A DNA stretch of 64,000 nt from an uncultured bacterium. Lineage in GTDB: Bacteria; Pseudomonadota; Gammaproteobacteria; Burkholderiales; Burkholderiaceae_C. The stretch is from NCBI GenBank assembly GCA_903830565.1, contig CAIKUF010000146.1, positions 1 through 64,000 of the forward strand, read 5' to 3'. The position numbers and the translations under genes were made by a program. Shown piece after piece: positions 1 through 64,000 of this stretch. Each line of letters opens with the position of its first letter. Position 1 is the stretch's first letter. Below the pieces are notes generated by a model, which saw only the letters and a list, made by a program, of their open reading frames with translations, did not search any database and was not told the origin of the DNA.

Positions 1-25
1 CTCCACGTGAGTAGCTCGGCAGGCG

Positions 26-571
26 TCAAGATCTTCGTCGCCAATGGCGCTGCCGACGGCGTGACAGCGGCAGCTCGGTGTAGAAGTGCCCGCCGTGGAA
101 GAGCAGCGGCGACGCGCCTTCGCGGCGTTCGCAGCGCTCGACCTCGCCGACGAAGATGATGTGGTCGCCCTCTTCGTAGCGGCTGCGGTTGGCGCACTCG
201 AACACCGCCGCCGCGCCCTTGATGATGGGCGCGCCGCCGGCGCCTTCGCGCAGCGCTAGGCCCGCGAAGCGGTCGGCGCGCGGGCCGGCGAAGCGCTCGG
301 CAAGCGCGCGCTGGTCGGCGGCGAGGATGTTGATCGCGTAGTGCGAGCCGGTGCTAAACGCGGCCAGCGAGCTCGCCTGCCGCGACAGGCTCCAGAGCAC
401 CAGCGGCGGCGCGAGCGAGACCGAGTTGAACGAGTTCGCCGTCAGCCCGACCGGCCGCCCGCCGGCGTCGCGCGCGGTGACGATGGTGACGCCGGTGGCG
501 AACATGCCGAGCGCGTGGCGAAAGTCGGCGGAGGTGAAGCTCGGCGGGCGAGCCGGGCGCGGCAGGGTCAT
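26..571 (-). CDS. Flavin reductase-like FMN-binding protein
   Basis: A 181-residue protein of the flavin reductase domain family (FMN-binding split barrel, RutF/HpaC type). Such proteins reduce free FMN or FAD with NAD(P)H for a partner monooxygenase or act as stand-alone reductases. Seen: the N-terminal FRHALGMFATGVTIVTA block, GLTANSFNSVSLAPPLVLW in the flavin-binding loop, and the C-terminal DHIIFVGEV and FHGG segments usual for the family. The frame is open upstream of this start, but the homology begins just after the ATG at 571, so the longer 230-residue reading is rejected. No monooxygenase partner is adjacent; the next gene upstream is a restriction nuclease read the same way. Confidence 0.85.
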   Translation of the reverse strand: MTLPRPARPPSFTSADFRHALGMFATGVTIVTARDAGGRPVGLTANSFNSVSLAPPLVLWSLSRQASSLAAFSTGSHYAINILAADQRALAERFAGPRADRFAGLALREGAGGAPIIKGAAAVFECANRSRYEEGDHIIFVGEVERCERREGASPLLFHGGHFYTELPLSRRRQRHWRRRS

Positions 572-693
572 GCGCGGATTGTGCAGGAGGGTTCCGCGTG
601 TCGGCGGTGCGAACGGGCGTTGGCCTCTTCGGCAGTGGGCCGTTCGCCAACGAGTTGGGTTGCTGGCAAACGGCGACGCGGCGCAGCGTGGAG

Positions 694-1746
694 TCAGCGC
701 ACGATTGCCGCCAGCCAATCGTCCAACCCACGGATGCGCCCATTCGCGATGTAGCCCAGCACTTTCTGCATCGTGGGCTCAGGCTGATCGCCGTAGACCG
801 CGCGAATGGCCGCAGGGCTGATGTGAACGACAGTCGTGATCATCAGATTGTTCGCGGCGTTCATCTCGCAGGCTCTGGCAAGACGCGCGGGGTCGAACTC
901 GTTTGTCAGCAACACATAGTCGAACCTGCGGTTCGAAGACTCGGCATTGACGTAGCTCGTGAACTCCGCGGGGAACTGCTTCTCGCGGTCCGCGCGAATG
1001 CTCCACTTTGCCGTGACGAGCATGCGTCGCTCGTCCGCTGTATGAATGATCGCCAGGTCCACCTTGTTGCGCTTGTCGCCCTGCCGCGTGTTGGCAAAGC
1101 CGGGAATGTCGGGCAACAGGCAGCGTGGTCGAATGTCGAGATTCGCTCGGGCGTCGGCGCGACGGATGACGGCCGAGAGCACATCTTCGAAGCCTTCGCC
1201 GACAATGTTCTTTCGCTTGTTCTCGACAGCGATCAACGCGCGAATTCGGCGCGTGACCTCACGCCATTGATCCTGCGTCGGCTCCTGCAACAATCCCGCG
1301 CCAAGCACATCCTGAATGATCGCGACGATGTCCGGGTCCTCGCCCGGCTCAGGGAAACCGCGATCGATGAATGGCGCCCGTTGTTGACGCGCACGGCGAA
1401 CAAGCCTTTGATACTCATCGACCATGAAGTGAGCATGATCCTCGGCAACCCGCCTAAACAGCCAGTCGATGCTCTCGCCGACACTGCCCGGTGTTTGGCC
1501 GAGCGACGCAGCCAGCCAATCATGGAAACGCAAGTTTCGCTGGTGCCAGTTCTTGCCCGGCTGGCACTTGTCGCTCTCGTAGCAATGAGCTAGGCCGGTG
1601 GTCTTGTCGGTCCATAGAAGCAGTTGATACACGGCTTTCCACGGTTCTTCGCTGTACTCCGACAGGAACCGCGCAATCAGACGGGTTCGATTGACCTCGC
1701 CGAACGGAGCAGTCACGCGAGCGGGCTGCGATCGCGCGCTGACCAT
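694..1746 (-). CDS. Putative type II restriction endonuclease
   Basis: A 350-residue protein encoded 7 bp after the stop of a cytosine-5 DNA methyltransferase, so it is read as the nuclease of a type II restriction-modification pair. Seen: a candidate PD-(D/E)xK core, with Asp230 in KVDLAII followed by TAKWSIRADR, where Lys247 would be the catalytic lysine, and an upstream GEGFEDVL helix that could give the acidic residue. The TAKWS-x-R-x-DR pattern recalls BsaWI-like type II enzymes, but this is from memory and the recognition site is not predicted. The ATG at 1746 has a GAGGTG ribosome site; the open frame further upstream lies inside the methyltransferase gene. GC is visibly lower than in the neighbouring genes, which suggests acquisition. 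Confidence 0.72.
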   Translation of the reverse strand: MVSARSQPARVTAPFGEVNRTRLIARFLSEYSEEPWKAVYQLLLWTDKTTGLAHCYESDKCQPGKNWHQRNLRFHDWLAASLGQTPGSVGESIDWLFRRVAEDHAHFMVDEYQRLVRRARQQRAPFIDRGFPEPGEDPDIVAIIQDVLGAGLLQEPTQDQWREVTRRIRALIAVENKRKNIVGEGFEDVLSAVIRRADARANLDIRPRCLLPDIPGFANTRQGDKRNKVDLAIIHTADERRMLVTAKWSIRADREKQFPAEFTSYVNAESSNRRFDYVLLTNEFDPARLARACEMNAANNLMITTVVHISPAAIRAVYGDQPEPTMQKVLGYIANGRIRGLDDWLAAIVR

Positions 1747-1753
1747 CGCCACC

Positions 1754-3067
1754 TCAGGCTGCGCGAAGTTGTTTCGCGAAGCGGCCCGAGAAGAGCGCGT
1801 CACGCAGCGCCGATGCGCAAGCCTTGGCGAGCAAGGGAGGCACCGCATTGCCCACCTGCCGGTAGCGCGAGTGCGCGGGTCCACCGTCATGCCTTCCAAG
1901 AAGTGCGCCAGAGCGCGAGTCGGTCGTGAACACGAAGCGATCTGGAAAGGAATGCAGGCGCGCGAACTCACGTACCGAAAGTGAGCGCAATTCGCGATAG
2001 TGGTAAACGGAATCGGCCTTCGTGTTCAGCGTCCACGACCAGATGTCGGGATGCAGGCGCCTGTAGGCGTAATAGTGCCGCCGGGACAACAGCCCGGACC
2101 CGTTCTCATGACCCCACTTCTCGCCGCAGAGGTTGCGCTGCATTAGTGCTTCGGGCAGGTCGCGGTGATTGCCGCCGGGGGGAATCGCCTGCAAGCGCAT
2201 CCCGGTATCTTGCCTGAGCCTCGGCACCTGAACATTGTGAAGCTCGGACCCGTTCAGTTCTCTCATGGTCCGCTGATAGGCGGACTGCGCAGGTTGCAGG
2301 CAGGCATAGTCGAGCGCGTCGTCGCGGTTGCCGGGACGAATCGTGCAAAGGTCGGAAATCGCCTGTGCGGCAGTCACCGCCGACAGGTCCTCGGGATCGG
2401 CGAGCGCTCCGAGGAGTCGCGACGCGAACAGATCGTCAACCGCCTTGAGTTCGTATCGAAAGTGTCCTGCGTGCATCAGCCGTGCTAACGCAAGCTGGGT
2501 CGTCGCATCCGACCGATGAACGATCGGCGGCGCGATTCGCAGCGCGCGTCGCACGCCAAGGAAAATCAGGCGCTTGCGCGTCTGCGGCACGCCAACGTCG
2601 GCGGCGTCGATGATCTGCGGCGTCACCGCGTATTCGCCGTCTAGAGCGAGGTCGGACGCGATCTGCTCGCGAAAGCCCATTTGATCGATCCCGGTAACGT
2701 TCTCCATCAAGAACGCCGACGGCAGCACCTTCGACACAAGGCTCACGAATTCCTTGTACAGCGAATTCCGGGGATCATCGATCAGGCGCATGTGATTGCG
2801 AACCTGCGAGAACGCCTGGCAAGGCGGTCCCCCGACCACGACATCGGCTCCAAGACTGCGTTCGAGCAACTCCGAAGCGATGGCTTTGGAACGAACATCG
2901 CCGTGAATGACGACCGCCGAGGGAAAGTTCAGACGGAAAGTTGCGCAGGCATCCGGGTCGATGTCCGTGCCCACGATGGGATCGAACCCTGCCTGCCGGA
3001 ACCCTTCCGAAATGCCACCTGCACCGGCGAACAAATCGACGAGCTTAGGTGGCGAAACTGGATGCAT
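1754..3067 (-). CDS. DNA (cytosine-5) methyltransferase
   Basis: A 437-residue C5-cytosine methyltransferase of the Dcm/HhaI class. It transfers a methyl group from S-adenosylmethionine to C5 of cytosine within the recognition site. Motifs are in order: I (DLFAGAGGISEGF, from residue 11), IV (GGPPCQAFS, with catalytic Cys83), VI (ENV at 122-124), VIII (QTRKRLIFLG) and X (RQVGNAVPP, near the C terminus). The variable region between VIII and X is long, as in restriction-associated enzymes. The start at 3067 gives the usual short leader before motif I. It is the first gene of a two-gene unit with the nuclease downstream and should protect the host. No separate controller (C) protein gene is visible. 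Divergent from the MFS gene at 3192. Confidence 0.93.
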   Translation of the reverse strand: MHPVSPPKLVDLFAGAGGISEGFRQAGFDPIVGTDIDPDACATFRLNFPSAVVIHGDVRSKAIASELLERSLGADVVVGGPPCQAFSQVRNHMRLIDDPRNSLYKEFVSLVSKVLPSAFLMENVTGIDQMGFREQIASDLALDGEYAVTPQIIDAADVGVPQTRKRLIFLGVRRALRIAPPIVHRSDATTQLALARLMHAGHFRYELKAVDDLFASRLLGALADPEDLSAVTAAQAISDLCTIRPGNRDDALDYACLQPAQSAYQRTMRELNGSELHNVQVPRLRQDTGMRLQAIPPGGNHRDLPEALMQRNLCGEKWGHENGSGLLSRRHYYAYRRLHPDIWSWTLNTKADSVYHYRELRSLSVREFARLHSFPDRFVFTTDSRSGALLGRHDGGPAHSRYRQVGNAVPPLLAKACASALRDALFSGRFAKQLRAA

Positions 3068-3191
3068 GCACAGTATTAGAGCACACCACACGGGCCTGTC
3101 TATAGGCGGCGGGAAACGTGACTTTTCGCAGGGCAAGCTTCGAACCGAGGCGAGGTTTGGCCAGTTTTCGGCTGCTGCCTAGAATCTACCA

Positions 3192-4679
3192 ATGACCGAC
3201 CCCGCGCCGCCCGCCTACAAACGCAAGTTGTTCTGGGTCGCGCTGCTGTACTTCAGCGAGGGGCTGCCGCTCGGCGTCTTCTACGACATCTTCCCGGTCT
3301 ACTTCCGCCAGCAGGGCGTGAACCTGGCCGACATCGGCCTCCTGAGCCTGCTCGGCCTCGCGTGGACGGTGAAGTTCCTCTGGGCGCCGCTCGTCGACTG
3401 GGCGCGCCGCCACCGCATGTGGATGGCCGGTGCCAACCTGGGCATGGCCTGCGTGATGGCGTTCTTTGCGCTGAACACGGGCGCGGTCGCCGTTGCCGGG
3501 CCGTGGCTGTGGGTCGCCATCGGCGTCTTCACCTTCCTCTCGGCGACGAACGACATCGCCACCGACGGCTACACCATCGAGCTGCTCGACAAGCGCGAGT
3601 ACGGCCTCGCCAACGGCGTGCGGATCGGCTTTTATCGCGTCGGCATGTTGTTCGCCGGCGTGGTGCTGATGATCTCCGGCTGGTACGGCTGGCCGTGGGC
3701 GTATGCGCTCGGCGCCGCGGTGTTCGCCTGCAACGCGCTGATGGTGCTGGCGGCGCCGCGCGAGCAGCCGCGCACCAGGGCGCCGGGAACGGTGGCGAGC
3801 GAGCTGCGCCTGCTGCGCGACCAGCCGCAATGGGTAGCCGCGCTCGCGCTCGTGATCGGCGGCCTGCTCTGGCCGGCGCTGGCGCCGCTGGCGCGCGCGC
3901 TCGACTGGCGCGCGGTGGTTGATGCGAGCGCCACCTGGTGGTTCAAGGGCGCGTTGCCGGTTGGGCTCATGCTGTGCGGCGCAGCGCTGATGGTGAACGC
4001 GGCTCGCGGCCCGCGCGCGGCGCTGATGCGCGAGGGGCCGGTGTTCGGGGCCTGGGTCGAGCTGCTCGCGCGGCCGGGGATGATCGCGATACTGCTCTTC
4101 ATCCTGCTCTTCAAGCTTGGCGACTCGTCGATGGGCTTCATGGTCAAGCCGTTCTGGGTCGACTCTGGGTTCACCAACCAGCAGATCGGCCTCGTGAGCG
4201 TGCAACTCGGCCTCGCGTTCTCGATCGCCGGCGGCCTGCTCGGCGGCTGGTATGTCGACAAGGTCGGCATCTTTCGCGGGCTGTGGGTGCTCGGCCTGTG
4301 GCAGGCGCTGTCCAACCTTGGTTATGCCGGCGCTGCGTGGGTCGTGCCGCACGCCGCGCAGGGCGGCGAGGTGGCGCTGGCGCACCAGGCGATGGTCTAT
4401 TCGGCGAGCGCGCTCGAGAGCTTCACCGGGGGCCTGGGAACTGGCGCCTTCCTCGCCTTCCTGATGGCGATCACGAGCCGCGAGCGGGCCACGACCGAGT
4501 ACGCCATCCTCTCCAGCATCTTCGCCTTCAGCCGCGCGGTGGCCGGCTGGGCGGGCGGTATCGGTGCTCAGGAAATGGGCTATGCGGCATACTTTCTTCT
4601 TACGTTCTGGCTCAGCTTCCCGGCCTTTCTCCTGTTGCCGCAAGTGCGGCGAATGCTGGGTGCAGCCGAGACGCTTTGA
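3192..4679 (+). CDS. AmpG-like MFS permease
   Basis: A 495-residue polytopic inner-membrane protein of the AmpG / acetyl-CoA transporter branch of the major facilitator superfamily. Seen: the N-terminal LFWVALLYFSEGLPLG segment characteristic of AmpG-type permeases, NDIATDGYTIELL after helix 4, and about 12-14 hydrophobic stretches in two halves around a central linker near residues 190-270. AmpG proteins import anhydro-muropeptides during cell-wall recycling. This sequence cannot separate muropeptide from other substrates, so no symbol is given. The first 120 bp upstream are shared with the divergent methyltransferase gene. The M48 protease starts 32 bp downstream. Confidence 0.8.
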   Translation: MTDPAPPAYKRKLFWVALLYFSEGLPLGVFYDIFPVYFRQQGVNLADIGLLSLLGLAWTVKFLWAPLVDWARRHRMWMAGANLGMACVMAFFALNTGAVAVAGPWLWVAIGVFTFLSATNDIATDGYTIELLDKREYGLANGVRIGFYRVGMLFAGVVLMISGWYGWPWAYALGAAVFACNALMVLAAPREQPRTRAPGTVASELRLLRDQPQWVAALALVIGGLLWPALAPLARALDWRAVVDASATWWFKGALPVGLMLCGAALMVNAARGPRAALMREGPVFGAWVELLARPGMIAILLFILLFKLGDSSMGFMVKPFWVDSGFTNQQIGLVSVQLGLAFSIAGGLLGGWYVDKVGIFRGLWVLGLWQALSNLGYAGAAWVVPHAAQGGEVALAHQAMVYSASALESFTGGLGTGAFLAFLMAITSRERATTEYAILSSIFAFSRAVAGWAGGIGAQEMGYAAYFLLTFWLSFPAFLLLPQVRRMLGAAETL

Positions 4680-4711
4680 AGCTCGCCCACGGACTCACAC
4701 TTCGACCACGC

Positions 4712-5650
4712 ATGAAGCCCAATCCGCACGCCACTTCCAGCACCTGCGCGTCGGCAATGCCACCGCCGTGGCGCCTTTGCATTGTGTTGTTGCTCGGCGC
4801 GACGCTCGCGCTGCCTGCCCGCGCCCAGGCGCCCGAGCCGGCGCCGTCGACGCCAGCCCGCGAGGGCGTGGACGTCGGCAAGAAGTCGAGCTTCGCCGGG
4901 CTGGTGCCGGCCGAACGCGTCGAGCAGGCGGCGCAGCAGCAGTACTTGCAACTGCGCGAGCTGGCCGCGCGCAAGGACGCCCTGGCTCCTGACGACTTCC
5001 CGCAACTTGTGCGCCTGCGCGTCATCGCCGAGCGCATCATCCCTTACAGCTACGAGTGGAACGATCGCGCGCGCGAGTGGGAGTGGGAGGTCAACCTGAT
5101 CGGCAGCAGGCAGATCAATGCGTTCTGCATGCCCGGCGGAAAGATCGCCTTCTACTATGGGCTGCTCGATCGGCTGCAGCTGAGCGACGACGAGGTGGCG
5201 CTGGTGATGGGCCACGAGGTCGCGCATGCCTTGCGCGAACACGCGCGCGCTCAGATGGGCAAGTCGGCGGTCACCGGCACCGTGCTCGGCATCGGCGCGG
5301 CGCTGCTTGGTCTGGGGAGTGGCGGACGCTACCTCGCCGACATGGGCAACCAACTGCTAACGCTAAAATTCAGTCGTGACGACGAGACCGAGGCCGACCT
5401 CGTGGGCATGGAGCTCGCCGCCCGCGCCGGCTACGACCCGCGGGCCGGCATCACGCTGTGGCAGAAGATGAGCGCGGCGAACAAGGGCACACCGCCGGAG
5501 TGGATATCCACCCATCCGAGCGGCGGCTCGCGCATCAAGGAGATCGAGTCCAACCTCGCGAAGGTAACGCCTCTGTACGAGCGCGCCGAGAAACCGACGG
5601 AGCATTTCGCGCCTCCGCGGGCAGCCAACGCGGCGAGCAGCGAAGACTGA
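4712..5650 (+). CDS. M48 family periplasmic metalloprotease
   Basis: A 312-residue zinc peptidase of family M48, close to BepA/LoiP-type periplasmic quality-control proteases. Seen: a hydrophobic export signal (WRLCIVLLLGATLALPARAQA), the zinc-binding HEVAH at residues 168-172, and the downstream SRDDETEAD block whose Glu225 is the expected third zinc ligand. The N-terminal FCMPGGKIAFYYGLL strand is typical of the family. There is no TPR region, so it is shorter than BepA. An internal ATG (residue 16, MPPPWRLC) would fit the signal peptide better and is an alternative start; neither has a clear ribosome site. It probably degrades misfolded outer-membrane proteins, by family analogy. Confidence 0.87.
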   Translation: MKPNPHATSSTCASAMPPPWRLCIVLLLGATLALPARAQAPEPAPSTPAREGVDVGKKSSFAGLVPAERVEQAAQQQYLQLRELAARKDALAPDDFPQLVRLRVIAERIIPYSYEWNDRAREWEWEVNLIGSRQINAFCMPGGKIAFYYGLLDRLQLSDDEVALVMGHEVAHALREHARAQMGKSAVTGTVLGIGAALLGLGSGGRYLADMGNQLLTLKFSRDDETEADLVGMELAARAGYDPRAGITLWQKMSAANKGTPPEWISTHPSGGSRIKEIESNLAKVTPLYERAEKPTEHFAPPRAANAASSED

Positions 5651-5663
5651 AGCACGGCAACGA

Positions 5664-5693
5664 TCCCTCGCTGCGCGGTCCCTCGCTGCGCGG
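5664..5693. repeat. Two perfect tandem copies of a 15-bp unit abutting a -35 box
   Basis: The 15-mer TCCCTCGCTGCGCGG occurs twice head to tail with no mismatch, at 5664-5678 and 5679-5693. The second copy ends exactly one base before a TTGACA box. This placement suggests an upstream activator or operator site, though slipped-strand duplication is equally possible. Confidence 0.8.
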
Positions 5694-5722
5694 TTGACAT
5701 GCGGCGCGCGAAGTGCTATCGT
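5694..5722 (+). promoter_or_regulatory. Sigma-70 promoter for the 5753 gene
   Basis: A perfect TTGACA (5694-5699), a 17-bp spacer and TATCGT (5717-5722) form a near-consensus housekeeping promoter, rare in such GC-rich DNA. Transcription would begin about 5730, giving a leader of some 25 nt with a GGGGG ribosome site before the ATG at 5753. Confidence 0.72.
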
Positions 5723-5752
5723 GCGCGCTCCATTCACACACAGGGGGTCGGC

Positions 5753-6169
5753 ATGGCGGCGTCTTCGATCAGCGTGGTGCCTACCGGGGCGAAGGTGTGC
5801 AGACCGTTCCTCGTCGAGGTGATGGTCTTCAGCCCCGAGAGCGGCTACAAGTTCAAGGTCATCGTCGAGCGCTCGTGCACGAGCGATGCCGATGCGGTTT
5901 GGAAGCTCGTGTTCGACCTCTACAAGATCGCGGCCGGCCAGGAAACCCAGGTCGTGCACGTCTCCTTCACGGCGGGCTCGCCGGTCGAGCAGCAGGGCGT
6001 GCAGCTGATGGCCAGCGAGGGCGTGAAGGCGGGCCAGGCGGCGGTGCTGATCAACGAGGTGCACCCGGCGGCCAAGGACATCGAAGGCGTGAAGACGCCG
6101 ACCAAGAAGCAGAAGCAGCGCCTGCACGACAGCATGGCCAAGGCCGTGGTCTCGAGCGCGGACGTCTAG
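5753..6169 (+). CDS. Conserved hypothetical protein, 138 aa
   Basis: I do not recognise a family. The 138-residue product has no signal peptide or membrane segment. It starts with MAASSISVVPTGAKVCRPF and has an alternating hydrophobic core (FLVEVMVFSPESGYKFKVIV) suggestive of beta strands. The C-terminal half is helical and Lys-rich (TPTKKQKQRL). The ATG at 5753 follows a GGGGG site and a near-consensus promoter, so it is probably well expressed; longer readings would begin before that promoter. The outer-membrane protein gene follows after 41 bp in the same direction and may be co-transcribed. Confidence 0.6.
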   Translation: MAASSISVVPTGAKVCRPFLVEVMVFSPESGYKFKVIVERSCTSDADAVWKLVFDLYKIAAGQETQVVHVSFTAGSPVEQQGVQLMASEGVKAGQAAVLINEVHPAAKDIEGVKTPTKKQKQRLHDSMAKAVVSSADV

Positions 6170-6210
6170 CCGGGCAGGCTCCCAGGCCGCACCGCACCGG
6201 CAGCGCTCGC

Positions 6211-8040
6211 GTGTATGGCCTGCATGCCCGGGCCTTGGCCTGCCTGGGCTGGCTGCTCGCAGCGCCCTGCTTCGCCGAAGGCGTGACCGCGCTCGACGTC
6301 GGCGCGGCGCCGAGGGCCTCGGCATCCGTGCCGGCCCAGGCGTGCATTCCCACCGGTCGCCGGGTCGAGTACGTCAAGGTGCTGGGCCGCTGGCCAGGCA
6401 AGGTCGCGCTCCCGCTCGCGCCCGGCGACCTGCTGACGACCGAGAAGCTCTCCGCCGCGATGGAGGCGCTCCTCGCCGCGATCGACGCCAACAACACGCT
6501 CGCCCTCGGCCTGCGCTCGCGCGGCGAGATCGGCGTCGTGACGATCGACGTCGAGTTCGACTGCAACCCGCCGGGTGCGGATGGTGCTGCCGCAGCGCCG
6601 ACGGTGGGCGTCGTCTTCCATCCGATCCAGGTCAGCGTCTCGCTCGAGCGCATCGGCGACAACGTGATCCCGGTGCCGCGCTCGGCCCTGCCCACCTTCT
6701 ACGACAACGTGCCGCCGCCGCTGCTTGCGCTGAACCCGCGTTTTGGCGCGTCGTACGACCGCGCGTTCGGCGCCGCGCTCGGGGGCGCCGTCGACGCCGA
6801 CCTGATCGGCATCGCCCAGGCCGCGCGCGGCGTTGCCCCGGCCTCGACCGCGCAGTCGCTCAACCTGCACGCGGCGGGCGTGAAGGCCGTTGACGGACCC
6901 TACTACCGCGCAGACGGCGGGCTACGCTACAGCTTTCGGCCGACGCCGTCCTGGCTGCGCGAGGCCAGCCTGCGCTGGGACGGCGCGGCGGTGCTCGAAC
7001 CGCAGGGTGCGAATGAGCATTGGCGGCGGGTCAATGCGCTCTCCGCTGGCGCGGCGTTTTCGCTCGCACCGACGACCCGGCTGTTCGTGGACGCGGGCGT
7101 GCAGGACACGAGCGACAGCCTGCGCCCCGTGGGCGCGGGCGGCGGCCAGGCCAGCAACGCACGTGAAATCAGCAGCCGGCTGCTGCTCGACTCGCTGCCA
7201 CCGCCGGTCTACGGCTTCCTGCGCGCGGCAGTGTGGGGCGGGCGCTCCGAGCTGACCGATGGCGGTGCGTCGTACAAGCGCCTCGTCGGTCGCATCGGCT
7301 ACGCGAAGGAGATCGCACTCTCACCCAACCAGACCGTGGGCCTGGAAGTGCAGGCCGGCGCCGGCACGCTGTCCGGCGCGGCGCCCGCCTACGCGCTGTT
7401 CTATGGCGGCAACTCGCCGACCCAGTTCTTCAACGACGCCCCGTCGTCGTCGGCGATGCTCGCGATGCCCGGCGGGCCTCTGTTGCGCAGCATGGGCCAG
7501 GGCCAAGCCGCGCTGAGTGCCGCGGGCGGCACGCTGGTCGGCGGCAAGCGCTTTACGCACCTGAACTTGAACCTTGCGTTGCCAGTGGCCCGCTGGTCGC
7601 GGCCGCTGATCCCGAACCAGCTGACGGACCTGGAAGACGCACAGGGCCAGCCGGTGTCGCTCAAGCAGGTGCTGCGCAGGCAGGTCGACGTGAGCGGGCC
7701 GGCGCTGCTCGCCGAAGCGCTCAAAGCCCAGGGCCTCCCCGCGCAAGAGGCAACCCACGAAGCCGATTCGGCGATGGCCGAGATCCGCCCCGCGGTTCAC
7801 TTCATCATCGACGACGCCAACCTCTATTCGGTGCGCCCGCTGCTGATGCTGGATGCGGCGGGCCTGTCCGGCGGCGAGGGCGTGGCGCCCGCGCGCTGGC
7901 TGGGGCTGGGTGTCGGCCTGGCAGTCACGGTCGTCACCGCGCGCTTCGAGGTTGGCTACATGCGCACCGTCTCCGGGCCGACCTACAACGACGGCCGCGG
8001 CGCTTTCTTCCTCAGGCTCGTGTTCCAGAACCTGTTTTAA
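6211..8040 (+). CDS. Secreted outer-membrane beta-barrel protein
   Basis: A 609-residue protein that looks like a two-part outer-membrane protein. Seen: an export signal in the first 25 residues (LACLGWLLAAPCFA), an N-terminal region near residues 40-110 resembling a POTRA-type fold (VEYVKVLGRWPGKVALPL), and a long C-terminal region of alternating strands rich in Gly, Tyr and Arg. It ends in FFLRLVFQNLF with the terminal Phe expected of a BAM-inserted barrel. This suggests a relative of the Omp85/two-partner secretion or porin class, but no specific family is recognised. The start is the GTG at 6211, just before the signal; the open frame extends further upstream antiparallel to nothing useful. 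No exported partner is obvious apart from the upstream 138-residue protein. Confidence 0.6.
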   Translation: MYGLHARALACLGWLLAAPCFAEGVTALDVGAAPRASASVPAQACIPTGRRVEYVKVLGRWPGKVALPLAPGDLLTTEKLSAAMEALLAAIDANNTLALGLRSRGEIGVVTIDVEFDCNPPGADGAAAAPTVGVVFHPIQVSVSLERIGDNVIPVPRSALPTFYDNVPPPLLALNPRFGASYDRAFGAALGGAVDADLIGIAQAARGVAPASTAQSLNLHAAGVKAVDGPYYRADGGLRYSFRPTPSWLREASLRWDGAAVLEPQGANEHWRRVNALSAGAAFSLAPTTRLFVDAGVQDTSDSLRPVGAGGGQASNAREISSRLLLDSLPPPVYGFLRAAVWGGRSELTDGGASYKRLVGRIGYAKEIALSPNQTVGLEVQAGAGTLSGAAPAYALFYGGNSPTQFFNDAPSSSAMLAMPGGPLLRSMGQGQAALSAAGGTLVGGKRFTHLNLNLALPVARWSRPLIPNQLTDLEDAQGQPVSLKQVLRRQVDVSGPALLAEALKAQGLPAQEATHEADSAMAEIRPAVHFIIDDANLYSVRPLLMLDAAGLSGGEGVAPARWLGLGVGLAVTVVTARFEVGYMRTVSGPTYNDGRGAFFLRLVFQNLF

Positions 8041-8070
8041 AGCTGACGGCCTTTCGGCCCTTCAGGTCTT

Positions 8071-8193
8071 GTAGCTACGGCTCACGTTGCTGCGCAACGT
8101 GAGCCTTCGCCGCAAAGCCTGAGCGCTCTCGGCCTCTGGAGTTTTGTGGCTACGGCTCACGTTGCTACGCAACATGACCCTACGCCGCAAAGC
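8071..8193. repeat. Pair of REP-like palindromic repeats
   Basis: Two imperfect copies of a roughly 49-bp unit (8071-8119 and 8146-8193) share GCTACGGCTCACGTTGCT and CGCCGCAAAGCC. The first contains a perfect 12-bp stem with a 3-nt loop (GGCTCACGTTGC at 8079-8090 pairing with 8094-8105); the second stem is degenerate. The pair sits between convergent genes (barrel protein and fadD), a typical position for REP-type elements or a bidirectional terminator. A short GC-rich stem (GACCGCCT/AGGCGGTC) overlaps the fadD stop just beyond. Confidence 0.75.
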
Positions 8194-8210
8194 CCGACCG
8201 CCTCAGGCGG

Positions 8211-9884
8211 TCAGGCTTTGTCACGCAGCTCGCGGCGCAGGATCTTGCCGACTGGCGTCTTCGGCAGGTCGGTGCGGAATTCGACGATCTTGGGCCGCTT
8301 GTAGCCGGTCAGGTTGGCCTCGCAATAGGCACGCACCTGGGCCTCGGTGAGGGCAGGGTCGCTGCGCACGAGGATCAGCTTGACCGCCTCGCCGGCCTTG
8401 GCGTCGGGCACGCCGACGGCGGCGCATTCGAGCACGCCGTCCATCTGCGAGACCACGTCCTCGACCTCGTTCGGGTAGACGTTGAAGCCGCTGACCAGAA
8501 TCATGTCCTTCTTGCGATCGACGACCTTGAAGTAGCCGCGCTCGTCCACGGTGCCGATGTCGCCGGTGCGGAAGAACCCGTCGGCCGTCATCACCTTGGC
8601 CGTCTCGTCGGGGCGCTGCCAGTAGCCGGCCATCACCTGCGGGCCGCGGATCGCGATTTCGCCCGGTGTGCCCAGCGGCACCTCGTTGCCCTCGTCGTCG
8701 AGCAGCGTGATCTCGGTGTTGGGCATCGGCAGCCCGATGTTGCCGCTATAGGCCGTGCTGTCGACCGGGTTGCAGGTCGCCGACGGCGAGGTCTCGGACA
8801 GGCCGTAGCCCTCGACGATCGGGCAGCCGGTCTTCTCGAGCCACAGCTTGGCGGTGCCGCTTTGCACGGCCATGCCGCCGCCGACCGAGATCACGAGCGA
8901 ATGCCAGTCGACGCTGCCGAACTCCGGGTGGTGCGCCATCGCACCGAAGAGCGTGTTGACGGCCGGGAAGCTGTGGAACTTCTGCCCCGCAAGCTCCTTG
9001 AACACCGCGGGCAGGTCGCGCGGGTTGGCGATCAGGATGTTGCAGCCGCCCATGCGCATCGACAGCATCATGTTCGTGTTGAAGCCGAAGATGTGATAGA
9101 GCGGCAGCGCGCAGATGGTGACGATCTGCTCGTCGGCGGGAATCTTCTTGAGCGCTGGTTGGTACCAGGCCTCGGCCTGCAGGATGTTGGCGACCAGGTT
9201 GCGGTGCAGCAGCACCGCGCCCTTGCTGACGCCCGTCGTGCCGCCGGTGTACTGCAGCACGGCGATGTCGTCGGGCCCCAACTGCTCCGCGCGCAGGCTC
9301 TTGCCGCGGCCTTGCGCGAGGGCGGCGTTGAAGCTCACCGCGCCGGGCAGCTCGAACGGCGGCACCATCTTCTTTACCTTGCGAACGACGTAGTTGACGA
9401 TCAGCGACTTCGGAAAGCCGAGCATGTCGCCGAGGGCGGTCAAGATCACGGTCTTCGTCGGCACGTTGGCGAACACCTTTTGAAGCGTGGCGGCGAAGTT
9501 CTCGACGATCACGATCGCTTTCGCGCCCGAGTCCTTCAACTGGTGTTCGAGCTCGCGCGGGGTGTACAGCGGGTTGACGTTGACGACCACCATCCCGGCG
9601 CGCAGGATGCCGGCCACCGCCACCGGATACTGCGGCACGTTGGGCATCATGATCGCGACGCGGTCGCCGCGAGCCAGGCCCTGGCTCTGCAGGTAGGCGG
9701 CGAAGGCGCGTGATGCGTCGTCGACCTGACCGAAGGTGACGGCCCGGCCCATGAAGCGGTAGGCCACCGCGTCGCGGTGCTTCTTGAAGCTCTCCTGTAT
9801 CAATTCGACCAGCGATCGGTACTGCGCGACGTCGATTTCGGCGGGCACGCCGGCCGGGTAATGCTTGAGCCAAGTCTTTTCCAT
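8211..9884 (-). CDS. fadD: Long-chain fatty acid-CoA ligase
   Basis: A 557-residue ANL-superfamily acyl-CoA synthetase. It adenylates a fatty acid with ATP and transfers it to CoA, giving access to beta-oxidation. Seen: the P-loop-like YTGGTTGVSKGAVLLH, GYGLSETSP, RTGDIGTVDERGYFKVVDR with the hinge KKDMILVSGFNVYP, and the C-terminal catalytic lysine context KTPVGKILRREL. Length matches E. coli FadD (561). The ATG at 9884 is preceded by GGAG at proper spacing; the much longer open frame upstream is an antisense artefact of the divergent gene. A monocistronic unit ending in the repeat region. Confidence 0.92.
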   Translation of the reverse strand: MEKTWLKHYPAGVPAEIDVAQYRSLVELIQESFKKHRDAVAYRFMGRAVTFGQVDDASRAFAAYLQSQGLARGDRVAIMMPNVPQYPVAVAGILRAGMVVVNVNPLYTPRELEHQLKDSGAKAIVIVENFAATLQKVFANVPTKTVILTALGDMLGFPKSLIVNYVVRKVKKMVPPFELPGAVSFNAALAQGRGKSLRAEQLGPDDIAVLQYTGGTTGVSKGAVLLHRNLVANILQAEAWYQPALKKIPADEQIVTICALPLYHIFGFNTNMMLSMRMGGCNILIANPRDLPAVFKELAGQKFHSFPAVNTLFGAMAHHPEFGSVDWHSLVISVGGGMAVQSGTAKLWLEKTGCPIVEGYGLSETSPSATCNPVDSTAYSGNIGLPMPNTEITLLDDEGNEVPLGTPGEIAIRGPQVMAGYWQRPDETAKVMTADGFFRTGDIGTVDERGYFKVVDRKKDMILVSGFNVYPNEVEDVVSQMDGVLECAAVGVPDAKAGEAVKLILVRSDPALTEAQVRAYCEANLTGYKRPKIVEFRTDLPKTPVGKILRRELRDKA

Positions 9885-10040
9885 GGGGGTCTCCAGTTCA
9901 CGTGGATTTTGGCCCAAGGTCGGCGGTGCACGTATCGGGTGTTTCGATAGCACCGATGCCCCTACCCTCAAGTTGCACGGCCAGGCGTCGAAAGTGCTGG
10001 AAACCGCCTCGATGGCGGCCCCACTTCGCCATTCCCAAAG

Positions 10041-11249
10041 ATGCCAGTCTACCCATTGCCCGCCGACCAGTTGCGAGTCGGCCGTCTGACGCACTGCAGT
10101 CTGCTCGACGCCCGTGGCGCCCTGCTGATGGCCCGTGGCACGCTGGTCGAGTCGGCCGCGCAGCGCCAGATGCTGCTCGATCGCGGCGTGTACATCGACG
10201 AGGAAGACACAGACGCCGATACCCGCGCACTGGCCGGCAAGGTCGATTCGATGGTGCGCCAGAACGAGTCGCTGGGCCGGATCGCCGACGCCAAGCCCGA
10301 CGCGTTGGTCACGGCCGAAGCGCCGAGCCACGCGCGCCAGGTCGCGGACCCGGTGGCGGCGTTCGGCGAACTGCAGCTGCATCTGGGGCAGTTGCTGCGC
10401 CAGACGCCGCAGGCCGACTTTGCATCCCGCCTGAGCAAGCTGCAGAGCAAGCTCTTCAGCCTGGTCGACGACGACGCCGACACCGCCCTCCTGGTGCTGA
10501 TCGACGCCACCGCGAGCGATACGCGCCACTACAGCGTCACGCATGCAATGCTCGTCGCCGTCGTGTGCGATCTGGCAGCGAACCAATTGCCGGGATGGCC
10601 GGCCGAGTGGCGCGACCCGCTGCGCAGCGCGGCGCTGACGATGAACATCGCGATGACCGCGTTGCAGGACACGCTCGCGCTGCAGGACACGCCGCCAAGC
10701 CCGGACCAGCGGGCGCAAATTCGCAGCCACGCCGAGCGTGCGGCGAAGAGCCTGACCGTGGCGGGAGTGAACTCGGACCTATGGATCGAGGCCGTTCTGC
10801 ACCACCACGACGTGGCGCCCGGGCCTCTGGCCGATCTGTCCGCGGGAATGAAGCTCGCTCGCCTGGTCCAGCGAGTCGACATCTTCGCCGCGCTAATGGG
10901 GACGCGCCGCAGTCGCGGTGCCCATTCGGGCGCCGCGGCGACCAAGGCTGCCTACCTGAACGAGCGGGCTCAGGCCGACGAGGCAGGTATGGCCATCATC
11001 AAGGCCGCCGGCATCTACCCCCCGGGCAGCTATGTGCGCCTGGCGAGCGGCGAGGCGGCCGTCGTGTTGCGGCGCCGCACGCGCGCGAATGAACCGTTGG
11101 TGGCGAGCGTGCTCACCCGCAGCGGCGCGCCGAAGGACCCGCCGTCGCTGCGCGATACGCACGATCCTCGCTTTGCCGTGTCGGCCGGCATCGCGCCGCA
11201 CCACGTCCGGCTGCGCCTGAACCTCGAGAGGTTGCTGGAGCTGATGTAG
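10041..11249 (+). CDS. Degenerate HD-GYP-like signalling protein
   Basis: A 402-residue cytosolic protein whose length and N terminus (LPADQLRVGRLTHCSLLDARGALL) match the leader often found before HD-GYP cyclic-di-GMP phosphodiesterase domains. The HD core is visible but altered. H163 and H168 stand in DTRHYSVTHAM where the first histidine lies. The HDIGK motif is replaced by MNIAMTAL at 201-208. HHHD at 254-257 is not followed by a GYP motif. It probably does not hydrolyse cyclic-di-GMP and may instead bind it or a partner. Divergent from fadD with about 156 bp between the two starts. Confidence 0.65.
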   Translation: MPVYPLPADQLRVGRLTHCSLLDARGALLMARGTLVESAAQRQMLLDRGVYIDEEDTDADTRALAGKVDSMVRQNESLGRIADAKPDALVTAEAPSHARQVADPVAAFGELQLHLGQLLRQTPQADFASRLSKLQSKLFSLVDDDADTALLVLIDATASDTRHYSVTHAMLVAVVCDLAANQLPGWPAEWRDPLRSAALTMNIAMTALQDTLALQDTPPSPDQRAQIRSHAERAAKSLTVAGVNSDLWIEAVLHHHDVAPGPLADLSAGMKLARLVQRVDIFAALMGTRRSRGAHSGAAATKAAYLNERAQADEAGMAIIKAAGIYPPGSYVRLASGEAAVVLRRRTRANEPLVASVLTRSGAPKDPPSLRDTHDPRFAVSAGIAPHHVRLRLNLERLLELM

Positions 11250-11278
11250 CCGGCTCGCGCCGGTTGCCCGCCAGGCTC

Positions 11279-12331
11279 CTAGGCTGCCTCGAGCTGCGTG
11301 AGAAGCCCCGTCGCGTGCTGGCAGCGCGGGGCGTAGCGGCCCACGCGCTGCGCGATCTGGGCAATGTGCTCCGGCGTCGTGCCGCAGCAGCCGCCAGCGA
11401 TGTTCAGGAACCCGGCGCGCGCGAATTCCTCCATCAGGCCGGCGGTGACCTCGGGCGTCTCGTCGAAGCCGGTCTCGCTCATCGGGTTGGGGAGGCCGGC
11501 GTTCGGGTAGCAACTGATGAACGTGTCGCCGGCGACCTTGGCAAGCTCCTCGATGTAGGGCCGCATCAAGGTCGCGCCGAGGGCGCAGTTCAGTCCCACC
11601 GCGAGCGGCCGCGCATGGCGCACCGAATGCCAGAACGCGCCCACCGTCTGCCCCGACAGGATGCGCCCGGACGCGTCGGTGACGGTGCCGGAGACGATCA
11701 CCGGCAGGCGCTCGCCGGTCGCTTCCATCAGCTCGTCGAGGGCGAAAATCGCAGCCTTGGCGTTGAGGGTGTCGAAAATGGTCTCGACGAGGAAGAGGTC
11801 GCAGCCGCCCTCGAGCAGCGCCTCGGCCTGCTCGCGATAGGCGTCGCGAAGTTCGTCGAAGCTCACGTTGCGCGCCGCCGGGTCGTTCACGTCCGGGCTG
11901 ATGCTTGCCGTGCGCGGCGTGGGCCCGAGCGCGCCGGCGACGAAGCGTGGCTTGTCCGGCGTCCCGAAGGCGTTGCAGGCCTGGCGCGCCAGGCGCGCCG
12001 CGGCCAGGTTCATCTCTGGTGCCAGATGCGCCAGGCCGTAGTCCTCCTGCGCAACCGAGGTGGCGCCGAAGGTGTTGGTCTCGATGATGTCGCTGCCCGC
12101 GCGCAGGTATTGCTCGTGAATATCAAGGATCACGTCGGGCCGCGTGAGCTGAAGCAGTTCGTTGTTGCCCTTGAGGTCCTTCGGATGGTCGGCGAAGCGC
12201 GTGCCGCGGTACTCGGCCTCGCCGAGCTTGCGGCGCTGGATCATCGTGCCCATCGCGCCGTCGAGGACGACGATGCGGCGGGCAAGAATCTGCGGCAACG
12301 CGCTGGCGCGGGTGTAGGTCGGGGCAGTCAT
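11279..12331 (-). CDS. metH: Homocysteine S-methyltransferase domain of MetH (split gene)
   Basis: A 350-residue protein equal to the N-terminal homocysteine-binding domain of cobalamin-dependent methionine synthase. It begins [18 protein letters not shown] and carries the zinc-ligand cysteines in VGLNCALGA and [12 protein letters not shown]. coli MetH is a single 1227-residue chain; in many betaproteobacteria the homocysteine domain is a separate gene from the folate, cobalamin and activation domains. The partner gene is not in this window downstream, so it must lie elsewhere. It is read behind the GGDEF-EAL gene with a gap of 37 bp. A BHMT-type stand-alone methyltransferase is less likely because of the MetH-like signatures. 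Confidence 0.88.
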
Positions 12332-12368
12332 GCCGCCATTGTAGGAAACGCCGGCCTGCCGGGCCGGG

Positions 12369-14483
12369 TCAGGTCACATCGAACGTCTTCGTCTCGCCGA
12401 ACAGCGACGGCCGGAACGCGAGCGAGCGCGGTCCCTCGTGGTTCATCGCCCAATGGGCCAGCGCCTGGGCCGACATCGGCCTGGCGAACAGGTAGCCCTG
12501 CAGTTCTTCGCAGCCGAACTGGCTGAGCAAGTGTTGCTGGCGCTCGGTCTCCACGCCCTCGGCGACGACCTTGAGCCCCAGGGCCTGCGCGAGCTTGACG
12601 ACGGCGTCGACGATCGCGCGCGCGTCGCCGCTGGTCTCGAGGTCGAGCACGAAGCCGCGGTCGATCTTGATCTCCGTGGCCGGCAGCTTGCGCAGGCAGC
12701 TCAGGTTCGAGTAGCCGGTGCCGAAGTCGTCGATCGAAAGGTGGAGGTTGAGCGCGGCGAGTTGCTTGATGACCGTCAGCGTGCCCTGGTTGTCGTCCAT
12801 CGCGATCGACTCCGTGATCTCGCACGTCAGCACCCGCGGCTCGAGCCGGTTGCGCTTCAATGCGGCGACGATGCGCGCCGCCAGATCAGGCTGGCGCAAC
12901 TGGTGCATCGACAGGTTGATCGCCACCCGCATGCGCAGGCCCTGCATGCGCCAGGCCCGGATCTGCCGACAGGCATCCTCGATCACCCAGTTGCCCATGG
13001 CGTTGATCAGGCCGTTCTGCTCGGCCAACGGTATGAACACCAGCGGGCTGATCATCCCGCGCCGCGGGTGGTGCCATCTCAGCAGCGCCTCGGCGCCGGT
13101 GATCTGGCCGCTGGGAGCGTGGATCTTGGGCTGGTAGTAGAGCTCGAACTCGTTGTTCTCGAGTGCGCTGCGCAGATCGCGCAGCAACTCGATCTCCTCG
13201 CGCTTGCCGGTGACCATGCTGGCTTCGAAGAAGCAGTAGGTCGCGCCTCCCATGTCCTTGGCGGCATGAAGCGCGGCGGCCGCGTGCGGAACCAGGCGCG
13301 CCAGCGAGCCGTGTTCCGGGTAGACGGAGATCCCGATCGAGGCCGACACGACGACGTCGCGGCGGTTGATGCTGCACGGTCGTGCGATCGCTTCGAGCAA
13401 CTGCGCGGCGCGCTGCGACACCTCGGCCACGGTGGGGTTGTCCTCGAGCAGGAGCAGGAACTCGTCGCCACCGACGCGCGCCACCAGCTCGCGCACGCAC
13501 AGCGCCTGCAGCCGCTGGCCGATCGCCCGCAGCAGGGCGTCGCCGGTGTTCTGTCCGAACAGCTCGTTGACGCCCTTGAGGCCATCCACGTTCACGAACA
13601 GCAGCGCGAGGCGCCTTTGCCCGCGGTCGGCGCGATGTGCCGCGCGTTTGAGGCGTTCCTCGAACAGCAGCCGGTTCGGTAGGCTGGTCAGCGTATCGGT
13701 GTAGGTGGCGCGTTGCAACTCGTCACGCGCGTTGGCGACCAAGTCGCGAAAGCGGTCTTCGAGCATCGCCACCAACAGCAGCAGCGCGAGCAAGGCGGGC
13801 CCGCCGAACAGGGTGAGCAGGGTCAGCCAGTCGCTGCCGCCCGGAGTTGCCGGGCCGGCGCCCAATGCCACCGGCACACGCGCCGAGATGATCACCGCCA
13901 GATCGGTCCCGGCGAGCGTCACGCCCAGCAAAATGGCCGCTTGCACCAGTTGCTTGCGACCTCCGCTGCCCTGCATGCGCGAGGACACCGGCACCAGCAA
14001 CAGCGCCGCACCGGCGCCCACGCAAGCCAGCATCCACGCAGCGGCCAGCCCGGTGCCGCGCCAGGCGATCCCGGGTTCGCCGCCCAGCGCCAGCAGCGCG
14101 AGCCAGGGCGAAGCGCTCAGCCCGGTCCCCAGTGCCAGTGCGGCCGCGATCAGGCGCGCAGGCGAACGCACGCCGCCAACGAGCAGGATCTGGGCTGCCA
14201 GCGCGCCGACCAGCGTCGCCACGAACGCGGCGCCGAGCATTGCGGCGTCGTGCCCCGAGACACCGGGGAGGGATTCGCCGGATATGACAAGGACGTGTGC
14301 CGACCCGCCCCCGACCGCCAGCGCCAAGCCGGCGCAGGCCATGCGTCGCCAGCGTGCACCGATCCCCACTGTGACCAGGCCGCGCATCAGACGCAACGCC
14401 ACATAGGCCCCCAGCACGCCGACGCAGACGGCGCCTGTCAGCAGCTCCGCGCGCAGGCCCCAGACGAGGAAGGGCGGACTCAT
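12369..14483 (-). CDS. Membrane GGDEF-EAL cyclic-di-GMP protein
   Basis: A 704-residue dual cyclic-di-GMP enzyme. Residues 1-245 hold about seven hydrophobic helices in an arrangement like an MHYT sensor, although the MHYT motifs are degenerate (for example [12 protein letters not shown] near residue 60). The GGDEF domain has an intact GGDEF at 338-342. The EAL domain has GAEALLRW (EAL at 465-467), [15 protein letters not shown] and VVAEGVETE, so all the usual phosphodiesterase residues appear present. Both activities are therefore possible. It is expected at the inner membrane, coupling a small-molecule or redox signal to cyclic-di-GMP. The EAL gene ends 37 bp before metH. Confidence 0.9.
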
Positions 14484-14612
14484 CCATCGCCCCAGGGAGT
14501 CATCATGCCCCCAGTATCGGACACCGGAGCTGCGTCTTGAGTGATGTGGAGCAGCCGAACGCGTTACTTCGGTGTATCAGTTCACGATATGGAGGCGGCA
14601 CGATCGCCGTCG

Positions 14613-14885
14613 TCAGTGCGCCACCAGGGGCTGCTGCATCAGTGCAGAAAACCGCTCAATGTACTCGTCGAGTTCCTCCACCGACGGTGAAGTCTGGATC
14701 AGCGCCTGCGCGCCGAGCTTGAAGCTCTCGGCGAGCGCGCCCTCAATGAAGATCTCCTTGCGCGCGAACTTGTCGACGATCTCGTAGCCGCCGCGCGTGA
14801 GTGCGCCCGCACCAGCGTGGTCGGCGTCGACCGGCACCTCGAACTGAACGACCGCGAAGCTGTCCGAGTTGTAGAGCATGTTCAT
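14613..14885 (-). CDS. DUF3567 family protein
   Basis: A 90-residue protein matching the small betaproteobacterial DUF3567 (BTH_I0359) family: MNMLYNSDSFAVVQFEV at the start, GYEIVDKFARKEIFI in the middle and an acidic helix (VEELDEYIERFSALM) at the end. The function is unknown. The ATG at 14885 has a GGGAGGA ribosome site; a longer reading by 16 residues lacks this and is not conserved. It is a useful taxonomic marker, since the family is essentially restricted to Burkholderiales and relatives. Confidence 0.87.
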   Translation of the reverse strand: MNMLYNSDSFAVVQFEVPVDADHAGAGALTRGGYEIVDKFARKEIFIEGALAESFKLGAQALIQTSPSVEELDEYIERFSALMQQPLVAH

Positions 14886-14950
14886 CGAATGTCCTCCCGA
14901 GCCAGTAGCTGAGGGTGCCGCGGCCGTCTTCAAGGCGTGCGCGGTTGCCG

Positions 14951-16081
14951 TCAGGGCGCTGGCGGCAGCTCCCGCAGCGTCAGCTGCAGGGCGTCGCTGT
15001 CGGCCGCGTTGGCCAGGCGCGCGCGCAGCGGCAGGAAGTGCAGCGCCGGAGCAAGCCAGACGTCAGCCCGGGTGTCGTAGGCGCGGGCGGGCTCGCGCCG
15101 CAGGTGGACGGTCGGTGTGCCGCCTTCCGCCAGCACCAGCGTTTCGTCGCCGACGTGGGTGAAGGTCCACACGTCGGCGTCGCCGCGCGCGCCGACCACC
15201 AGCAACGACACCTTGCGTTCAGGTCCGATGCGCGACGGGTCGGCGGCGGCGATGGCGGCGAGCTGAAGCATCCAGCTCAGATGGTCCTGCGCGCCCGGCG
15301 CCAAGGCGTGTTCGACCGCCGGCCCTGAGTACGTGACCTTGCCCGCGTCGCGGCGGAAGTTCGCCGCCAGCGTGCTGCCGTGCCGGCCGCGAGCGGTGTA
15401 GCGGTCGGGGGCGATGCCCGCGTCGTCGAAGCCGCCGCTGCTGTTCCAGCTCAGCAGCGGTGCGCCGCCGCTCGTCGCCGCGAGCCGTGCTTCATAGCGC
15501 GCCCCCTGAGGCTGCCACTCAAGCCGGGCGCTGCCGCGCGTCGCGCCACGCTGAAGTTCGTAATCGAAGACGAAGGCCGGTGGCATGCGGGTCGAATAGA
15601 CCGGCAGATCGCCTGCAGCGCTTGCGGCCGCCGCGGAGTCGCCGGCCGCAAGCGGCGCTGGCTCGGCACGCGCCTGCGACGACGGTGCGGGTGCCGCATC
15701 GTCGTCGGCCGAGCGCGCAGGTTCGATGTCGAGCGAGCGCTGGGCAAGGACCTTGACAGCGCGCCGCACGGGAGGTGCCGGCGCGGTTGCCGGCAGCGCC
15801 TCGATGGCGGCGACCGGCAGCGCGCGCGGCTGGCCTTCCAGGGCTACCGCACGCACCGTCAGCGCGGCAGCCGGCATGCTCTGCCCAGCGCGTGTCAAAG
15901 CGGTGATGGCATCGCGAAGGCCATTGAGCAGCAGCGCGTGCAGCACCAGCACGCCGAGCACGATCAGGCCCAGGCGGCGTGCGGTCAGCGCGCGGCGCAA
16001 GGTCGGAGCGCCGCCTCCAGGCCGGTACTGCGCCCACAATAGCGGCCTCGTGCAATCGACTCGGCGCTGCGGCAACGACAT
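14951..16081 (-). CDS. DUF3108 domain protein
   Basis: A 376-residue envelope protein. A single N-terminal hydrophobic anchor (LIVLGVLVLHALLLNGL) is followed by a Pro/Ala-rich linker to about residue 155. The C-terminal domain of DUF3108 type contains FVFDYELQRGATRGSARLEW and a duplicated strand pattern ending in DALQLTLREL. The family is of unknown function, and its members face the periplasm. The start is uncertain: ATG at 16081 is taken, 16111 is possible, and both are close to the divergent FAH-family gene at 16099, so the two 5' ends may overlap. The anchor topology resembles TonB-like linkers but no TonB motif is present. Confidence 0.72.
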   Translation of the reverse strand: MSLPQRRVDCTRPLLWAQYRPGGGAPTLRRALTARRLGLIVLGVLVLHALLLNGLRDAITALTRAGQSMPAAALTVRAVALEGQPRALPVAAIEALPATAPAPPVRRAVKVLAQRSLDIEPARSADDDAAPAPSSQARAEPAPLAAGDSAAAASAAGDLPVYSTRMPPAFVFDYELQRGATRGSARLEWQPQGARYEARLAATSGGAPLLSWNSSGGFDDAGIAPDRYTARGRHGSTLAANFRRDAGKVTYSGPAVEHALAPGAQDHLSWMLQLAAIAAADPSRIGPERKVSLLVVGARGDADVWTFTHVGDETLVLAEGGTPTVHLRREPARAYDTRADVWLAPALHFLPLRARLANAADSDALQLTLRELPPAP

Positions 16082-16098
16082 GGCGCCCGCCCCCCACC

Positions 16099-17088
16099 AT
16101 GAAACTTGCAAGCTACAAGGACGGTTCGCGCGACGGCCAACTGGTGGTCGTCGCGCGCGACCTCCGCACGGCCCATTATGCGACCGAGGTCGCGACCCGC
16201 ATGCAGCACGTGCTCGACGACTGGGGTTTCCTGTCGCCGCAGCTCGAAGATCTCTACACCGCGCTCAACCACGGCCGGGCGCGCGACGCGTTCTCCTTCG
16301 ACCCGGCGCTGTGCATGGCGCCGCTGCCGCGCGCCTACCAGTGGGCGGACGGCTCGGCCTACCTCAACCACGTCCAACTCGTTCGCAAGGCACGCGGCGC
16401 CGAGGTGCCGCAAAGCTTCTACACCGACCCGCTGATGGTCCAGGGCGGCAGCGACGACCTGCTCGGCCCCTGCGACGACATCGTCTGCGCCAGCGAGGAC
16501 TGGGGCATCGACTTCGAAGCCGAAGTCGCGGTCGTGACCGGCGACCTCGCGATGGGCACCGCACCCGACGCCGCGCTGGACGGCATTCGCCTGCTGATGC
16601 TCGCCAACGACGTCTCGCTGCGCAACCTGATCCCGGCCGAACTCGCCAAGGGCTTCGGCTTCGTGCAGAGCAAGCCGGCGACCGCGTTCAGCCCGGTCGC
16701 CGTGACCCCGGACGAACTCGGCGCCGCCTGGCAGGGCGGGCGCGTGCACCTGAACCTCGAGAGCGTGTGGAACGGCAGAAGAGTCGGCCTGTGCGACGCC
16801 GGGCCGGAGATGAGCTTTCACTTCGGCCAGCTCATCGCCCACCTGTGCAAGACGCGCCGGGTGCGCGCCGGCAGCATCGTCGGCAGCGGCACCGTCAGCA
16901 ACCAGGACTGGACGCGCGGCTATTCGTGCATCGCCGAGAAGCGCGCCATCGAGACCATCGAAGATGGCGCGGCCAAGACCGAGTACATGAAGTTCGGCGA
17001 CACCATACGCATCGAGATGAAGGGCAGCGATGGCGCGAGCGTGTTCGGCGCGATCGCGCAGCGGGTAGCGGCCGGCGCGGGGCGATGA
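16099..17088 (+). CDS. Fumarylacetoacetate hydrolase family protein
   Basis: A 329-residue member of the FAH superfamily. These enzymes cleave or isomerise 2,4-dioxo-type acids using a divalent metal. Seen: DIVCASEDWGIDFEAEVAVV containing the metal-binding glutamates, the LMLANDVSLRNLIP segment, GFVQSKPATAFSPVAVTP and SIVGSGTVSNQD in the C-terminal barrel. Length and the N-terminal MKLASYKDG match fumarylacetoacetase-like proteins found in aromatic catabolism, but the exact substrate (fumarylacetoacetate or another acylpyruvate) cannot be told. The next gene overlaps by 4 bp (ATGA), so the two are translationally coupled. Confidence 0.85.
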   Translation: MKLASYKDGSRDGQLVVVARDLRTAHYATEVATRMQHVLDDWGFLSPQLEDLYTALNHGRARDAFSFDPALCMAPLPRAYQWADGSAYLNHVQLVRKARGAEVPQSFYTDPLMVQGGSDDLLGPCDDIVCASEDWGIDFEAEVAVVTGDLAMGTAPDAALDGIRLLMLANDVSLRNLIPAELAKGFGFVQSKPATAFSPVAVTPDELGAAWQGGRVHLNLESVWNGRRVGLCDAGPEMSFHFGQLIAHLCKTRRVRAGSIVGSGTVSNQDWTRGYSCIAEKRAIETIEDGAAKTEYMKFGDTIRIEMKGSDGASVFGAIAQRVAAGAGR

Positions 17089-17570
17089 AGGAGTTCCCGC
17101 ACACGCTCAAGATCGCCACCGTCTGGCTCGTGCTCGGCGCGGCGATCTTTCTTGCGTTCCAGGCCTGGCAGGCGCGGCAGCAGCGCATGCTGTTCAGCGC
17201 CGTCGGCGGGGTGATCGAGCTGCGGCGCGCGGCCGACGGCCACTACCACTGGCCGGGCCGCGTCAACGGCGTCGCCGCGGAGTTCATGGTCGACACCGGG
17301 GCCACCACGACGGCGCTGCCGCAGGCGCTCGCCGAGCGCGCCGGCCTGACGGCCGAAGGACGCATCACCTCTGACACCGCCGGCGGCACCGTGCACGGCG
17401 TGCAGGCGCGCGCCGACATCACGCTCGACGGCGGCGTGAGCGCGCAGCGCCTGCGCGTCGCCGTGCTGCCCGATCTGGCCTCGCCGCTGCTCGGCATGGA
17501 CATGCTCTCGCGCCTGCGCCTGACCCAGAGCGAGGGCGTCTTGCGACTGCAGGCGCTGCCGCCGTCGTGA
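17085..17570 (+). CDS. Retropepsin-like aspartic protease
   Basis: A 161-residue single-domain aspartyl protease of the clan AA / TIGR02281 type. Seen: one N-terminal membrane helix (IATVWLVLGAAIFLAFQAW), the active-site motif FMVDTGATTTALP, and the conserved SPLLGMDMLSRLRL near the C terminus. The monomer would work as a dimer, like retroviral proteases, on the periplasmic side. The start overlaps the stop of the upstream gene (ATGA). The substrate is unknown. The downstream TraB/GumN gene lies only about 56 bp further on and may be co-transcribed. Confidence 0.85.
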   Translation: MKEFPHTLKIATVWLVLGAAIFLAFQAWQARQQRMLFSAVGGVIELRRAADGHYHWPGRVNGVAAEFMVDTGATTTALPQALAERAGLTAEGRITSDTAGGTVHGVQARADITLDGGVSAQRLRVAVLPDLASPLLGMDMLSRLRLTQSEGVLRLQALPPS

Positions 17571-17626
17571 GCCCGCCGGGCCGCCCCAAGGGCGAATACC
17601 GGAGTGCGCAGCACGAAGGGTTTCCA

Positions 17627-18577
17627 GTGATCGCGCGGCTTCTCGCGCTGCTGCTGTGGCTGGGGTGCACTGCCGCGGGCGCACAGCCGGCTGCGCCCGG
17701 CGCCTGCCCGCCGACGGCGCAGCCCATGACCGCCGAGCTGGCCCAGGCCGGCCTGCGCGAAGCGCGCGACCACGGCTTCCTGTGGCGCATCGCGCGCGAC
17801 GGGCGTGTGTCCTACCTCTACGGCACCGTGCACGTCGCGCGGCGGCAGTGGCTGTTCCCCGGTCCGGAGCTGGTCGGGGCCGTGAAGGCGAGCGACACCG
17901 TCGCGCTCGAACTCGATATGCTCGACCCCGATATCCAGCGCCGCCTGGCCGAGGGCATGCGGGCCGACCCGTCCGAGCACCTGCCCGAGGCGCTCGCCGA
18001 GCGCCTGCGCGCGCAGGTGCGCGCGGCGTGCCTGCCGGCGGACGAGATGGCCGCGCTGGCCCCGGCCTTGCAACTGGCCGCGCTGACGACGCTCGCGGCG
18101 CGCTGGGACGGGCTCGACCCGTCCTACGCCATCGATTCCTTCCTCGCCGGCTTCGGGCGCGGGCTCGGCAAGACCGTCGTCTCGCTTGAATCGCCCGAGA
18201 TGCAGATCGCGCTCCTCAAGGGCGACCCGAAGACGGCCGAGCAGGAGCTCGATCACGGCCTGCAGCAGCTCGAGCAAGGGCAGATGCGGCCGATGCTGGT
18301 GCGCATCGCACAGGTCTGGGCCGATGGCAAAGAGGATGAACTCGAGCGTTATGAAAAGTGGTGCGGGTGCGCCGACACCGACGCCGAACGCACCGAACTG
18401 ACGCGTATGCTGGACGACCGCAATGGCCCGCTGGCCGAACGCATCGACGCCCTTCACCGCTCCGGCCAGCGCGTGTTCGCCGCCGTGGGCGCGCTGCACA
18501 TGATCGGCCCGCTCGGGCTGCCCAGGTTGATGGCCGAGCGCGGCTATTCGGTGCAGCGGGTCGATCTCCGGCGTTGA
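17627..18577 (+). CDS. TraB/GumN family protein
   Basis: A 316-residue exported protein of the TraB/GumN (PF01963) family. These are thought to be metal-dependent proteases related to haem-uptake and exopolysaccharide loci, and little is experimentally settled. Seen: signal peptide (ARLLALLLWLGCTAAGA), the first conserved block SYLYGTVHVARRQWLF containing GT-H, and the distal HRSGQRVFAAVGALHMIGPLG with the second histidine-containing GALH motif. The GTG at 17627 has GAAGGG six bases upstream and begins the signal peptide; an upstream GTG at 17567 overlaps the preceding stop and is the alternative. Cys-rich KWCGC sits near residue 250. Confidence 0.82.
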   Translation: MIARLLALLLWLGCTAAGAQPAAPGACPPTAQPMTAELAQAGLREARDHGFLWRIARDGRVSYLYGTVHVARRQWLFPGPELVGAVKASDTVALELDMLDPDIQRRLAEGMRADPSEHLPEALAERLRAQVRAACLPADEMAALAPALQLAALTTLAARWDGLDPSYAIDSFLAGFGRGLGKTVVSLESPEMQIALLKGDPKTAEQELDHGLQQLEQGQMRPMLVRIAQVWADGKEDELERYEKWCGCADTDAERTELTRMLDDRNGPLAERIDALHRSGQRVFAAVGALHMIGPLGLPRLMAERGYSVQRVDLRR

Positions 18578-18698
18578 GTCCCCCCGGGGCCGGGCTGCGC
18601 CCGGCTCGCCCCCCGCGGGGGTTCAAGCTGCCCGGCGAAGCCGGGTCACCTTGAGCGTCGGGGCACAATGCGCCGATCCACGCAACGAAGGAGCCGCC

Positions 18699-19274
18699 AT
18701 GGCCGACGCATCCGCATTCGCCAAGCTCGTCCCCGGTTTCGATTTCCTCGAAGGGCTGGTCAAGAATGCCGGCGCCGCGATGCCCGGCATCGGCCAGTGG
18801 GTCGCGCCGACGCTGAACCCCGAGGAGCTCGACAAGCGCATCCAGGAGCTGCGCACCGTGCAGTACTGGCTGGAGCAGAACGCGCGCATGCTGGGCGCGA
18901 CGATCCAGGCGCTGGAAGTGCAGCGCATGACGCTGTCGACGCTGAAGACGATGAACGTGCAGATGAACGACCTGCGCGAGTCGCTGCTGATCCCGGTGCC
19001 ACCCTCTGCGCCGGCCGCGGCGCCGCCTGCGGCCGAGCCCGAGCCCGCACCGGCCGAGGCCGCGCGGCCTTCGCCGCCGGCCGGGGTGGACCCGACGCAA
19101 TGGTGGGGCGCGCTGACCAAGCAGTTCACCGAATTGGCGGCAGCGGCGTTGAAGGACAGCGCGGCGGGTGTGGCGAAGAACATCGCCGGCGCTCCTACTG
19201 CGTCGTCGACCGCAGGCAGCGCCAAGGCGCCACGCAAGCGCGCGGCACGAGCAGTCGCCAAGAGCCGCCGCTGA
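18699..19274 (+). CDS. phaM: PhaM-like polyhydroxyalkanoate granule protein
   Basis: A 191-residue protein like PhaM of Ralstonia and relatives, which activates PHA synthase, binds DNA and tethers PHB granules to the nucleoid. Seen: N-terminal FAKLVPGFDFLEGLVKNAG, a helical middle with LRTVQYWLEQNARMLGATIQ, then a Pro/Ala-rich linker, and a basic Lys/Arg/Ala C terminus (KAPRKRAARAVAKSRR) that fits DNA binding. The ATG at 18699 has a strong GAAGGAG. The adjacent alpha/beta hydrolase gene overlaps its stop by one base. The C/G-rich region upstream (18578-18660) contains palindromes that probably terminate the TraB/GumN gene. Confidence 0.85.
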   Translation: MADASAFAKLVPGFDFLEGLVKNAGAAMPGIGQWVAPTLNPEELDKRIQELRTVQYWLEQNARMLGATIQALEVQRMTLSTLKTMNVQMNDLRESLLIPVPPSAPAAAPPAAEPEPAPAEAARPSPPAGVDPTQWWGALTKQFTELAAAALKDSAAGVAKNIAGAPTASSTAGSAKAPRKRAARAVAKSRR

Positions 19275-20305
19275 TGCCTGCGACCTCACCCAAGAGTCGC
19301 CGATCCCTGAGCATTCTCGCTTGGGGTGGTGCGGGACTTGTGCTCGCCATCGTGCTCGCGTTGGCGCTTGCTCTCGCGCTCGGTGGGCCGACGCCGCTGC
19401 CGACGAAGCACAGCGTCGCCGACCCGTTCGTCGGCGTAGATTTCCGGGGCATGCCGGCGCTCAGCCGTTTCACCGCGCGCGACGGCGCGGCGCTCGCGTA
19501 TCGCGCCTACCCGCCTGCCGAAGGCCAACCCGCGCGCGGCAGCGTCATGCTGGTCCACGGCTCGTCGGCCAACAGCCGCAGCGTCGACCCGCTGGCCAGG
19601 AGCTTTGCCGAAGCCGGCTTTGCGGTCTATGCGTTCGATATCCGCGGCCACGGCGAGTCCGGAAGACGCGGACACATCGGCTACATCGGTCAGCTCGAAG
19701 ACGACCTCGAAGACTTCATGCGCAGCGTGCCGCCAGGCCCCGGGCCGAAGACGCTGGTCGGCTTCTCGTCGGGCGGGGGTTTCGCGCTTCGCGTCGCCGG
19801 TGGTTCGCGGCAAGGCCTGTTCGACAACTACCTGTTCATGTCGCCCTACGTTCACTACAAGGCCGCCACGGCGCGGTCGGGCGACGCTGCCGGCTGGGCC
19901 TCGGTCGGCATGCCGCGCATGGTGGCGCTCGTGATGCTGAACGCGGCTGGCGTAACGGCCTTGAACGATCTCGAAGTCGTCGACTTTGCCGTCAACCCGA
20001 ACCCGCAGGCGCAACTGACGTCGTCGTATTCGTATGCCTTGGCCGCCAACTTCCAGCCGCGGGACGATTACCGCGCAGGCCTGCGCGCAATCACGCGCCC
20101 GGCCGCGGTGATCGCGGGCCGGGACGACGAAATTTTCCACGCGGACAAGTTCCGCCAGGTCTTCGACGAGGCGGGCCGCACCGACATCCCGGTCACGCTC
20201 GTTCCCGCTACCGGGCATATCGCGCTGACGCTTTCGCCCGCCGGCCGCGCCGCAGCAGTGGCCGCGGTGCAGCGGTTGGGCGATGCGTCCGGCAACGCGC
20301 ACTGA
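19274..20305 (+). CDS. Alpha/beta hydrolase with N-terminal anchor
   Basis: A 343-residue serine hydrolase of the lysophospholipase-like alpha/beta fold. Seen: one N-terminal membrane helix (LAWGGAGLVLAIVLALAL), oxyanion strand VMLVHGSSANSR, the nucleophile elbow GFSSGGGF, the acid in VIAGRDDEIFH and catalytic histidine in VPATGHIALTL. It is probably membrane-anchored with a periplasmic catalytic domain. The substrate is unknown. Its ATG overlaps the phaM stop (TGATG), so expression is coupled, though a direct PHA depolymerase role is not supported by any specific motif. Confidence 0.82.
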   Translation: MPATSPKSRRSLSILAWGGAGLVLAIVLALALALALGGPTPLPTKHSVADPFVGVDFRGMPALSRFTARDGAALAYRAYPPAEGQPARGSVMLVHGSSANSRSVDPLARSFAEAGFAVYAFDIRGHGESGRRGHIGYIGQLEDDLEDFMRSVPPGPGPKTLVGFSSGGGFALRVAGGSRQGLFDNYLFMSPYVHYKAATARSGDAAGWASVGMPRMVALVMLNAAGVTALNDLEVVDFAVNPNPQAQLTSSYSYALAANFQPRDDYRAGLRAITRPAAVIAGRDDEIFHADKFRQVFDEAGRTDIPVTLVPATGHIALTLSPAGRAAAVAAVQRLGDASGNAH

Positions 20306-20335
20306 CGCGCGCCGTCGGCTGGCTCGACGCCCGGC

Positions 20336-21529
20336 TCAAAGCGCGCGGCGCAGAGCCGGCACGCGAAGCACCCATCCCGCAAGCACATAGCAAAGCAGGC
20401 AACTGACGGTGCCGGTCACGGCGAACTTCACCAGCGCGTTCGCGGGCACGTCACGCCACGCCAACGCAACGGCGACCAGCACCGGCGGGTGCACGATGTA
20501 GATCGTGTAGGCGCGCCGGGAAAGCGATTTCCACCACGGGCCGAGCGTCGCGAATCGACGCTGGAATCGATAGACCAGCATCATGATCGCGCCCCAGGCG
20601 ACGAAGGGCTCCCAGTACGCGTAGACGACCGCGAGCGCTTGGCCGGGCAGTGCCGGCAACGCGCGGCTCGCGAAATACGCGACCGGCAGGATCGGCAATG
20701 CGACGACACATACATGCCACCACAATCGCATTTGTTCGGCCGTTAGGCGTTCCAGCCATCGCGGGCGCGATGCGATGCAGCCAAAGCAGAACAGCACGAC
20801 GTAACTGGCGAAGTAGCCGAGTTGCAAGCCCCAGACATTGACCCCCACGGGCCAAACAGAGCGCAAGGCGAGCGCGGCCGATCCGGTCACGAGGGCGGCG
20901 GTGGCCAGAGCCCGATTGGACGGCCACGGACGCGCGACGGCATCGTCGGCGAGCGCGGCAGCTTGACGCGAGAACACCCGCATCCACAACACTGCACCGA
21001 ATGCGAAGAGCAGTAGCGCTTGCGCAAACCACAGCGGCCCACTCTCGAATGTGCCTTCGCTCCATAGGCGCCACAAGGTCGGAGCGAAAGGGCGGCCACG
21101 AGCCGTCTGCGCAAGCGCAATCGTGGCCGGCCCGATCACCAAGCCGAAGAACAACAGCGGCAACCCGAGGCGAACGAGCCGGTCCGCCAGGTAGAGGCGA
21201 GGCCCCTTGCGACGAATCGCCCCCGGCGTGAAATAGCCTGCCAGAAGAAAGAGCGCGCCCATGAAGTAGGCCTGGTTGACGGTGCAGAAGAACACCAGCA
21301 GCGTCGAAGGAATTGACCTGTCGGTCGGCACTTCACGGTAGTACCAGCCGCCGATGGCGCCGTAGGTGATAGCGGTGTGATGCAGCACGACGAGCAGCGT
21401 CAGCGCAGCACGCAGGGCATCGATCCCCGCGTTGCGCTCAGCGGCGGGGACGAAGGTATTCGCCGTGGCAGGTTGTGGCGACGTTGGCGCAAGGTCTTCC
21501 CGCGCGCCGAGCGCGGAGTTGCCAGTCAT
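20336..21529 (-). CDS. Acyltransferase 3 family membrane protein
   Basis: A 397-residue polytopic protein of the acyltransferase-3 family (PF01757), which O-acylates sugars or glucans on the envelope; OpgC/MdoC-like proteins are relatives. Seen: N-terminal RNAGIDALRAALTLLVVLHHT with the catalytic-type HH, followed by about ten hydrophobic segments and the QAYFMGALFLLAGYF helix. The acceptor is unknown. The start overlaps the thioesterase stop by 4 bp, so it is translated from the same message. Genes upstream in the same direction end in narXL, and this is the last gene of that long run. Confidence 0.82.
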   Translation of the reverse strand: MTGNSALGAREDLAPTSPQPATANTFVPAAERNAGIDALRAALTLLVVLHHTAITYGAIGGWYYREVPTDRSIPSTLLVFFCTVNQAYFMGALFLLAGYFTPGAIRRKGPRLYLADRLVRLGLPLLFFGLVIGPATIALAQTARGRPFAPTLWRLWSEGTFESGPLWFAQALLLFAFGAVLWMRVFSRQAAALADDAVARPWPSNRALATAALVTGSAALALRSVWPVGVNVWGLQLGYFASYVVLFCFGCIASRPRWLERLTAEQMRLWWHVCVVALPILPVAYFASRALPALPGQALAVVYAYWEPFVAWGAIMMLVYRFQRRFATLGPWWKSLSRRAYTIYIVHPPVLVAVALAWRDVPANALVKFAVTGTVSCLLCYVLAGWVLRVPALRRAL

Positions 21530-22071
21530 GCTTCGATCTCCCGAGAGGTCGCCCGTTCTTCGAAAGCAACCCGAGTGACCCAGGTACGCTCAGTGTCGTG
21601 CGGCGAGCGCCGGCCTGACGAGAAGGACCCGGTTCGACCCGGCTCGACCATCGCCGCGAGATAGCTGGCGCAGAACTCGGGCGGCATGCGGCGCCCGCGC
21701 CCGCTGCTCACTTCGATGCACACCAGATGCCAGCGGCCGCGCAGCACGGTTGCGCCGTCACGGTCGCGGATCAACTGAAAGCCGCGCTCCATCGTCAGCT
21801 TGCCGTCGCTGGCGAGCAGCCAGGTGGCGAGCGTTAGCGCCTCGCCCGCGAACGTCGGCAGCAGGTAGTCGTACTCGCCGCGGCGGATCGCCATCGCGCG
21901 GTCCAGGCGCAGGTAGTCGGCGAGGGAAAGGCCCAGCGTTTCGGAGTGCGCCCAGGCGACCTTCTCGCACCACTGCACGTAGACTGCGTTGTTGGTGTGG
22001 GAGAGGCCGTCGATGTCGCCCTCGTGCGGCGTGACGGGCAAGGTGAACGGTCGCGGATGGTCCCAGTTCAT
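21526..22071 (-). CDS. Acyl-CoA thioesterase, 4HBT hotdog fold
   Basis: A 181-residue hotdog-fold thioesterase of the 4-hydroxybenzoyl-CoA type. Seen: EGDIDGLSHTNNAVYVQWCEKVAWAHS with the catalytic-type Asp/Asn environment, and FAGEALTLATWLLASDGKLTMERGFQL in the core strands. Such enzymes hydrolyse short or aromatic acyl-CoAs. The C terminus from about residue 140 is extended compared with the usual 130-140 residues. Its end overlaps the acyltransferase start by 4 bp. It follows the TIGR01777 gene by about 46 bp. Confidence 0.85.
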   Translation of the reverse strand: MNWDHPRPFTLPVTPHEGDIDGLSHTNNAVYVQWCEKVAWAHSETLGLSLADYLRLDRAMAIRRGEYDYLLPTFAGEALTLATWLLASDGKLTMERGFQLIRDRDGATVLRGRWHLVCIEVSSGRGRRMPPEFCASYLAAMVEPGRTGSFSSGRRSPHDTERTWVTRVAFEERATSREIEA

Positions 22072-22117
22072 GAGGTTCTCGTCGATGGCGAGTGGCGATC
22101 TTATCGACCCGCAACCT

Positions 22118-23506
22118 TCAAGCCCCGAAGCGTTCGTCGATCTTGCGCGAGCGGTAGTCGAAGATGCGCCCGACGTCGCGGTCCACCTTCCAGCCGCCGG
22201 CCGCGGCGCCCAGCCAGCCCGCGGGCAACTGGTAGCGCACGGTGTCGCGCATCAGGGTGCCGTTGCCGAGCGGGATGAAGTCGTGCGCGTGTTCCCACCG
22301 CGTGTACGGCCCCTTCACCTGCACGTCGACGAAGCGGCGCAACTCATCCCAGGCGTCGATGCGCGTGCGCCAGCCGAGCGGCACGCCATTGAGCCTGAGC
22401 CGATAGTCGATCAGCGTGCCGACGCCGATCTTCGGTGTCGACATGCCGAGCACCCGAAAGCCGAGGAAGGGTGGCGTGATCGCCTCCAGGTTCTTCGCGT
22501 CGCAGAAGAATGGCCACAGCGTTGCCGCATCGTGCGGGAACCACTGCTCCCAGGTGCGTTCGCGCACGCCGCCGCGCAGCGGCGTGAGCAGGTCGTGCAG
22601 CGCCGTGTCGAGGCTTTCGAACCGGAACTCGAAGCCCGACGCTCGCGTCGCGCGCGGCGCTATGCGCGTGCTACCGAGCACGATGGTGGCCTTCTCGCCG
22701 AACAGCGCGTTGATCGCCAGCGTAGGTACGGGAAGGTTCTCGATCACGCCCAGCGCGCGGCACAGCACACTCGTGAACTGCCGGTTCGTTGCCGGCTGCG
22801 GTGCCACGCCCTCGAGCACGCCCGTGCGCGCCGAGTCGAGCGCATGAACGAACAGGCGGACGATATCGTCGAGGTGAATCCAGCTCATCCACTGTCCGCC
22901 GCCGCCGAGCCTGCCCGCGGCAGACAGGCGGAATATCGGCAGCATCTCGGCCAGCGCGCCGCCTTCGCGCGCGAGCACGACGCCGGTGCGAACGATGGGC
23001 ACGCGCATCTGCGGCCGGCCCTCGGTCAAAGGCCCGACTTCGGCTTCCCACGCCTGCACCACGTCGGCCAGAAAGCCGCGACCCTTGGCACTGTGCGCGT
23101 CCAGCACCTCGTCGCCACGTTCGCCGTAGTAACCGCTGGCCGAGCCCTGCACGAACGCGCTGACGGCCCGGTCATGGTCCAGCACCGCGCGCACCAGTTG
23201 CCGCGTGCCGAGCACGCGCGAATCGCGGATCAGCGCCTTCCTGGCTGGCGTCCAGCGAGCCTGCGCCACAGGCTCGCCGGCCAGGTTGATGACCGCATCG
23301 ACGCCCTGCAACGCCGCCGCGGGCACCGCTCGCGTGTGGTCCCACGCGTGGCAGAGCGCCGGGAAGGGCAGCCGGCGCCGCGCCGCCGCCGCGTCGCGCA
23401 CGAGGCACACGAGCGTGTCGCCGCGCGCCACGAGGGCCTTGCCCAGTTCGCGGCCGATGAGCCCGGTCGCGCCGGTGAGCAGAATGTGCACGGGGACCTT
23501 CGTCAA
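22118..23506 (-). CDS. TIGR01777 epimerase with SRPBCC domain
   Basis: A 462-residue two-domain protein. Residues 1-300 form a short-chain dehydrogenase-like NAD(P)-binding fold of the TIGR01777 (YfcH-like) type, beginning VHILLTGATGLIGRELG and continuing with VINLAGEPV and the SASGYYGERGDE active-site-like segment. Residues from about 305 look like a START/SRPBCC ligand-binding domain (EQWFPHDAATLWPFFCDAKNLEAITP, ending WKVDRDVGRIFDYR). Fusions of this kind occur in proteobacteria, but the substrate is unknown. The start overlaps the narL stop by 4 bp, so it is co-translated with the nar regulator genes. Confidence 0.82.
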   Translation of the reverse strand: MTKVPVHILLTGATGLIGRELGKALVARGDTLVCLVRDAAAARRRLPFPALCHAWDHTRAVPAAALQGVDAVINLAGEPVAQARWTPARKALIRDSRVLGTRQLVRAVLDHDRAVSAFVQGSASGYYGERGDEVLDAHSAKGRGFLADVVQAWEAEVGPLTEGRPQMRVPIVRTGVVLAREGGALAEMLPIFRLSAAGRLGGGGQWMSWIHLDDIVRLFVHALDSARTGVLEGVAPQPATNRQFTSVLCRALGVIENLPVPTLAINALFGEKATIVLGSTRIAPRATRASGFEFRFESLDTALHDLLTPLRGGVRERTWEQWFPHDAATLWPFFCDAKNLEAITPPFLGFRVLGMSTPKIGVGTLIDYRLRLNGVPLGWRTRIDAWDELRRFVDVQVKGPYTRWEHAHDFIPLGNGTLMRDTVRYQLPAGWLGAAAGGWKVDRDVGRIFDYRSRKIDERFGA

Positions 23507-24183
23507 TGGGATCCCGAAGCACGGCCCGTCGCATAGACCGCTGCCTGTACGCGGGAGCTGAGGTTGAGCTTGCGCAGGATGTGCTGCACGTGGATCTTGA
23601 CCGTGGTCTCGGCGATGTCGAGCGCGCGGGCGATTTCCTTGTTGCTCGCGCCGCGCGCGATGTGTGCCAGGATCTGCTGCTCGCGCGGCGACAGGCTGTG
23701 GATCGGATCGGGGTCGGCGGCCGGTGGCGCGGGTCGACCATCGGATTGCAGCATCTGGAAGGCATTGACAAGCTTGCTGGTCATCTCCGGGCTGACCACG
23801 GACTCGCCAGCCACCGCGCGCAATATGGACGCCGCCAACATGTCACTGTCCATGGTCTTGAGCAGGTAGCCGCGCGCGCCTCCCCGCAGCGCCGCGGCCA
23901 AGTCGCGCTCGTCCTCGCTGACGGTGAGCATCAGCACGCGGGCCTGCGGCGCCACTTCCCTGAGTCCTGCCAGTGCGTCCACTCCGTTAACGCCAGGCAG
24001 GTGGTTGTCGAGCAGGATCACGTCCGGTTGTGTTTCGGCGGCGCGGCGTTGCGCCTCGCCGGCGTCGCCTGCCTCGGCGACGACCTCGAAACGCGCGTCG
24101 CCCGCGAGCAGCGAGATCAGTCCGCGCCGGAACAGAGTGTGGTCGTCGACGACCAGCACGCGCACGCGTGCGGCGGTGTTCAT
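23503..24183 (-). CDS. narL: NarL-family response regulator
   Basis: A 226-residue NarL/FixJ-type response regulator. The receiver domain has acidic Asp13-Asp14, phosphoacceptor Asp59 (VILLDNHLPG), T87 and K109 in the expected places. The C-terminal LuxR-type helix-turn-helix has LSPREQQILAHIARGASNKEIARALDIAE with DNA-contact helix NKEIA and TVKIHVQHILRKL. It is encoded 4 bp into the end of the narX-like kinase gene, which is a typical NarX/NarL pair, so it is expected to activate nar genes in response to nitrate or nitrite. No NarL heptamers were mapped. Confidence 0.9.
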   Translation of the reverse strand: MNTAARVRVLVVDDHTLFRRGLISLLAGDARFEVVAEAGDAGEAQRRAAETQPDVILLDNHLPGVNGVDALAGLREVAPQARVLMLTVSEDERDLAAALRGGARGYLLKTMDSDMLAASILRAVAGESVVSPEMTSKLVNAFQMLQSDGRPAPPAADPDPIHSLSPREQQILAHIARGASNKEIARALDIAETTVKIHVQHILRKLNLSSRVQAAVYATGRASGSH

Positions 24184-26078
24184 GCCGCCAGCCCCTGCCG
24201 CTCGGGCAGCGTGAGCACGACGCAGGTGCCCGAGCCAGGGACCGACACGACCTCGACCGCTGCGCCGATCCGCTGCGCCCGCTCACGCATGATGCGCAGG
24301 CCAACATGCGTCTGGTCGGTCGGCTCGCCGTCGGCCGCAAACCCGCAGCCGTCGTCGCGCACTTCAACGCGCCACTGGGGCGCCTGCTGCACGTCGACCC
24401 AAACCTCGCGCGCCTGGGCATGCTTGCGCACATTGGACAGCGCTTCCTGCACCACGTGTAGAACCTGCACTTGCACGTCGGCCGCCAGCGGCAGGCCATG
24501 GCCCTCGACGTGCAAATGAGTTGCAAGGCCGGTCTGGTGCTCGAATTTCTGCAACGTGGTCTGCAGCGCAGGCATGATGTTCTCGGTGTTGGTGCGGGTG
24601 CGAAAGTGCATCAACAGCTCGCGCACATCGCCCAGACTCTCGCTCACACCGGCATCGAGTTCACTCAATGCGCGTTCGACCTGAGCCGCGTCCTGCCGCT
24701 TGACCGCGCCGCGCAGCAGGCCGGCCTGGATCTTCAGGAAGGCCAGGCTCTGCGCGATCGAGTCGTGCAACTCGCGCGCCAGCAGGCCGCGCTCCTCGGC
24801 CACCGCGGACTCGCGCTCCAGCGCACCGGCGCGCAGGCCCTCGATCGCACCGGCGAGGTGGCTGGCCAGGGTTTCGAGCAGGGCGCGGTCATCGTCGGCC
24901 AGCGACGCGGCGCTGCGGTAGAACAGGTTCAGTTCGCCCACCATGCGCTCCTGCAGCCGCACCGGCACCCCGATCACGGTACGAAAGCCGGCGCGCTCGC
25001 AGTGACCGAGCAGCTCGCGCGAGGTGTCGGGCTGGATGTGGATCACACGCGTCTGCGCCCGCCCGCGTGGCTGGCCGCAGAAGCAGTCGTTGGTGGGCAG
25101 GCACTGCTCCTGGTCTACCAGTTCCGGCGGCAGCCCGTCGGCGGCCAACAGCAGGTAGCGCTGATTCGACTCGTCCGACCAACGCACCGCCGCGGCGTCG
25201 GCACGCGCCACGCGGCGCAACTGTGCGGCGAAACCCTGGGCCAGTTCCTCCAGCGTGCCGACTCGGGCCACGAACGCGGCCGCCTCGTACAGTGCGGCGA
25301 GTCGCGCGTGCTGCTGTTCCAGCCCGAGCGTCTTTTCCCGCACCCTGGCTTCCAGGCTCTGGTAGAGATCCTGCAGCGTCTCGGCCATGCGGTTGAAGCC
25401 GGCCGAAAGCGCTCCGAACTCGTCGTCCGAAGCCACCTCCACCCGCGCCGCCAAATCCCCCCCGCCGACGCTGGCGAGCCCGGACTGCAGCCGTGCCAGC
25501 GGGTTGAAGACGAACAGGTAGGCCGAGTAAAGGAGCGCGACCGCGCTGCCGATGGCGAGCGCGAACATCACGAACTGGAATGCGTTGAGGGCGGCGGTGA
25601 GCCGCGCCAGTTGCATCTCGATCGCCGAGACGAATCCGTCGATGCGCTCGACGAAGGCCTCGGCGTGTTTCGCGGCCTGCGGCGCGATCGGCGCGGGAGT
25701 TGCCGCCCACGCCGTGCGCAGTTCCTGCCAGCCGCGCTGAACGTCCGCAAAGGCGGCCTGCGAGCGCTCGTCACGTGGTACGAACAGGGGCCGCAGAGGG
25801 TCGCCGCTGCGCAACAGGCTGACGCTCTGATCGAACTGGGCCAGCAGCGCTTCGATGCGCTGGCGGTCGCCACCGGCCAGCGTCTGCGCCAGACGCCAGG
25901 TCTGCATGCGCATGCGGCCGGCCTCGTTGACCGCGGCGGCGCCGCCTTCGAGCTGCCAGGTCACCCACAAAGTCAGGCCGATGGACAGCAGCGCCGTCAG
26001 CAGCAGCGCGCCGCCAATGGCGCCGAGCTTGTGCGAAAGAGACCAGGAACGGCGCATTCCCGAACTGTACGGGTTCAT
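24180..26078 (-). CDS. narX: Nitrate/nitrite sensor histidine kinase
   Basis: A 632-residue NarX-type sensor. Domains in order: membrane helix near residue 20-45, a periplasmic domain with the P-box-like AAVNEAGRMRMQTWRLA, second helix near 165-190, HAMP, a GAF-like region with a Cys cluster (CLPTNDCFCG), and a HisKA_3 dimerisation helix with HDSIAQSL, followed by HATPase with N box EALSNVRKHA and G box DDGCGF. NarX senses nitrate/nitrite through the P-box. The start at 26078 is chosen because the first helix and conserved SLSHKLGAIG follow at once. It overlaps narL by 4 bp, and the hemerythrin gene ends 4 bp before it. Confidence 0.9.
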   Translation of the reverse strand: MNPYSSGMRRSWSLSHKLGAIGGALLLTALLSIGLTLWVTWQLEGGAAAVNEAGRMRMQTWRLAQTLAGGDRQRIEALLAQFDQSVSLLRSGDPLRPLFVPRDERSQAAFADVQRGWQELRTAWAATPAPIAPQAAKHAEAFVERIDGFVSAIEMQLARLTAALNAFQFVMFALAIGSAVALLYSAYLFVFNPLARLQSGLASVGGGDLAARVEVASDDEFGALSAGFNRMAETLQDLYQSLEARVREKTLGLEQQHARLAALYEAAAFVARVGTLEELAQGFAAQLRRVARADAAAVRWSDESNQRYLLLAADGLPPELVDQEQCLPTNDCFCGQPRGRAQTRVIHIQPDTSRELLGHCERAGFRTVIGVPVRLQERMVGELNLFYRSAASLADDDRALLETLASHLAGAIEGLRAGALERESAVAEERGLLARELHDSIAQSLAFLKIQAGLLRGAVKRQDAAQVERALSELDAGVSESLGDVRELLMHFRTRTNTENIMPALQTTLQKFEHQTGLATHLHVEGHGLPLAADVQVQVLHVVQEALSNVRKHAQAREVWVDVQQAPQWRVEVRDDGCGFAADGEPTDQTHVGLRIMRERAQRIGAAVEVVSVPGSGTCVVLTLPERQGLAA

Positions 26079-26082
26079 CCTC

Positions 26083-26625
26083 TCAGTGCACGCCGCGGCG
26101 CCCGGCCATTTCACGGCCCATCGCCGCTTGCGACCCGGCGTCCAGACGCGAGCGCGCGGCCGGGTAGGCCGCCGATTCCTCGACCTCGATATGGTTGCGA
26201 TAGAGCGCGGCGAAGGTGTCGCGACGCGCAGCGGCCGCGGCTGCAAGGGCTTGGTCGACCCGACCGTCGGCGATCGCCTGCAGATCGTTGCGCAGCGAGA
26301 ACCACTGGCCAAGCATCGTCTCGTGCTCGTCGTGCAGGCGTGTTGCGAGTGCTCTCAGCTCCGGCTCGCCCGACTGCGCGAGCACCGGCAGCAGGTGCCG
26401 TTCTTCGTCTTCATGGTGCGCCGGGCCGGCTTGGTCGAAGTAGCGCATGACGTCGCACGCGGCCTGGCGGGCCTGCTCGTCGGCGCCGTGCACGGGAAGG
26501 TGCGCACCCAGCCGCGCGAGCAGCGTGAGCATGTGCTCGACACGCTGGTGGCATTCGAGCAGCATCTCGAAGGGCTCGTCGAAGCTGGATGCCGGCGTGG
26601 CGTGCAAGCTGAGTCTTGATGTCAT
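26083..26625 (-). CDS. Hemerythrin HHE-domain protein in the nar cluster
   Basis: A 180-residue protein with a hemerythrin-like four-helix bundle. Candidate di-iron ligands: His in ECHQRVEHM, His in GPAHHEDEERHLLP, His/Glu in LHDEHETM and His/Glu in RNHIEVEESAAYP. These proteins bind O2 or NO or repair iron-sulfur clusters; the nar location suggests protection or sensing for nitric oxide. The start at 26625 gives the standard N-terminal extension. It overlaps the SirB2-like gene by 4 bp and ends 4 bp before narX, so it is in the same transcript. Confidence 0.85.
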   Translation of the reverse strand: MTSRLSLHATPASSFDEPFEMLLECHQRVEHMLTLLARLGAHLPVHGADEQARQAACDVMRYFDQAGPAHHEDEERHLLPVLAQSGEPELRALATRLHDEHETMLGQWFSLRNDLQAIADGRVDQALAAAAAARRDTFAALYRNHIEVEESAAYPAARSRLDAGSQAAMGREMAGRRGVH

Positions 26626-27026
26626 GGCGATGCGGCCAGAAAGCCGAGGGCCCGGTGCCTGAGCGCAACGCCGACCGTGAACCCGAAGACGGAAAGCGCA
26701 GCCACGTAGCTGACCGCGCGCACCGCGGGCGTGCGGCCACGCTTGAGCGCCAGCGAACCGAGCACGATGTACACCAGCAGCAGCGCCAGCTTCGTGCCGA
26801 ACCAGACATCGCGCCGCGGGTTCAGCGCCAGCAGGAACCACAAGGTGGTGCCGGCGGCAAGCAGCAGGGTGTCGATGACATAGCTCAGGCGGCGCCAGCC
26901 CGGCTGCATCGCCCAGGGCTGCCTGGCCAGCACCGCCGCGCCGCGCACCGCGAACAGTGCGCCGCTGGCTGCGACCAGCGTCACGTGCGCCTGCTTCAAC
27001 GAGGGATAGAACTGGGCCAGCGTCAT
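26622..27026 (-). CDS. SirB2-like membrane protein
   Basis: A 134-residue integral membrane protein of the SirB (invasion gene expression up-regulator) family, with four hydrophobic helices. Seen: FYPSLKQAHVTLVAASGALFAVRG at the N terminus, DTLLLAAGTTLWFLLALNP and GTKLALLLVYIVLGSLALKRG. The function is poorly understood; similar genes occur in betaproteobacterial nitrate-reductase clusters, and this one overlaps the hemerythrin gene. The start is the ATG at 27026; an in-frame GTG at 27035 would add three residues. Confidence 0.82.
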   Translation of the reverse strand: MTLAQFYPSLKQAHVTLVAASGALFAVRGAAVLARQPWAMQPGWRRLSYVIDTLLLAAGTTLWFLLALNPRRDVWFGTKLALLLVYIVLGSLALKRGRTPAVRAVSYVAALSVFGFTVGVALRHRALGFLAASP

Positions 27027-27157
27027 CGCGCGCACTCAAGGCGCCGCGTGAGCATCAGCGAGGCGTGCTCGAGCACGTGAGTGCGCTGCCTGCGCAGCGT
27101 GGCCCCGAACGGCAACACGCTCAAGGCCCCACCGGACTGCGCATGCGCCTGGGCCAT
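27023..27157 (-). CDS. Possible small ORF between ppiC and sirB2
   Basis: An open frame of 44 residues reads from an ATG at 27157 (MAQAHAQSGGALSVLPFG) to a TGA that overlaps the ATG of the SirB2-like gene in an ATGA pattern. An AGGA-like site precedes the start. It fills nearly all of the 152-bp gap in an otherwise tightly packed operon and carries a hydrophobic-then-basic pattern (TLRRQRTHVLEH). I do not recognise any family, and it may be an untranslated gap. Only comparative data can decide. Confidence 0.3.
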   Translation of the reverse strand: MAQAHAQSGGALSVLPFGATLRRQRTHVLEHASLMLTRRLECAR

Positions 27158-27178
27158 CGACTGATCCTGCAATGTGGG

Positions 27179-27955
27179 CTACTGGACCAGCGGCGTCGAG
27201 GCGGTGTCGAGCTCGACGCCTTCGATGCACGCCTGCCCGGCCAGTAACTGCAGGTACTGTCGCAGCGCGGTGACGAAGGCCTGCTGCCGCAGCGCCAAAC
27301 CCACTGCCGCACGTACGGTCTCGAAGTCCGGCACCCGGCCCGGCTCGCGCGCAAGAACCTCGACCACGTGCAGACCGAAGCGGCTGTGGACGAGACGCGG
27401 CAGTACGCCGACCTCGCTCAGGCCGAACAGTTCGCGTGCGAACTCGGGCGCGCAGTCGGCGGCGCTCAGCCAGCCGAGCGCGCCGCCGTCGGCGCCGCTG
27501 GGACAGTTGGACGTTTGCGCCGCGACATCGGCGAAGCGCTCGCCCTCGCCCGGTGCCTGGCAACGCAGGTCGAGAAGGCAGGCCTCGGCACGCTGGCGCA
27601 GCGCCACCACGTTCACACCCGGCGTGACGGCGAACAGCACATGCCGCGCCAGCACGCGTTCGCCGACCGCGTAGCGTGTCGTGTGCGCAGCGTAGTGGCG
27701 GCGGCAAGCCTCCTCCGAAGGCTCTGGAAGCTGCAGATCGCGCTCCAGCAGCATCTCGATCGCTGCCGTTGCCGCGGCGCTGGTGGCACCCTCGTGCGGC
27801 GGCGGGTCGTCCGCGCCGAGCAGGCCGGCGGCTATCGCCGCCTGTCGCAGCAACTCGGTGCAGGCGCGTTGACGCAACGTGTCCGCATCCGTCGTTTCGT
27901 CGGTGCGATGCAACGGCACGTCGTTGACGGCGGCCAGGGTCAGGGCTTCTTGCAT
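27179..27955 (-). CDS. PpiC/NifM-like peptidyl-prolyl isomerase in nar operon
   Basis: A 258-residue protein with a parvulin (rotamase) domain in its C-terminal half. Seen: ARHVLFAVTPGVN, CPSGADGGALGWL and LVHSRFGLHVVEV, which match the parvulin core. The N-terminal helical part resembles the SurA/NifM-type leader region, and there is no signal peptide, so it is cytosolic like NifM. In Burkholderiales a PpiC-type gene often follows narI; the inferred role is folding or maturation of the nitrate reductase. Start ATG at 27955; narI stop is 17 bp upstream. Confidence 0.85.
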   Translation of the reverse strand: MQEALTLAAVNDVPLHRTDETTDADTLRQRACTELLRQAAIAAGLLGADDPPPHEGATSAAATAAIEMLLERDLQLPEPSEEACRRHYAAHTTRYAVGERVLARHVLFAVTPGVNVVALRQRAEACLLDLRCQAPGEGERFADVAAQTSNCPSGADGGALGWLSAADCAPEFARELFGLSEVGVLPRLVHSRFGLHVVEVLAREPGRVPDFETVRAAVGLALRQQAFVTALRQYLQLLAGQACIEGVELDTASTPLVQ

Positions 27956-27972
27956 GGTCTTGGCCGTGGGCG

Positions 27973-28701
27973 TCAAGCCGCGCGGCGTGGCTGGTTGTGG
28001 CCGGCCGGAACATTCAAGCGGCGCGAGCGAACGATCTGGTACGGACGAAAGACGTAGGCCACCGAGGCCAGCCCGCTCCATACGTGCACGAGGCGGCTGA
28101 ACGGGAACAGCAGGAAGATCGTCATGCCGAGCAGCATGTGCAACTTGAACGGCCAGTCGATAGCGGCCAGCACGCTGGCGTCGGGTTGCAGCGTGGCGAT
28201 GCCCTGCAAGTAGTGCGCCAGCACCAGCATTGCGTGCGCGTCCTGCCGGTGCTCGAACGAAAGCGGCAGCGTCAGCAGCCCCAGGCAGAGTTGCACCCAC
28301 AGGATGACGAGGATCGCGAGGTCCGTGCGATGGCTGGTGAGGCGGATGCGCGGATCGAAGATGCGCCGGTGCAGCAGCAGCGTCAGGCCGACGAAGCACG
28401 CCAGCCCGGCGATGCCGCCGGTGACGATGGCCACCAGCTGCTTCTGCGGCGGCGTGATGAACAGCGAGTAGATCGCGTGCGGCGTGAGCTGCCCGAACAG
28501 GTGGCCGAAGAAGAGGAACAGGATGCCGGCGTGGAACAGGTTGCTGCCCCAGCGCAGTTGCCCAGCACGCAGCAGTTGCGAAGAGTCGCTTTTCCACGTG
28601 TACTGGTCGCGGTCGAAGCGCGCCAGGCTGCCCATGAAGAACACTGCCAGGCAGATGTAGGGATAGACGTTGAAGAGCAGGTTGTTCAGGGTTGTGTTCA
28701 T
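27973..28701 (-). CDS. narI: Respiratory nitrate reductase gamma subunit (cytochrome b)
   Basis: A 242-residue NarI. It is a five-helix di-haem b protein that takes electrons from quinol at the membrane and passes them to NarH. Seen: N-terminal LLFNVYPYICLAVFFMGSLARFDRDQYTWKS, the characteristic WGSNLFHAGILFLFFGHLFG with a haem-ligand histidine, and LAHYLQGIATLQPD and LHMLLGMTIFLLFPFSRLVHVW with further histidines. Start overlaps the narJ stop by 4 bp. Length is as in E. coli (225) with a slightly longer C terminus. Confidence 0.95.
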   Translation of the reverse strand: MNTTLNNLLFNVYPYICLAVFFMGSLARFDRDQYTWKSDSSQLLRAGQLRWGSNLFHAGILFLFFGHLFGQLTPHAIYSLFITPPQKQLVAIVTGGIAGLACFVGLTLLLHRRIFDPRIRLTSHRTDLAILVILWVQLCLGLLTLPLSFEHRQDAHAMLVLAHYLQGIATLQPDASVLAAIDWPFKLHMLLGMTIFLLFPFSRLVHVWSGLASVAYVFRPYQIVRSRRLNVPAGHNQPRRAA

Positions 28702-29408
28702 GCGGGCACTCCTGTGGCGGGCTGACCGGGCAGCGGCCCGCGGACGATTCGAATCGGCTGCGGCTGGCCGGGACGGGCCTGGCCTTCGCTCGAACAGCCG
28801 CCGAAGGCGATGGGTTCTTCCCAGCTCGCGTCCAGCGCCTCGTCCGCCGGCAGCGTGACGGCCTGCGCCCTTTCGCCGCAGAGCTCCAGCAGCGCGGCCA
28901 CCAGGCTGGCGTAGGGACTCTCGCGCCGCAGCAGTGCGCTGAAGATGGACTGCAGAATGTGGGCGATCTCACGCAGGAATTTGCGCGCCTGCGCCGGCGG
29001 CTGCGTGGAGGCGTATTCGAGTACCACGGTCAGATGGTCGGGCAGCTCGCCAGGGGCGAGATAGAGACCGGCCTGCTCGTAGGTCCGCACGAGGTCGACC
29101 ATCGCCGGCCCGCGATCACGCGAGTCGCCATGCACATGCTCGAAGAGGTGCAGCGCCGTGCCGCGGCCGCGATCGAAGATCTCGACGTAGGCGGCTTCGG
29201 TCTCGAACGGGTTGGCGACACGCAGGCGGTCGATCAAGGCATCGATCTCGGTCAGGCGGTCCGGGCTCAGCGCACGCTCGGCATGCAGTGCTTCGTGCAT
29301 CTCGCTCAGATGGGCGCGCAGATCGACATCTGGGTAGCTCAGCAGGTGCGACAGCACCCGCAGCGTGACCGATATCGGGGCGTTCGATGAGGTGAAGAGG
29401 TTCATCAT
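28698..29408 (-). CDS. narJ: Nitrate reductase assembly chaperone
   Basis: A 236-residue NarJ. This is a cytosolic chaperone that inserts the molybdenum cofactor into NarG and prevents premature membrane docking; it is not part of the final enzyme. Seen: VLSHLLSYPDVDLRAHLSEMHEALH and the EHVHGDSRDRGPAMVDLVRTYEQAG motif typical of NarJ/TorD-like proteins. Two ATG codons in tandem (29408 and 29405) make the start ambiguous by one residue. It is separated from narH by 82 bp carrying a palindromic repeat. narI overlaps it by 4 bp. Confidence 0.93.
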   Translation of the reverse strand: MMNLFTSSNAPISVTLRVLSHLLSYPDVDLRAHLSEMHEALHAERALSPDRLTEIDALIDRLRVANPFETEAAYVEIFDRGRGTALHLFEHVHGDSRDRGPAMVDLVRTYEQAGLYLAPGELPDHLTVVLEYASTQPPAQARKFLREIAHILQSIFSALLRRESPYASLVAALLELCGERAQAVTLPADEALDASWEEPIAFGGCSSEGQARPGQPQPIRIVRGPLPGQPATGVPA

Positions 29409-29441
29409 GCCTCCTGCCGGGCCGCCCCAAGGGAAGCATGC

Positions 29442-29482
29442 GCCCCCTCGGGGGGCAGCGAACGAAAGTGAGCGTGGGGGTT
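29442..29482 (-). repeat. Burkholderiales C/G-rich intergenic palindrome, copy 1
   Basis: The narH-narJ gap carries GCCCCCTCGGGGGGCAGCGA followed by ACGAAAGTGAGCGTGGGGG. This is close to the reverse complement of the element at 41719-41759. Both pair a C-run with a G-run around CTCGGGG and keep the flanking AGCGA-rich motif. Such palindromes are widespread between genes in this group; they may help to stabilise or terminate message. Here it would split the nar transcript between narH and narJ. Confidence 0.7.
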
Positions 29483-29490
29483 GTTCATTT

Positions 29491-31014
29491 CTAGACCCCC
29501 GCCTTGATGGGGATGGTGCGTTTCTTCTCGCTGCCGAACAGGCTGGTCTCGCTCACGCCTTCGGAGCAGCCGTTGCCGAAGCTGAAGCCGCACCCGCCGC
29601 GCACGTTGAATGCGTTCTCGGCGTACTCGCGGTGCGTGGTCGGGATCACGAAACGGTCCTCGTAGTTGGCGATCGCCATCACCCGGTACATGTCTTCGAC
29701 CGTCGCCACGCTGACGCCGACCTGGTCGATCGCGGCCCGGTTCGCCACGCCCTCCACGTGCTTGCTGCGCTGGTAGGCGCGCATCGCCAGCAGGCGCTCC
29801 AGCGCGCGCACCACCGGCGCGGTATCGCCCGCCGTCAACAGATTAGCCAGGTACTTGACGGGAATGCGCAACTGGCTCACGTCGGGGATCTCGCCGTTTG
29901 TGCCCATCTGCCCGGCGTTGGCTGCGGCGGTGATGGGCGAGAGCGGCGGCACGTACCAGACCATCGGCAGCGTGCGGTATTCGGGGTGCAGCGGCAGCGC
30001 GACCTTCCAGTCCACCGCCATCTTGTAGACGGGGCTCGTGCGCGCGGACTCGAGCCAGTTCTCGGGGATGCCGTCCCGGCGCGCCTGCTCGATCACCTGG
30101 GGATCGTTCGGGTCGAGGAAGATGTCCAGTTGCGCCTGGTAGAGGTCTTTGTCCTTCTCGACGCTGGCGGCCTCCTCAATGCGGTCGGCGTCATACAGCA
30201 ACACACCGAGGTAGCGGATGCGGCCGACGCAGGTCTCGCTGCACACGGTGGGCTGGCCGGCCTCGATGCGCGGGTAGCAGAAGATGCACTTTTCGGCCTT
30301 GCCGCTCTTCCAGTTGTAGTAGATCTTCTTGTAGGGGCAGCCGCTGACGCACATGCGCCAGCCGCGGCACTTGTCCTGATCGATGAGCACGATGCCGTCT
30401 TCCTCGCGCTTGTAGATCGAGCCGGACGGGCACGACGCCACGCACGCCGGGTTCAGGCAGTGCTCGCACAGGCGCGGCAGGTACATCATGAAGGTGTTCT
30501 CGAACTGGCCGTAGATGTCCTTCTGGATGTCGTCGAAGTTCGTGTCCTTGCTGCGCTTGCTGAATTCGCCGCCGAGGATTTCCTCCCAGTTCGGCCCCCA
30601 GACGATCTTCTCCATGCGCTTGCCGGTGATCAGCGAACGCGGCCGCGCCGTGGGCGCGTGCTTCATCTCCGGCGCCGACTGCAGGTGGTCGTAGTCGAAG
30701 GTGAATGGCTCGTAGTAGTCGTCGATCTGCGGCAGGTTCGGGTTGGCGAAGATGCGCATCAGCAGCTTCCACTTGCCGCCTTGCCGCGGCTGGATCGAAC
30801 CGTCGGCGTTGCGAATCCAGCCCCCGTTCCACTTGTCCTGGTTCTCCCATTCCTTGGGGTAGCCGATACCCGGCTTGGTCTCGACGTTGTTGAACCACGC
30901 GTACTCGACGCCGGGGCGGCTGGTCCAGACGTTCTTGCAGGTCACGCTGCAGGTGTGGCAACCAATGCACTTGTCCAGGTTCAGGACCATGCCGATCTGT
31001 GCGCGGACCTTCAT
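29491..31014 (-). CDS. narH: Respiratory nitrate reductase beta subunit
   Basis: A 507-residue NarH with four iron-sulfur clusters that relay electrons from NarI to NarG. Cys groups are visible in order: CIGCHTCSVTCKN, CEHCLNPACVASCPSG, CRGWRMCVSGCPYKK, and CIFCYPRIEAGQPTVCSETC. The Trp in CRGW at the position of a cysteine marks the 3Fe-4S cluster, as in E. coli. The ATG at 31014 overlaps the narG stop by 4 bp. The C terminus carries GFSFGNGCSEG, a conserved NarH end region. Cytosolic face of the membrane complex. Confidence 0.96.
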   Translation of the reverse strand: MKVRAQIGMVLNLDKCIGCHTCSVTCKNVWTSRPGVEYAWFNNVETKPGIGYPKEWENQDKWNGGWIRNADGSIQPRQGGKWKLLMRIFANPNLPQIDDYYEPFTFDYDHLQSAPEMKHAPTARPRSLITGKRMEKIVWGPNWEEILGGEFSKRSKDTNFDDIQKDIYGQFENTFMMYLPRLCEHCLNPACVASCPSGSIYKREEDGIVLIDQDKCRGWRMCVSGCPYKKIYYNWKSGKAEKCIFCYPRIEAGQPTVCSETCVGRIRYLGVLLYDADRIEEAASVEKDKDLYQAQLDIFLDPNDPQVIEQARRDGIPENWLESARTSPVYKMAVDWKVALPLHPEYRTLPMVWYVPPLSPITAAANAGQMGTNGEIPDVSQLRIPVKYLANLLTAGDTAPVVRALERLLAMRAYQRSKHVEGVANRAAIDQVGVSVATVEDMYRVMAIANYEDRFVIPTTHREYAENAFNVRGGCGFSFGNGCSEGVSETSLFGSEKKRTIPIKAGV

Positions 31015-34000
31015 GCGCCTTCTCCTTGGGCTTGCACCAGCGCGGCACGATCGTCGTCGCGCGGCGTGTCGAGCCAGTCGACCTTGTCCATCTTGCGCAC
31101 CACCACGAACTCGTCGCGGTTGGTGCCAATGGTTCCGTAGTAGTTGAAGCCGTAGCTGAACTGCGCGTAGCCGCCGATCATGTGCGTCGGCTTGAGCACG
31201 ATGCGGGTCACGCTGTTGTGGATGCCGCCGCGCACGCCGGTGATCTGCGACCCCGGGGTGTTGATGATCTTCTCCTGCGCGTGGTACATCATCAGCATGC
31301 CGGGGTTGACGCGCTGGCTCACCACCGCCCGCGCCGCGATGGCGCCGTTGATGTTGAAGACCTCCACCCAGTCGTTGTCTTCGATCCCCGCCTTCTTCGC
31401 GTCGTCCTCGCTCAGCCAGACGACGGGGCCGCCGCGGTTGAGCGTCAGCATCATCAGGTTGTCGCTGTAGGTGCTGTGGATGCCCCACTTCTGGTGCGGG
31501 GTGATGAAGTTGAGCAGGATCTCGGGGTTGCCGTTGCCCTTGACGTTGTGGATGCCGGCCGTGGTCTTCAGGTCCACCGGCGGGCGGTAGCTGCTGAGGG
31601 CCTCGCCGAAGGCGATCATCCAAGGGTGATCGAGGTAGAACTGCTGGCGCCCGGTGAGCGTGCGCCACGGGATCAGTTCATGCACGTTGGTGTAGCCGGC
31701 GTTGTAGCTGACGGTCTCGCTTTCGATGCCGCTCCAGGTCGGCGAGCTGATGATCTTGCGCGGCTGCGCCTGGATGTCACGGAAGCGGATCTTTTCGTCC
31801 TCGCGGTACAGCGCCAGGTGCGTGTGGTCGCGGCCGGTCTGCTTGCCCAGCGCTTGCCAGGCCTTGACCGCCACGTGGCCGTTGGTCTCGGGCGCCAATT
31901 GCAGGATCACTTCGCAGGCGTCGATGTCGCTCACGATCCTGGGCATGCCCTGCGTCTGGCCATCGGTCGCCGTGAGGCCGTTGAGCTGTCCGAGCTGGGT
32001 GACCTCGGTCTCGGTCTTCCAGGCGATGCCCTTGCCGCCATTGCCCACCTTGCTCATCAAGGGCCCGAGCGCGATGAAGCGCTTGAAGACGTTCGGGTAG
32101 TCGCGCTCGACGACCGCGATCTGCGGCGCGGTCTTGCCCGGGATCAGCTCGCACTGACCTTTGCGCCACTCCTTCACGTCGAAGGGCTGCGCCAGCTCGC
32201 CCGCAGTGTCGTGCATGATCGGCGTCAGCACGACTTCCTTCTCGACGCCGAGATGGCCCACGCAGACCTCGCTGAAGGCCTTGGCGAAACCCTTGTAGAT
32301 CTCCCAGTCGCTGCGTGACTGCCACACCGGGTCCACCGCGGCGCTGAGCGGGTGGATGAACGGGTGCATGTCGCTGGTGTTGAGGTCGTTCTTCTCGTAC
32401 CAGCTCGCGGTGGGCAGCACGATGTCGCTGTACAGGCAGGTCGTGCTCATGCGGAAGTCGAGCGTCACCAAGAGGTCGAGCTTGCCTTGCGGCGCCTGCT
32501 CGTGCCAGACCACCTCGGCCGGCTTGGCGTCGTCCTTGCCGAGATCCTTGCCCTGCACGCCGTTCTCGGTGCCCAGCAGGTGCTTGCAGAAATACTCGTG
32601 GCCCTTGCCGCTGCTGCCGAGCAAGTTGGAGCGCCAGATGAACATGTTGCGCGGCCAGTTCTGCGGCGCGTCGGGGTCTTCGCAGCTCATCGCCAGCGTG
32701 CCGTCCTTGAGACCGCGCACGACGTAGTCCTTGGCGTCGACTCCGGCCGCGGCGGCGTCCTTCACCACCTGCAACGGGTTGGTCTTGAGCTGCGGCGCGC
32801 TGGGCAGCCAGCCCATGCGTTCGGCGCGCACGTTGTAGTCGATCATCGCGCCGCCATACAGCGCCTTGTCGGCCAGCGGCGAGACGATTTCCTCCATGCC
32901 GAGCTTCTCATAGCGCCACTGGTCGGTGTGGGCATAAAAGAAACTGGTGCTGTTCATCTGCCGCGGCGGGCGGATCCAGTCGAGCGCGAAGGCCAGCGCC
33001 GTCCAACCGGTCTGCGGGCGCAGCTTTTCCTGGCCCACGTAGTGCGCCCAGCCGCCGCCGCTTTGGCCGACGCAGCCGCACATCATGAGGAGGTTGATGA
33101 CGCCGCGGTAATTCATGTCGGCGTGGTACCAGTGGTTCATCGCCGCACCGATGATCACCATCGACTTGCCGTGCGTCTTGTCGGCGTTCTCAGCGAACTG
33201 GCGCGCCACGGCGGTGATCTGTGCACGCGGCACGCCGGTGATGCTTTCGGCCCAGGCGGGCGTGTAGGCGGCGTCGTCGTCGTAGCTCTTCGCGCCGCTG
33301 CCCAGGCCGCGGTCGATGCCGTACTGCGCCGCCTGCAGGTCGAACACGGTGGCCACCAGCGCCTCGCGGGAGTCGCCCTCCTTTCCGAGGCGCAAGCGCA
33401 CCGCCGGCACCTTGACATGGTTCACTTCGCCCTGCTGGGCGTTGGCCTTGAAGTGCGGGGTGGTGATGCCGCCGAAGTACGGCAGGCCGACGCCGACGAT
33501 CTCGTGCGCCTGCGCGCCGTCCTCGATCACCGAGAGCTTGAGCTTGACGCTGCCGCCGTGGCGGGCTTCCTTGTCCTCCAGGTTCCACTTGCCGGTGTCG
33601 CTGCGGCCTTCGCCGCCCCAGCGAAAGCCGATGCTGCCGTTGGGCAGCACGGCGCGGCCGGCGGTGTCGAAGGCGACCGTCTTCCACTCGGGATTGTTGT
33701 CCTGCCCGAGCCGCCCGTTGAAGTCGCTCGCGCGCAGGTAGCGGTCGGGCACCAGTGTCTTGCTGCCGTCCTGCAGCTCATGCTCCTTGAGCATCACCAG
33801 CAGCGGCAGGTCGGTGTAGCGGCGCGCGTAGTTGTCGAAGTAGACACTGCGCTGCTTGAAGTAAAACTCGCTGAGCGCCACGTGGCCCATCGCCATCGCC
33901 AGCGCGGCGTCGGTGCCCTGCTTGGGGTGCAGCCACAGGTCGGCCAGCTTGGCCACCTCGCTGTAGTCGGGCGTCACCGCCACCGTCTTCGCGCCCTTGT

Positions 34001-34817
34001 AGCGCACCTCGGTGAAGAAGTGCGCGTCGGGCGTGCGCGTCTGCGGCACGTTACTGCCCCAGGCGATGATGTAGGTGCTGTTGTACCAGTCGGCCGATTC
34101 GGGCACGTCGGTCTGCTCGCCCCAGACCTGCGGACTGGCAGGCGGCAAGTCGCAGTACCAGTCGTAGAAGCTCATGCAGACGCCGCCGATCAGACTCAGA
34201 TAACGGCTGCCGGCGGCATAGCTGACCATGCTCATCGCCGGGATCGGCGAGAAGCCGATCACGCGATCGGGGCCGTGGGTCTTGATCGTGTAGACATTGG
34301 CCGCCGCGATGAGCTGGTTGACCTCGTCCCAGGAACTGCGCACGAAGCCGCCCATGCCGCGCACCTTCTGGTAGTCGCGCCGGGCGTCCTCGTTCCGGGC
34401 GATCGTGGCCCAGGCGTCGACCGGCGTCTTGGCGACCTTCAGCGCGGCGCGCCAGCGCTCCAGCAGGCGGCCGCGCACCATCGGGTACTTCACGCGGTTG
34501 GCGCTGTAGAGGTACCAGCTGTAGCTGGCGCCGCGGGCGCAGCCGCGCGGCTCGTGGTTGGGCATGTCCCAGCGCGTGCGCGGGTAGTCGGTCTGCTGGG
34601 TTTCCCAGGTCACGATGCCGCCCTTGACGTAGATCTTCCACGAGCAGGAGCCGGTGCAGTTGACGCCATGCGTGCTGCGCACGACCTTGTCGTGCGCCCA
34701 GCGGTTGCGATAGGCGTCTTCCCAGGTCCGGTCCTCGCCGGTGGTCACTCCGTGGTCGCCGGAGAAGGCCTCCTTGGGCAGCGAGAAGTGCGTCAGGCGG
34801 TCGAGAAAGTGGCTCAT
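31011..34817 (-). CDS. narG: Respiratory nitrate reductase alpha subunit
   Basis: A 1268-residue NarG, the molybdenum bis-MGD catalytic subunit that reduces nitrate to nitrite on the cytoplasmic side. Seen: HGVNCTGSCSW (histidine- and cysteine-ligated FS0 cluster), RGASYSWYLYSANRVKYP, YNSTYIIAWGSNVPQTRTPD with the molybdenum-binding region, and GAAMNHWYHADMNYRGVINLL. Length matches E. coli (1247). narG is the first catalytic gene after narK2 and overlaps narH by 4 bp. A large plus-strand open frame over this gene is an antisense artefact. Confidence 0.97.
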   Translation of the reverse strand: MSHFLDRLTHFSLPKEAFSGDHGVTTGEDRTWEDAYRNRWAHDKVVRSTHGVNCTGSCSWKIYVKGGIVTWETQQTDYPRTRWDMPNHEPRGCARGASYSWYLYSANRVKYPMVRGRLLERWRAALKVAKTPVDAWATIARNEDARRDYQKVRGMGGFVRSSWDEVNQLIAAANVYTIKTHGPDRVIGFSPIPAMSMVSYAAGSRYLSLIGGVCMSFYDWYCDLPPASPQVWGEQTDVPESADWYNSTYIIAWGSNVPQTRTPDAHFFTEVRYKGAKTVAVTPDYSEVAKLADLWLHPKQGTDAALAMAMGHVALSEFYFKQRSVYFDNYARRYTDLPLLVMLKEHELQDGSKTLVPDRYLRASDFNGRLGQDNNPEWKTVAFDTAGRAVLPNGSIGFRWGGEGRSDTGKWNLEDKEARHGGSVKLKLSVIEDGAQAHEIVGVGLPYFGGITTPHFKANAQQGEVNHVKVPAVRLRLGKEGDSREALVATVFDLQAAQYGIDRGLGSGAKSYDDDAAYTPAWAESITGVPRAQITAVARQFAENADKTHGKSMVIIGAAMNHWYHADMNYRGVINLLMMCGCVGQSGGGWAHYVGQEKLRPQTGWTALAFALDWIRPPRQMNSTSFFYAHTDQWRYEKLGMEEIVSPLADKALYGGAMIDYNVRAERMGWLPSAPQLKTNPLQVVKDAAAAGVDAKDYVVRGLKDGTLAMSCEDPDAPQNWPRNMFIWRSNLLGSSGKGHEYFCKHLLGTENGVQGKDLGKDDAKPAEVVWHEQAPQGKLDLLVTLDFRMSTTCLYSDIVLPTASWYEKNDLNTSDMHPFIHPLSAAVDPVWQSRSDWEIYKGFAKAFSEVCVGHLGVEKEVVLTPIMHDTAGELAQPFDVKEWRKGQCELIPGKTAPQIAVVERDYPNVFKRFIALGPLMSKVGNGGKGIAWKTETEVTQLGQLNGLTATDGQTQGMPRIVSDIDACEVILQLAPETNGHVAVKAWQALGKQTGRDHTHLALYREDEKIRFRDIQAQPRKIISSPTWSGIESETVSYNAGYTNVHELIPWRTLTGRQQFYLDHPWMIAFGEALSSYRPPVDLKTTAGIHNVKGNGNPEILLNFITPHQKWGIHSTYSDNLMMLTLNRGGPVVWLSEDDAKKAGIEDNDWVEVFNINGAIAARAVVSQRVNPGMLMMYHAQEKIINTPGSQITGVRGGIHNSVTRIVLKPTHMIGGYAQFSYGFNYYGTIGTNRDEFVVVRKMDKVDWLDTPRDDDRAALVQAQGEGA

Positions 34818-34940
34818 GGTGCGGTCGTCCTTGGAGAGGGCTTCAGCGGCGCTGGGTTGCGTTGCGGCAACCGCTGGCGCGCAGGATCATGGGGTTAGAT
34901 CAGCCGTTAGGTGCTTCGCCGATGCGGCTCGGCGCTGCGT

Positions 34941-36593
34941 TCACGGGTTCTTGACGTAGGCGCCGCGGCGCAGATAGAACCACCAGTTCAGAACCAGGCA
35001 CAGCGCGTAGAAGATGGCGAAACCGTACATCGCGACCTGCGGCGTGCCGGCCTTGATCTGGTTGCCGATCACGATCGGGGCGACGAAGGCGCCGTAGGCG
35101 GCGATGGCCGAGGTCCAACCCAGCACCGGGCCAGCCTGTTGGCGGTCAAAGATCACGCCGATGGTGCGGAAGGTCGAGCCATTGCCGACGCCGCTGGCAA
35201 AGAACAGCACGATGAACAGCCCGAGGAACATCGGGAAGTACTGCTCTGGCGTGGCCGAGCCGTAAGCCTGCATCATCACGTAGCCCACGGCCACCGACGC
35301 CAGCACCATCACCACCGAGATGACCTGGGTGACGATCGAGCCGCCCACCTTGTCGGAGATCCAGCCGCCGATCGGGCGCACCGCGGCGCCGACGAAGGGG
35401 CCGATCCAGGCGTAGGTGAAGGCCGAGGGCGCGTTCGGGTTCTTCAGCGTGTGCTGCAGCACGCCGGCTGCGTCTGGCACATGGCTGATGCCGAAGATCA
35501 CCGTGATCGACAAGGGCAGAGCCATCGAGAAGCCGATGAAAGAGCCGAATGTCACGATGTACAACGCCGTCATCGACCAGGTGTGCTTGTCCTTGAAGAT
35601 GGCGAACTGTTTGGCGACGTTTTCCTTCATCGGGCCGAAGGCCGCGAGCTTCATGATCAGCAGCGCGGTGATCACGTCGAGCGGGATCGCCACCCACATA
35701 CTGATCCACCCCAGGCCGGTGGGAGCGGGCAGGTACAGGTACAGCCCGAGGATCGAAGGCACGAAGGCCAGCGTGTAGAGCCAGGTGATCTTGGCGAAGG
35801 CGACGAGCGGGTTGCCGCTGTCCGGCGTGACCGTCTTCAGGTTGTTCATGCCGAACCAGCACAGGATCGACAGCGGCACCAGCGACAGCACCCAGGCAAA
35901 GCCGGCGTTCTGGATCCAGGTCGGCGTGCCGGCCTTGATCTTGCCGAGGATCCAGCCGCTGTCCTTGAGCAGCGTCATCGGCTCGCCGCCGAAGGCTCCG
36001 AACAGGCTGACCGTCATCACGAGCGGAATCACGACCTGCATCGTGGTCACGCCGAAGTTGCCGATGCCGGCATTGATGCCCAGTGCGGTGCCCTGCAGCC
36101 GCTTCGGGAAGAAGGTGCTGATGTTGGACATCGAACTCGCGAAGTTGCCGCCACCGACGCCTGACCACAGCGCCATCAGCTGGAACACCCAAAGCGGCCA
36201 GTCCTTGTGCTGCAGCGCCACGCCGGTGCCGATGGCCGGGGCCAGCAGCATCGCGGTGGTCAGGAAGATGGTGTTGCGCCCGCCGGCCAGCCTGACCAGG
36301 AACGATGCCGGGATGCGCATCGTGGCCCCGGCGATGCCGGCGATCGCGGTCAGCGTGAACAACTCGGCCTGGGTGAAGGGGAAGCCCAGGTTGAGCATCT
36401 GCACCGTGATGATCCCCCACATGCCCCAGACCGCGAAGCCGCAAAGCAGCGCTGGCACGGAGATCCAGAGGTTGCGGTAGGCGACCTTCTTGCCGGTGGA
36501 CTCCCAGAAGGCTTGGTCCTCCGGTTGCCAATCGGCGATGTCGGCGCCGCTGATTTCAGGAGGCGTGCGTGCAGTGGCACGGTTGACGTTCAT
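34941..36593 (-). CDS. narK: NarK2-type nitrate/nitrite transporter
   Basis: A 550-residue major-facilitator permease of the nitrate/nitrite porter family, NarK2 type (nitrate/nitrite antiport). Seen: WGMWGIITVQMLNLGFP in helix 1-2, nitrate-signature GVGGGNFASSMSNISTFFPK and a second one, GNFGVTTMQVVIPL, and a G-rich helix VGNGSTFRTIGVIF. It is longer than the usual 460-470 because of about 45 cytosolic residues before the first helix (ADWQPEDQAFWE). Second of a tandem narK pair, as in Paracoccus and many betaproteobacteria, where a NarK1-type symporter pairs with the NarK2 exchanger. Confidence 0.9.
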   Translation of the reverse strand: MNVNRATARTPPEISGADIADWQPEDQAFWESTGKKVAYRNLWISVPALLCGFAVWGMWGIITVQMLNLGFPFTQAELFTLTAIAGIAGATMRIPASFLVRLAGGRNTIFLTTAMLLAPAIGTGVALQHKDWPLWVFQLMALWSGVGGGNFASSMSNISTFFPKRLQGTALGINAGIGNFGVTTMQVVIPLVMTVSLFGAFGGEPMTLLKDSGWILGKIKAGTPTWIQNAGFAWVLSLVPLSILCWFGMNNLKTVTPDSGNPLVAFAKITWLYTLAFVPSILGLYLYLPAPTGLGWISMWVAIPLDVITALLIMKLAAFGPMKENVAKQFAIFKDKHTWSMTALYIVTFGSFIGFSMALPLSITVIFGISHVPDAAGVLQHTLKNPNAPSAFTYAWIGPFVGAAVRPIGGWISDKVGGSIVTQVISVVMVLASVAVGYVMMQAYGSATPEQYFPMFLGLFIVLFFASGVGNGSTFRTIGVIFDRQQAGPVLGWTSAIAAYGAFVAPIVIGNQIKAGTPQVAMYGFAIFYALCLVLNWWFYLRRGAYVKNP

Positions 36594-36620
36594 GCTGGTC
36601 TTTCCTTTGTGAATTCGGGT

Positions 36621-37892
36621 TCAACCGTTCAGGCTGAAGCCGGTGGCCTTGGCTCCCATGAGCTCGGACTTGCGCACCTCGGTCCAGTACATCCAGATGA
36701 GCGAGACCCAGACCACGCCATACATCAGCATGAACGCGCTGGAGCGCACACCGGTGAGGTCCATCAGGCCGCCGAACAGGATCGGCAGCACGAACCCGCC
36801 CATGCCGCCGGCCAAGCCGACGATGCCGCTGACGGTTCCGATGTTGTCCGGGTAGTCGTCGCTGATGTACTTGAAGACGCTGGCCTTGCCGAAGGCCCAG
36901 GCGATGCCGAGCAAGAACATCAACGCCGTGAAGAAGTAGATGTTCAGGCCGACATGAAAAGTCCTGGCGCCTTCAGTCGTCATCACCGTCATGTCCGTCT
37001 GCGGGTAGCTGAGCAGAAACAGGCAGATCCAGCTCACCCACATCACCCACCAGGTGACGCTGTGGGCGCCGAACTTGTCGGACAGGACGCCGCCCACCGC
37101 GCGCAGCACGCCGCCCGGCAGCGAGAAGCAGGCCGCCAGCAGCGCCGCCGTCTGGATCGAGAGACCGAACTCGCCGACGTAGTACTGGACCATCCACAAC
37201 GACAAGGCCACGTAGCCGCCGAAGACGATGCTGTAGTACTGGCAGTACTTGAGCACCTTGGGGTCCTTCAGCATCGTGAGCTGGTCACTGAACTTGGTGT
37301 GCGGCGGCACCAGGTGTCTTGGGTCGCTGCTGCTGCCGAGCCAGAACACGATCACGGTGCCCAGCATCACCGCCGCATATACCTGTGGCACCAGCGTCCA
37401 GCCGCCGGCCAGCAGCAGTGCCGGCGCCGCGAACTTGTTGACGGCCGAGCCCGAGTTGCCGGCCCCGTAGACGCCCATCGCCATGCCCTGGCGGCTCTTC
37501 GGGAACCAGCGCGCGACGTAGGGCGTACCAACCGAAAACGAGCCGCCGGCCAGGCCGACGAACAGGCCGATGACCAGAAAGTGCCAGAAGGCGGTGGCAT
37601 AGGACATCAGCCAGATCGCGGGAACAGTCACGGCCATCAATACCGCCATGACGATGCGGCCGCCGTACTTGTCGGTCCAGATGCCCAGCGGCACACGGAT
37701 CAGCGAACCGGTGAGCACCGGCGTGGCCGTGAGCAGTCCGAACTCGGTGGCGTTCAGGCCCAAGGTCTTCTTGAGCGGGATGCCGACAACGCCGAACATC
37801 ATCCAAACCATGAAGCAGACCGTAAAGGCCAACGTGCTGACGATCAGCACCGACCAGGCTTGGCGCGGGATCGGGGTTGCAGTGGGGGTCAT
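36621..37892 (-). CDS. narK: NarK1-type nitrate transporter
   Basis: A 423-residue major-facilitator permease of the nitrate/nitrite porter family, NarK1 type (proton-nitrate symport in Paracoccus). Seen: VCFMVWMMFGVVGIPLKK, LIRVPLGIWTDKYGGRIVM, GLAGGSFSVGTPYVARWFP and the second motif VGLAGGMGGFVLPILFGG. The ATG at 37892 is chosen because the homology begins with RQAWSVLIVST; the frame is open to 37997. First gene of the minus-strand nar run. Upstream region shared with the divergent hemerythrin gene contains an FNR-like site. Confidence 0.9.
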   Translation of the reverse strand: MTPTATPIPRQAWSVLIVSTLAFTVCFMVWMMFGVVGIPLKKTLGLNATEFGLLTATPVLTGSLIRVPLGIWTDKYGGRIVMAVLMAVTVPAIWLMSYATAFWHFLVIGLFVGLAGGSFSVGTPYVARWFPKSRQGMAMGVYGAGNSGSAVNKFAAPALLLAGGWTLVPQVYAAVMLGTVIVFWLGSSSDPRHLVPPHTKFSDQLTMLKDPKVLKYCQYYSIVFGGYVALSLWMVQYYVGEFGLSIQTAALLAACFSLPGGVLRAVGGVLSDKFGAHSVTWWVMWVSWICLFLLSYPQTDMTVMTTEGARTFHVGLNIYFFTALMFLLGIAWAFGKASVFKYISDDYPDNIGTVSGIVGLAGGMGGFVLPILFGGLMDLTGVRSSAFMLMYGVVWVSLIWMYWTEVRKSELMGAKATGFSLNG

Positions 37893-38044
37893 AAAGCACA
37901 CTCGTCGGGGGATGGCCAGACTGTCGTGCTTAAAAGTGGGGGCGAATATCCGTCTGCTGGTCGGTGCCCGCGCGGCAGACGAACGATGGCGCAGCACCGA
38001 CGCATCGTTCCGAAGAACTACCGGGCCGGTTTTGCCATCGCGGA

Positions 38045-38058
38045 TTGCGTTGGATCAA
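38045..38058. promoter_or_regulatory. Candidate FNR/DNR binding site
   Basis: TTGCGTTGGATCAA matches the TTGAT-N4-ATCAA consensus of FNR-like regulators at eight of ten fixed positions; the right half-site is perfect. It lies in the 275-bp divergent region between narK1 (start 37892) and a hemerythrin gene (start 38168), where oxygen control would be expected. A chance match cannot be excluded. No NarL heptamer was mapped. Confidence 0.5.
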
Positions 38059-38167
38059 ACGGCACCGGTGAGCGCAGTCCTCAGACTCGCGCTGCTCGCG
38101 TCCGGGTTGCGATCCGTGGGTGAACCGGATGAGCCCGTCATCCCAAATGCTCAAGGAGGCTTCCGCC

Positions 38168-38599
38168 ATGTCCACCACCGCCCCGCTCCAAAAGCATCAC
38201 AAGCTCTGCGACGAGCTGTTCGCCGGCGCCGAGGAGGCCTGCGCCAAGGGCGACTGGGCGCAGGGCGCACGTTCCTTCGCGCGCCTACGTGAGCAGCTCG
38301 AAGCTCACTTCGTGAGCGAGGAGGAACTGCTGTTCCCGGCCTTCGAGGACGCGACCGGAATGGCCTCGGGCCCGACCGAGGTGATGCGCGGCGAGCACGC
38401 CCAGATGCGCGAGCTGCTCGAGCAGATGGCCGGCGCGCTGGCCGCCCAGGACGACGATGCCTTCGGCGGCTCCGCCGAGACATTGCTGATCCTGATGCAG
38501 CAGCACAACGTGAAGGAGGAGAACATCCTCTACCCGATGTGCGACAACGTGCTCGGCGGGACGGGCATCGGCGCCGACCTGCAGGCGCGCCTGGGGTGA
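38168..38599 (+). CDS. Hemerythrin HHE-domain protein
   Basis: A 143-residue hemerythrin-like four-helix protein with an array of potential di-iron ligands: HHKLCDELF, EAHFVSEEELLFPAFE, RGEHAQMREL and QQHNVKEENILYPMCD. It is close to the size of bacterial single-domain hemerythrins and distinct from the 180-residue one at 26.1 kb. The ATG at 38168 has a GAGG-like site upstream. The following DUF2249 gene starts in its stop codon (GTGA overlap), so these two are translationally coupled. Inferred role: NO or oxygen handling next to denitrification genes. Confidence 0.87.
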   Translation: MSTTAPLQKHHKLCDELFAGAEEACAKGDWAQGARSFARLREQLEAHFVSEEELLFPAFEDATGMASGPTEVMRGEHAQMRELLEQMAGALAAQDDDAFGGSAETLLILMQQHNVKEENILYPMCDNVLGGTGIGADLQARLG

Positions 38600-38814
38600 C
38601 GACTGTCATCGACGGCCGCGGCATGGAGCCACCCGAGCCGCTGCAACTCGCGCTGCAGGCGCTGGACGAACTCGCCATGGGCGACGACGTGCTGATGCTG
38701 CTGTACTGCCAGCCGCAGCCGCTGTTCGCTGCGCTGAAGGAGCGCGGCTGCACCTGGACCGACACGCTGCGCGCCGACGGCACGCGCGAGATCCGGATTC
38801 AGCAGGCGCGCTGA
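38596..38814 (+). CDS. DUF2249 (TusA-like) small protein
   Basis: A 72-residue protein of DUF2249 type, with a TusA/SirA-like alpha-beta fold: VIDGRGMEPPEPLQLALQALDEL, VLMLLYCQPQPLFAAL and a C-terminal RADGTREIRIQ. Members often sit beside hemerythrin and NnrS-like genes in NO-stress and denitrification clusters. The GTG at 38596 overlaps the hemerythrin stop (GTGA); the longer frame lacks homology. It is followed after 11 bp by the membrane protein gene. A Cys resides in YCQPQP but the typical TusA CPxP motif is absent. Confidence 0.8.
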   Translation: MTTVIDGRGMEPPEPLQLALQALDELAMGDDVLMLLYCQPQPLFAALKERGCTWTDTLRADGTREIRIQQAR

Positions 38815-38825
38815 CGCCTCAAGCG

Positions 38826-40112
38826 GTGGCTACCGGTCTGTCCTTCGAGCAGGCACCGCCGCTGTCGGTGCCCTACCGTTTTTTCCTCGCCGCGCCGTGC
38901 TTCGGCGTGCTGGCTGGGCTGCTGCTCGCGTGGTCGGGCGGCGATGCGCTGGCCTCGCGCTGGACGGCGCAGGCGCTGGCGCTGACGCACCTGATCGCGC
39001 TCGGCTTCATGCTCCAGGCCATGTGCGGCGCACTGCTTCAGTTCATCCCGGTGGCGGTGGGCGGCAACGTCTGGCGGCCGCGGCTCGTCGCGTGGGTCGT
39101 GCAGCCGCTGCTGCTCGTCGGCACGCTGCTGCTCGTCGCCGGCTGGCTCGGCGCAGGCGGCACCGCGTTTGCCGTCGCGGTGCCGATATTCCTGATGGCG
39201 ATAGGGGTTCTGGCGGTGGCGGCGGGGTTCGCACTCTGGCAGACGCCGGCCACCGGCATGACGCTGTGGACGATGCGGCTCGCGATTTCCGGTCTGGTCG
39301 CGACCGTGCTGCTGGGCAGCCTGCTCGCAGAGGCGCTGGCGCGGGGCCTGGTCGTGCCTTTCCTGCTGCTGACCGACATCCACCTGGCCTGGGGCCTGTG
39401 CGGCTGGGCGCTGATGCTGCTCGCCGCGGTGTCCTATCACGTGGTGCCGATGTTCCAGCTCACCAAGCCGTATCCGCTGTGGTTCACGCGCGCTTTCGGG
39501 CCGCTGCTGCTGACGCTGCTGCTCGCGTGGTCGGCGCAGCTTCTCATCGATGCCGCCGCGTGGCCGCTGTCGGTCGCGCTCGCGCTGCTCGCCGTCGGCT
39601 CGGTCTATGCCGTGCTGACGCTATGGCTGCAGCACACCCGGCTCCGGAAGACGGTCGATGCGACATCGCTGTACTTTCGCGTCGCGATGCTCTCGCTGCT
39701 GGCCTTCGTCGTGTCGGGCGTCGCGGTGCTGATGCTGCCGGCGCTGGCCGGTGACCCGCGCGCCGCGGTGTGGCTGGGCGTGCTGGCCCTGGTCGGCGTC
39801 TTCGTGTCGGCGATCACGGGGATGATGTACAAGATCCTGCCGTTTCTGAACTGGCTTCATCTGCAGCGCCTGGGCGCGCCGATGTCCGCGGTGCCGAACA
39901 TGAAGAAGATGATTCCCGCCGCGGCCATGATGGGCCAGTTCCGCCTGCACGTGGCGGCTCTCGCGCTGTTGCTGCTTGCCACGCTGCAACCCCTGCTCGC
40001 GCGGCCGGCCGGCATTGCCGTGGCCGCGTCGTTCGCATGGCTGGGCTGGAATGTGCTCGGCGCGGCCAGGCGTTACCGGGCTTTCAAGGCGGGCATGGTC
40101 GCCGCCCTGTGA
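38826..40112 (+). CDS. NnrS-like polytopic membrane protein
   Basis: A 428-residue membrane protein with about 12 hydrophobic helices. Seen: RFFLAAPCFGVLAGLLLAW, ALTHLIALGFMLQAMCGALLQFIPVAVGGNV, DIHLAWGLCGWALMLLAAVSYHVVPMFQ and TGMMYKILPFLNWLHLQ, with several conserved histidines that could bind haem or copper. It resembles NnrS-type or haem-copper oxidase-like subunits found with nar/nor clusters. No catalytic NO reductase motif is claimed. GTG start at 38826 gives the conserved N terminus. Together with hemerythrin and DUF2249 it forms a three-gene unit divergent from narK. Confidence 0.7.
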   Translation: MATGLSFEQAPPLSVPYRFFLAAPCFGVLAGLLLAWSGGDALASRWTAQALALTHLIALGFMLQAMCGALLQFIPVAVGGNVWRPRLVAWVVQPLLLVGTLLLVAGWLGAGGTAFAVAVPIFLMAIGVLAVAAGFALWQTPATGMTLWTMRLAISGLVATVLLGSLLAEALARGLVVPFLLLTDIHLAWGLCGWALMLLAAVSYHVVPMFQLTKPYPLWFTRAFGPLLLTLLLAWSAQLLIDAAAWPLSVALALLAVGSVYAVLTLWLQHTRLRKTVDATSLYFRVAMLSLLAFVVSGVAVLMLPALAGDPRAAVWLGVLALVGVFVSAITGMMYKILPFLNWLHLQRLGAPMSAVPNMKKMIPAAAMMGQFRLHVAALALLLLATLQPLLARPAGIAVAASFAWLGWNVLGAARRYRAFKAGMVAAL

Positions 40113-40197
40113 AGCCCTTCGCTTCTGCCGGCGATGCGCAGGCGGAGATGCGCTTCTCGGCGGTACAGTCACCATTCGCGTTGAACGGAGACCCGCC

Positions 40198-41712
40198 CTG
40201 CAAGCTGCATCATCCCCCGCACTCGGCGCCGACGCTGCCACGCCCGGCGAGCGCGCCGCGCGCCAGGCCGAGGTCGTAGCCGCCCTCGCGGCGCTGCTGC
40301 CCGCGCGCTGCCTGCTCTGGCAGGCCGAGGACGTCGCGCCCTACGAGTGCGACGGCCTCACCGCCTATCGCGCGCATCCGCTCGTCGTCGCGCTGCCCGA
40401 GACCGAGGCGCAGGTCGCCGCGCTGCTGCGCGCCTGCCAGGCGCTTGGCGTGCCGGTGGTCGCGCGCGGCGCGGGGACGGGCCTCTCGGGCGGGGCGACG
40501 CCGCACCGCATGGGCGTCACGCTCAGCCTCGCCAAGTTCAACCGCATCCTCAAAGTAGACGCCGCCGCGCGCACGGCGACCGTGCAATGCGGTGTGCGCA
40601 ACCTCGCCATCAGCGAGGCCGCCGCGGCGCATGGCCTCTACTACGCGCCCGACCCGAGCAGCCAGATCGCCTGCACCATCGGCGGCAACGTGGCCGAGAA
40701 CGCGGGCGGCGTGCATTGCCTGAAGTACGGCCTGACACTGCACAACGTGCTGCGCGTGAAGGGCTATACGGCCGAAGGCGATGAAATCGTGTTCGGCGGC
40801 GAGGCGCTCGATGTGCCGGGCCTGGACTTGCTGCCGCTCGTGATCGGCAGCGAAGGCATGCTCGCGGTGGTGACCGAGGTCACCGTCAAGCTCGTTCCCA
40901 AGCCGCTGCTGGCGCGCTGCATCGTCGCCAGCTTCGACGACATCCGCCTAGCGGGCGACGCGGTGGCTGGCATCATCGCCGCTGGCATTCTTCCGGCGGG
41001 CCTGGAGATGATGGACCAGCCGATGACGGCGGCCGTCGAGGACTTCGTCCACGCCGGCTACGACCTGGGCGCCAAGGCCATCCTGCTCTGCGAGAGCGAC
41101 GGCACGCCGGAGGAAGTGCACGAAGAGATCAACCGCATGCTGGGCGTGCTGAGCGGCGCCGGCGCGACGCGCGTCGAGGTGAGCCGCGACGAGGCGCAGC
41201 GCCTGAAGTTCTGGAGCGGGCGCAAGAACGCCTTTCCGGCGAGCGGGCGCCTGAGCCCCGACTACATGTGCATGGACTCGACGATCCCGCGTCGGCGCCT
41301 GGCCGACATGCTGCTCGCGATCGCCGAGATGGAGATCAAGTACGGTCTGCGCTGCGTCAACGTCTTTCACGCCGGCGACGGCAACCTGCATCCGCTGATC
41401 CTCTTCGATGGCAAGGTCGCCGACGAGTTGCGCCGCTGCGAGCTCTTCGGCGCCGACATCCTCGAGACCAGCGTTCGCATGGGCGGCACCGTCACCGGCG
41501 AGCACGGCGTCGGCGTCGAGAAGCTGGGCTCGATGTGCGTGCAGTTCACGCCCGCCGAGCTCGAACAGATGGCCGCCGTCAAGCGCGCGTTCGACCCGCA
41601 GTCGCTGCTCAACCCGGGCAAGGTGATCCCGACGCTGCAGCGTTGCGCCGAGGGCGGCAAGATGCACGTGAAGAAGGGCTTGCTGCCATTCCCCGAACTG
41701 GAGCGCTTCTGA
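40198..41712 (+). CDS. glcD: Glycolate oxidase subunit GlcD (FAD-linked), CTG start likely
   Basis: A protein of about 504 residues (E. coli GlcD 499) of the FAD-linked oxidase family. It oxidises glycolate to glyoxylate with GlcE and GlcF. Seen: FAD-binding PCMH-domain signature VVARGAGTGLSGGATPH, APDPSSQIACTIGGNVAENAGG, and the C-terminal VFHAGDGNLHPLILFD and GTVTGEHGVG. There is no ATG, GTG or TTG in frame between the previous gene and the middle of the FAD domain; a CTG at 40198 with GGAG seven bases upstream is the only well-placed start. An upstream in-frame ATT is an alternative. First gene of glcD-glcE-glcF. Confidence 0.9.
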   Translation: MQAASSPALGADAATPGERAARQAEVVAALAALLPARCLLWQAEDVAPYECDGLTAYRAHPLVVALPETEAQVAALLRACQALGVPVVARGAGTGLSGGATPHRMGVTLSLAKFNRILKVDAAARTATVQCGVRNLAISEAAAAHGLYYAPDPSSQIACTIGGNVAENAGGVHCLKYGLTLHNVLRVKGYTAEGDEIVFGGEALDVPGLDLLPLVIGSEGMLAVVTEVTVKLVPKPLLARCIVASFDDIRLAGDAVAGIIAAGILPAGLEMMDQPMTAAVEDFVHAGYDLGAKAILLCESDGTPEEVHEEINRMLGVLSGAGATRVEVSRDEAQRLKFWSGRKNAFPASGRLSPDYMCMDSTIPRRRLADMLLAIAEMEIKYGLRCVNVFHAGDGNLHPLILFDGKVADELRRCELFGADILETSVRMGGTVTGEHGVGVEKLGSMCVQFTPAELEQMAAVKRAFDPQSLLNPGKVIPTLQRCAEGGKMHVKKGLLPFPELERF

Positions 41713-41718
41713 AATGAC

Positions 41719-41759
41719 GCCCCCAAGCTCGCATTCGCTCGCTGCCCCCCGAGGGGGCG
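41719..41759 (+). repeat. Burkholderiales C/G-rich intergenic palindrome, copy 2
   Basis: The gap between glcD and glcE carries CCCCCAAGCTCGCATTCGCT followed by CGCTGCCCCCCGAGGGGGC, matching the element at 29442-29482 in inverted orientation. The core C-run/G-run can pair across GA. A related G/C-rich stem is found at 18578-18622. Such palindromes between genes of one operon may attenuate or stabilise the message. Confidence 0.7.
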
Positions 41760-41792
41760 CTCAGTGGCTTCGGACGGCCGGGCGCCACTGAG

Positions 41793-42917
41793 ATGGACGC
41801 GGCGCTCGCGCAACTCGTCGATCAGGTGCTGAGCGCACGCGCGCAGCGCGGCGTGCTGGACATCCGCGGCAGCGGCAGCAAGGCCTTCTACGGCGAGGCC
41901 GCGCGCGGCGAGGCGCTGGACGCGACGGCGCTCGCCGGCATCTCGAGCTACGAACCGACCGAGCTCGTCGTCAGCGCACGTTGCGGCACGACGCTGGCCG
42001 AGCTTGAAGCGGCGCTCGCCGAGCGAGGCCAATGCCTGCCCTTCGAGCCGCCGCACTTCGGGCCTGGTGCCACGGTGGGTGGGATGGTCGCGACGGGGCT
42101 TTCCGGCCCGGCGCGCGCCAGCGTCGGCGCCGTGCGCGACTACGTGCTCGGCGCGACGCTGCTCAGCGGCCGCGGCGAGGTGCTGAGCTTCGGTGGGCAG
42201 GTGATCAAGAACGTCGCCGGCTACGACGTGTCGCGCCTGCTCGCGGGCTCGCTCGGCATGCTGGGCGTGATCTGCGAGGTCTCGCTGAAGGTGGTGCCTG
42301 CTGCCCGCGCGACGGCGACGTTGCGCTTCGACCTTGCACAAGCCGCGGCCCTCGCGCAGCTCAACGCCTGGGCCGGCAAGCCGCTGCCGATCAACGCCAG
42401 CGCGTGGTGGGAGGGCACGCTGGTGCTGCGCCTGCGCGGCGCCGCGGCGGCGGTCGATGCGGCCGTCGCCGCGCTCGGCGGCGAGCGCATTGCCGACGAG
42501 CACGCAGCCGCGTTCTGGAACGGCCTGCGCGAGCAGACCGACGAGTATTTCGTCGCCGCGCTGCGTGCGATCGAGTCCGACGCCGAGGCGCGCCTGTGGC
42601 GCCTCTCGCTGCCGCAGACGGCGCCGCCGCTCGCGCTGATGGGCGATCAGCTCATCGAGTGGGGCGGCGCGCAGCGCTGGCTCGTCAGCAGCGCGCCGGC
42701 AGCCGAGGTTCGGCAGGCTGCGGCGCGCGCGGGCGGCCACGCGACGGTGTTTCGCGGCGACAAGTCGGTCGGCGCGTTCACGCCGTTGACGCCGACGCTG
42801 GCACGCATCCAGCACCAGCTCGCACTGGCCTTCGACCCCGACCAGGTCTTCGCGACCGGCCGCCTGATGGCCGCGCCGCCAGCCGCAGTAAGCAGGAGCG
42901 ACGATGGCGCTGCCTGA
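41793..42917 (+). CDS. glcE: Glycolate oxidase subunit GlcE
   Basis: A 374-residue FAD-binding subunit of glycolate oxidase. Seen: IRGSGSKAFYG, a TELVVSARCGTTLAELEAALAERGQ FAD-domain block, FGPGATVGGMVATGLSGPARA and FGGQVIKNVAGYDVSRLLAGSLG. It lacks the second, long C-terminal domain of GlcD, as is normal. The ATG at 41793 lies 80 bp after glcD in a gap filled by a palindromic repeat. The stop overlaps the methyltransferase gene that separates glcE from glcF. Confidence 0.9.
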   Translation: MDAALAQLVDQVLSARAQRGVLDIRGSGSKAFYGEAARGEALDATALAGISSYEPTELVVSARCGTTLAELEAALAERGQCLPFEPPHFGPGATVGGMVATGLSGPARASVGAVRDYVLGATLLSGRGEVLSFGGQVIKNVAGYDVSRLLAGSLGMLGVICEVSLKVVPAARATATLRFDLAQAAALAQLNAWAGKPLPINASAWWEGTLVLRLRGAAAAVDAAVAALGGERIADEHAAAFWNGLREQTDEYFVAALRAIESDAEARLWRLSLPQTAPPLALMGDQLIEWGGAQRWLVSSAPAAEVRQAAARAGGHATVFRGDKSVGAFTPLTPTLARIQHQLALAFDPDQVFATGRLMAAPPAAVSRSDDGAA

Positions 42918-43581
42918 CACCGTGGCGATCGAACACAGCATGGCCGCGTACTACGCGCGCCGCGCGGCGTACTACGAGCGCGTCTATCACAAGCCCGAGC
43001 GTCAGAGTGATCTGCGCGCCATCGAGACCTCGCTGGCCGCGCAGTTCGCGCATCGGCGCGTGCTCGAGATCGCCTGCGGCACCGGTTGGTGGACGCCGCA
43101 CGGCGCGCGGCTCGCCAAGTCGTGGCTGGCGACCGACCTCAGCCCCGAGACGATGACCGTCGCGCGCGCCAAGCCGCTGCCGGCCGGCAAGGTCGATTTC
43201 CGCGCCGTCGACGCCTACACGCTGGCCGGGCTGGATGACGCTGCGCCGTTCGACGCCGCCTTCGCCGGCTGCTGGTGGTCGCACGTGCCGCTGGCGCGCT
43301 TGGCGGCGTGGCTGGCGACGCTTCATTCGCGCCTGACGCCGGGCGCGCGGGTGGTGATGCTCGACAACAGCTTCGTGCAGGTCAGCAACACGCCGATCTC
43401 GCGCACCGACGCCGACGGCAACACCTACCAACTGCGCAGCCTGGACGACGGCGCGACGCACGAAGTGCTGAAGAACTTCCCGAGCCCGGAGCAGGTCTTC
43501 GCCGCGCTCGGCCCGCGGGCGCGGGACCCAAAGTGGACCGGGTACACGCACTACTGGGTGCTCTCCTACGACCTGGCCTGA
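42904..43581 (+). CDS. Class I SAM-dependent methyltransferase inside the glc operon
   Basis: A 225-residue methyltransferase with a Rossmann core. Motif I is VLEIACGTGWWTPHGA; motif II lies in LATDLSPETM; the DNSFVQVSNTPISR block is conserved in a family of small methyltransferases of unknown substrate. It overlaps both glcE (14 bp) and glcF (1 bp), so it is part of the operon, yet glycolate oxidase itself does not need it. No substrate is predicted. Insertion of this gene between glcE and glcF is an unusual arrangement. Confidence 0.82.
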   Translation: MALPDTVAIEHSMAAYYARRAAYYERVYHKPERQSDLRAIETSLAAQFAHRRVLEIACGTGWWTPHGARLAKSWLATDLSPETMTVARAKPLPAGKVDFRAVDAYTLAGLDDAAPFDAAFAGCWWSHVPLARLAAWLATLHSRLTPGARVVMLDNSFVQVSNTPISRTDADGNTYQLRSLDDGATHEVLKNFPSPEQVFAALGPRARDPKWTGYTHYWVLSYDLA

Positions 43582-44834
43582 TGCAGACCCACCTCGCCCC
43601 CGAATTCAAAGGCACGCGCGACGGCGAGGCGGCCGAGGCCATCCTGCGCAAGTGCGTGCATTGCGGCTTCTGCACCGCGACCTGCCCGACTTACCAGTTG
43701 CTCGGCGACGAGCTCGACGGGCCGCGCGGGCGCATCTACCTGATGAAGGAGGTGCTCGAAGGCGCGCCGGTCACGCGCAGCACGCAACTGCACCTGGACC
43801 GCTGCCTCACGTGCCTGAACTGCGAGACCACCTGCCCGTCGGGCGTGCAGTACGGGCACCTGGTCGACATCGGCCGGCGCATCGTCGATCGCAAGGTCGA
43901 GCGGCCCGGCGGCGAGAAGGCGATTCGCACGGCGCTCAAGGCCGGCCTCACGTCGCCGCTGTTCGGCCCCGCGATGAAGCTCGGGCAACTCTTTCGCCCG
44001 CTGCTGCCGGCAGCGCTGAAGGACAAGGTGCCGCAAGCGTCCGCGGCGCGATCGCGCCTGTGGCCGCGGCGCACGCACCCGCGCAAGGTGCTGCTGCTGC
44101 TGGGCTGCGTGCAGCCGGCGATGCTGCCGGGCATCAACAGCGCGACGGCGCGCGTGCTCGACGCCGCCGGCATCCAGACCCTGGTCGCCGACGGCGCCGG
44201 TTGCTGCGGCGCGCTGCGCGCCCACCTTGGCGACCAGGCCGGCGGGCTGGCCGACGCGCGGCGCAACATCGACGCCTGGTGGCCGCAAGTAGCCGCGGGC
44301 GAGGTCGAGTCGATCGTGATGAACGCATCGGCCTGCGGCCTGGCGGTGAAGGAATACGGCCACGCGCTGGCGCACGACGCCGCCTACGCCGACAAGGCCG
44401 CGCGCGTCGCCGCACTCACGCGCGACGTGAGCGAGCTGCTGCCGGATCTGATCGAGCGCCTGCGCCCGTTGCTGGCGGCGAAGCGCCCCGCCGCGCGACT
44501 CGTCTTTCACCCGCCGTGCACCTTGCAGCACGGCCAGCGCTTGCGCGGCGGCGTCGAGAGCTGCCTCACACAACTCGGTTTCGACGTTAGGCTGGCGGCC
44601 CGCGAGAGCCACTTCTGCTGCGGCTCGGCCGGCACCTACTCGGTGCTGCAGCCGGGGCTCGCCACCGCGCTGCGCGACCGCAAGCTCGGCAACCTGGCGC
44701 CGACCGCAGGCGAGGTCATCGTCTCGGCCAACATCGGCTGCATCCAGCATCTGCAGACCGGCACCGCAACGCCGGTGCGGCACTGGGTGGAAGTGCTGGA
44801 CGAGGCGCTGACAGCCGCACAATCCAGCCGATGA
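43581..44834 (+). CDS. glcF: Glycolate oxidase iron-sulfur subunit GlcF
   Basis: A 417-residue subunit with two N-terminal 4Fe-4S motifs (CVHCGFCTATCPTYQ and CLTCLNCETTCPSG) and two CCG-domain copies in the C-terminal half (DGAGCCGALRAHLGD and SHFCCGSAGTYSVLQP). It carries electrons from GlcD/E to the quinone pool or other acceptor. The ATG at 43581 shares its first base with the upstream TGA stop. Length equals E. coli (407). The following VOC gene overlaps by 4 bp. Confidence 0.93.
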   Translation: MQTHLAPEFKGTRDGEAAEAILRKCVHCGFCTATCPTYQLLGDELDGPRGRIYLMKEVLEGAPVTRSTQLHLDRCLTCLNCETTCPSGVQYGHLVDIGRRIVDRKVERPGGEKAIRTALKAGLTSPLFGPAMKLGQLFRPLLPAALKDKVPQASAARSRLWPRRTHPRKVLLLLGCVQPAMLPGINSATARVLDAAGIQTLVADGAGCCGALRAHLGDQAGGLADARRNIDAWWPQVAAGEVESIVMNASACGLAVKEYGHALAHDAAYADKAARVAALTRDVSELLPDLIERLRPLLAAKRPAARLVFHPPCTLQHGQRLRGGVESCLTQLGFDVRLAARESHFCCGSAGTYSVLQPGLATALRDRKLGNLAPTAGEVIVSANIGCIQHLQTGTATPVRHWVEVLDEALTAAQSSR

Positions 44835-45238
44835 ACACACCCCTCATCCAGGTCTCGGGGCTTGCACACATCGGTGTGCGCGTGCATGAGCTCGAGCGCT
44901 CGGTTCGCTTCTACGCACTGCTCGGCTTCGCCAAGACCGCCGGCCCCATCGGCCCAGAGCCGGTCGCGATCCTCGAGCACCCTTCGGGGCTGGAGATCAA
45001 CCTTGTGCTCAACGCGCCGAGCGCGCGCGAGCCGAACGTCCTGATGGACGTGCCCGAGAAGCACCCCGGGATCACGCACTTCGCCCTCTTGTGCCCCGAC
45101 GTCATCGCGGCCAAGGAGCATCTCGCGGCGGCCGGCATTTCACTCAGTGGCGGCCCGGTTCGCTTCGGACCGGCAGCGCAGGGCATCTTCGTTCGCGATC
45201 CCGATGGAAACGTCATCGAGCTGCATCAACGCGGCTGA
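44831..45238 (+). CDS. VOC family (glyoxalase-like) protein
   Basis: A 135-residue protein of the vicinal oxygen chelate superfamily. Two half-domains are seen: LAHIGVRVHELERSVRFYALLGF and the ITHFALLCPDVIAAKEHLAAAGI repeat, with FVRDPDGNVIELHQRG at the C terminus, and His and Glu in the expected metal positions. The substrate could be a glyoxal adduct or another small ketone; glyoxylate handling next to glycolate oxidase is a plausible link, but not shown. It starts 4 bp inside the glcF stop. Confidence 0.82.
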   Translation: MNTPLIQVSGLAHIGVRVHELERSVRFYALLGFAKTAGPIGPEPVAILEHPSGLEINLVLNAPSAREPNVLMDVPEKHPGITHFALLCPDVIAAKEHLAAAGISLSGGPVRFGPAAQGIFVRDPDGNVIELHQRG

Positions 45239-45521
45239 GCACTCGCCATGTGAGAGCCGCCGGCACCGTGACGCGCTGCCTCAGCGGATTCGAAGCACAT
45301 TGCCCACAAGTGCAATCGACCCGCGCTGCGGAGGTGTCGGTCAAGGGTCGGGAACGACGGTCTGCGCACATTCGCGGCGCGGCCATTCGGTGCTTCTTCG
45401 AGGCCGCCCCGCGGCTGGAGTGTCGGCGCTCCTATCGGATTCCCCAGGTCTCGCCGTTTGGGTCTCGCCTCGCCACCTTTTGGAGCTAGCATTACGTCCG
45501 ATTCGTCGGATCGATGCCGAG
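45239..45521. other. Intergenic 283 bp, no gene recognised
   Basis: The gap after the VOC gene shows no convincing coding pattern; open frames here lack homology. It probably holds the promoter for the xyl genes. GC is somewhat lower than in flanking genes and the region ends in a decayed LacI-like segment. Confidence 0.5.
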
Positions 45522-45704
45522 ATGCAGAGTGCCCCCAGCCTGGTTGACGTCGCACGCGAGGCCGGGATAAGCCCGGATGCCACTGGCCGAGCGCTCCGTG
45601 GGCATGTTGGCCTGCACCGGCGCGCGGGCAGGTCCACCGTCAAGCGCTTCTTCGTCGAACCGGCCTCGCGCCGGCCGTGCTCCATTGAGGGCATGCCGCC
45701 ATGA
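45522..45704 (+). pseudogene. Remnant of a LacI-type DNA-binding domain
   Basis: A 60-residue frame (ATG at 45522) begins MQSAPSLVDVAREAGISPDA, a good match to the LacI helix-turn-helix leader, followed by TGRALRGH resembling the recognition and hinge region. It then loses similarity and stops at 45704, overlapping the xylB ATG (ATGA). A full LacI repressor has about 340 residues, so this is a truncated relic or a very short domain protein. Placed directly upstream of xylB, it may be the former local regulator, replaced by the intact LacI gene at 50883. Confidence 0.55.
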
Positions 45705-47155
45705 TCTGTCTCGGCATCGACTTGGGCACCTCGGCGCTGAAGGCTGCGCTGCTCGACGATGACGAACCGATTGCGGTCGCCATCCGGCCGCTCACGGTGC
45801 AACGGCCGCAGGCCGACTGGAGCGAGCAGGACCCCGAGGACTGGTGGAGCGCCTTCGTCGCCTGCCTGGACGAGCTTCGTTCGCGCGAGCCCGCGGCCCT
45901 CTCGGAGACCCGCGCGATCGGCCTGGCCGGGCAGATGCACGGCGCGACGCTGCTCGGCGCCAGGGGCGACGTGCTCAGGCCCTGCATCTTGTGGAACGAC
46001 GGCCGCAGCCAGGCGCAGTGCGCCGAACTCGAATCGCGCTGGCCGGCGCTGCGCGCGGTCACCGGCAACCCGGCGATGGCCGGGTTCACCGCCCCCAAGC
46101 TGCTCTGGGTGCGCCAGCACGAACCCACGATTTTCGCGCGCACGGCAAGGGTGCTGCTGCCCAAGGCTTGGCTGCGCTGGCGCTTGACCGGCGAGGCGAT
46201 CGAGGAGATGAGCGATGCCTCGGGCACGCTGTGGCTGGACGTTGGCGCGCGGCGCTGGTCGGCAGACGCGCTGGCCGCCTGCGGCATGTCCGTCGAGCAG
46301 ATGCCGCGCCTCGTCGAAGGCAACGCGGTCGCCGGCCAGGTGGGCGGCGAGTGGGTGCGGCGCTGGGGCTTTGCAAGGTCGCCGCTGGTGGCCGGCGGGG
46401 CGGGCGACAATGCCGCGGGTGCGGTGGCACTCGGCGCGGTGCACGCGGGCGATGCCTTCGTCTCGCTGGGCACGTCGGGCGTGCTCTGGGCCACGACGGC
46501 GCGCTTTCGCCCCAACCCCGATCACGCGGTGCACGCGTTCTGCCACGCCTTGCCCGAGACCTGGCACCAGATGGGTGTGGTGCTGTCCGCGGCGGCCAGC
46601 CTGGCTTGGTGGGCGCGGGTGACGGGCACCGATGAAGCCACGCTGCTCGCCGAGGCCGAGGCCACGCCACCATCGTCGCCGTGCTGGTTCGCGCCCTACC
46701 TGAGCGGCGAGCGCACGCCGCACAACGACACGGCCGTGCGTGCCGGTTTCACCGGCATCGACGCCGGCACCGGGCGGGCCGACATGACGCGTGCGGTGTT
46801 CGAAGGCGTGGGCTACGCGCTGCGCGATGCCAAGGACTCCCTCGCTGCCGCCGGCACGCTGCTCGCCGGCGCCGATCTGATCGGCGGCGGCGCGCGCTCG
46901 GCGCTGTGGGGGCAGACGCTGGCCGACATCCTCGATCTGCCGCTGCACCAGGTGGCGCACAGCGACATCGGCTGCGCGCTCGGCGCGGCGCGGCTGGCGC
47001 GGATGGCGGCCGGCGAAGGCCAGGCCGTGGTGGGCAAGCCGGAGCGGCTGCGCAGCTTCGAGCCGCGCGCCGCCGAGGCGGCACGCCAGGCGGCGCGCCA
47101 CGCCCAATGGCGCGCCCTCTACCCTGCACTCGCCGCGCTGCCGCCGCCGCGTTGA
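45701..47155 (+). CDS. xylB: Xylulokinase
   Basis: A 484-residue FGGY-family kinase that phosphorylates D-xylulose to xylulose 5-phosphate. Seen: [17 protein letters not shown] (phosphate 1), [12 protein letters not shown] with the catalytic-base region typical of xylulokinases, a [15 protein letters not shown] block, [10 protein letters not shown] (phosphate 2), and [19 protein letters not shown]. Length is as in E. coli (484). Upstream is a LacI-domain remnant that overlaps its ATG. xylA follows after 19 bp, so both work in D-xylose use. Confidence 0.93.
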
Positions 47156-47174
47156 ACAGCAACGAAAGGAAGCC

Positions 47175-48515
47175 GTGTCCAGCAGATCCAAACCGTTCTT
47201 CAGCCTGCGCGAACCGCTGCGCTTCGAGGGCCAGAAGTGGAAGCCGTCCGCGAAGCGCCCGCTTGGCTACCGCTGGTACGACGCCGACCGCAAGGTGCTC
47301 GGCCAACGCATGGAAGACCAGCTTCGCTTCGCCGTCTGCTACTGGCACAGCTTCGTCTGGCCGGGCAGCGACCCCTTCGGCGGCGATACCTTCGAGCGCC
47401 CTTGGCACGCACCGGGCGGCGACCCGATGGCGCAGGCGCTGCACAAGGCCGACGTCGCCTTCGATCTGTTCCGACTGCTGCGCACGCCCTACTTTACCTT
47501 CCACGACCGCGACATCGCACCCGAGGGCCGCACGCTAGCCGAGAGCAACGCCAATGTCAGGTGCGTCGGCGAGCATTTCGCGAAGAAGATGCAAGCCTCG
47601 GGGGTGAGATTGCTGTGGGGCACCGCCAACTTGTTTTCGCACCGTCGCTACATGGCGGGCGCCGCGACCAACCCCGACCCCGAGGTCTTCGCCTACGCGG
47701 CGGCGCAGGTGAAGAACGCGCTCGAGCTAACGAACGATCTCAGCGGAGCAAACTACGTGCTTTGGGGCGGCCGCGAGGGCTATGAAACGCTGCTCAACAC
47801 CGACCTGAAACGCGAGCTGGACCAGCTCGGTCGCTTCATGAGCCTGGTGGTCGAGCACAAGCACAAGATCGGCTTCGCGGGCACGATCCTGATCGAGCCC
47901 AAGCCCGGCGAGCCCACCAAGCACCAGTACGATTTCGACGTCGCCACGGTCTACGGCTTTCTGCGCAGCTATGGCCTGGAGAAGGAGATCAAGGTCAACA
48001 TCGAGCAGAACCACGCCCTGCTCGCCGGCCACACCTTCGAGCACGAAATCGCGCTCGCGCAGGCGCTGGGTGTGTTCGGCTCGATCGACATGAACCGCGG
48101 CGACGAGCTGCTCGGCTGGGATACCGACCAGTTCCCGAACAACCTGCCGCAGGTGGCGCTGGCGCTGTACCACGTGCTGCGCGGTGGCGGCCTGGGCACG
48201 GGTGGCCTCAACTTCGACGCCAAGCTGCGCCGTCAGTCGATCGACCCCGACGACCTGATCGTCGGCCATGCCCACGCGATGGACCTGTGCGCGCGGGCCT
48301 TGCTGGTGGCTGAAACAATGATCGACGACGGCGAGCTCGCCAAGCAACTGCGTGCGCGCTACTCGGGCTGGGACGGCAAGCTCGGCCGCGCGATCCTGAG
48401 CGGCAAGCAAACGCTGGCCGACCTTGCCGCGCGCGTCGATCGCGATAAGCTCGATCCGCCACCGCGTTCGGGCCGGCAGGAGCACCTCGAAGCGCTGCTC
48501 AACAACTACCTTTGA
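47175..48515 (+). CDS. xylA: Xylose isomerase
   Basis: A 446-residue class II xylose isomerase that interconverts D-xylose and D-xylulose using two Mg/Mn ions. Seen: [16 protein letters not shown], catalytic [12 protein letters not shown] (His and Asp), metal ligands in [15 protein letters not shown] and [17 protein letters not shown], and [20 protein letters not shown]. Class II enzymes of this length are usual in proteobacteria. Start is GTG at 47175 with an AAAGGA site. Pairs with xylB. The TIM-barrel isomerase gene starts 17 bp downstream. Confidence 0.96.
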
Positions 48516-48532
48516 ACTAGGAGACAAGTACC

Positions 48533-49588
48533 ATGGCCACCAACATCAAAGGCCCCGGCATTTACCTCGCGCAATTCGCCGGCGACAGCGCGCCGTTCTC
48601 GAGCTGGGACGCGATCACGAAATGGGCCGCCGGGCATGGCTTCAAGGGGGTGCAGATCCCGTCCTGGGACGGGCGCCTGTTCGACCTCGCGCGTGCCGCC
48701 GAGTCCAAGACCTATTGCGACGAGATCGCGGGCATCGCACGCGCCAACGGCGTCGAGATCACCGAGCTCGGCACCCATCTGCAGGGCCAGCTTGTCGCCG
48801 TGCACCCGGCCTACGACGAGGCCTTCGATGCCTTTGCGCCGGACGCGGTGAGGGGCCACCCCAAGGAGCGCCAGCGCTGGGCGGTGGAGCAGATGCTGCT
48901 CTCGGCGCGGGCGTCCAAGCACCTTGGCCTGACCAGCAACGTGAGCTTTCCCGGCGCGCTGGCGTGGCCCTATCTTTACCCCTGGCCGCAGCGGCCGCCG
49001 GGCTTGATCGAGGCCGCGTTCGACGAATTGGCCAAGCGCTGGCGGCCGATCTTCGATGCCTTCGACGAGGCCGGCTGCGCGGTGGCCTTCGAGCTGCACC
49101 CGGGCGAGGATTTGTTCGACGGCACGACCTTCGAGATGCTGCTTGAGCGCGTGGGCAACCACCCGCGCTGCTGCATCAACTACGACCCTTCGCACTTCGT
49201 GCTGCAGCAACTCGACTACCTGGAATTCATCGACATCTACCACCAGCGCATCTCCTCTCTGCACATCAAGGACGCCGAGTTTCGGCCCACCGGGCGACAG
49301 GGCGTGTACAGCGGTTACGCCCCGTGGATAGCGCGCGCCGGGCGCTTTCGCTCGCTCGGCGACGGGCAGATCGATTTCAGCGCCATCTTCTCGAAGATGG
49401 CGCAGTTCGGCTATTCGAGCTGGGCCGTGCTTGAGTGGGAGTGCTGCCTGAAGCACCCCGAGCAGGGCGCCGCCGAAGGCGCGCGCTTCATCCGCGACCA
49501 CATCATCCGGGTCACCGAGAAAGCCTTCGACGATTTCGCTGGCGGCGGCACCGACCAGGGCAAGATCCACCGGATGCTCGGGCTATGA
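48533..49588 (+). CDS. Sugar phosphate isomerase/epimerase-family TIM barrel protein
   Basis: A 351-residue protein of the xylose isomerase-like TIM barrel (AP endonuclease 2) superfamily. Metal-site residues are apparent in AFELHPGEDLFDG, INYDPSHFVLQQLD, LHIKDAEF and AVLEWECCLKHPEQG. Members interconvert ketoses and aldoses or dehydrate cyclic polyols (IolE/IolI). It starts 17 bp after xylA with an AGGAGA site. Together with the Gfo/Idh/MocA gene next door it suggests a second sugar, such as an inositol-like, branched or rare sugar. The substrate is not deducible from sequence. Confidence 0.85.
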   Translation: MATNIKGPGIYLAQFAGDSAPFSSWDAITKWAAGHGFKGVQIPSWDGRLFDLARAAESKTYCDEIAGIARANGVEITELGTHLQGQLVAVHPAYDEAFDAFAPDAVRGHPKERQRWAVEQMLLSARASKHLGLTSNVSFPGALAWPYLYPWPQRPPGLIEAAFDELAKRWRPIFDAFDEAGCAVAFELHPGEDLFDGTTFEMLLERVGNHPRCCINYDPSHFVLQQLDYLEFIDIYHQRISSLHIKDAEFRPTGRQGVYSGYAPWIARAGRFRSLGDGQIDFSAIFSKMAQFGYSSWAVLEWECCLKHPEQGAAEGARFIRDHIIRVTEKAFDDFAGGGTDQGKIHRMLGL

Positions 49589-49646
49589 GCGGGCCGGGCC
49601 GATCCCATGCGCTCATCGCGGAGCGCGAAGGGCAGAGGGCCGTTCG

Positions 49647-50819
49647 ATGAGCGCGCCGGCAAAGATCCGCCTCGGCATGGTCGGTGGCGGCGAGGGTGCG
49701 TTCATCGGCGCGGTGCACCGCATCGCGGCGCGGCTGGATGACCACTACGAATTCGTCGCCGGGGCGCTGGCGTCGACTCCCGAGAGGGCGCTGCGCTCGG
49801 GCGAGAAGCTCGCTCTGGCCTCCGATCGCAACTACCCGGACTATCTGACGATGGCCCGCGCCGAAGCGGCGCGCGCCGACGGCATCGAGGCGGTGGCCAT
49901 CGTCACGCCCAACCACCTGCACGCCCCGGTGGCCGAGGCTTTCCTGAAGGCCGGCATCCATGTGATCTGCGACAAGCCGGTCACCACCACCGCCCGCGAC
50001 GCCAAGCGCCTCGCCGCGCTGGCCGCGAAACACGGCCGCATCTTCGCTGTGACCTACAACTACACCGGCTACCCGATGGTGCGCCACGCAAGGCAGATGG
50101 TGGCCGAGGGCAAGCTGGGCGAGATCCGCATCGTGCAGGTCGAATACCCGCAGGACTGGCTCAGCGGGCCACTTGAAGCCACGGGCCAGAAGCAGGCCGC
50201 GTGGCGCACCGACCCTGCGCGCAGCGGCGCGGGTGGCTGCATCGGCGACATCGGAACGCACGCCTACCAGCTGGCCGACTACATCGCGGGCATAGCCGTC
50301 ACCGAGCTGTGCGCCGAGCTCTCGACCTTTGTCCAAGGGCGGCGCCTGGACGACAACGCGCAGGTGCTGCTGCGCTATGCGAACGGTGCGCGCGGCATGC
50401 TCTGGGCCAGCCAGGTGGCACCGGGCAACGAGAACGGGCTGCGCATTCGCATCTTCGGCAGCCAGGGCGGCATCGAGTGGCGGCAGGAGCACCCCAACCA
50501 GTTGCACTGGGCCGCGCTGGGCCAGCCGGTGCAGATCGTCGCCCGCGGCACGGCGGCTGCCAATGCGGCAGCGGCCAGGGTCACGCGCATTCCGTCGGGC
50601 CACCCCGAGGGTTACCTCGAAGGCTTCGCGACCTTGTACAGCGAGATCGCGCACGCGATTCGCGCGGCACGCGCGCGTGGGCCCAAGGCGGGCCGCGGCG
50701 TGCAGTTCCCGACCGTCGTCGACGGCTTGAAGGGCGTGCAGTTCATCGAGGCCGTGGTCGAATCCGCGCGGCGTGGAGGGCGCTGGGTTCATCTGCCGGC
50801 GGCCGCCGGCATCGGTTGA
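49647..50819 (+). CDS. Gfo/Idh/MocA family oxidoreductase
   Basis: A 390-residue NAD(P)-dependent dehydrogenase. Seen: Rossmann motif RLGMVGGGEGAFIGAVHR, VAIVTPNHLHAPVAEAFL, the catalytic EKP-like lysine in ICDKPVTTT, and GDIGTHAYQLADYI where the catalytic histidine sits. Members oxidise sugars, inositols or amino sugars. It stands between the TIM-barrel isomerase and the LacI gene and is presumably in the same pathway. The start at 49647 is preceded by a 58-bp gap. D-xylose or D-apiose dehydrogenase activity is possible, as some Gfo/Idh/MocA members have these, but the sequence does not show it. Confidence 0.88.
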   Translation: MSAPAKIRLGMVGGGEGAFIGAVHRIAARLDDHYEFVAGALASTPERALRSGEKLALASDRNYPDYLTMARAEAARADGIEAVAIVTPNHLHAPVAEAFLKAGIHVICDKPVTTTARDAKRLAALAAKHGRIFAVTYNYTGYPMVRHARQMVAEGKLGEIRIVQVEYPQDWLSGPLEATGQKQAAWRTDPARSGAGGCIGDIGTHAYQLADYIAGIAVTELCAELSTFVQGRRLDDNAQVLLRYANGARGMLWASQVAPGNENGLRIRIFGSQGGIEWRQEHPNQLHWAALGQPVQIVARGTAAANAAAARVTRIPSGHPEGYLEGFATLYSEIAHAIRAARARGPKAGRGVQFPTVVDGLKGVQFIEAVVESARRGGRWVHLPAAAGIG

Positions 50820-50837
50820 AACCCTGATTGATTTATT

Positions 50838-50859
50838 TGATGATGGCTTGATGATGGCA
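50838..50859. repeat. Tandem 11-bp direct repeat upstream of the LacI gene
   Basis: TTGATGATGGC occurs twice in tandem (50838-50848 and 50849-50859) between the oxidoreductase and LacI gene starts. This A/T-richer stretch stands out in the GC-rich surroundings. It could be an operator or promoter spacer for autoregulation by the LacI protein, or simple slippage. Confidence 0.7.
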
Positions 50860-50882
50860 CCCTGCTACCCATCCGCCAAGCC

Positions 50883-51911
50883 GTGCAACCCGCCGCCACC
50901 GTCGCCGACATCGCCGCCCGCGCGGGGGTGGGAACGGCCACCGTCGACCGGGTGCTGAACAACCGGCCCGGCGTCCATACCGAGACCGTGCGACGCGTGT
51001 TGCAGGTGGTGGCCGAAGTCGGCGGCCCACCGCCGCGCGGCCGCCCGCGGCGGGACGAGAACTTCCGCTTCGCCTACGTGCTGCCAGCGGCCGAGCTGCC
51101 GTTCGTCGGCCTGATCGACCGGCAGATCGCGCTCGCGGCGGGGGACTTCCGGCACCAGCACATTACCGAGGTCACGCACCGGTTCGACATTGCCGATGCA
51201 ACGCGCCTCGCCGACAGCCTGTCCGATCTGGCCGACTGCGAGGGCATCGCACTGATGGCGCCCGATCTGCCGCCGGTCAAGCTGGCCATCAACGAGCTCG
51301 TGCGTTCCGGCGTGCACGTCGTGACGCTGTTCACCGACGTCGGCGGCTCGATGCGCGAGGCCCACATCGGTGCCGACGCTCGCGCCGCCGGCCGCACCGC
51401 CGGCCTGTTGCTCGGCCGGATGGCGGCGCCCGGACGCGACACGCTGCTACTGGCTTCGCAGGCCACGCGCCTGTCGGCCGAAATCGAACGGCGCATCGGC
51501 TTCGCGCAGGTGGTCGAGGAACGCTTCCCCGGGCTGAAGCTGCTGCGCCTGCCGGACATCCCGGCCGACGATGCCGGCGCGGCGCGCGCGCTCTCCCGCT
51601 TTCTGAAGAAGGGCGTCGACCCGAGCGCGATCGCGGGGATCTACAACGTCGGCTCGGGCAGCGCCGGGCTGGTACGCGCGATCGAATCCGCGGGGCTGGC
51701 GAGCAGGGTCGGCATGGTCGCGCACGACCTCACCGACAACCACCGCGCGCTGCTCGCGGGCGGCGCCTTGTCTTATCTGCTTCACCAGGACATCCACTAC
51801 TGCGTGATGACGGCGGCGCGCGTGCTGCGGGCCCTGTGCGAGAACCTGCGAGGCGCCCTCAACGTGGTGCAGCCACGCATCGAGATCCTGACGGCCGAGA
51901 ACCTTCACTGA
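50883..51911 (+). CDS. LacI family transcriptional regulator
   Basis: A 342-residue LacI/GalR repressor. The N-terminal HTH is TVADIAARAGVGTATVDRVLNNRPGV, followed by hinge helix and a periplasmic-binding-protein-like effector domain (HVVTLFTDVGGSMREAHIGADARAAGRTAGLLL and YNVGSGSAGLVRAIESAG). The recognition helix reads ATVDRVL instead of the common ATVSRVL; this matches the sub-group that includes regulators of inositol and pentose uptake. It is expected to control the surrounding sugar operon. The GTG at 50883 starts two residues before the conserved region. Confidence 0.9.
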   Translation: MQPAATVADIAARAGVGTATVDRVLNNRPGVHTETVRRVLQVVAEVGGPPPRGRPRRDENFRFAYVLPAAELPFVGLIDRQIALAAGDFRHQHITEVTHRFDIADATRLADSLSDLADCEGIALMAPDLPPVKLAINELVRSGVHVVTLFTDVGGSMREAHIGADARAAGRTAGLLLGRMAAPGRDTLLLASQATRLSAEIERRIGFAQVVEERFPGLKLLRLPDIPADDAGAARALSRFLKKGVDPSAIAGIYNVGSGSAGLVRAIESAGLASRVGMVAHDLTDNHRALLAGGALSYLLHQDIHYCVMTAARVLRALCENLRGALNVVQPRIEILTAENLH

Positions 51912-51963
51912 ACGGCGGTCGGATGTGTGTGAACCCCTTCAATCCCCAAAGCAGGAGACAAAC

Positions 51964-53307
51964 GTGATCAAGCGCATGTTGACCAAAGTGCCGGGTGTCG
52001 CCACCCTGGCCGTCGCCACCCTCCTGAGCCTGGGCAGCACCCCCGCCCTCGCGCAGGACAAGACCATTACGCTATGCTGGGCCGCCTGGGACCCGGCCAA
52101 CGCGCTGGTCGAGCTTAGCAAGGACTTCACCGCCAAGACCGGCATCAAGATGAAGTTCGAGTTCGTGCCCTGGCCCAACTTCGCCGACCGCATGCTCAAC
52201 GAGCTCAACTCCAAGGGCAAGCTGTGCGATCTGATCATTGGCGACAGCCAGTGGATAGGCGGCGCGGCCGAGAGCGGCCACTACGTCAAGCTGAACGAAT
52301 TCTTCGCCAAGGAAGGCATCAAGATCAGCGACTTCGCGCCCGCCACCGTGCTCGGCTACGCCGAGTGGCCCAAGGGCACGCCGAACTATTGGGCGCTGCC
52401 GGCGATGGGCGACGCGCTCGGCTGGACGTATCGCAAGGACTGGTTCGCCAAGCCCGAATTCCAGGCCGAGTTCAAGAAGAAATACAACCGCGATCTCGCC
52501 CCGCCCAAGACCTGGACCGAGTTCAAGCAGGTGGCCGAGTTCTTCACCGGCAAGCAGATCGACGGCAAGAAGGTCTACGGCACCTACCTCTTTACCGAGC
52601 GCGGGTCCGAAGGCATCACGATGGGCGTGAGCAACGTGCTCTACCCGTTCGGCTTCAAGTACCAGGACCCGAAGAAGCCGTATGCGATGGACGGCTTCGT
52701 CAACAGCCCCGACGCAGTGCGCGCGCTGGAGTTCTACAAGGCGCTCTACAAGTGCTGCACGCCGCCGGGCTTGACCAACTCGTACATGGGTGAAGGTCTG
52801 GACGCGTTCAAGTCGGGCCAGGTGGCGATGATGATGAACTGGTTCGCCTTCTTCCCCGGGCTCTACAAGGACCCCAACGTCGGTGGCGACAAGATCGGCT
52901 TCTTCGTCAACCCGAGCGACAAGACCAAGGGCTCGCAGCTCGGCGGGCAGGGGATATCCGTCGTCTCGTACTCGCCGAACCGCGCCGAAGCGCTGTCATT
53001 CATCAAGTGGTTCGCGCAGCCTGAAGTGCAGAAGAAGTGGTGGGCGCTCGGTGGGTATTCAGCCCACAACGCGGTGCTGAAGGATCCGGGCTTCACCAAG
53101 AGTGCGCCCTTCGCGGGCGAGTTCCTGACCGCGATGGACCAGGTCGTGGATTTCTGGGCCGACCCGAGCTACGCGCAGTTGCTGCTCGCCGAGCAAAAGC
53201 GCATCCACGACTACGTGGTAGCCGACAAGGGCACCGCCAAGGAAGCGCTGGACGGCCTGGTGGCCGACTGGAAGAAGGTCTTCAAGGAAGACGGCAAGCT
53301 GAAGTAA
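51964..53307 (+). CDS. Sugar ABC transporter substrate-binding protein
   Basis: A 447-residue family-1 extracellular solute-binding protein. Seen: signal peptide (VATLAVATLLSLGSTPALAQ), ITLCWAAWDPANALVELSKDF, PAMGDALGWTYRKDWFA, and QVAMMMNWFAFFPGLY typical of sugar or polyol binders. It captures the ligand in the periplasm for the permeases downstream. The GTG at 51964 has an AGGAGA site; the open frame from 51925 lacks a leader. First of the ABC set and separated from the permease by a stem-loop, as in malE-malF. Confidence 0.9.
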   Translation: MIKRMLTKVPGVATLAVATLLSLGSTPALAQDKTITLCWAAWDPANALVELSKDFTAKTGIKMKFEFVPWPNFADRMLNELNSKGKLCDLIIGDSQWIGGAAESGHYVKLNEFFAKEGIKISDFAPATVLGYAEWPKGTPNYWALPAMGDALGWTYRKDWFAKPEFQAEFKKKYNRDLAPPKTWTEFKQVAEFFTGKQIDGKKVYGTYLFTERGSEGITMGVSNVLYPFGFKYQDPKKPYAMDGFVNSPDAVRALEFYKALYKCCTPPGLTNSYMGEGLDAFKSGQVAMMMNWFAFFPGLYKDPNVGGDKIGFFVNPSDKTKGSQLGGQGISVVSYSPNRAEALSFIKWFAQPEVQKKWWALGGYSAHNAVLKDPGFTKSAPFAGEFLTAMDQVVDFWADPSYAQLLLAEQKRIHDYVVADKGTAKEALDGLVADWKKVFKEDGKLK

Positions 53308-53316
53308 TCGCCGACC

Positions 53317-53367
53317 GGCCCTCACGCCAACCTTCTCCCGCCAGCGGGAGAAGGCGGGCTGAGGGCC
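53317..53367 (+). terminator. Stem-loop between binding protein and permease genes
   Basis: A perfect 10-bp stem with a 4-nt loop (CCTTCTCCCG at 53331-53340 pairing with CGGGAGAAGG at 53345-53354) sits inside an outer 8-bp pairing (GGCCCTCA at 53317-53324 with TGAGGGCC at 53360-53367). No T-run follows. This placement suggests partial termination or mRNA stabilisation so that the binding protein is made in excess over the membrane parts. The same kind of GGAGAAGG palindrome is a common intergenic repeat in betaproteobacteria. Confidence 0.7.
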
Positions 53368-53398
53368 AGCCAGCCATACACAGCGTCTGCTCAAGCCC

Positions 53399-54358
53399 AT
53401 GGCACTGTCGCCTTCGTCTCCCATCGCGACGCGAGCCGCTCAGGCCACGCCGGCCCCCCTGGCGCGCCGCATGCGCGGCCTGTCGGACCGCGCAATCGCC
53501 TGGCTGTTCATCGCGCCGACGATGCTGCTGCTGCTGGCGATCAACATCTTTCCGCTGATCTGGACGATACGGCTGTCGTTCACCAACTTCCGCGCCAATC
53601 GGCCGAATGCCGAGGTCGTCGGCGTCGGCATCGAGCACTACGTGTCGATACTCAACGACCCCGACATCTGGGGGCCGATGCAGGCCACCGCGCACTTCCT
53701 GTTCTGGACCATCGCGCTGCAGACGCTGATCGGCTTTGGCCTGGCCTGGCTGATCGACCGCAAGTTCCGCGGCCATGGTTTCTGGACCACGCTGATCCTG
53801 ATCCCGATGATGCTGTCGCCGGCCGTGGTGGGCAACTTCTGGGCCTTCATCTACCAGCCGCAGATCGGCCTGTTCAACTACGTCGTTTCCTTCTTCACCG
53901 GCATCCCGCCGTCGAGCTTCGAGATGCTCGGTTCGGTGCGGCTCGCGCCGTGGGCGATCGTGATCGTCGACACCTGGATGTGGACACCCTACGTCATGCT
54001 GATCTGCCTGGCCGGCCTGCGCAGCATCCCCGACTACATCTACGAAGCGGCCGAGGTCGACCGGGCCTCGAGCTGGCGCCAGTTCTGGGGCATCACGCTG
54101 CCGATGGTGCTGCCCTTCATCATGCTGGCGGTGCTGTTCCGCGGCATCGAGAACTTCAAGATGTTCGACCTCGTGAACCTGCTGACCAACGGCGGCCCCG
54201 GCTCGACCACCGAGGTGGTGTCGATCACGCTCAAGCGCGAGGCCTTCGAGAAGTGGCGCACCGGCTACTCGTCGGCGCTGGCCATCATCCTGTTCGTCGC
54301 CGTGTTTGGCCTGGCCAACATCTACGTCAAGGCGTTGAACGCCGTGAAGAACAGGTAG
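53399..54358 (+). CDS. Sugar ABC transporter permease 1
   Basis: A 319-residue binding-protein-dependent permease (MalF-type). Six helices are predicted. Seen: RAIAWLFIAPTMLLLLAINIFPLIWTIRLSF near the N terminus, and the EAA loop YEAAEVDRASSWRQFWGITLPMVLP with the conserved EAA---G--- pattern. ATG at 53399 gives a short cytosolic leader before helix 1. It works with permease 2 and two ATPases. The start codon lies 31 bp after the palindrome described above. Confidence 0.9.
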   Translation: MALSPSSPIATRAAQATPAPLARRMRGLSDRAIAWLFIAPTMLLLLAINIFPLIWTIRLSFTNFRANRPNAEVVGVGIEHYVSILNDPDIWGPMQATAHFLFWTIALQTLIGFGLAWLIDRKFRGHGFWTTLILIPMMLSPAVVGNFWAFIYQPQIGLFNYVVSFFTGIPPSSFEMLGSVRLAPWAIVIVDTWMWTPYVMLICLAGLRSIPDYIYEAAEVDRASSWRQFWGITLPMVLPFIMLAVLFRGIENFKMFDLVNLLTNGGPGSTTEVVSITLKREAFEKWRTGYSSALAIILFVAVFGLANIYVKALNAVKNR

Positions 54359-54364
54359 CCGGCG

Positions 54365-55321
54365 ATGAGCCAGGGCATCAGAACCGCGCACAGCGTCGTC
54401 GAGCCGACGAACACCGCCAAGTTCGTCGCCGCCACGCTGGTGGCGCTGTATGCGCTGATCACGCTGGTGCCGCTCTTGTGGATCGGCCTGACCAGCATCA
54501 AGAGCCCGACCGACTCGATCAGTTACCCGCCCAAGCTGTTCTTCGCACCGTCGACGGTGGGCTTTTGCAACCTGTTCACGACGCGCTCGCGGCAGACGCC
54601 CGAATACATCGCCAGCCTGCCGCCGGCCGACAACGCCTGCGAGCGCAATGCGCGCGAGAACAACATGGTCGTGGTCAGCCGCTCGAACTATGTGCCGCGT
54701 TTCATCAACTCGCTGATCATCGCCATCGGCTCCACCGTGCTTTCGGTCGGGCTGGGTGTGATGGCGGCCTACGCCTTCAGCCGCTTCAAGGTGCCGGGCA
54801 AGGACGACCTGCTGTTCTTCATCCTCTCCACGCGCATGATGCCGCCGATCGCGGTGGCGATACCGATCTACCTGATGTACCGCCAGCTTGGCCTGTCGGA
54901 CACGCGCATGGGCATGATCCTGCTCTACTCGGCAGTCAACGTGTCGCTCGCGGTGTGGCTGCTCAAGGGCTTCATCGACGAGATTCCGCGCGAGTACGAA
55001 GAGGCGGCGATGGTCGACGGCTATACCCGGCTGCAGGCTTTCCGCAAGGTGGTGCTGCCGCAGGCCACCACGGGCATCGTCGCCACCGCCATCTTCTGCA
55101 TGATCTTCGCGTGGAACGAGTACGCCTTCGCGGTGCTGCTGACGAGCGGCGAGGCGCAGACCGCGCCACCCTTCATCCCCATCATCATCGGCGAGGGCGG
55201 GCAGGACTGGCCCGCGGTGGCCGCCGGCACGATGCTGTTCCTGCTGCCTATCCTCATCTTCACCGTGCTGCTGCGCAAGCATCTGCTGCGCGGCATCACC
55301 TTCGGCGCGGTGCGCAAATGA
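54365..55321 (+). CDS. Sugar ABC transporter permease 2
   Basis: A 318-residue permease (MalG-type). Seen: VAATLVALYALITLVPLLWIGLTS, SLIIAIGSTVLSVGLGVMAAYAF, and the EAA loop YEEAAMVDGYTRLQAFRKVVLPQA. Between helix 1 and helix 2 there is a long polar stretch of about 60 residues (FCNLFTTRSRQTPEYIASLP and NACERNARENNMVVV) with two cysteines that could form a disulfide in the periplasm. This extra loop is longer than in most MalG-type permeases. The stop overlaps the small membrane protein gene. Confidence 0.88.
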   Translation: MSQGIRTAHSVVEPTNTAKFVAATLVALYALITLVPLLWIGLTSIKSPTDSISYPPKLFFAPSTVGFCNLFTTRSRQTPEYIASLPPADNACERNARENNMVVVSRSNYVPRFINSLIIAIGSTVLSVGLGVMAAYAFSRFKVPGKDDLLFFILSTRMMPPIAVAIPIYLMYRQLGLSDTRMGMILLYSAVNVSLAVWLLKGFIDEIPREYEEAAMVDGYTRLQAFRKVVLPQATTGIVATAIFCMIFAWNEYAFAVLLTSGEAQTAPPFIPIIIGEGGQDWPAVAAGTMLFLLPILIFTVLLRKHLLRGITFGAVRK

Positions 55322-55494
55322 GCTGGCCGAAGTGGGCCCGCCGCGGGCCGATGGAGTTGGCGGCCTGCGTCGTCATCGCGCTCGGCATCTTCATGATGCT
55401 GCAGCCCTTCGCGCTGGTGCTGTTCACGTACTCGTTCGCGACGACGCTGGGCGGCGTGGCGATGTTCACCATCGTCTCCAAGTTCCCGGCCTAA
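55318..55494 (+). CDS. 58-residue membrane protein of the ABC operon
   Basis: A 58-residue protein starting at an ATG that overlaps the permease-2 stop (ATGA) and ending 9 bp before the first ATPase gene. It has two hydrophobic helices (MELAACVVIALGIFMMLQPFA region and VAMFTIVS end). I do not recognise a family. Small membrane proteins occur in several polyol ABC operons in proteobacteria, but none was matched here. Tight packing on both sides argues for a real coding gene. Its role may be to stabilise or modulate the transporter. Confidence 0.68.
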   Translation: MSWPKWARRGPMELAACVVIALGIFMMLQPFALVLFTYSFATTLGGVAMFTIVSKFPA

Positions 55495-55503
55495 GCCCAG
55501 ACC

Positions 55504-56616
55504 ATGGCCGAGATCCGCGTCCAGAACCTGCACAAGGCCTTCGCCGATTTCGTGGCGGTGCAGGACTCGAGCTTCACCGTGCGCGACGGCGAGTTCTTCT
55601 GCCTGCTCGGGCCCTCGGGCTGCGGCAAGACCACCACCTTGCGCATGATCGCCGGCCTGGAGCTGCCCACGCGCGGCCAGATCTTCCTCGGCGATGAGGA
55701 TGTGACCTTCAAGCGCGCCTCGCACCGCGACATCGCCTTCGTGTTCCAGCTCTTCGCGCTGTACCCGCACCTGAACGTGCGCCGCAACATCGCCTTTCCG
55801 CTGGTCTCGCAAGGCATGCCGCGGCGCGAGATCGATGCCAAGGTGGAAGAGGCGGCGCGCATCCTGCGCATCGCGCCGCTGCTCGACAAATCGGTGTCGG
55901 GCCTGTCCAGCGGCGACCGTCAGCGCGTGGCCCTCGGCCGCGCCATCGTGCGCCAGCCGCTGGCCTTCCTGATGGACGAGCCGCTTGGCGCGCTCGACTC
56001 CGAGTTTCGCGAGCTGATGTGCGGCGAGCTGCGCGGCCTGCATGAACGGCTCAAGGCGACCACGGTCTACGTCACCCACGACCAGATGGAGGCAATGGCG
56101 ATGGCCGACACCATCGCCATCATGAACCGCGGCGTGGTCGAGCAGCTTGGGTCGCCGCAGGAGGTGTACGACCGTCCGGCTTCGGTGTTCGTGGCCGACT
56201 TCATCGGCGCGCCGCCGATGAATTTCATCCCCTTCTTCGGCGGCTATGCGGCCGGCGCCAGCGAGGTCGAAATCGGCGAGGCGCGCATCGCCGTGCCGCC
56301 GCTGGCACAGAGCCTGAGCGAGCGCGAGCTGCTCTGCGGCGTGCGGCCCGAGCATGTGCGCTTCGACCCCGCCTCCGGGCTGCGCGCCGAAGTGCTGGGC
56401 AGCGAGTACCTGGGCCACAGCCAGATCGTCACCCTGCACACCGCCGTGGGCTCGACGCTGCGCGCCAAGGTCGGCATCGAGGTGTCGGCGCAGCGCGGCG
56501 ACCGTGTCGGCCTCGCCTTCGACGCGGCGGCGGTGTCGCTGTTCGACAAACAAAGTGGCCTTGCGCTGCAGCATCGCACCCAGCCCCGGTCGGTGCGCGG
56601 GGTCGCTCATGGCTGA
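55504..56616 (+). CDS. Sugar ABC transporter ATPase 1
   Basis: A 370-residue MalK/UgpC-type ATPase. Seen: Walker A GPSGCGKTTTLRMIAGL, Q-loop FVFQLFALYPHL, a signature reading LSSGDRQRVALGRAI rather than the common LSGGQ, Walker B FLMDEPLGALD, and H-loop YVTHDQMEAMAMAD. A C-terminal OB-fold region (LLCGVRPEHVRFDP) is present. The altered signature is known in a subset of such ATPases. ATG at 55504. The ATPase-2 gene overlaps by 8 bp. Confidence 0.9.
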   Translation: MAEIRVQNLHKAFADFVAVQDSSFTVRDGEFFCLLGPSGCGKTTTLRMIAGLELPTRGQIFLGDEDVTFKRASHRDIAFVFQLFALYPHLNVRRNIAFPLVSQGMPRREIDAKVEEAARILRIAPLLDKSVSGLSSGDRQRVALGRAIVRQPLAFLMDEPLGALDSEFRELMCGELRGLHERLKATTVYVTHDQMEAMAMADTIAIMNRGVVEQLGSPQEVYDRPASVFVADFIGAPPMNFIPFFGGYAAGASEVEIGEARIAVPPLAQSLSERELLCGVRPEHVRFDPASGLRAEVLGSEYLGHSQIVTLHTAVGSTLRAKVGIEVSAQRGDRVGLAFDAAAVSLFDKQSGLALQHRTQPRSVRGVAHG

Positions 56617-57634
56617 TTTGCGGCTCGACGGAGTGGGCAAGCGCTTCGGCAGCGTGCAGGCGGTGCACGAGCTGTCGATAGACATCGCCAGCGGCGAGTT
56701 CATCGTCCTGCTCGGCCCCAGCGGCGCCGGCAAGACGACCACGCTGCGGCTGGTCGCCGGGCTGGAGAAGCCCGATGCCGGCCGCGTGCACATCGCCGGG
56801 CGCGACGTCAGCGAGGATGCACCCGCCCTGCGCGACGTGACCTTCGTGTTTCAGCAGTACTCGCTTTACCCGCATCTGAGCGTGTTCGACAACCTGGCCT
56901 TCCCGCTGCGCTCGCCGATGCGCCCGATCGGCGAGAGCCAGGTGCGCGACAAGGTGAATGAGGTCGCGAAACTGCTGCGCATCGACGACAAGCTCGCCAG
57001 CCCGGCCACCAAGCTCTCGGGCGGCCAGATGCAGCGCGTGGCCATCGGCCGCGCGCTGGTGCGCGACCCGGCGGTGACGCTGATGGACGAGCCGCTGTCC
57101 TCGCTGGACGCAAAGCTGCGCAACGACCTGCGCCTGGAGTTGAAGCGCATCCAGCAGGATCTGGGTGCGACCATGCTCTACGTCACCCACGACCAGACCG
57201 AGGCGCTGACGCTGGCCACGCGCATCGGCGTGCTGGACCGCGGACGCCTGGTGCAGGTGGGCAGCCCGCGTGACATCTACGAGAACCCGCTCACCAGCGT
57301 AGTGGCCGCGCGCCTGGGGTCGCCGCGCATCAACCTGCTGCCACGCGCGGCGCTGGGCGAGTGGCCGGCGCCGGCCGATGCAGCCACGGTGGGCGTGCGC
57401 GCCGAGCATCTGCAGTTGCACACCGACGGCAGCGCGCCGACGCCACACCTGCGGGCCGAGGTGCACCGCATCGAGATCCTGAGCGACCAGCGCCTGGTGC
57501 ACCTGACGTGGGGCGAGGGCCGGCACAGTGCCGTCAGCTCGGCCTTCAACGAGGCCAACCTGGAACCGGGCGCGCAGGTCGGCGTGGAGCTGCGCCGCAC
57601 GCTTTGGTTCGACGCCGCAGGGCGCCGCGTCTGA
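56609..57634 (+). CDS. Sugar ABC transporter ATPase 2
   Basis: A 341-residue MalK-type ATPase, different from the one upstream. Seen: Walker A GPSGAGKTTTLRLVAGL, signature LSGGQMQRVAIGRALVRDP, Walker B TLMDEPLSSLDAKLR, and H-loop YVTHDQTEALTLA, with a C-terminal OB-fold region. Two ATPase genes in one operon suggest a heterodimeric motor, as in glycerol and some polyol importers. ATG at 56609 lies 8 bp inside the upstream gene. dhaL follows after 26 bp. Confidence 0.9.
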   Translation: MADLRLDGVGKRFGSVQAVHELSIDIASGEFIVLLGPSGAGKTTTLRLVAGLEKPDAGRVHIAGRDVSEDAPALRDVTFVFQQYSLYPHLSVFDNLAFPLRSPMRPIGESQVRDKVNEVAKLLRIDDKLASPATKLSGGQMQRVAIGRALVRDPAVTLMDEPLSSLDAKLRNDLRLELKRIQQDLGATMLYVTHDQTEALTLATRIGVLDRGRLVQVGSPRDIYENPLTSVVAARLGSPRINLLPRAALGEWPAPADAATVGVRAEHLQLHTDGSAPTPHLRAEVHRIEILSDQRLVHLTWGEGRHSAVSSAFNEANLEPGAQVGVELRRTLWFDAAGRRV

Positions 57635-57660
57635 AGACCCCTTCTCGTCCGGAGATTGCC

Positions 57661-58263
57661 ATGCCCCAGAGCCCGTTGATCCAGGTGGCCACGCAGACGC
57701 TGATCGACCACGTCGACGAGCTGACCGCGCTCGACCAGGCCATAGGCGATGGCGACCACGGCCTGAACATGAAGCGCGGCGCGCTGGCCATCCAGGCCAA
57801 ACTCCCCGAGTGGCGGGGCAAGCCCTTCAACGACACGCTCAAGGCGATGGGCCTGGTCTGCATGTCGACCATAGGCGGCTCGTCAGGACCAGTCTTCGGC
57901 ACCTTGCTCGTCACGCTGGCCAAGGAGCTGCCGGCCGAACCCGGGCCGGCCGATGTGTCCAGCGCGCTGCGCGCCGGCATCGCGGCGCTGACGCGCCTGG
58001 GCAAGGCCGAGGTGGGGCAAAAGACCCTGCTCGACGTGCTGGACCCGCTGCAGCGGCTGCTTGCGCAGGCCACCGCGGGCGAGGCCGGCCTGCTCGAGCG
58101 CACCCGCCAGTGCGCCTTCGACGCGGCCGAGGCCACCGCGAAGATGGATGCCATCAAGGGCCGCGCCTCGTTCCTGGGCGATCGGGCGCTCGGCCATGTC
58201 GACCCGGGTTCGCGTTCGATGGCATTGATCGTCGGCTCGATCTGTGACAGCCTTTCCACCTAG
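57661..58263 (+). CDS. dhaL: Dihydroxyacetone kinase subunit DhaL
   Basis: A 200-residue DhaL-type nucleotide-binding subunit. Seen: the metal/ADP-binding DQAIGDGDHGLNMKRGA with the Asp-x-Asp-x-His cluster, TIGGSSGPVFGTLL, and a C-terminal KGRASFLGDRALGHVDPGS helix. In PTS-dependent enzymes DhaL carries ADP as cofactor and receives phosphate from DhaM; in ATP-dependent enzymes of the same fold ATP is used directly. No DhaM gene is visible. Ribosome site GGAG at 57650-57653, ATG at 57661. dhaK follows after 68 bp. Confidence 0.9.
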   Translation: MPQSPLIQVATQTLIDHVDELTALDQAIGDGDHGLNMKRGALAIQAKLPEWRGKPFNDTLKAMGLVCMSTIGGSSGPVFGTLLVTLAKELPAEPGPADVSSALRAGIAALTRLGKAEVGQKTLLDVLDPLQRLLAQATAGEAGLLERTRQCAFDAAEATAKMDAIKGRASFLGDRALGHVDPGSRSMALIVGSICDSLST

Positions 58264-58331
58264 GTTCAAGCGCCGCGCAGCCGCCGGGCCATGCCGCCTG
58301 AGCACACACCCTCCATCGCCGAGAGACCGCC

Positions 58332-59321
58332 ATGAAGAAGCTCATCAACCACGTCGACAGCGTGCTCGAAGAATCGCTGGATGGCTTTGCCGCCGCCCAT
58401 GCCGACATCGTCAGCCTGGGGCCGCAGCGCGAGTTCGTTCGCCGGCTGCACACCAAGCCAGGCAAGGTGGCGCTCATCTCCGGCGGCGGCTCGGGCCACG
58501 AGCCGCTGCATGCCGGCTTCGTCGGCCACGGCATGCTGGATGCAGCCTGCCCGGGGCAGGTCTTCACCTCGCCGACGCCGAACCAGATGTTGGCCGCGGC
58601 TGAAAGCGTGGACACCGGTGCCGGCGTGCTCTTCATCGTCAAGAACTACTCCGGCGACATGATGAACTTCCAGATGGCCGCCGAGATGCTGGACCGCGAC
58701 AACGCCACCGTCATCGTCAACGACGACGTGGCCGTCGAGAACTCCACCTACACCACCGGCCGGCGCGGCGTGGCCGGCACGCTGATCGTCGAGAAGATCG
58801 TCGGCGCCGCGGCCGAGCGCGGCGACGGCCTGGCCGCGCTGAAAGTGCTGGGCGACGCCGTCAACAAAGCGACCGCGTCGATGGGCGTGGCGCTGAGCTC
58901 CTGCACCGTGCCGGCCGCCGGCAAGCCGACCTTCCAGATCGGCGCCGACGAGATGGAAATGGGCGTGGGCATCCACGGCGAGCCGGGCCGGCGGCGCGTC
59001 AAGATCGCCACCGCCGACGAGATCGCCGCCGAGCTCGCCGGCGCGGTGTTGAAGGATCTCTCGCTGCGCCCGGGGCAAGAGGCGATCCTGCTCGTCAACG
59101 GCTTCGGTGGCACGCCTGCGCTGGAGCTCTACCTCATGGTCCACGCCGCGTTGAGGGTACTCGGCGGGGCCGGTGTGAAGGTCGTGCGTCATCTCACGGG
59201 CTCGTACGTGACTTCGCTCGAGATGGCCGGCTGCTCGATCACCGTCACCGCCGCCGACGCAGCGCAGCTCGCGCTCTGGGATGCGCCGGTGAACACCGCT
59301 GCGTTGCGCTGGGGGATCTGA
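58332..59321 (+). CDS. dhaK: Dihydroxyacetone kinase subunit DhaK
   Basis: A 329-residue DhaK-type substrate-binding subunit. Seen: SGGGSGHEPLHAGFVGHGMLDAAC, KNYSGDMMNFQMAAEML, and SCTVPAAGKPTF followed by EMGVGIHGEPG, whose histidine forms the covalent hemiaminal with the ketone substrate. Such subunits also serve erythrulose or other tetrulose kinases. With DhaL it is expected to phosphorylate a short keto-sugar produced by this cluster. Convergent with oxyR, with only 45 bp between the stops. Confidence 0.92.
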   Translation: MKKLINHVDSVLEESLDGFAAAHADIVSLGPQREFVRRLHTKPGKVALISGGGSGHEPLHAGFVGHGMLDAACPGQVFTSPTPNQMLAAAESVDTGAGVLFIVKNYSGDMMNFQMAAEMLDRDNATVIVNDDVAVENSTYTTGRRGVAGTLIVEKIVGAAAERGDGLAALKVLGDAVNKATASMGVALSSCTVPAAGKPTFQIGADEMEMGVGIHGEPGRRRVKIATADEIAAELAGAVLKDLSLRPGQEAILLVNGFGGTPALELYLMVHAALRVLGGAGVKVVRHLTGSYVTSLEMAGCSITVTAADAAQLALWDAPVNTAALRWGI

Positions 59322-59366
59322 CCCGATGCTGTTCGCTCACCCTTCGGGCTGAGCAACCGTGCCCGC

Positions 59367-60287
59367 TCACGACAACCGCATCACCCCTTCGAGCTTGCAC
59401 GCATAGACCGCGTTGCGCAGCGCGGCGATGGCCTCGTAGCGCGGGAAACTGCGCCGCCAGGCGAGCACCACGCGGCGCGTCGGCACCGGCGGGCTGAAGG
59501 GCACGTAGACGACGTGGGTCTGCTTCTCGCGCGGCACCGAAAGCTGCGGCACCACCGTCACCCCCATGCCCGAGGCGACCATGTGCTTGATGGTTTCGAG
59601 CGACGAGCCCTCGAAGCTCTTGCGTATGCCCTCGGCGTCGCTGGCGAAGCGCGCGTACTCGGGGCAGACCTCGAGCACGTGGTCGCGAAAGCAATGCCCG
59701 GTGCCCAGCAGCAGCAACGTCTCGCGCTTGAGCTCCTCGGCCGGGATGCTCGCGCGCGCGGCCAGCGCATGCGTGCGCGGCAGGGCGATCATGAACGGCT
59801 CGTCGTAGAGCTTGGCGACGGCCAGGCCCGAGTCGGGGAAGGGCTCGGCGAGGATCGCGCCATCGAGCTCGCCGCTGCGCAGCATGTCGAGCAGCCGGGC
59901 GGTGAAGTTCTCCTGCAGCATGAGCGGCATCTGCGGCACGCGCTTGATCGCCTGCCGCACCAGCGCCGGCAGCAAGTAGGGGCCGATGGTGTAGATCAGC
60001 CCGAGGCGCAGCGGCCCGGCCAGCGGGTCCCTGCCGCGCTTGGCGGTCTCCTTGATGGCGGCGGCCATCTCGATCACCGCCTGCGCCTGGCGCACGATCT
60101 CTTCGCCCAGCGGCGTCACGCCGACCTCGGTGCTGCCGCGCTCGAAGAGCTTCACGTCCAGCTCTTCCTCGAGCTTCTTGATCGCGACGGAGAGCGTCGG
60201 CTGCGAGACGAAGCACGCCTCGGCGGCGCGGCCGAAATGCCGCGCGCGAGCGAGCGCGACGATGTAGCGCAGTTCGGTCAGGGTCAT
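59367..60287 (-). CDS. oxyR: Hydrogen peroxide-sensing regulator OxyR
   Basis: A 306-residue LysR-family regulator. The HTH is ARHFGRAAEACFVSQPTLSV. Cys199 and Cys208 lie in GTGHCFRDHVLEVCPE at the same numbers and spacing as the peroxide-sensing cysteines of E. coli OxyR, so the disulfide switch is intact. It activates peroxide-defence genes. The ATG at 60287 gives this numbering; the longer reading is rejected. In Pseudomonas oxyR is linked to recG; here a retron and a recG fragment lie upstream. Confidence 0.96.
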   Translation of the reverse strand: MTLTELRYIVALARARHFGRAAEACFVSQPTLSVAIKKLEEELDVKLFERGSTEVGVTPLGEEIVRQAQAVIEMAAAIKETAKRGRDPLAGPLRLGLIYTIGPYLLPALVRQAIKRVPQMPLMLQENFTARLLDMLRSGELDGAILAEPFPDSGLAVAKLYDEPFMIALPRTHALAARASIPAEELKRETLLLLGTGHCFRDHVLEVCPEYARFASDAEGIRKSFEGSSLETIKHMVASGMGVTVVPQLSVPREKQTHVVYVPFSPPVPTRRVVLAWRRSFPRYEAIAALRNAVYACKLEGVMRLS

Positions 60288-60454
60288 ATGGGGGATTGTG
60301 CCGCGTGGTGCCACAGTCGACGCGTGAGCACCGGTCCTTGCCTTCGGACCAGATGGCCGGTGCGGCGCGATCATCAAGTAGCGCCCACTTGGCGTGCGAG
60401 ATTGCTGGTCACACGCGCTGAAACCAGCGGCACCAGTCGTCTGCCGCGCTCCTT

Positions 60455-60490
60455 AACTACGGCGTCAAACGTAGTTCGCCAACGGCGAAC
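60455..60490. promoter_or_regulatory. Two abutting inverted repeats upstream of the retron promoter
   Basis: AACTACG (60455-60461) and CGTAGTT (60470-60476) form a 7-bp inverted repeat with an 8-bp spacer. GTTCGCC (60474-60480) and GGCGAAC (60484-60490) form a second 7-bp repeat with a 3-bp loop, ending 7 bp before the -35 box. They could be an operator for the XRE protein encoded downstream, or a terminator for readthrough from oxyR-side transcription. Confidence 0.55.
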
Positions 60491-60497
60491 AAAGTTC

Positions 60498-60526
60498 TTG
60501 CATTTCGTGTGGCTGCGCGCTACACT
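60498..60526 (+). promoter_or_regulatory. Sigma-70 promoter of the retron
   Basis: TTGCAT (60498-60503), a 17-bp spacer and TACACT (60521-60526) form a good sigma-70 promoter. Transcription should start near 60533, about 17 nt before the a1 repeat of the ncRNA. An A/T-richer context distinguishes it from the oxyR flank. Confidence 0.7.
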
Positions 60527-60532
60527 GGTTTT

Positions 60533-60889
60533 GCTTGGGCTAAAGAGAGCACTCGTTAATCGTGGGGATGTGGCAACGCATCTCGTGGGGCTGAAAGGCT
60601 CTGATGTTCTCTGCGGTCACGCGGCGCCAGCACGCTGGGGTCCGGGTGGTTGCGGCGAAGCCGGTCCCGGACGAGTTCCGGGACCGGTTAAGGGGCCCAG
60701 GGGTGCAAACAGTCGACGTTCTCTCACTTTCTTCAGAACTGACGAGAGGCTCTGCATGTCGCGGGGTCGTTTTGAAGAAGGAGGCATCAAATGCCTGAAG
60801 GTTGGAAGCGTTCAAGCCGTCGGCTGGCATCGAAGAAGGAGAGTCTGCGGGGGTGGTTGTTCCCGCCATCGCGTGGTGCTAACGAGTGT
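60533..60889 (+). ncRNA. Retron msr-msd RNA with a1/a2 inverted repeat
   Basis: The predicted primary transcript of a retron. CACTCGTTA (a1, 60550-60558) is perfectly complementary to TAACGAGTG (a2, 60880-60888), extended by a G-U pair, a 9-10 bp end repeat separated by some 320 nt. Inside lie an 8-bp hairpin with a GCAA (GNRA) loop at 60565-60584, a perfect 11-bp hairpin with a CGAGT loop at 60661-60687, an AGGCAT/ATGCCT hairpin at 60782-60796, and a GCGGG/CCCGC pairing at 60847-60866. A guanosine following a1 (for example 60562) would be the branch point. The msr/msd boundary is not determined. The region has no convincing protein frame. Confidence 0.75.
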
Positions 60890-60963
60890 CATCGGGGTTG
60901 GTAAGGCCCTGCTGTACATCTGGAGCATCTGGCACCGATTCCGAGATGACCTCTGGCCTTTTT

Positions 60964-61278
60964 ATGTTCCGACGACTGGGTACGCAGATGCAGCATGAAG
61001 CGCTTCGTTTGGTTCGAGTGTTCCACGACCTGAACCAGAATACCTTGGCAGATCGACTGCAGGTTTCGAAGTCTTACCTCTCGGAAGTCGAGAGCGGCAA
61101 GAAGCAGGCAACGCTGGAATTGCTGCAGAGGTACGCAGACACATTCGGTATGCCGCTTTCTTCCCTGCTCTTCTTCGCTGAGCAGGTCGAGGGAGGCGCC
61201 CGCGAAAATGCTCGCAACGCAATTGCGGGCAAAGTCGTCAAGATGTTGGATTGGATGGCGGCCAAGGACGCCGTTTGA
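60964..61278 (+). CDS. XRE-family HTH protein of the retron
   Basis: A 104-residue protein with an XRE/Cro helix-turn-helix: LRLVRVFHDLNQNTLADRLQ and VSKSYLSEVESGKKQATLEL. A further helical tail (AGKVVKMLDWMAA) may mediate dimerisation. It lies between the ncRNA and the reverse transcriptase. HTH-bearing retrons are a recorded group, so it may be the retron accessory (effector or regulator) protein. The start is uncertain: ATG at 60964 is chosen on the typical MFRRLGTQ leader; 60946 is an alternative and neither has a strong ribosome site. The reverse transcriptase starts 9 bp after its stop. Confidence 0.85.
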   Translation: MFRRLGTQMQHEALRLVRVFHDLNQNTLADRLQVSKSYLSEVESGKKQATLELLQRYADTFGMPLSSLLFFAEQVEGGARENARNAIAGKVVKMLDWMAAKDAV

Positions 61279-61287
61279 GGGGTAGTT

Positions 61288-62220
61288 TTGGCCACCCGCA
61301 AGACCTATGCGCTCACCCAGTGCCCTCTATACAAGATCGCCAGCCGCAAGCGCCTGGCGCAAGAGGTCTTCAACGTCGACCTGGCGTTTCTCGAACGCCT
61401 CGCAGCCAACGAGGGTAACTTCCGCGTCTTCAGGATAAAGCAGGGAGACAAGGAACGTCAGGTCGAAGTTCCGAAGGTTGTCCTTGAGCGAATCCATCGC
61501 CGCCTTTTCAACTTGCTTGAGCGAATCGAGAAGCCTGACTATCTGCACTCTGGCGTACGAGGGCGTTCGTACATATCGAATGCAAAGACCCACGTCGGCA
61601 CCGTCCCGCTCGCAAAGCTAGATCTCAAGAAGTTCTATCCCTCGGTCGATGGTGCGCGTGTCTCAAGATTCTTCACCGGCACTTTGTGCTGTAGTCCAGA
61701 TGTCGCCGCACTTCTGACACGGCTATTCACGTTCGAGAATCATGTTCCGACGGGCAGTTGCGTCAGCCAGTTGCTTGCGTTCTATGCAGCCAAGCCCATG
61801 TTCGACGAACTACACGCCTTGGCGGCAGATGCCGACGTGCGCGATAGCTGCTACGTGGATGACTTGACTTGGTCTGGTCTGCGGGCAACGCCAGCGTTCT
61901 TATGGGCGGCGAAGCAGGTCGTGCATCGACACGGCTTTGGATATCACAAGGATCGCTGCTATGCCGCTGGTGATAGAAAGCTTGTGACTGGTGTGTTGTT
62001 GGACGGCGAGCGCATCGCAGTTATCCCAAGCAGGGAATTCGATCTTTGGAGGAGTATCCATGCACTCGGTAGTTTCGAGCCGCAGGAGCGCGTCGTCGCC
62101 GTGAATAGCCTTATCGGTAAAGTGGTCGCGGCCGGCCAGATAGAAGCTCGGCTCTTGCGGCGACTGTTGAGGCTTAGACGAGTGAGGGCCACTGCTATTG
62201 CCGAACGTGAAGTCACTTAA
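61288..62220 (+). CDS. Retron reverse transcriptase
   Basis: A 310-residue reverse transcriptase, the usual length of retron enzymes. It uses the 2'-OH of a guanosine in its own ncRNA to prime cDNA (msDNA) synthesis. Seen in order: retron-specific NAKTH (the NAxxH region-X motif, residues 98-102), LDLKKFYPSV with the first catalytic Asp112, motif-4-like PTGSCVSQLLAF (154-165, with Gln where Pro is common), catalytic YVDD (189-192) and VTG (233-235, the region-Y motif). The start is a TTG at 61288 with GAGGGG at good spacing. GC is about 50-55%, far below the neighbours. Cotranscribed with the XRE gene. Confidence 0.93.
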   Translation: MATRKTYALTQCPLYKIASRKRLAQEVFNVDLAFLERLAANEGNFRVFRIKQGDKERQVEVPKVVLERIHRRLFNLLERIEKPDYLHSGVRGRSYISNAKTHVGTVPLAKLDLKKFYPSVDGARVSRFFTGTLCCSPDVAALLTRLFTFENHVPTGSCVSQLLAFYAAKPMFDELHALAADADVRDSCYVDDLTWSGLRATPAFLWAAKQVVHRHGFGYHKDRCYAAGDRKLVTGVLLDGERIAVIPSREFDLWRSIHALGSFEPQERVVAVNSLIGKVVAAGQIEARLLRRLLRLRRVRATAIAEREVT

Positions 62221-62347
62221 GCTGGACTTAGCCACGGGAAGAAGCTGGCTGGCACTGTGAGTCCGGCGGGCGTCAACTAACGGGTGCTCCCATTCGGTTG
62301 CCGCTCCACGGCCTGCTTTTGACCGCCATCTCCTACCCGTCAGCCTT

Positions 62348-62596
62348 CTAAGCGTTCAGGTACTCCGACCGCGTCCCCAACCACCGCGCCACCTTCGCGC
62401 GCGCGTTGCAGCAGCGCGGCGCCCGACTGGCGCGAGCCCATGAACTCGCCCGGGCCGCGGATCTCGAGGTCGCGGCGCGCGATCTCGAAGCCGTCACCGG
62501 TCTCGATCATCGTCTTCAGGCGCGTGCGGTCCCGCCCAGCGGCGTGCTGTAGAGCAGCACGCTGCCGCTCGCCACCGTGCTGCGCCCGACGCGCCC
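62348..62596 (-). pseudogene. recG: recG 3'-end remnant, frameshifted
   Basis: The minus strand holds pieces of the C-terminal part of the RecG helicase: GRVGRSTVASGSVLLYSTPL (motif VI region), then after a frameshift RLKTMIETGDGFEIARRDLE continuing with IRGPGEFMGSRQSGAALL, then after a deletion of about 60-70 residues and another frame change, VARWLGTRSEYLNA as the end. Only about 83 of some 690 residues remain. It lies immediately behind the iron permease stop, so recG was cut and decayed. In related bacteria recG and oxyR are neighbours, so this marks the original site into which the retron came. An intact recG elsewhere cannot be judged. Confidence 0.82.
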
Positions 62597-62609
62597 GGGC
62601 GGGCCTCGA

Positions 62610-64000
62610 TCAGGCCTCGCGCATCGCGCGCGACAGCAGCAGCACCGGGATGAGGCCGACGGCGACGATCGCCAGCGAGGGCAGCGCCGCTTCGCCCAGG
62701 CGCTCGTCGCGCGCAAGCTGGTAGGCGACCACGGCCAGCGTGTCGCTGTCGAAGGGCCTCAGCAGCAGCGTCGCCGGCAGCTCCTTCATCACGTCGACGA
62801 AGACGAGCAGCGCCGCCGCCAGCGCCGAGCGGCGCAGCAGCGGCGCATGCAGATCGAAGAACAGCCGGCCGCGAGACACGCCCAGCATGCGCGCGGTTTC
62901 GTCGACGCTCGCGGCAACGCGTGCGTAGCCGGCGTCCACCGATTGCAGCGCCACGGCCGAGAAGCGAACGAGGTACGCATAGACCAGGCCCAGCGTCGTC
63001 GCCGTGACCAGGGCCGAGAGCCCGGCGCCGGGCGCCACCGATTGCAGCCAGGTCAGCGGCAGCAAGATGCCGACCGCGATCACCGCGCCGGGAACGGCAT
63101 AACCCAGTGACACCACCTGCACCGCCGCGCGCAGCAGCGCGCCGGCCTGCATCCGGCGCGCGTAGCCCAGCGCCAGTGCGAGCGCGAGCGCGAGCACGGC
63201 GGTGAGGGTGGCCAGCCTCAGGCTGGTCCAGCTCCATTGCGCGAAGCGCCAGGCGGGCGATTCGGGCAGCCCAGCGGAGGCCTGCGCCTGCTCGGCGGCC
63301 AGGTGCAGCAGCACACCCACCGGGACCACGAAACCCAGCAGCACCGGTAGGCCGCACAGCGCGACCGCCAGCGCCGCGGCACCGCCGCGCAGCGGCATCG
63401 GCCGGGCCTCGGCGCCATGCGCGGCGCCGCGGCGGCCGCCGGCAAAGCGCAGCCTGGCCTGGGCGCGCCGCTCCAGCCACAGCAGCAGGGCAACGCCCGC
63501 CAGCAGCGCCGAAGCAAGCTGGGCCGCTGCGATGCGGTCGTTCATCGCCAGCCAGGCCTTGTAGATGCCGGTCGTCACCGTGGCCAGCCCGAAGTAGGAG
63601 CCGACGCCGTAGTCCGCCAGCGTCTCCATCAGCGCCAGGGCGACGCCGGCGGCCAGGGCCGGCCGCGCCAGCGGCAGCGCCACCTCGCGCACGCGGCGGG
63701 CGGTGCCGGCGCCGAGCAGGCGCGCGGCCTCCATCAAGGGCACTGCGCGTTCGCCCAGCGCGGCGCGAGTGAGCAGGTAGACGTAGGGGTACAGGCACAG
63801 CACGAACAGCAGGGCGGCCCCGGGCAGGCTGCGCACGTCGGGCCACAGCGCTCCGTGGGCGCCGGTCAGCGCGCGCAGATGGGTTTGCAGCGGGCCGCTG
63901 AACTGCAGGAAGTCGGTGTAGGCGTAGGCCAGCACGTAGGCCGGCATCGCCATCGGCAGCAACAGCGCCCACTCGAAGAAGCGGCGCAGCGGAAAGCTGA
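62610..64000 (-). CDS. fbpB: Iron(III) ABC transporter permease, partial
   Basis: The gene is cut by the window end; 463 residues are visible and the frame stays open to the edge, with RRFFEWALLLPMAMPAYVLAY near the start of the visible part. It is an FbpB/SfuB-type permease made of two fused permease halves, with two EAA loops (PLMEAARLLGAGTARRVREVALPLARP and a second one around ASVDETARMLGVSRGRLFFD) and about 12 helices. It imports ferric iron with a periplasmic FbpA and ATPase FbpC, which are not visible here. The ATPase gene expected downstream is missing; instead the recG remnant begins 14 bp after the stop. Confidence 0.9.
   Translation of the reverse strand, partial: SFPLRRFFEWALLLPMAMPAYVLAYAYTDFLQFSGPLQTHLRALTGAHGALWPDVRSLPGAALLFVLCLYPYVYLLTRAALGERAVPLMEAARLLGAGTARRVREVALPLARPALAAGVALALMETLADYGVGSYFGLATVTTGIYKAWLAMNDRIAAAQLASALLAGVALLLWLERRAQARLRFAGGRRGAAHGAEARPMPLRGGAAALAVALCGLPVLLGFVVPVGVLLHLAAEQAQASAGLPESPAWRFAQWSWTSLRLATLTAVLALALALALGYARRMQAGALLRAAVQVVSLGYAVPGAVIAVGILLPLTWLQSVAPGAGLSALVTATTLGLVYAYLVRFSAVALQSVDAGYARVAASVDETARMLGVSRGRLFFDLHAPLLRRSALAAALLVFVDVMKELPATLLLRPFDSDTLAVVAYQLARDERLGEAALPSLAIVAVGLIPVLLLSRAMREA

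Follow-up and report, generated by a model that had tools for sequence, protein, structure and literature searches.

A type VI retron whose RNA may act on the leader of a small basic peptide gene

Which part of the DNA in front of a retron reverse transcriptase (RT) is the retron RNA, and on what does the element act? Both questions are raised by a locus in a 64,000-nt stretch of contig CAIKUF010000146.1 (assembly GCA_903830565.1), from an uncultured bacterium of the Burkholderiaceae_C; the whole stretch is called the window below. The order at the locus is RNA, small ORF, HTH gene and RT gene (Table 1). Among PADLOC models, the RT matches RT_VI at 245.6 bits (1.4e-73), with the runner-up at 113.8 bits (1.8e-33), and this profile score assigns it to the type VI clade. 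The protein encoded just upstream matches HTH_VI (105.2 bits, 3.7e-31), so that a type VI HTH protein adjoins the RT. The closest solved structure by sequence is the Ec86 RT in the PDB (6.1e-9), and the window's genome contains one match to this RT. Judged by these protein matches, the locus is a type VI retron, a little-studied type. They also agree with the sequence-only reading of this DNA, which had a retron RNA of a divergent class start here.

Table 1. Position of the features of the retron locus in the window
Feature	Position	Strand	Evidence or remark
Palindromic operator GTTCGCCAACGGCGAAC, probable site of the HTH protein	60474..60490	.	palindrome count across loci
Promoter-like hexamers TTGCAT and TACACT, 17-nt spacer	60498..60526	+	by inspection
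a1 (CUUGGGCU)	60534..60541	+	pairs with 60694-60701
AGC, candidate branch G at 60549	60548..60550	+	G invariant in 11 of 11
Segment m* (CUCGUUA), complement of m in M2 and in the SD hairpin	60552..60558	+	alignment, complementarity across the family
msr hairpin 1, GNRA loop	60565..60584	+	100% of lettered cells paired, 4 of 8 pairs double-changed
msr hairpin 2, GAAA loop	60587..60602	+	98.4% of cells paired
msd hairpin M1	60611..60655	+	82.6% of cells paired, 7 of 10 pairs double-changed
msd hairpin M2, loop with motif m GACGAG at 60670-60675	60659..60689	+	85.3% of cells paired, 6 of 13 pairs double-changed
a2 (GGCCCAGG)	60694..60701	+	pairs with a1; alignment counts, RNAalifold
SD-sequestering hairpin	60727..60781	+	covariation; similar layout in distant type VI loci
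Outer stem of SD hairpin	60727-60739 with 60769-60781	+	95.0% of cells paired, 8 of 13 pairs double-changed
5' bulge of SD hairpin, motif m GACGAG	60741-60746	+	
Inner stem of SD hairpin	60748-60755 with 60761-60768	+	100% paired, 3 of 8 pairs double-changed
Shine-Dalgarno (SD) AAGGAGG of small ORF	60778..60784	+	largely paired within the hairpin
Small ORF, candidate effector peptide, ATG at 60791	60791..60904	+	longer in-frame homologues
Hydrophobic C-terminal part, in another frame in the window	60873..60968	+	VVLTSVIGVGKALLYIWSIWHRFRDDLWPFYV in frame +1
HTH (XRE-like) protein, 96 aa	60988..61278	+	HTH_VI 3.7e-31, HTH_3 1.7e-10
Retron reverse transcriptase, 310 aa, TTG start, YVDD motif	61288..62220	+	RT_VI 1.4e-73

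Relatives of the RT were found by a scan of genome contigs (L056-L064, 56-87% RT identity), one of them also by a whole-genome search (L032, identical to L058 over the stretch compared). Three further loci (L033, L034 and L035) have kept the small ORF, and no HTH gene was seen in the stretch examined. Type VI RT and HTH genes are also found on four Peduoviridae phages (L106-L109), which indicates that phages themselves carry the system. A scan with Rfam gave no family at its gathering score in the window, nor in the RNA region of 18 type VI loci; over 19 sources including the window, the only families were fstAT (L104) and a tRNA (L111), both outside the element. A sub-threshold match to anti-hemB at 61162-61238 was taken as chance because it lies inside the HTH gene. 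Upstream of the retron, the window carries a LysR regulator gene (59367-60377), preceded at 53399-59321 by ABC transporter-like genes (two permeases and two ATPases) and dihydroxyacetone-kinase-like subunits, identified from their translations only. Just downstream lies a fragment of the end of recG (62412-62501, minus strand) with an ABC permease gene beside it, and a longer frame with the same recG match occurs about 4 kb further on the same contig (G000:C146, 66605-66793, minus strand). This arrangement is read as a rearrangement or an insertion next to a LysR gene.

The sequence-only reading had delimited the RNA by CACTCGTTA at 60550-60558 and TAACGAGTG at 60880-60888, taken as a1 and a2. 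Both are present, and the region is indeed well folded (-162.9 kcal/mol for 60533-60892, z -4.0 against shuffles; z -4.2 for the shorter cut 60533-60800). The GNRA-capped stem is found at 60565-60584 with the loop GCAA, and so is the long perfect stem, which extends over 60659-60689 and has 13 pairs in the window instead of the 11 bp reported. A single msr-msd reaching from 60550 to 60880, about 330 nt, has in its favor a perfect 9-nt complement that belongs to the window's own minimum-energy fold. Against it, 35 of 500 dinucleotide shuffles of the region also held a perfect 9-nt inverted pair with at least 100 nt between its arms, which puts the pair near chance. Moreover, conservation in homologous loci had been set beforehand as the point on which this pairing would stand or fall, and it is not conserved: at the aligned places it is complete in 0 of 10 relatives, with 8 of 9 pairs in L056, the closest, and 3 to 6 of 9 in the other nine (the left arm falls in gaps in L061 and L064). 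The supposed a2 also lies within the small ORF, which has a strong SD. On these three counts the pair was rejected, and we regard the model as almost certainly wrong. In L032 the right arm is altered and the left arm unchanged; the left arm, which overlaps segment m*, is conserved for a reason other than this pairing.

Since the a1/a2 assignment was wrong, the length of about 330 nt and the right border at 60880 were wrong too: the retron RNA proper has about 170 nt (60533-60702), and what lies 3' of 60702 is not msd but a hairpin for translation control followed by a small gene. In canonical retrons AGC follows a1. The trinucleotide had been reported as missing here; with a1 reset to 60534-60541, it follows at 60548-60550, as in those RNAs. 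It is complete in 9 of 11 aligned sequences (not in L061 and L064), and its G, by analogy with canonical retrons, is presumably the branch guanosine. Reverse transcription in retrons is primed from the 2'-OH of a guanosine beside the inverted repeats, according to the available part of PMC8989520.

The alignment comprises 11 upstream regions, those of the window, L056, L057, L032, L059-L064 and L066, the last standing for the identical L035. On it, the structure of Table 1, which was built from the window's fold and by inspection, pairs 92.1% of 770 cells and shows double changes at 30 of its 73 pairs, and 0 of 500 shuffles were as good on any of five measures. When the partner is slid by 1-3 columns, pairing falls to 37-51%, a comparison that favors the named structure because it partly derives from the window's fold. 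RNAalifold, unprompted, recovered the a1/a2, msr, msd and SD-hairpin helices whole or in part, and did not recover the pairing between m* and m. The first msr hairpin is shorter in L059, L060, L062 and L063 and missing from the L066 row. An RNA with a1/a2 repeats and msr and msd hairpins thus lies beside the RT, and the a1/a2 helix is its least supported part. Seven or eight of its 8 pairs form in 10 of the 11 sequences (5 of 8 in L064), with one-sided changes only and no double change, and RNAalifold predicted 7 of the 8. No a1/a2 helix was found by eye in other subfamilies, and L033 and L034 lack its 5' box. Two further helices, AGAGC:GCUCU, which extends m*:m and competes with the inner stem, and GAGAG:CUCUC, are compatible with the alignment; both hardly vary and were left out. 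In two other subfamilies, RNAalifold gave double changes at 27 of 67 and 25 of 77 pairs; M2 was found in both, and the SD hairpin in the second but not in the first, a phage-group subfamily. On the alignment of 11 sequences, then, the retron RNA of about 170 nt would have two hairpins each for msr and msd, enclosed by a1/a2 at 60534-60541 and 60694-60701.

A hairpin located between a2 and the small ORF buries the SD. In its outer stem, CUUUCUUCAGAAC pairs with GUUUUGAAGAAGG, which is part of the SD, and the mean unpaired probability around the SD is 0.18. The hairpin folds on its own, without pairing between m* and m. When the 75 nt before the small ORF were folded for 28 loci, inspection by eye showed the SD of most leaders paired within a hairpin that is bulged on its 5' side. 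In six of the 28 loci (L033, L040, L041, L072, L103 and L110) the prediction leaves the SD at least half unpaired, and L111 was just under half (0.49).

The small ORF itself is damaged in the window, where it stops after 37 codons and a frame shift separates a basic part from a hydrophobic one. Longer homologues with the hydrophobic part in frame are intact in L056, L057, L032 and L059-L064, and the break is either a real loss or an assembly error. The window hence has, upstream of its HTH gene, a small auxiliary ORF homologous to those of its relatives and out of frame. In most type VI loci, an SD-preceded small ORF ends shortly before the HTH gene. The window's own clade differs: there the ORF runs into the start of the HTH gene and so escaped the ORF rule, and alignment was used to locate it. 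A basic-hydrophobic small ORF is present in 35 of the 39 non-identical upstream regions of a later set, which includes many near-identical prophages; the other four are L185 (doubtful) and L193-L195, of a different class. It is also present in all 14 loci of a further set, two of them of a different class. No convincing small ORF was seen in L044, L067 and L069, and L115 is cut off.

Among 51 chosen loci, all 51 peptides have a net positive charge (median +8, minimum +2), and in 50 the C-terminal half is the more hydrophobic one, the difference between halves being 1.9 against -0.09 (sd 0.9) in shuffled peptides. This hydrophobicity is partly a product of selection, since the ORFs of the two later sets (39 and 14) were chosen with a score that takes hydrophobicity into account and leaves charge out; 25 of the 51 were picked by eye from the first ORF survey. 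Third codon positions differ most in 7 of 7 within-clade pairs, in L056-L032 by one change only. Ten of the peptides were compared with Pfam and with PADLOC and gave no match, and one matches two PHROGs of unknown function. By its composition and position, this small, basic and membrane-like peptide looks like the missing effector of type VI retrons. If so, the effector would be a peptide of about 50 residues, easily overlooked in annotation.

Two other gene arrangements were observed among the loci. A related class with RT and HTH genes (L193-L195, L203, L206 and also L045) carries upstream a small ORF of 68-79 aa, charged in its N-terminal part and hydrophobic at the C-end; the motif rule described below gives no more than 4 shared nt in L203 and L206. 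Furthermore, a TIR-domain gene lies directly 3' of the type VI RT in L113 (Microvirga) and L212 (a Celeribacter plasmid), and its product is perhaps a second effector.

The start of the RNA is flanked by a candidate control region. The two promoter-like hexamers would start an RNA near 60533; this call is weak because it was made by inspection only and the pair was not listed by a consensus promoter scan. A palindrome of the form TTCGC-N3..7-GCGAA occurs upstream of the RNA without mismatch in 28 of 48 loci and with at most one in 37, against 0 and 3 of 188 control zones, respectively. Three of the 11 loci without it lack the HTH gene (L033, L034 and L035, two mismatches each) and eight have one with at least two mismatches in the palindrome (L040, whose zone was mis-set at a contig end, L107, L148, L176, L205, L207, L209 and L212). 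The palindrome is probably the operator to which the HTH protein would bind, as its recurrence at this place indicates.

What may tie the retron RNA to the peptide gene is a short motif. In the window GACGAG occurs both in the M2 loop and in the bulge of the leader hairpin, and CUCGUU (60552-60557), within m*, complements both copies. Across the family, the M2-loop motif, the leader motif and the complementary segment change together. The motif is, depending on the subfamily, GACGAG, GGCGAAA, CTGGA, GCGAGGG, CGATGGC, GGTGGA, TGGGAGA or CCGAGAGGG; for instance, segment and motif are CCCTCGC and GCGAGGG in L071, GCCATC and CGATGGC in L113, and TCTCCC and TGGGAGA in L182. In the alignment, 7 of 11 sequences have a complete pairing of m* with the leader-bulge m.

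A first rule asked for at least 5 nt common to loop and leader. It was fixed on 19 groups made by eye, each represented by one locus, and held in 14 of the 19, compared with 39 of 342 mismatched pairs (0 of 20000 permutations). Applied unchanged to 17 later loci, chosen by eye as not near-identical to the first set and including two relatives of first-set loci (L153 and L172), it held in 6 of 17 against 19 of 272 (8 of 50000). A second rule, at least 6 shared nt, was devised after the 17-locus result had been seen; it gave 12 of 21 against 45 of 420 in the first set and 11 of 17 against 19 of 272 in the later one, a score that is not independent (0 of 20000 each). Unchanged on 14 further loci, it held in 7 against 9 of 182 mismatched pairs (0 of 50000); in this set the upstream region of L201 is identical to that of L140, L202 and L204 are similar to L188, and two loci (L203 and L206) come from another RT-HTH class. 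A complement of at least 5 nt in m* was found in 13 of 18 against 61 of 306 and in 12 of 16 against 55 of 240, with 0 of 20000 permutations in both sets. Dropped before counting were L058, L065, L066, L116 and L039 (identical or near-identical), L124, L151, L152 and L173 (no HTH gene), L196-L200 (no small ORF and no RT match) and L044, L045, L067, L069 and L115. Under the second rule L033, L103, L104, L142, L203, L206, L211 and L214 shared at most 4 nt, and the match in L034 is probably chance. Read by eye, the motif was present in more of the hold-out loci than the rules scored, and these readings are left out of the counts.

By position, the same-sense match falls sharply in the leader hairpin, and the complementary one is spread more broadly over the 5' part of the RNA. 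In 47 loci, which include those where the pattern was first noticed, same-sense matches are most frequent in the bin from -60 to -41 relative to the ATG (29 of 47), with 10 each at -80 to -61 and -20 to -1 and 1 to 6 in the remaining bins. The complementary match gathers at -280 to -201 (8, 6, 12 and 7 in four bins; 0 to 5 elsewhere). At least 6 nt are shared with the leader in 22 of the 47 loci, as against 9 of 423 zones further downstream. Such co-changing motifs suggest that production of the peptide is under the control of the RNA or of a DNA copy of it.

The explanation that we prefer, and hold to be somewhat better than even, is that of a type VI retron in which m* strands, as RNA and as msDNA, act on the peptide leader. 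One transcript would carry the retron RNA, the SD-burying hairpin, the peptide ORF and the HTH and RT genes, and its promoter would probably be repressed by its own HTH protein. A retron RT copies the stretch immediately upstream of a2. M2, the last msd hairpin just before a2, would be the first part copied into msDNA, and since copying its loop into DNA would yield a further m*, the msDNA as well as the msr RNA could pair with the bulge of the leader and thus set translation of the peptide. With two copies of m and one m*, alternative pairings may be formed. Small membrane peptides are often silenced through their leader. For this reason, and because msDNA is the switch of an effector in the retrons described so far (available part of PMC12948488), pairing would most likely keep translation off. 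A phage that removes or occupies the msDNA, or stops the RT, would then free a peptide that may be toxic. A bolder version, which we find rather doubtful, is that type VI retrons are toxin-antitoxin systems with an antisense DNA, made by reverse transcription, as antitoxin. The msDNA, through its apical loop, and the m* RNA would base-pair with the leader bulge of a small membrane-active peptide and shut its ribosome-binding site, and loss of msDNA under phage attack would start its translation. If the preferred explanation holds, retron DNA would act by base pairing on an mRNA rather than by holding a protein.

The same motifs could also belong to an ordinary type VI retron, in which a complex of RT, msDNA and HTH protein inactivates the effector, and m and m* only build a pseudoknot of the ncRNA for recognition by the RT, with no control of translation. 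Known retrons hold their effectors through msDNA (PMC12948488, in the part available), a winged-helix protein of type IX binds the msDNA stem loop (PMC13405049, likewise), and m* could serve only to dock the M2 loop; yet this would leave unexplained the second m in the SD-burying leader hairpin of many type VI loci, and we consider it unlikely, if still worth serious thought. The motif might instead be a site for a protein, RT or HTH, present in both hairpins, with M2 and the leader hairpin having arisen by duplication. Many motifs contain CGA and both sites are looped or bulged stems, which speaks for this. However, the motif is not the same in all subfamilies, and its changes are matched by those of a third, complementary segment; this joint variation points to base pairing and makes the protein site quite improbable.

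Type I toxin-antitoxin systems such as hok/sok and tisB/istR combine a small hydrophobic peptide, an SD hidden in the leader and antisense pairing at that place. The candidate peptide and the SD hairpin of type VI loci would fit this scheme, with the difference that the proposed antisense comes from the retron and is partly DNA, whereas theirs is an antisense sRNA gene. The type IX retron Kva2 (PMC13405049, in the part available) likewise has a protein with a DNA-binding fold and the stem loop of its msDNA as sensor; its effector is a HEPN RNase, whereas here a peptide alone was seen. With the canonical Ec86-type ncRNA, as given in the accessible part of PMC8989520, the window's RNA shares the a1/a2 flanks, msr hairpins and an msd hairpin before a2; it differs in that its a1/a2 is short, with 8 pairs, and in that no Rfam family reaches its gathering score. 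Type VI retrons are the nearest comparison, by the RT_VI and HTH_VI matches and the order RNA, small ORF, HTH and RT, the small ORF being broken in the window's copy. The part of PMC8541194 at hand does not mention the SD-burying hairpin, the network of m and m* or the operator. A search of titles and abstracts, which left most subscription journals and the founding paper outside its range, returned neither a mechanism or RNA structure of type VI retrons nor a description of their leader hairpin and motif network. Already known, from Mestre et al. 2020 as rendered in the same part of PMC8541194, is that type VI retrons have an RT and an HTH protein with small auxiliary proteins, one of which was given a transmembrane prediction; new, within the range of that search, are the RNA anatomy, the leader hairpin and the motif network.
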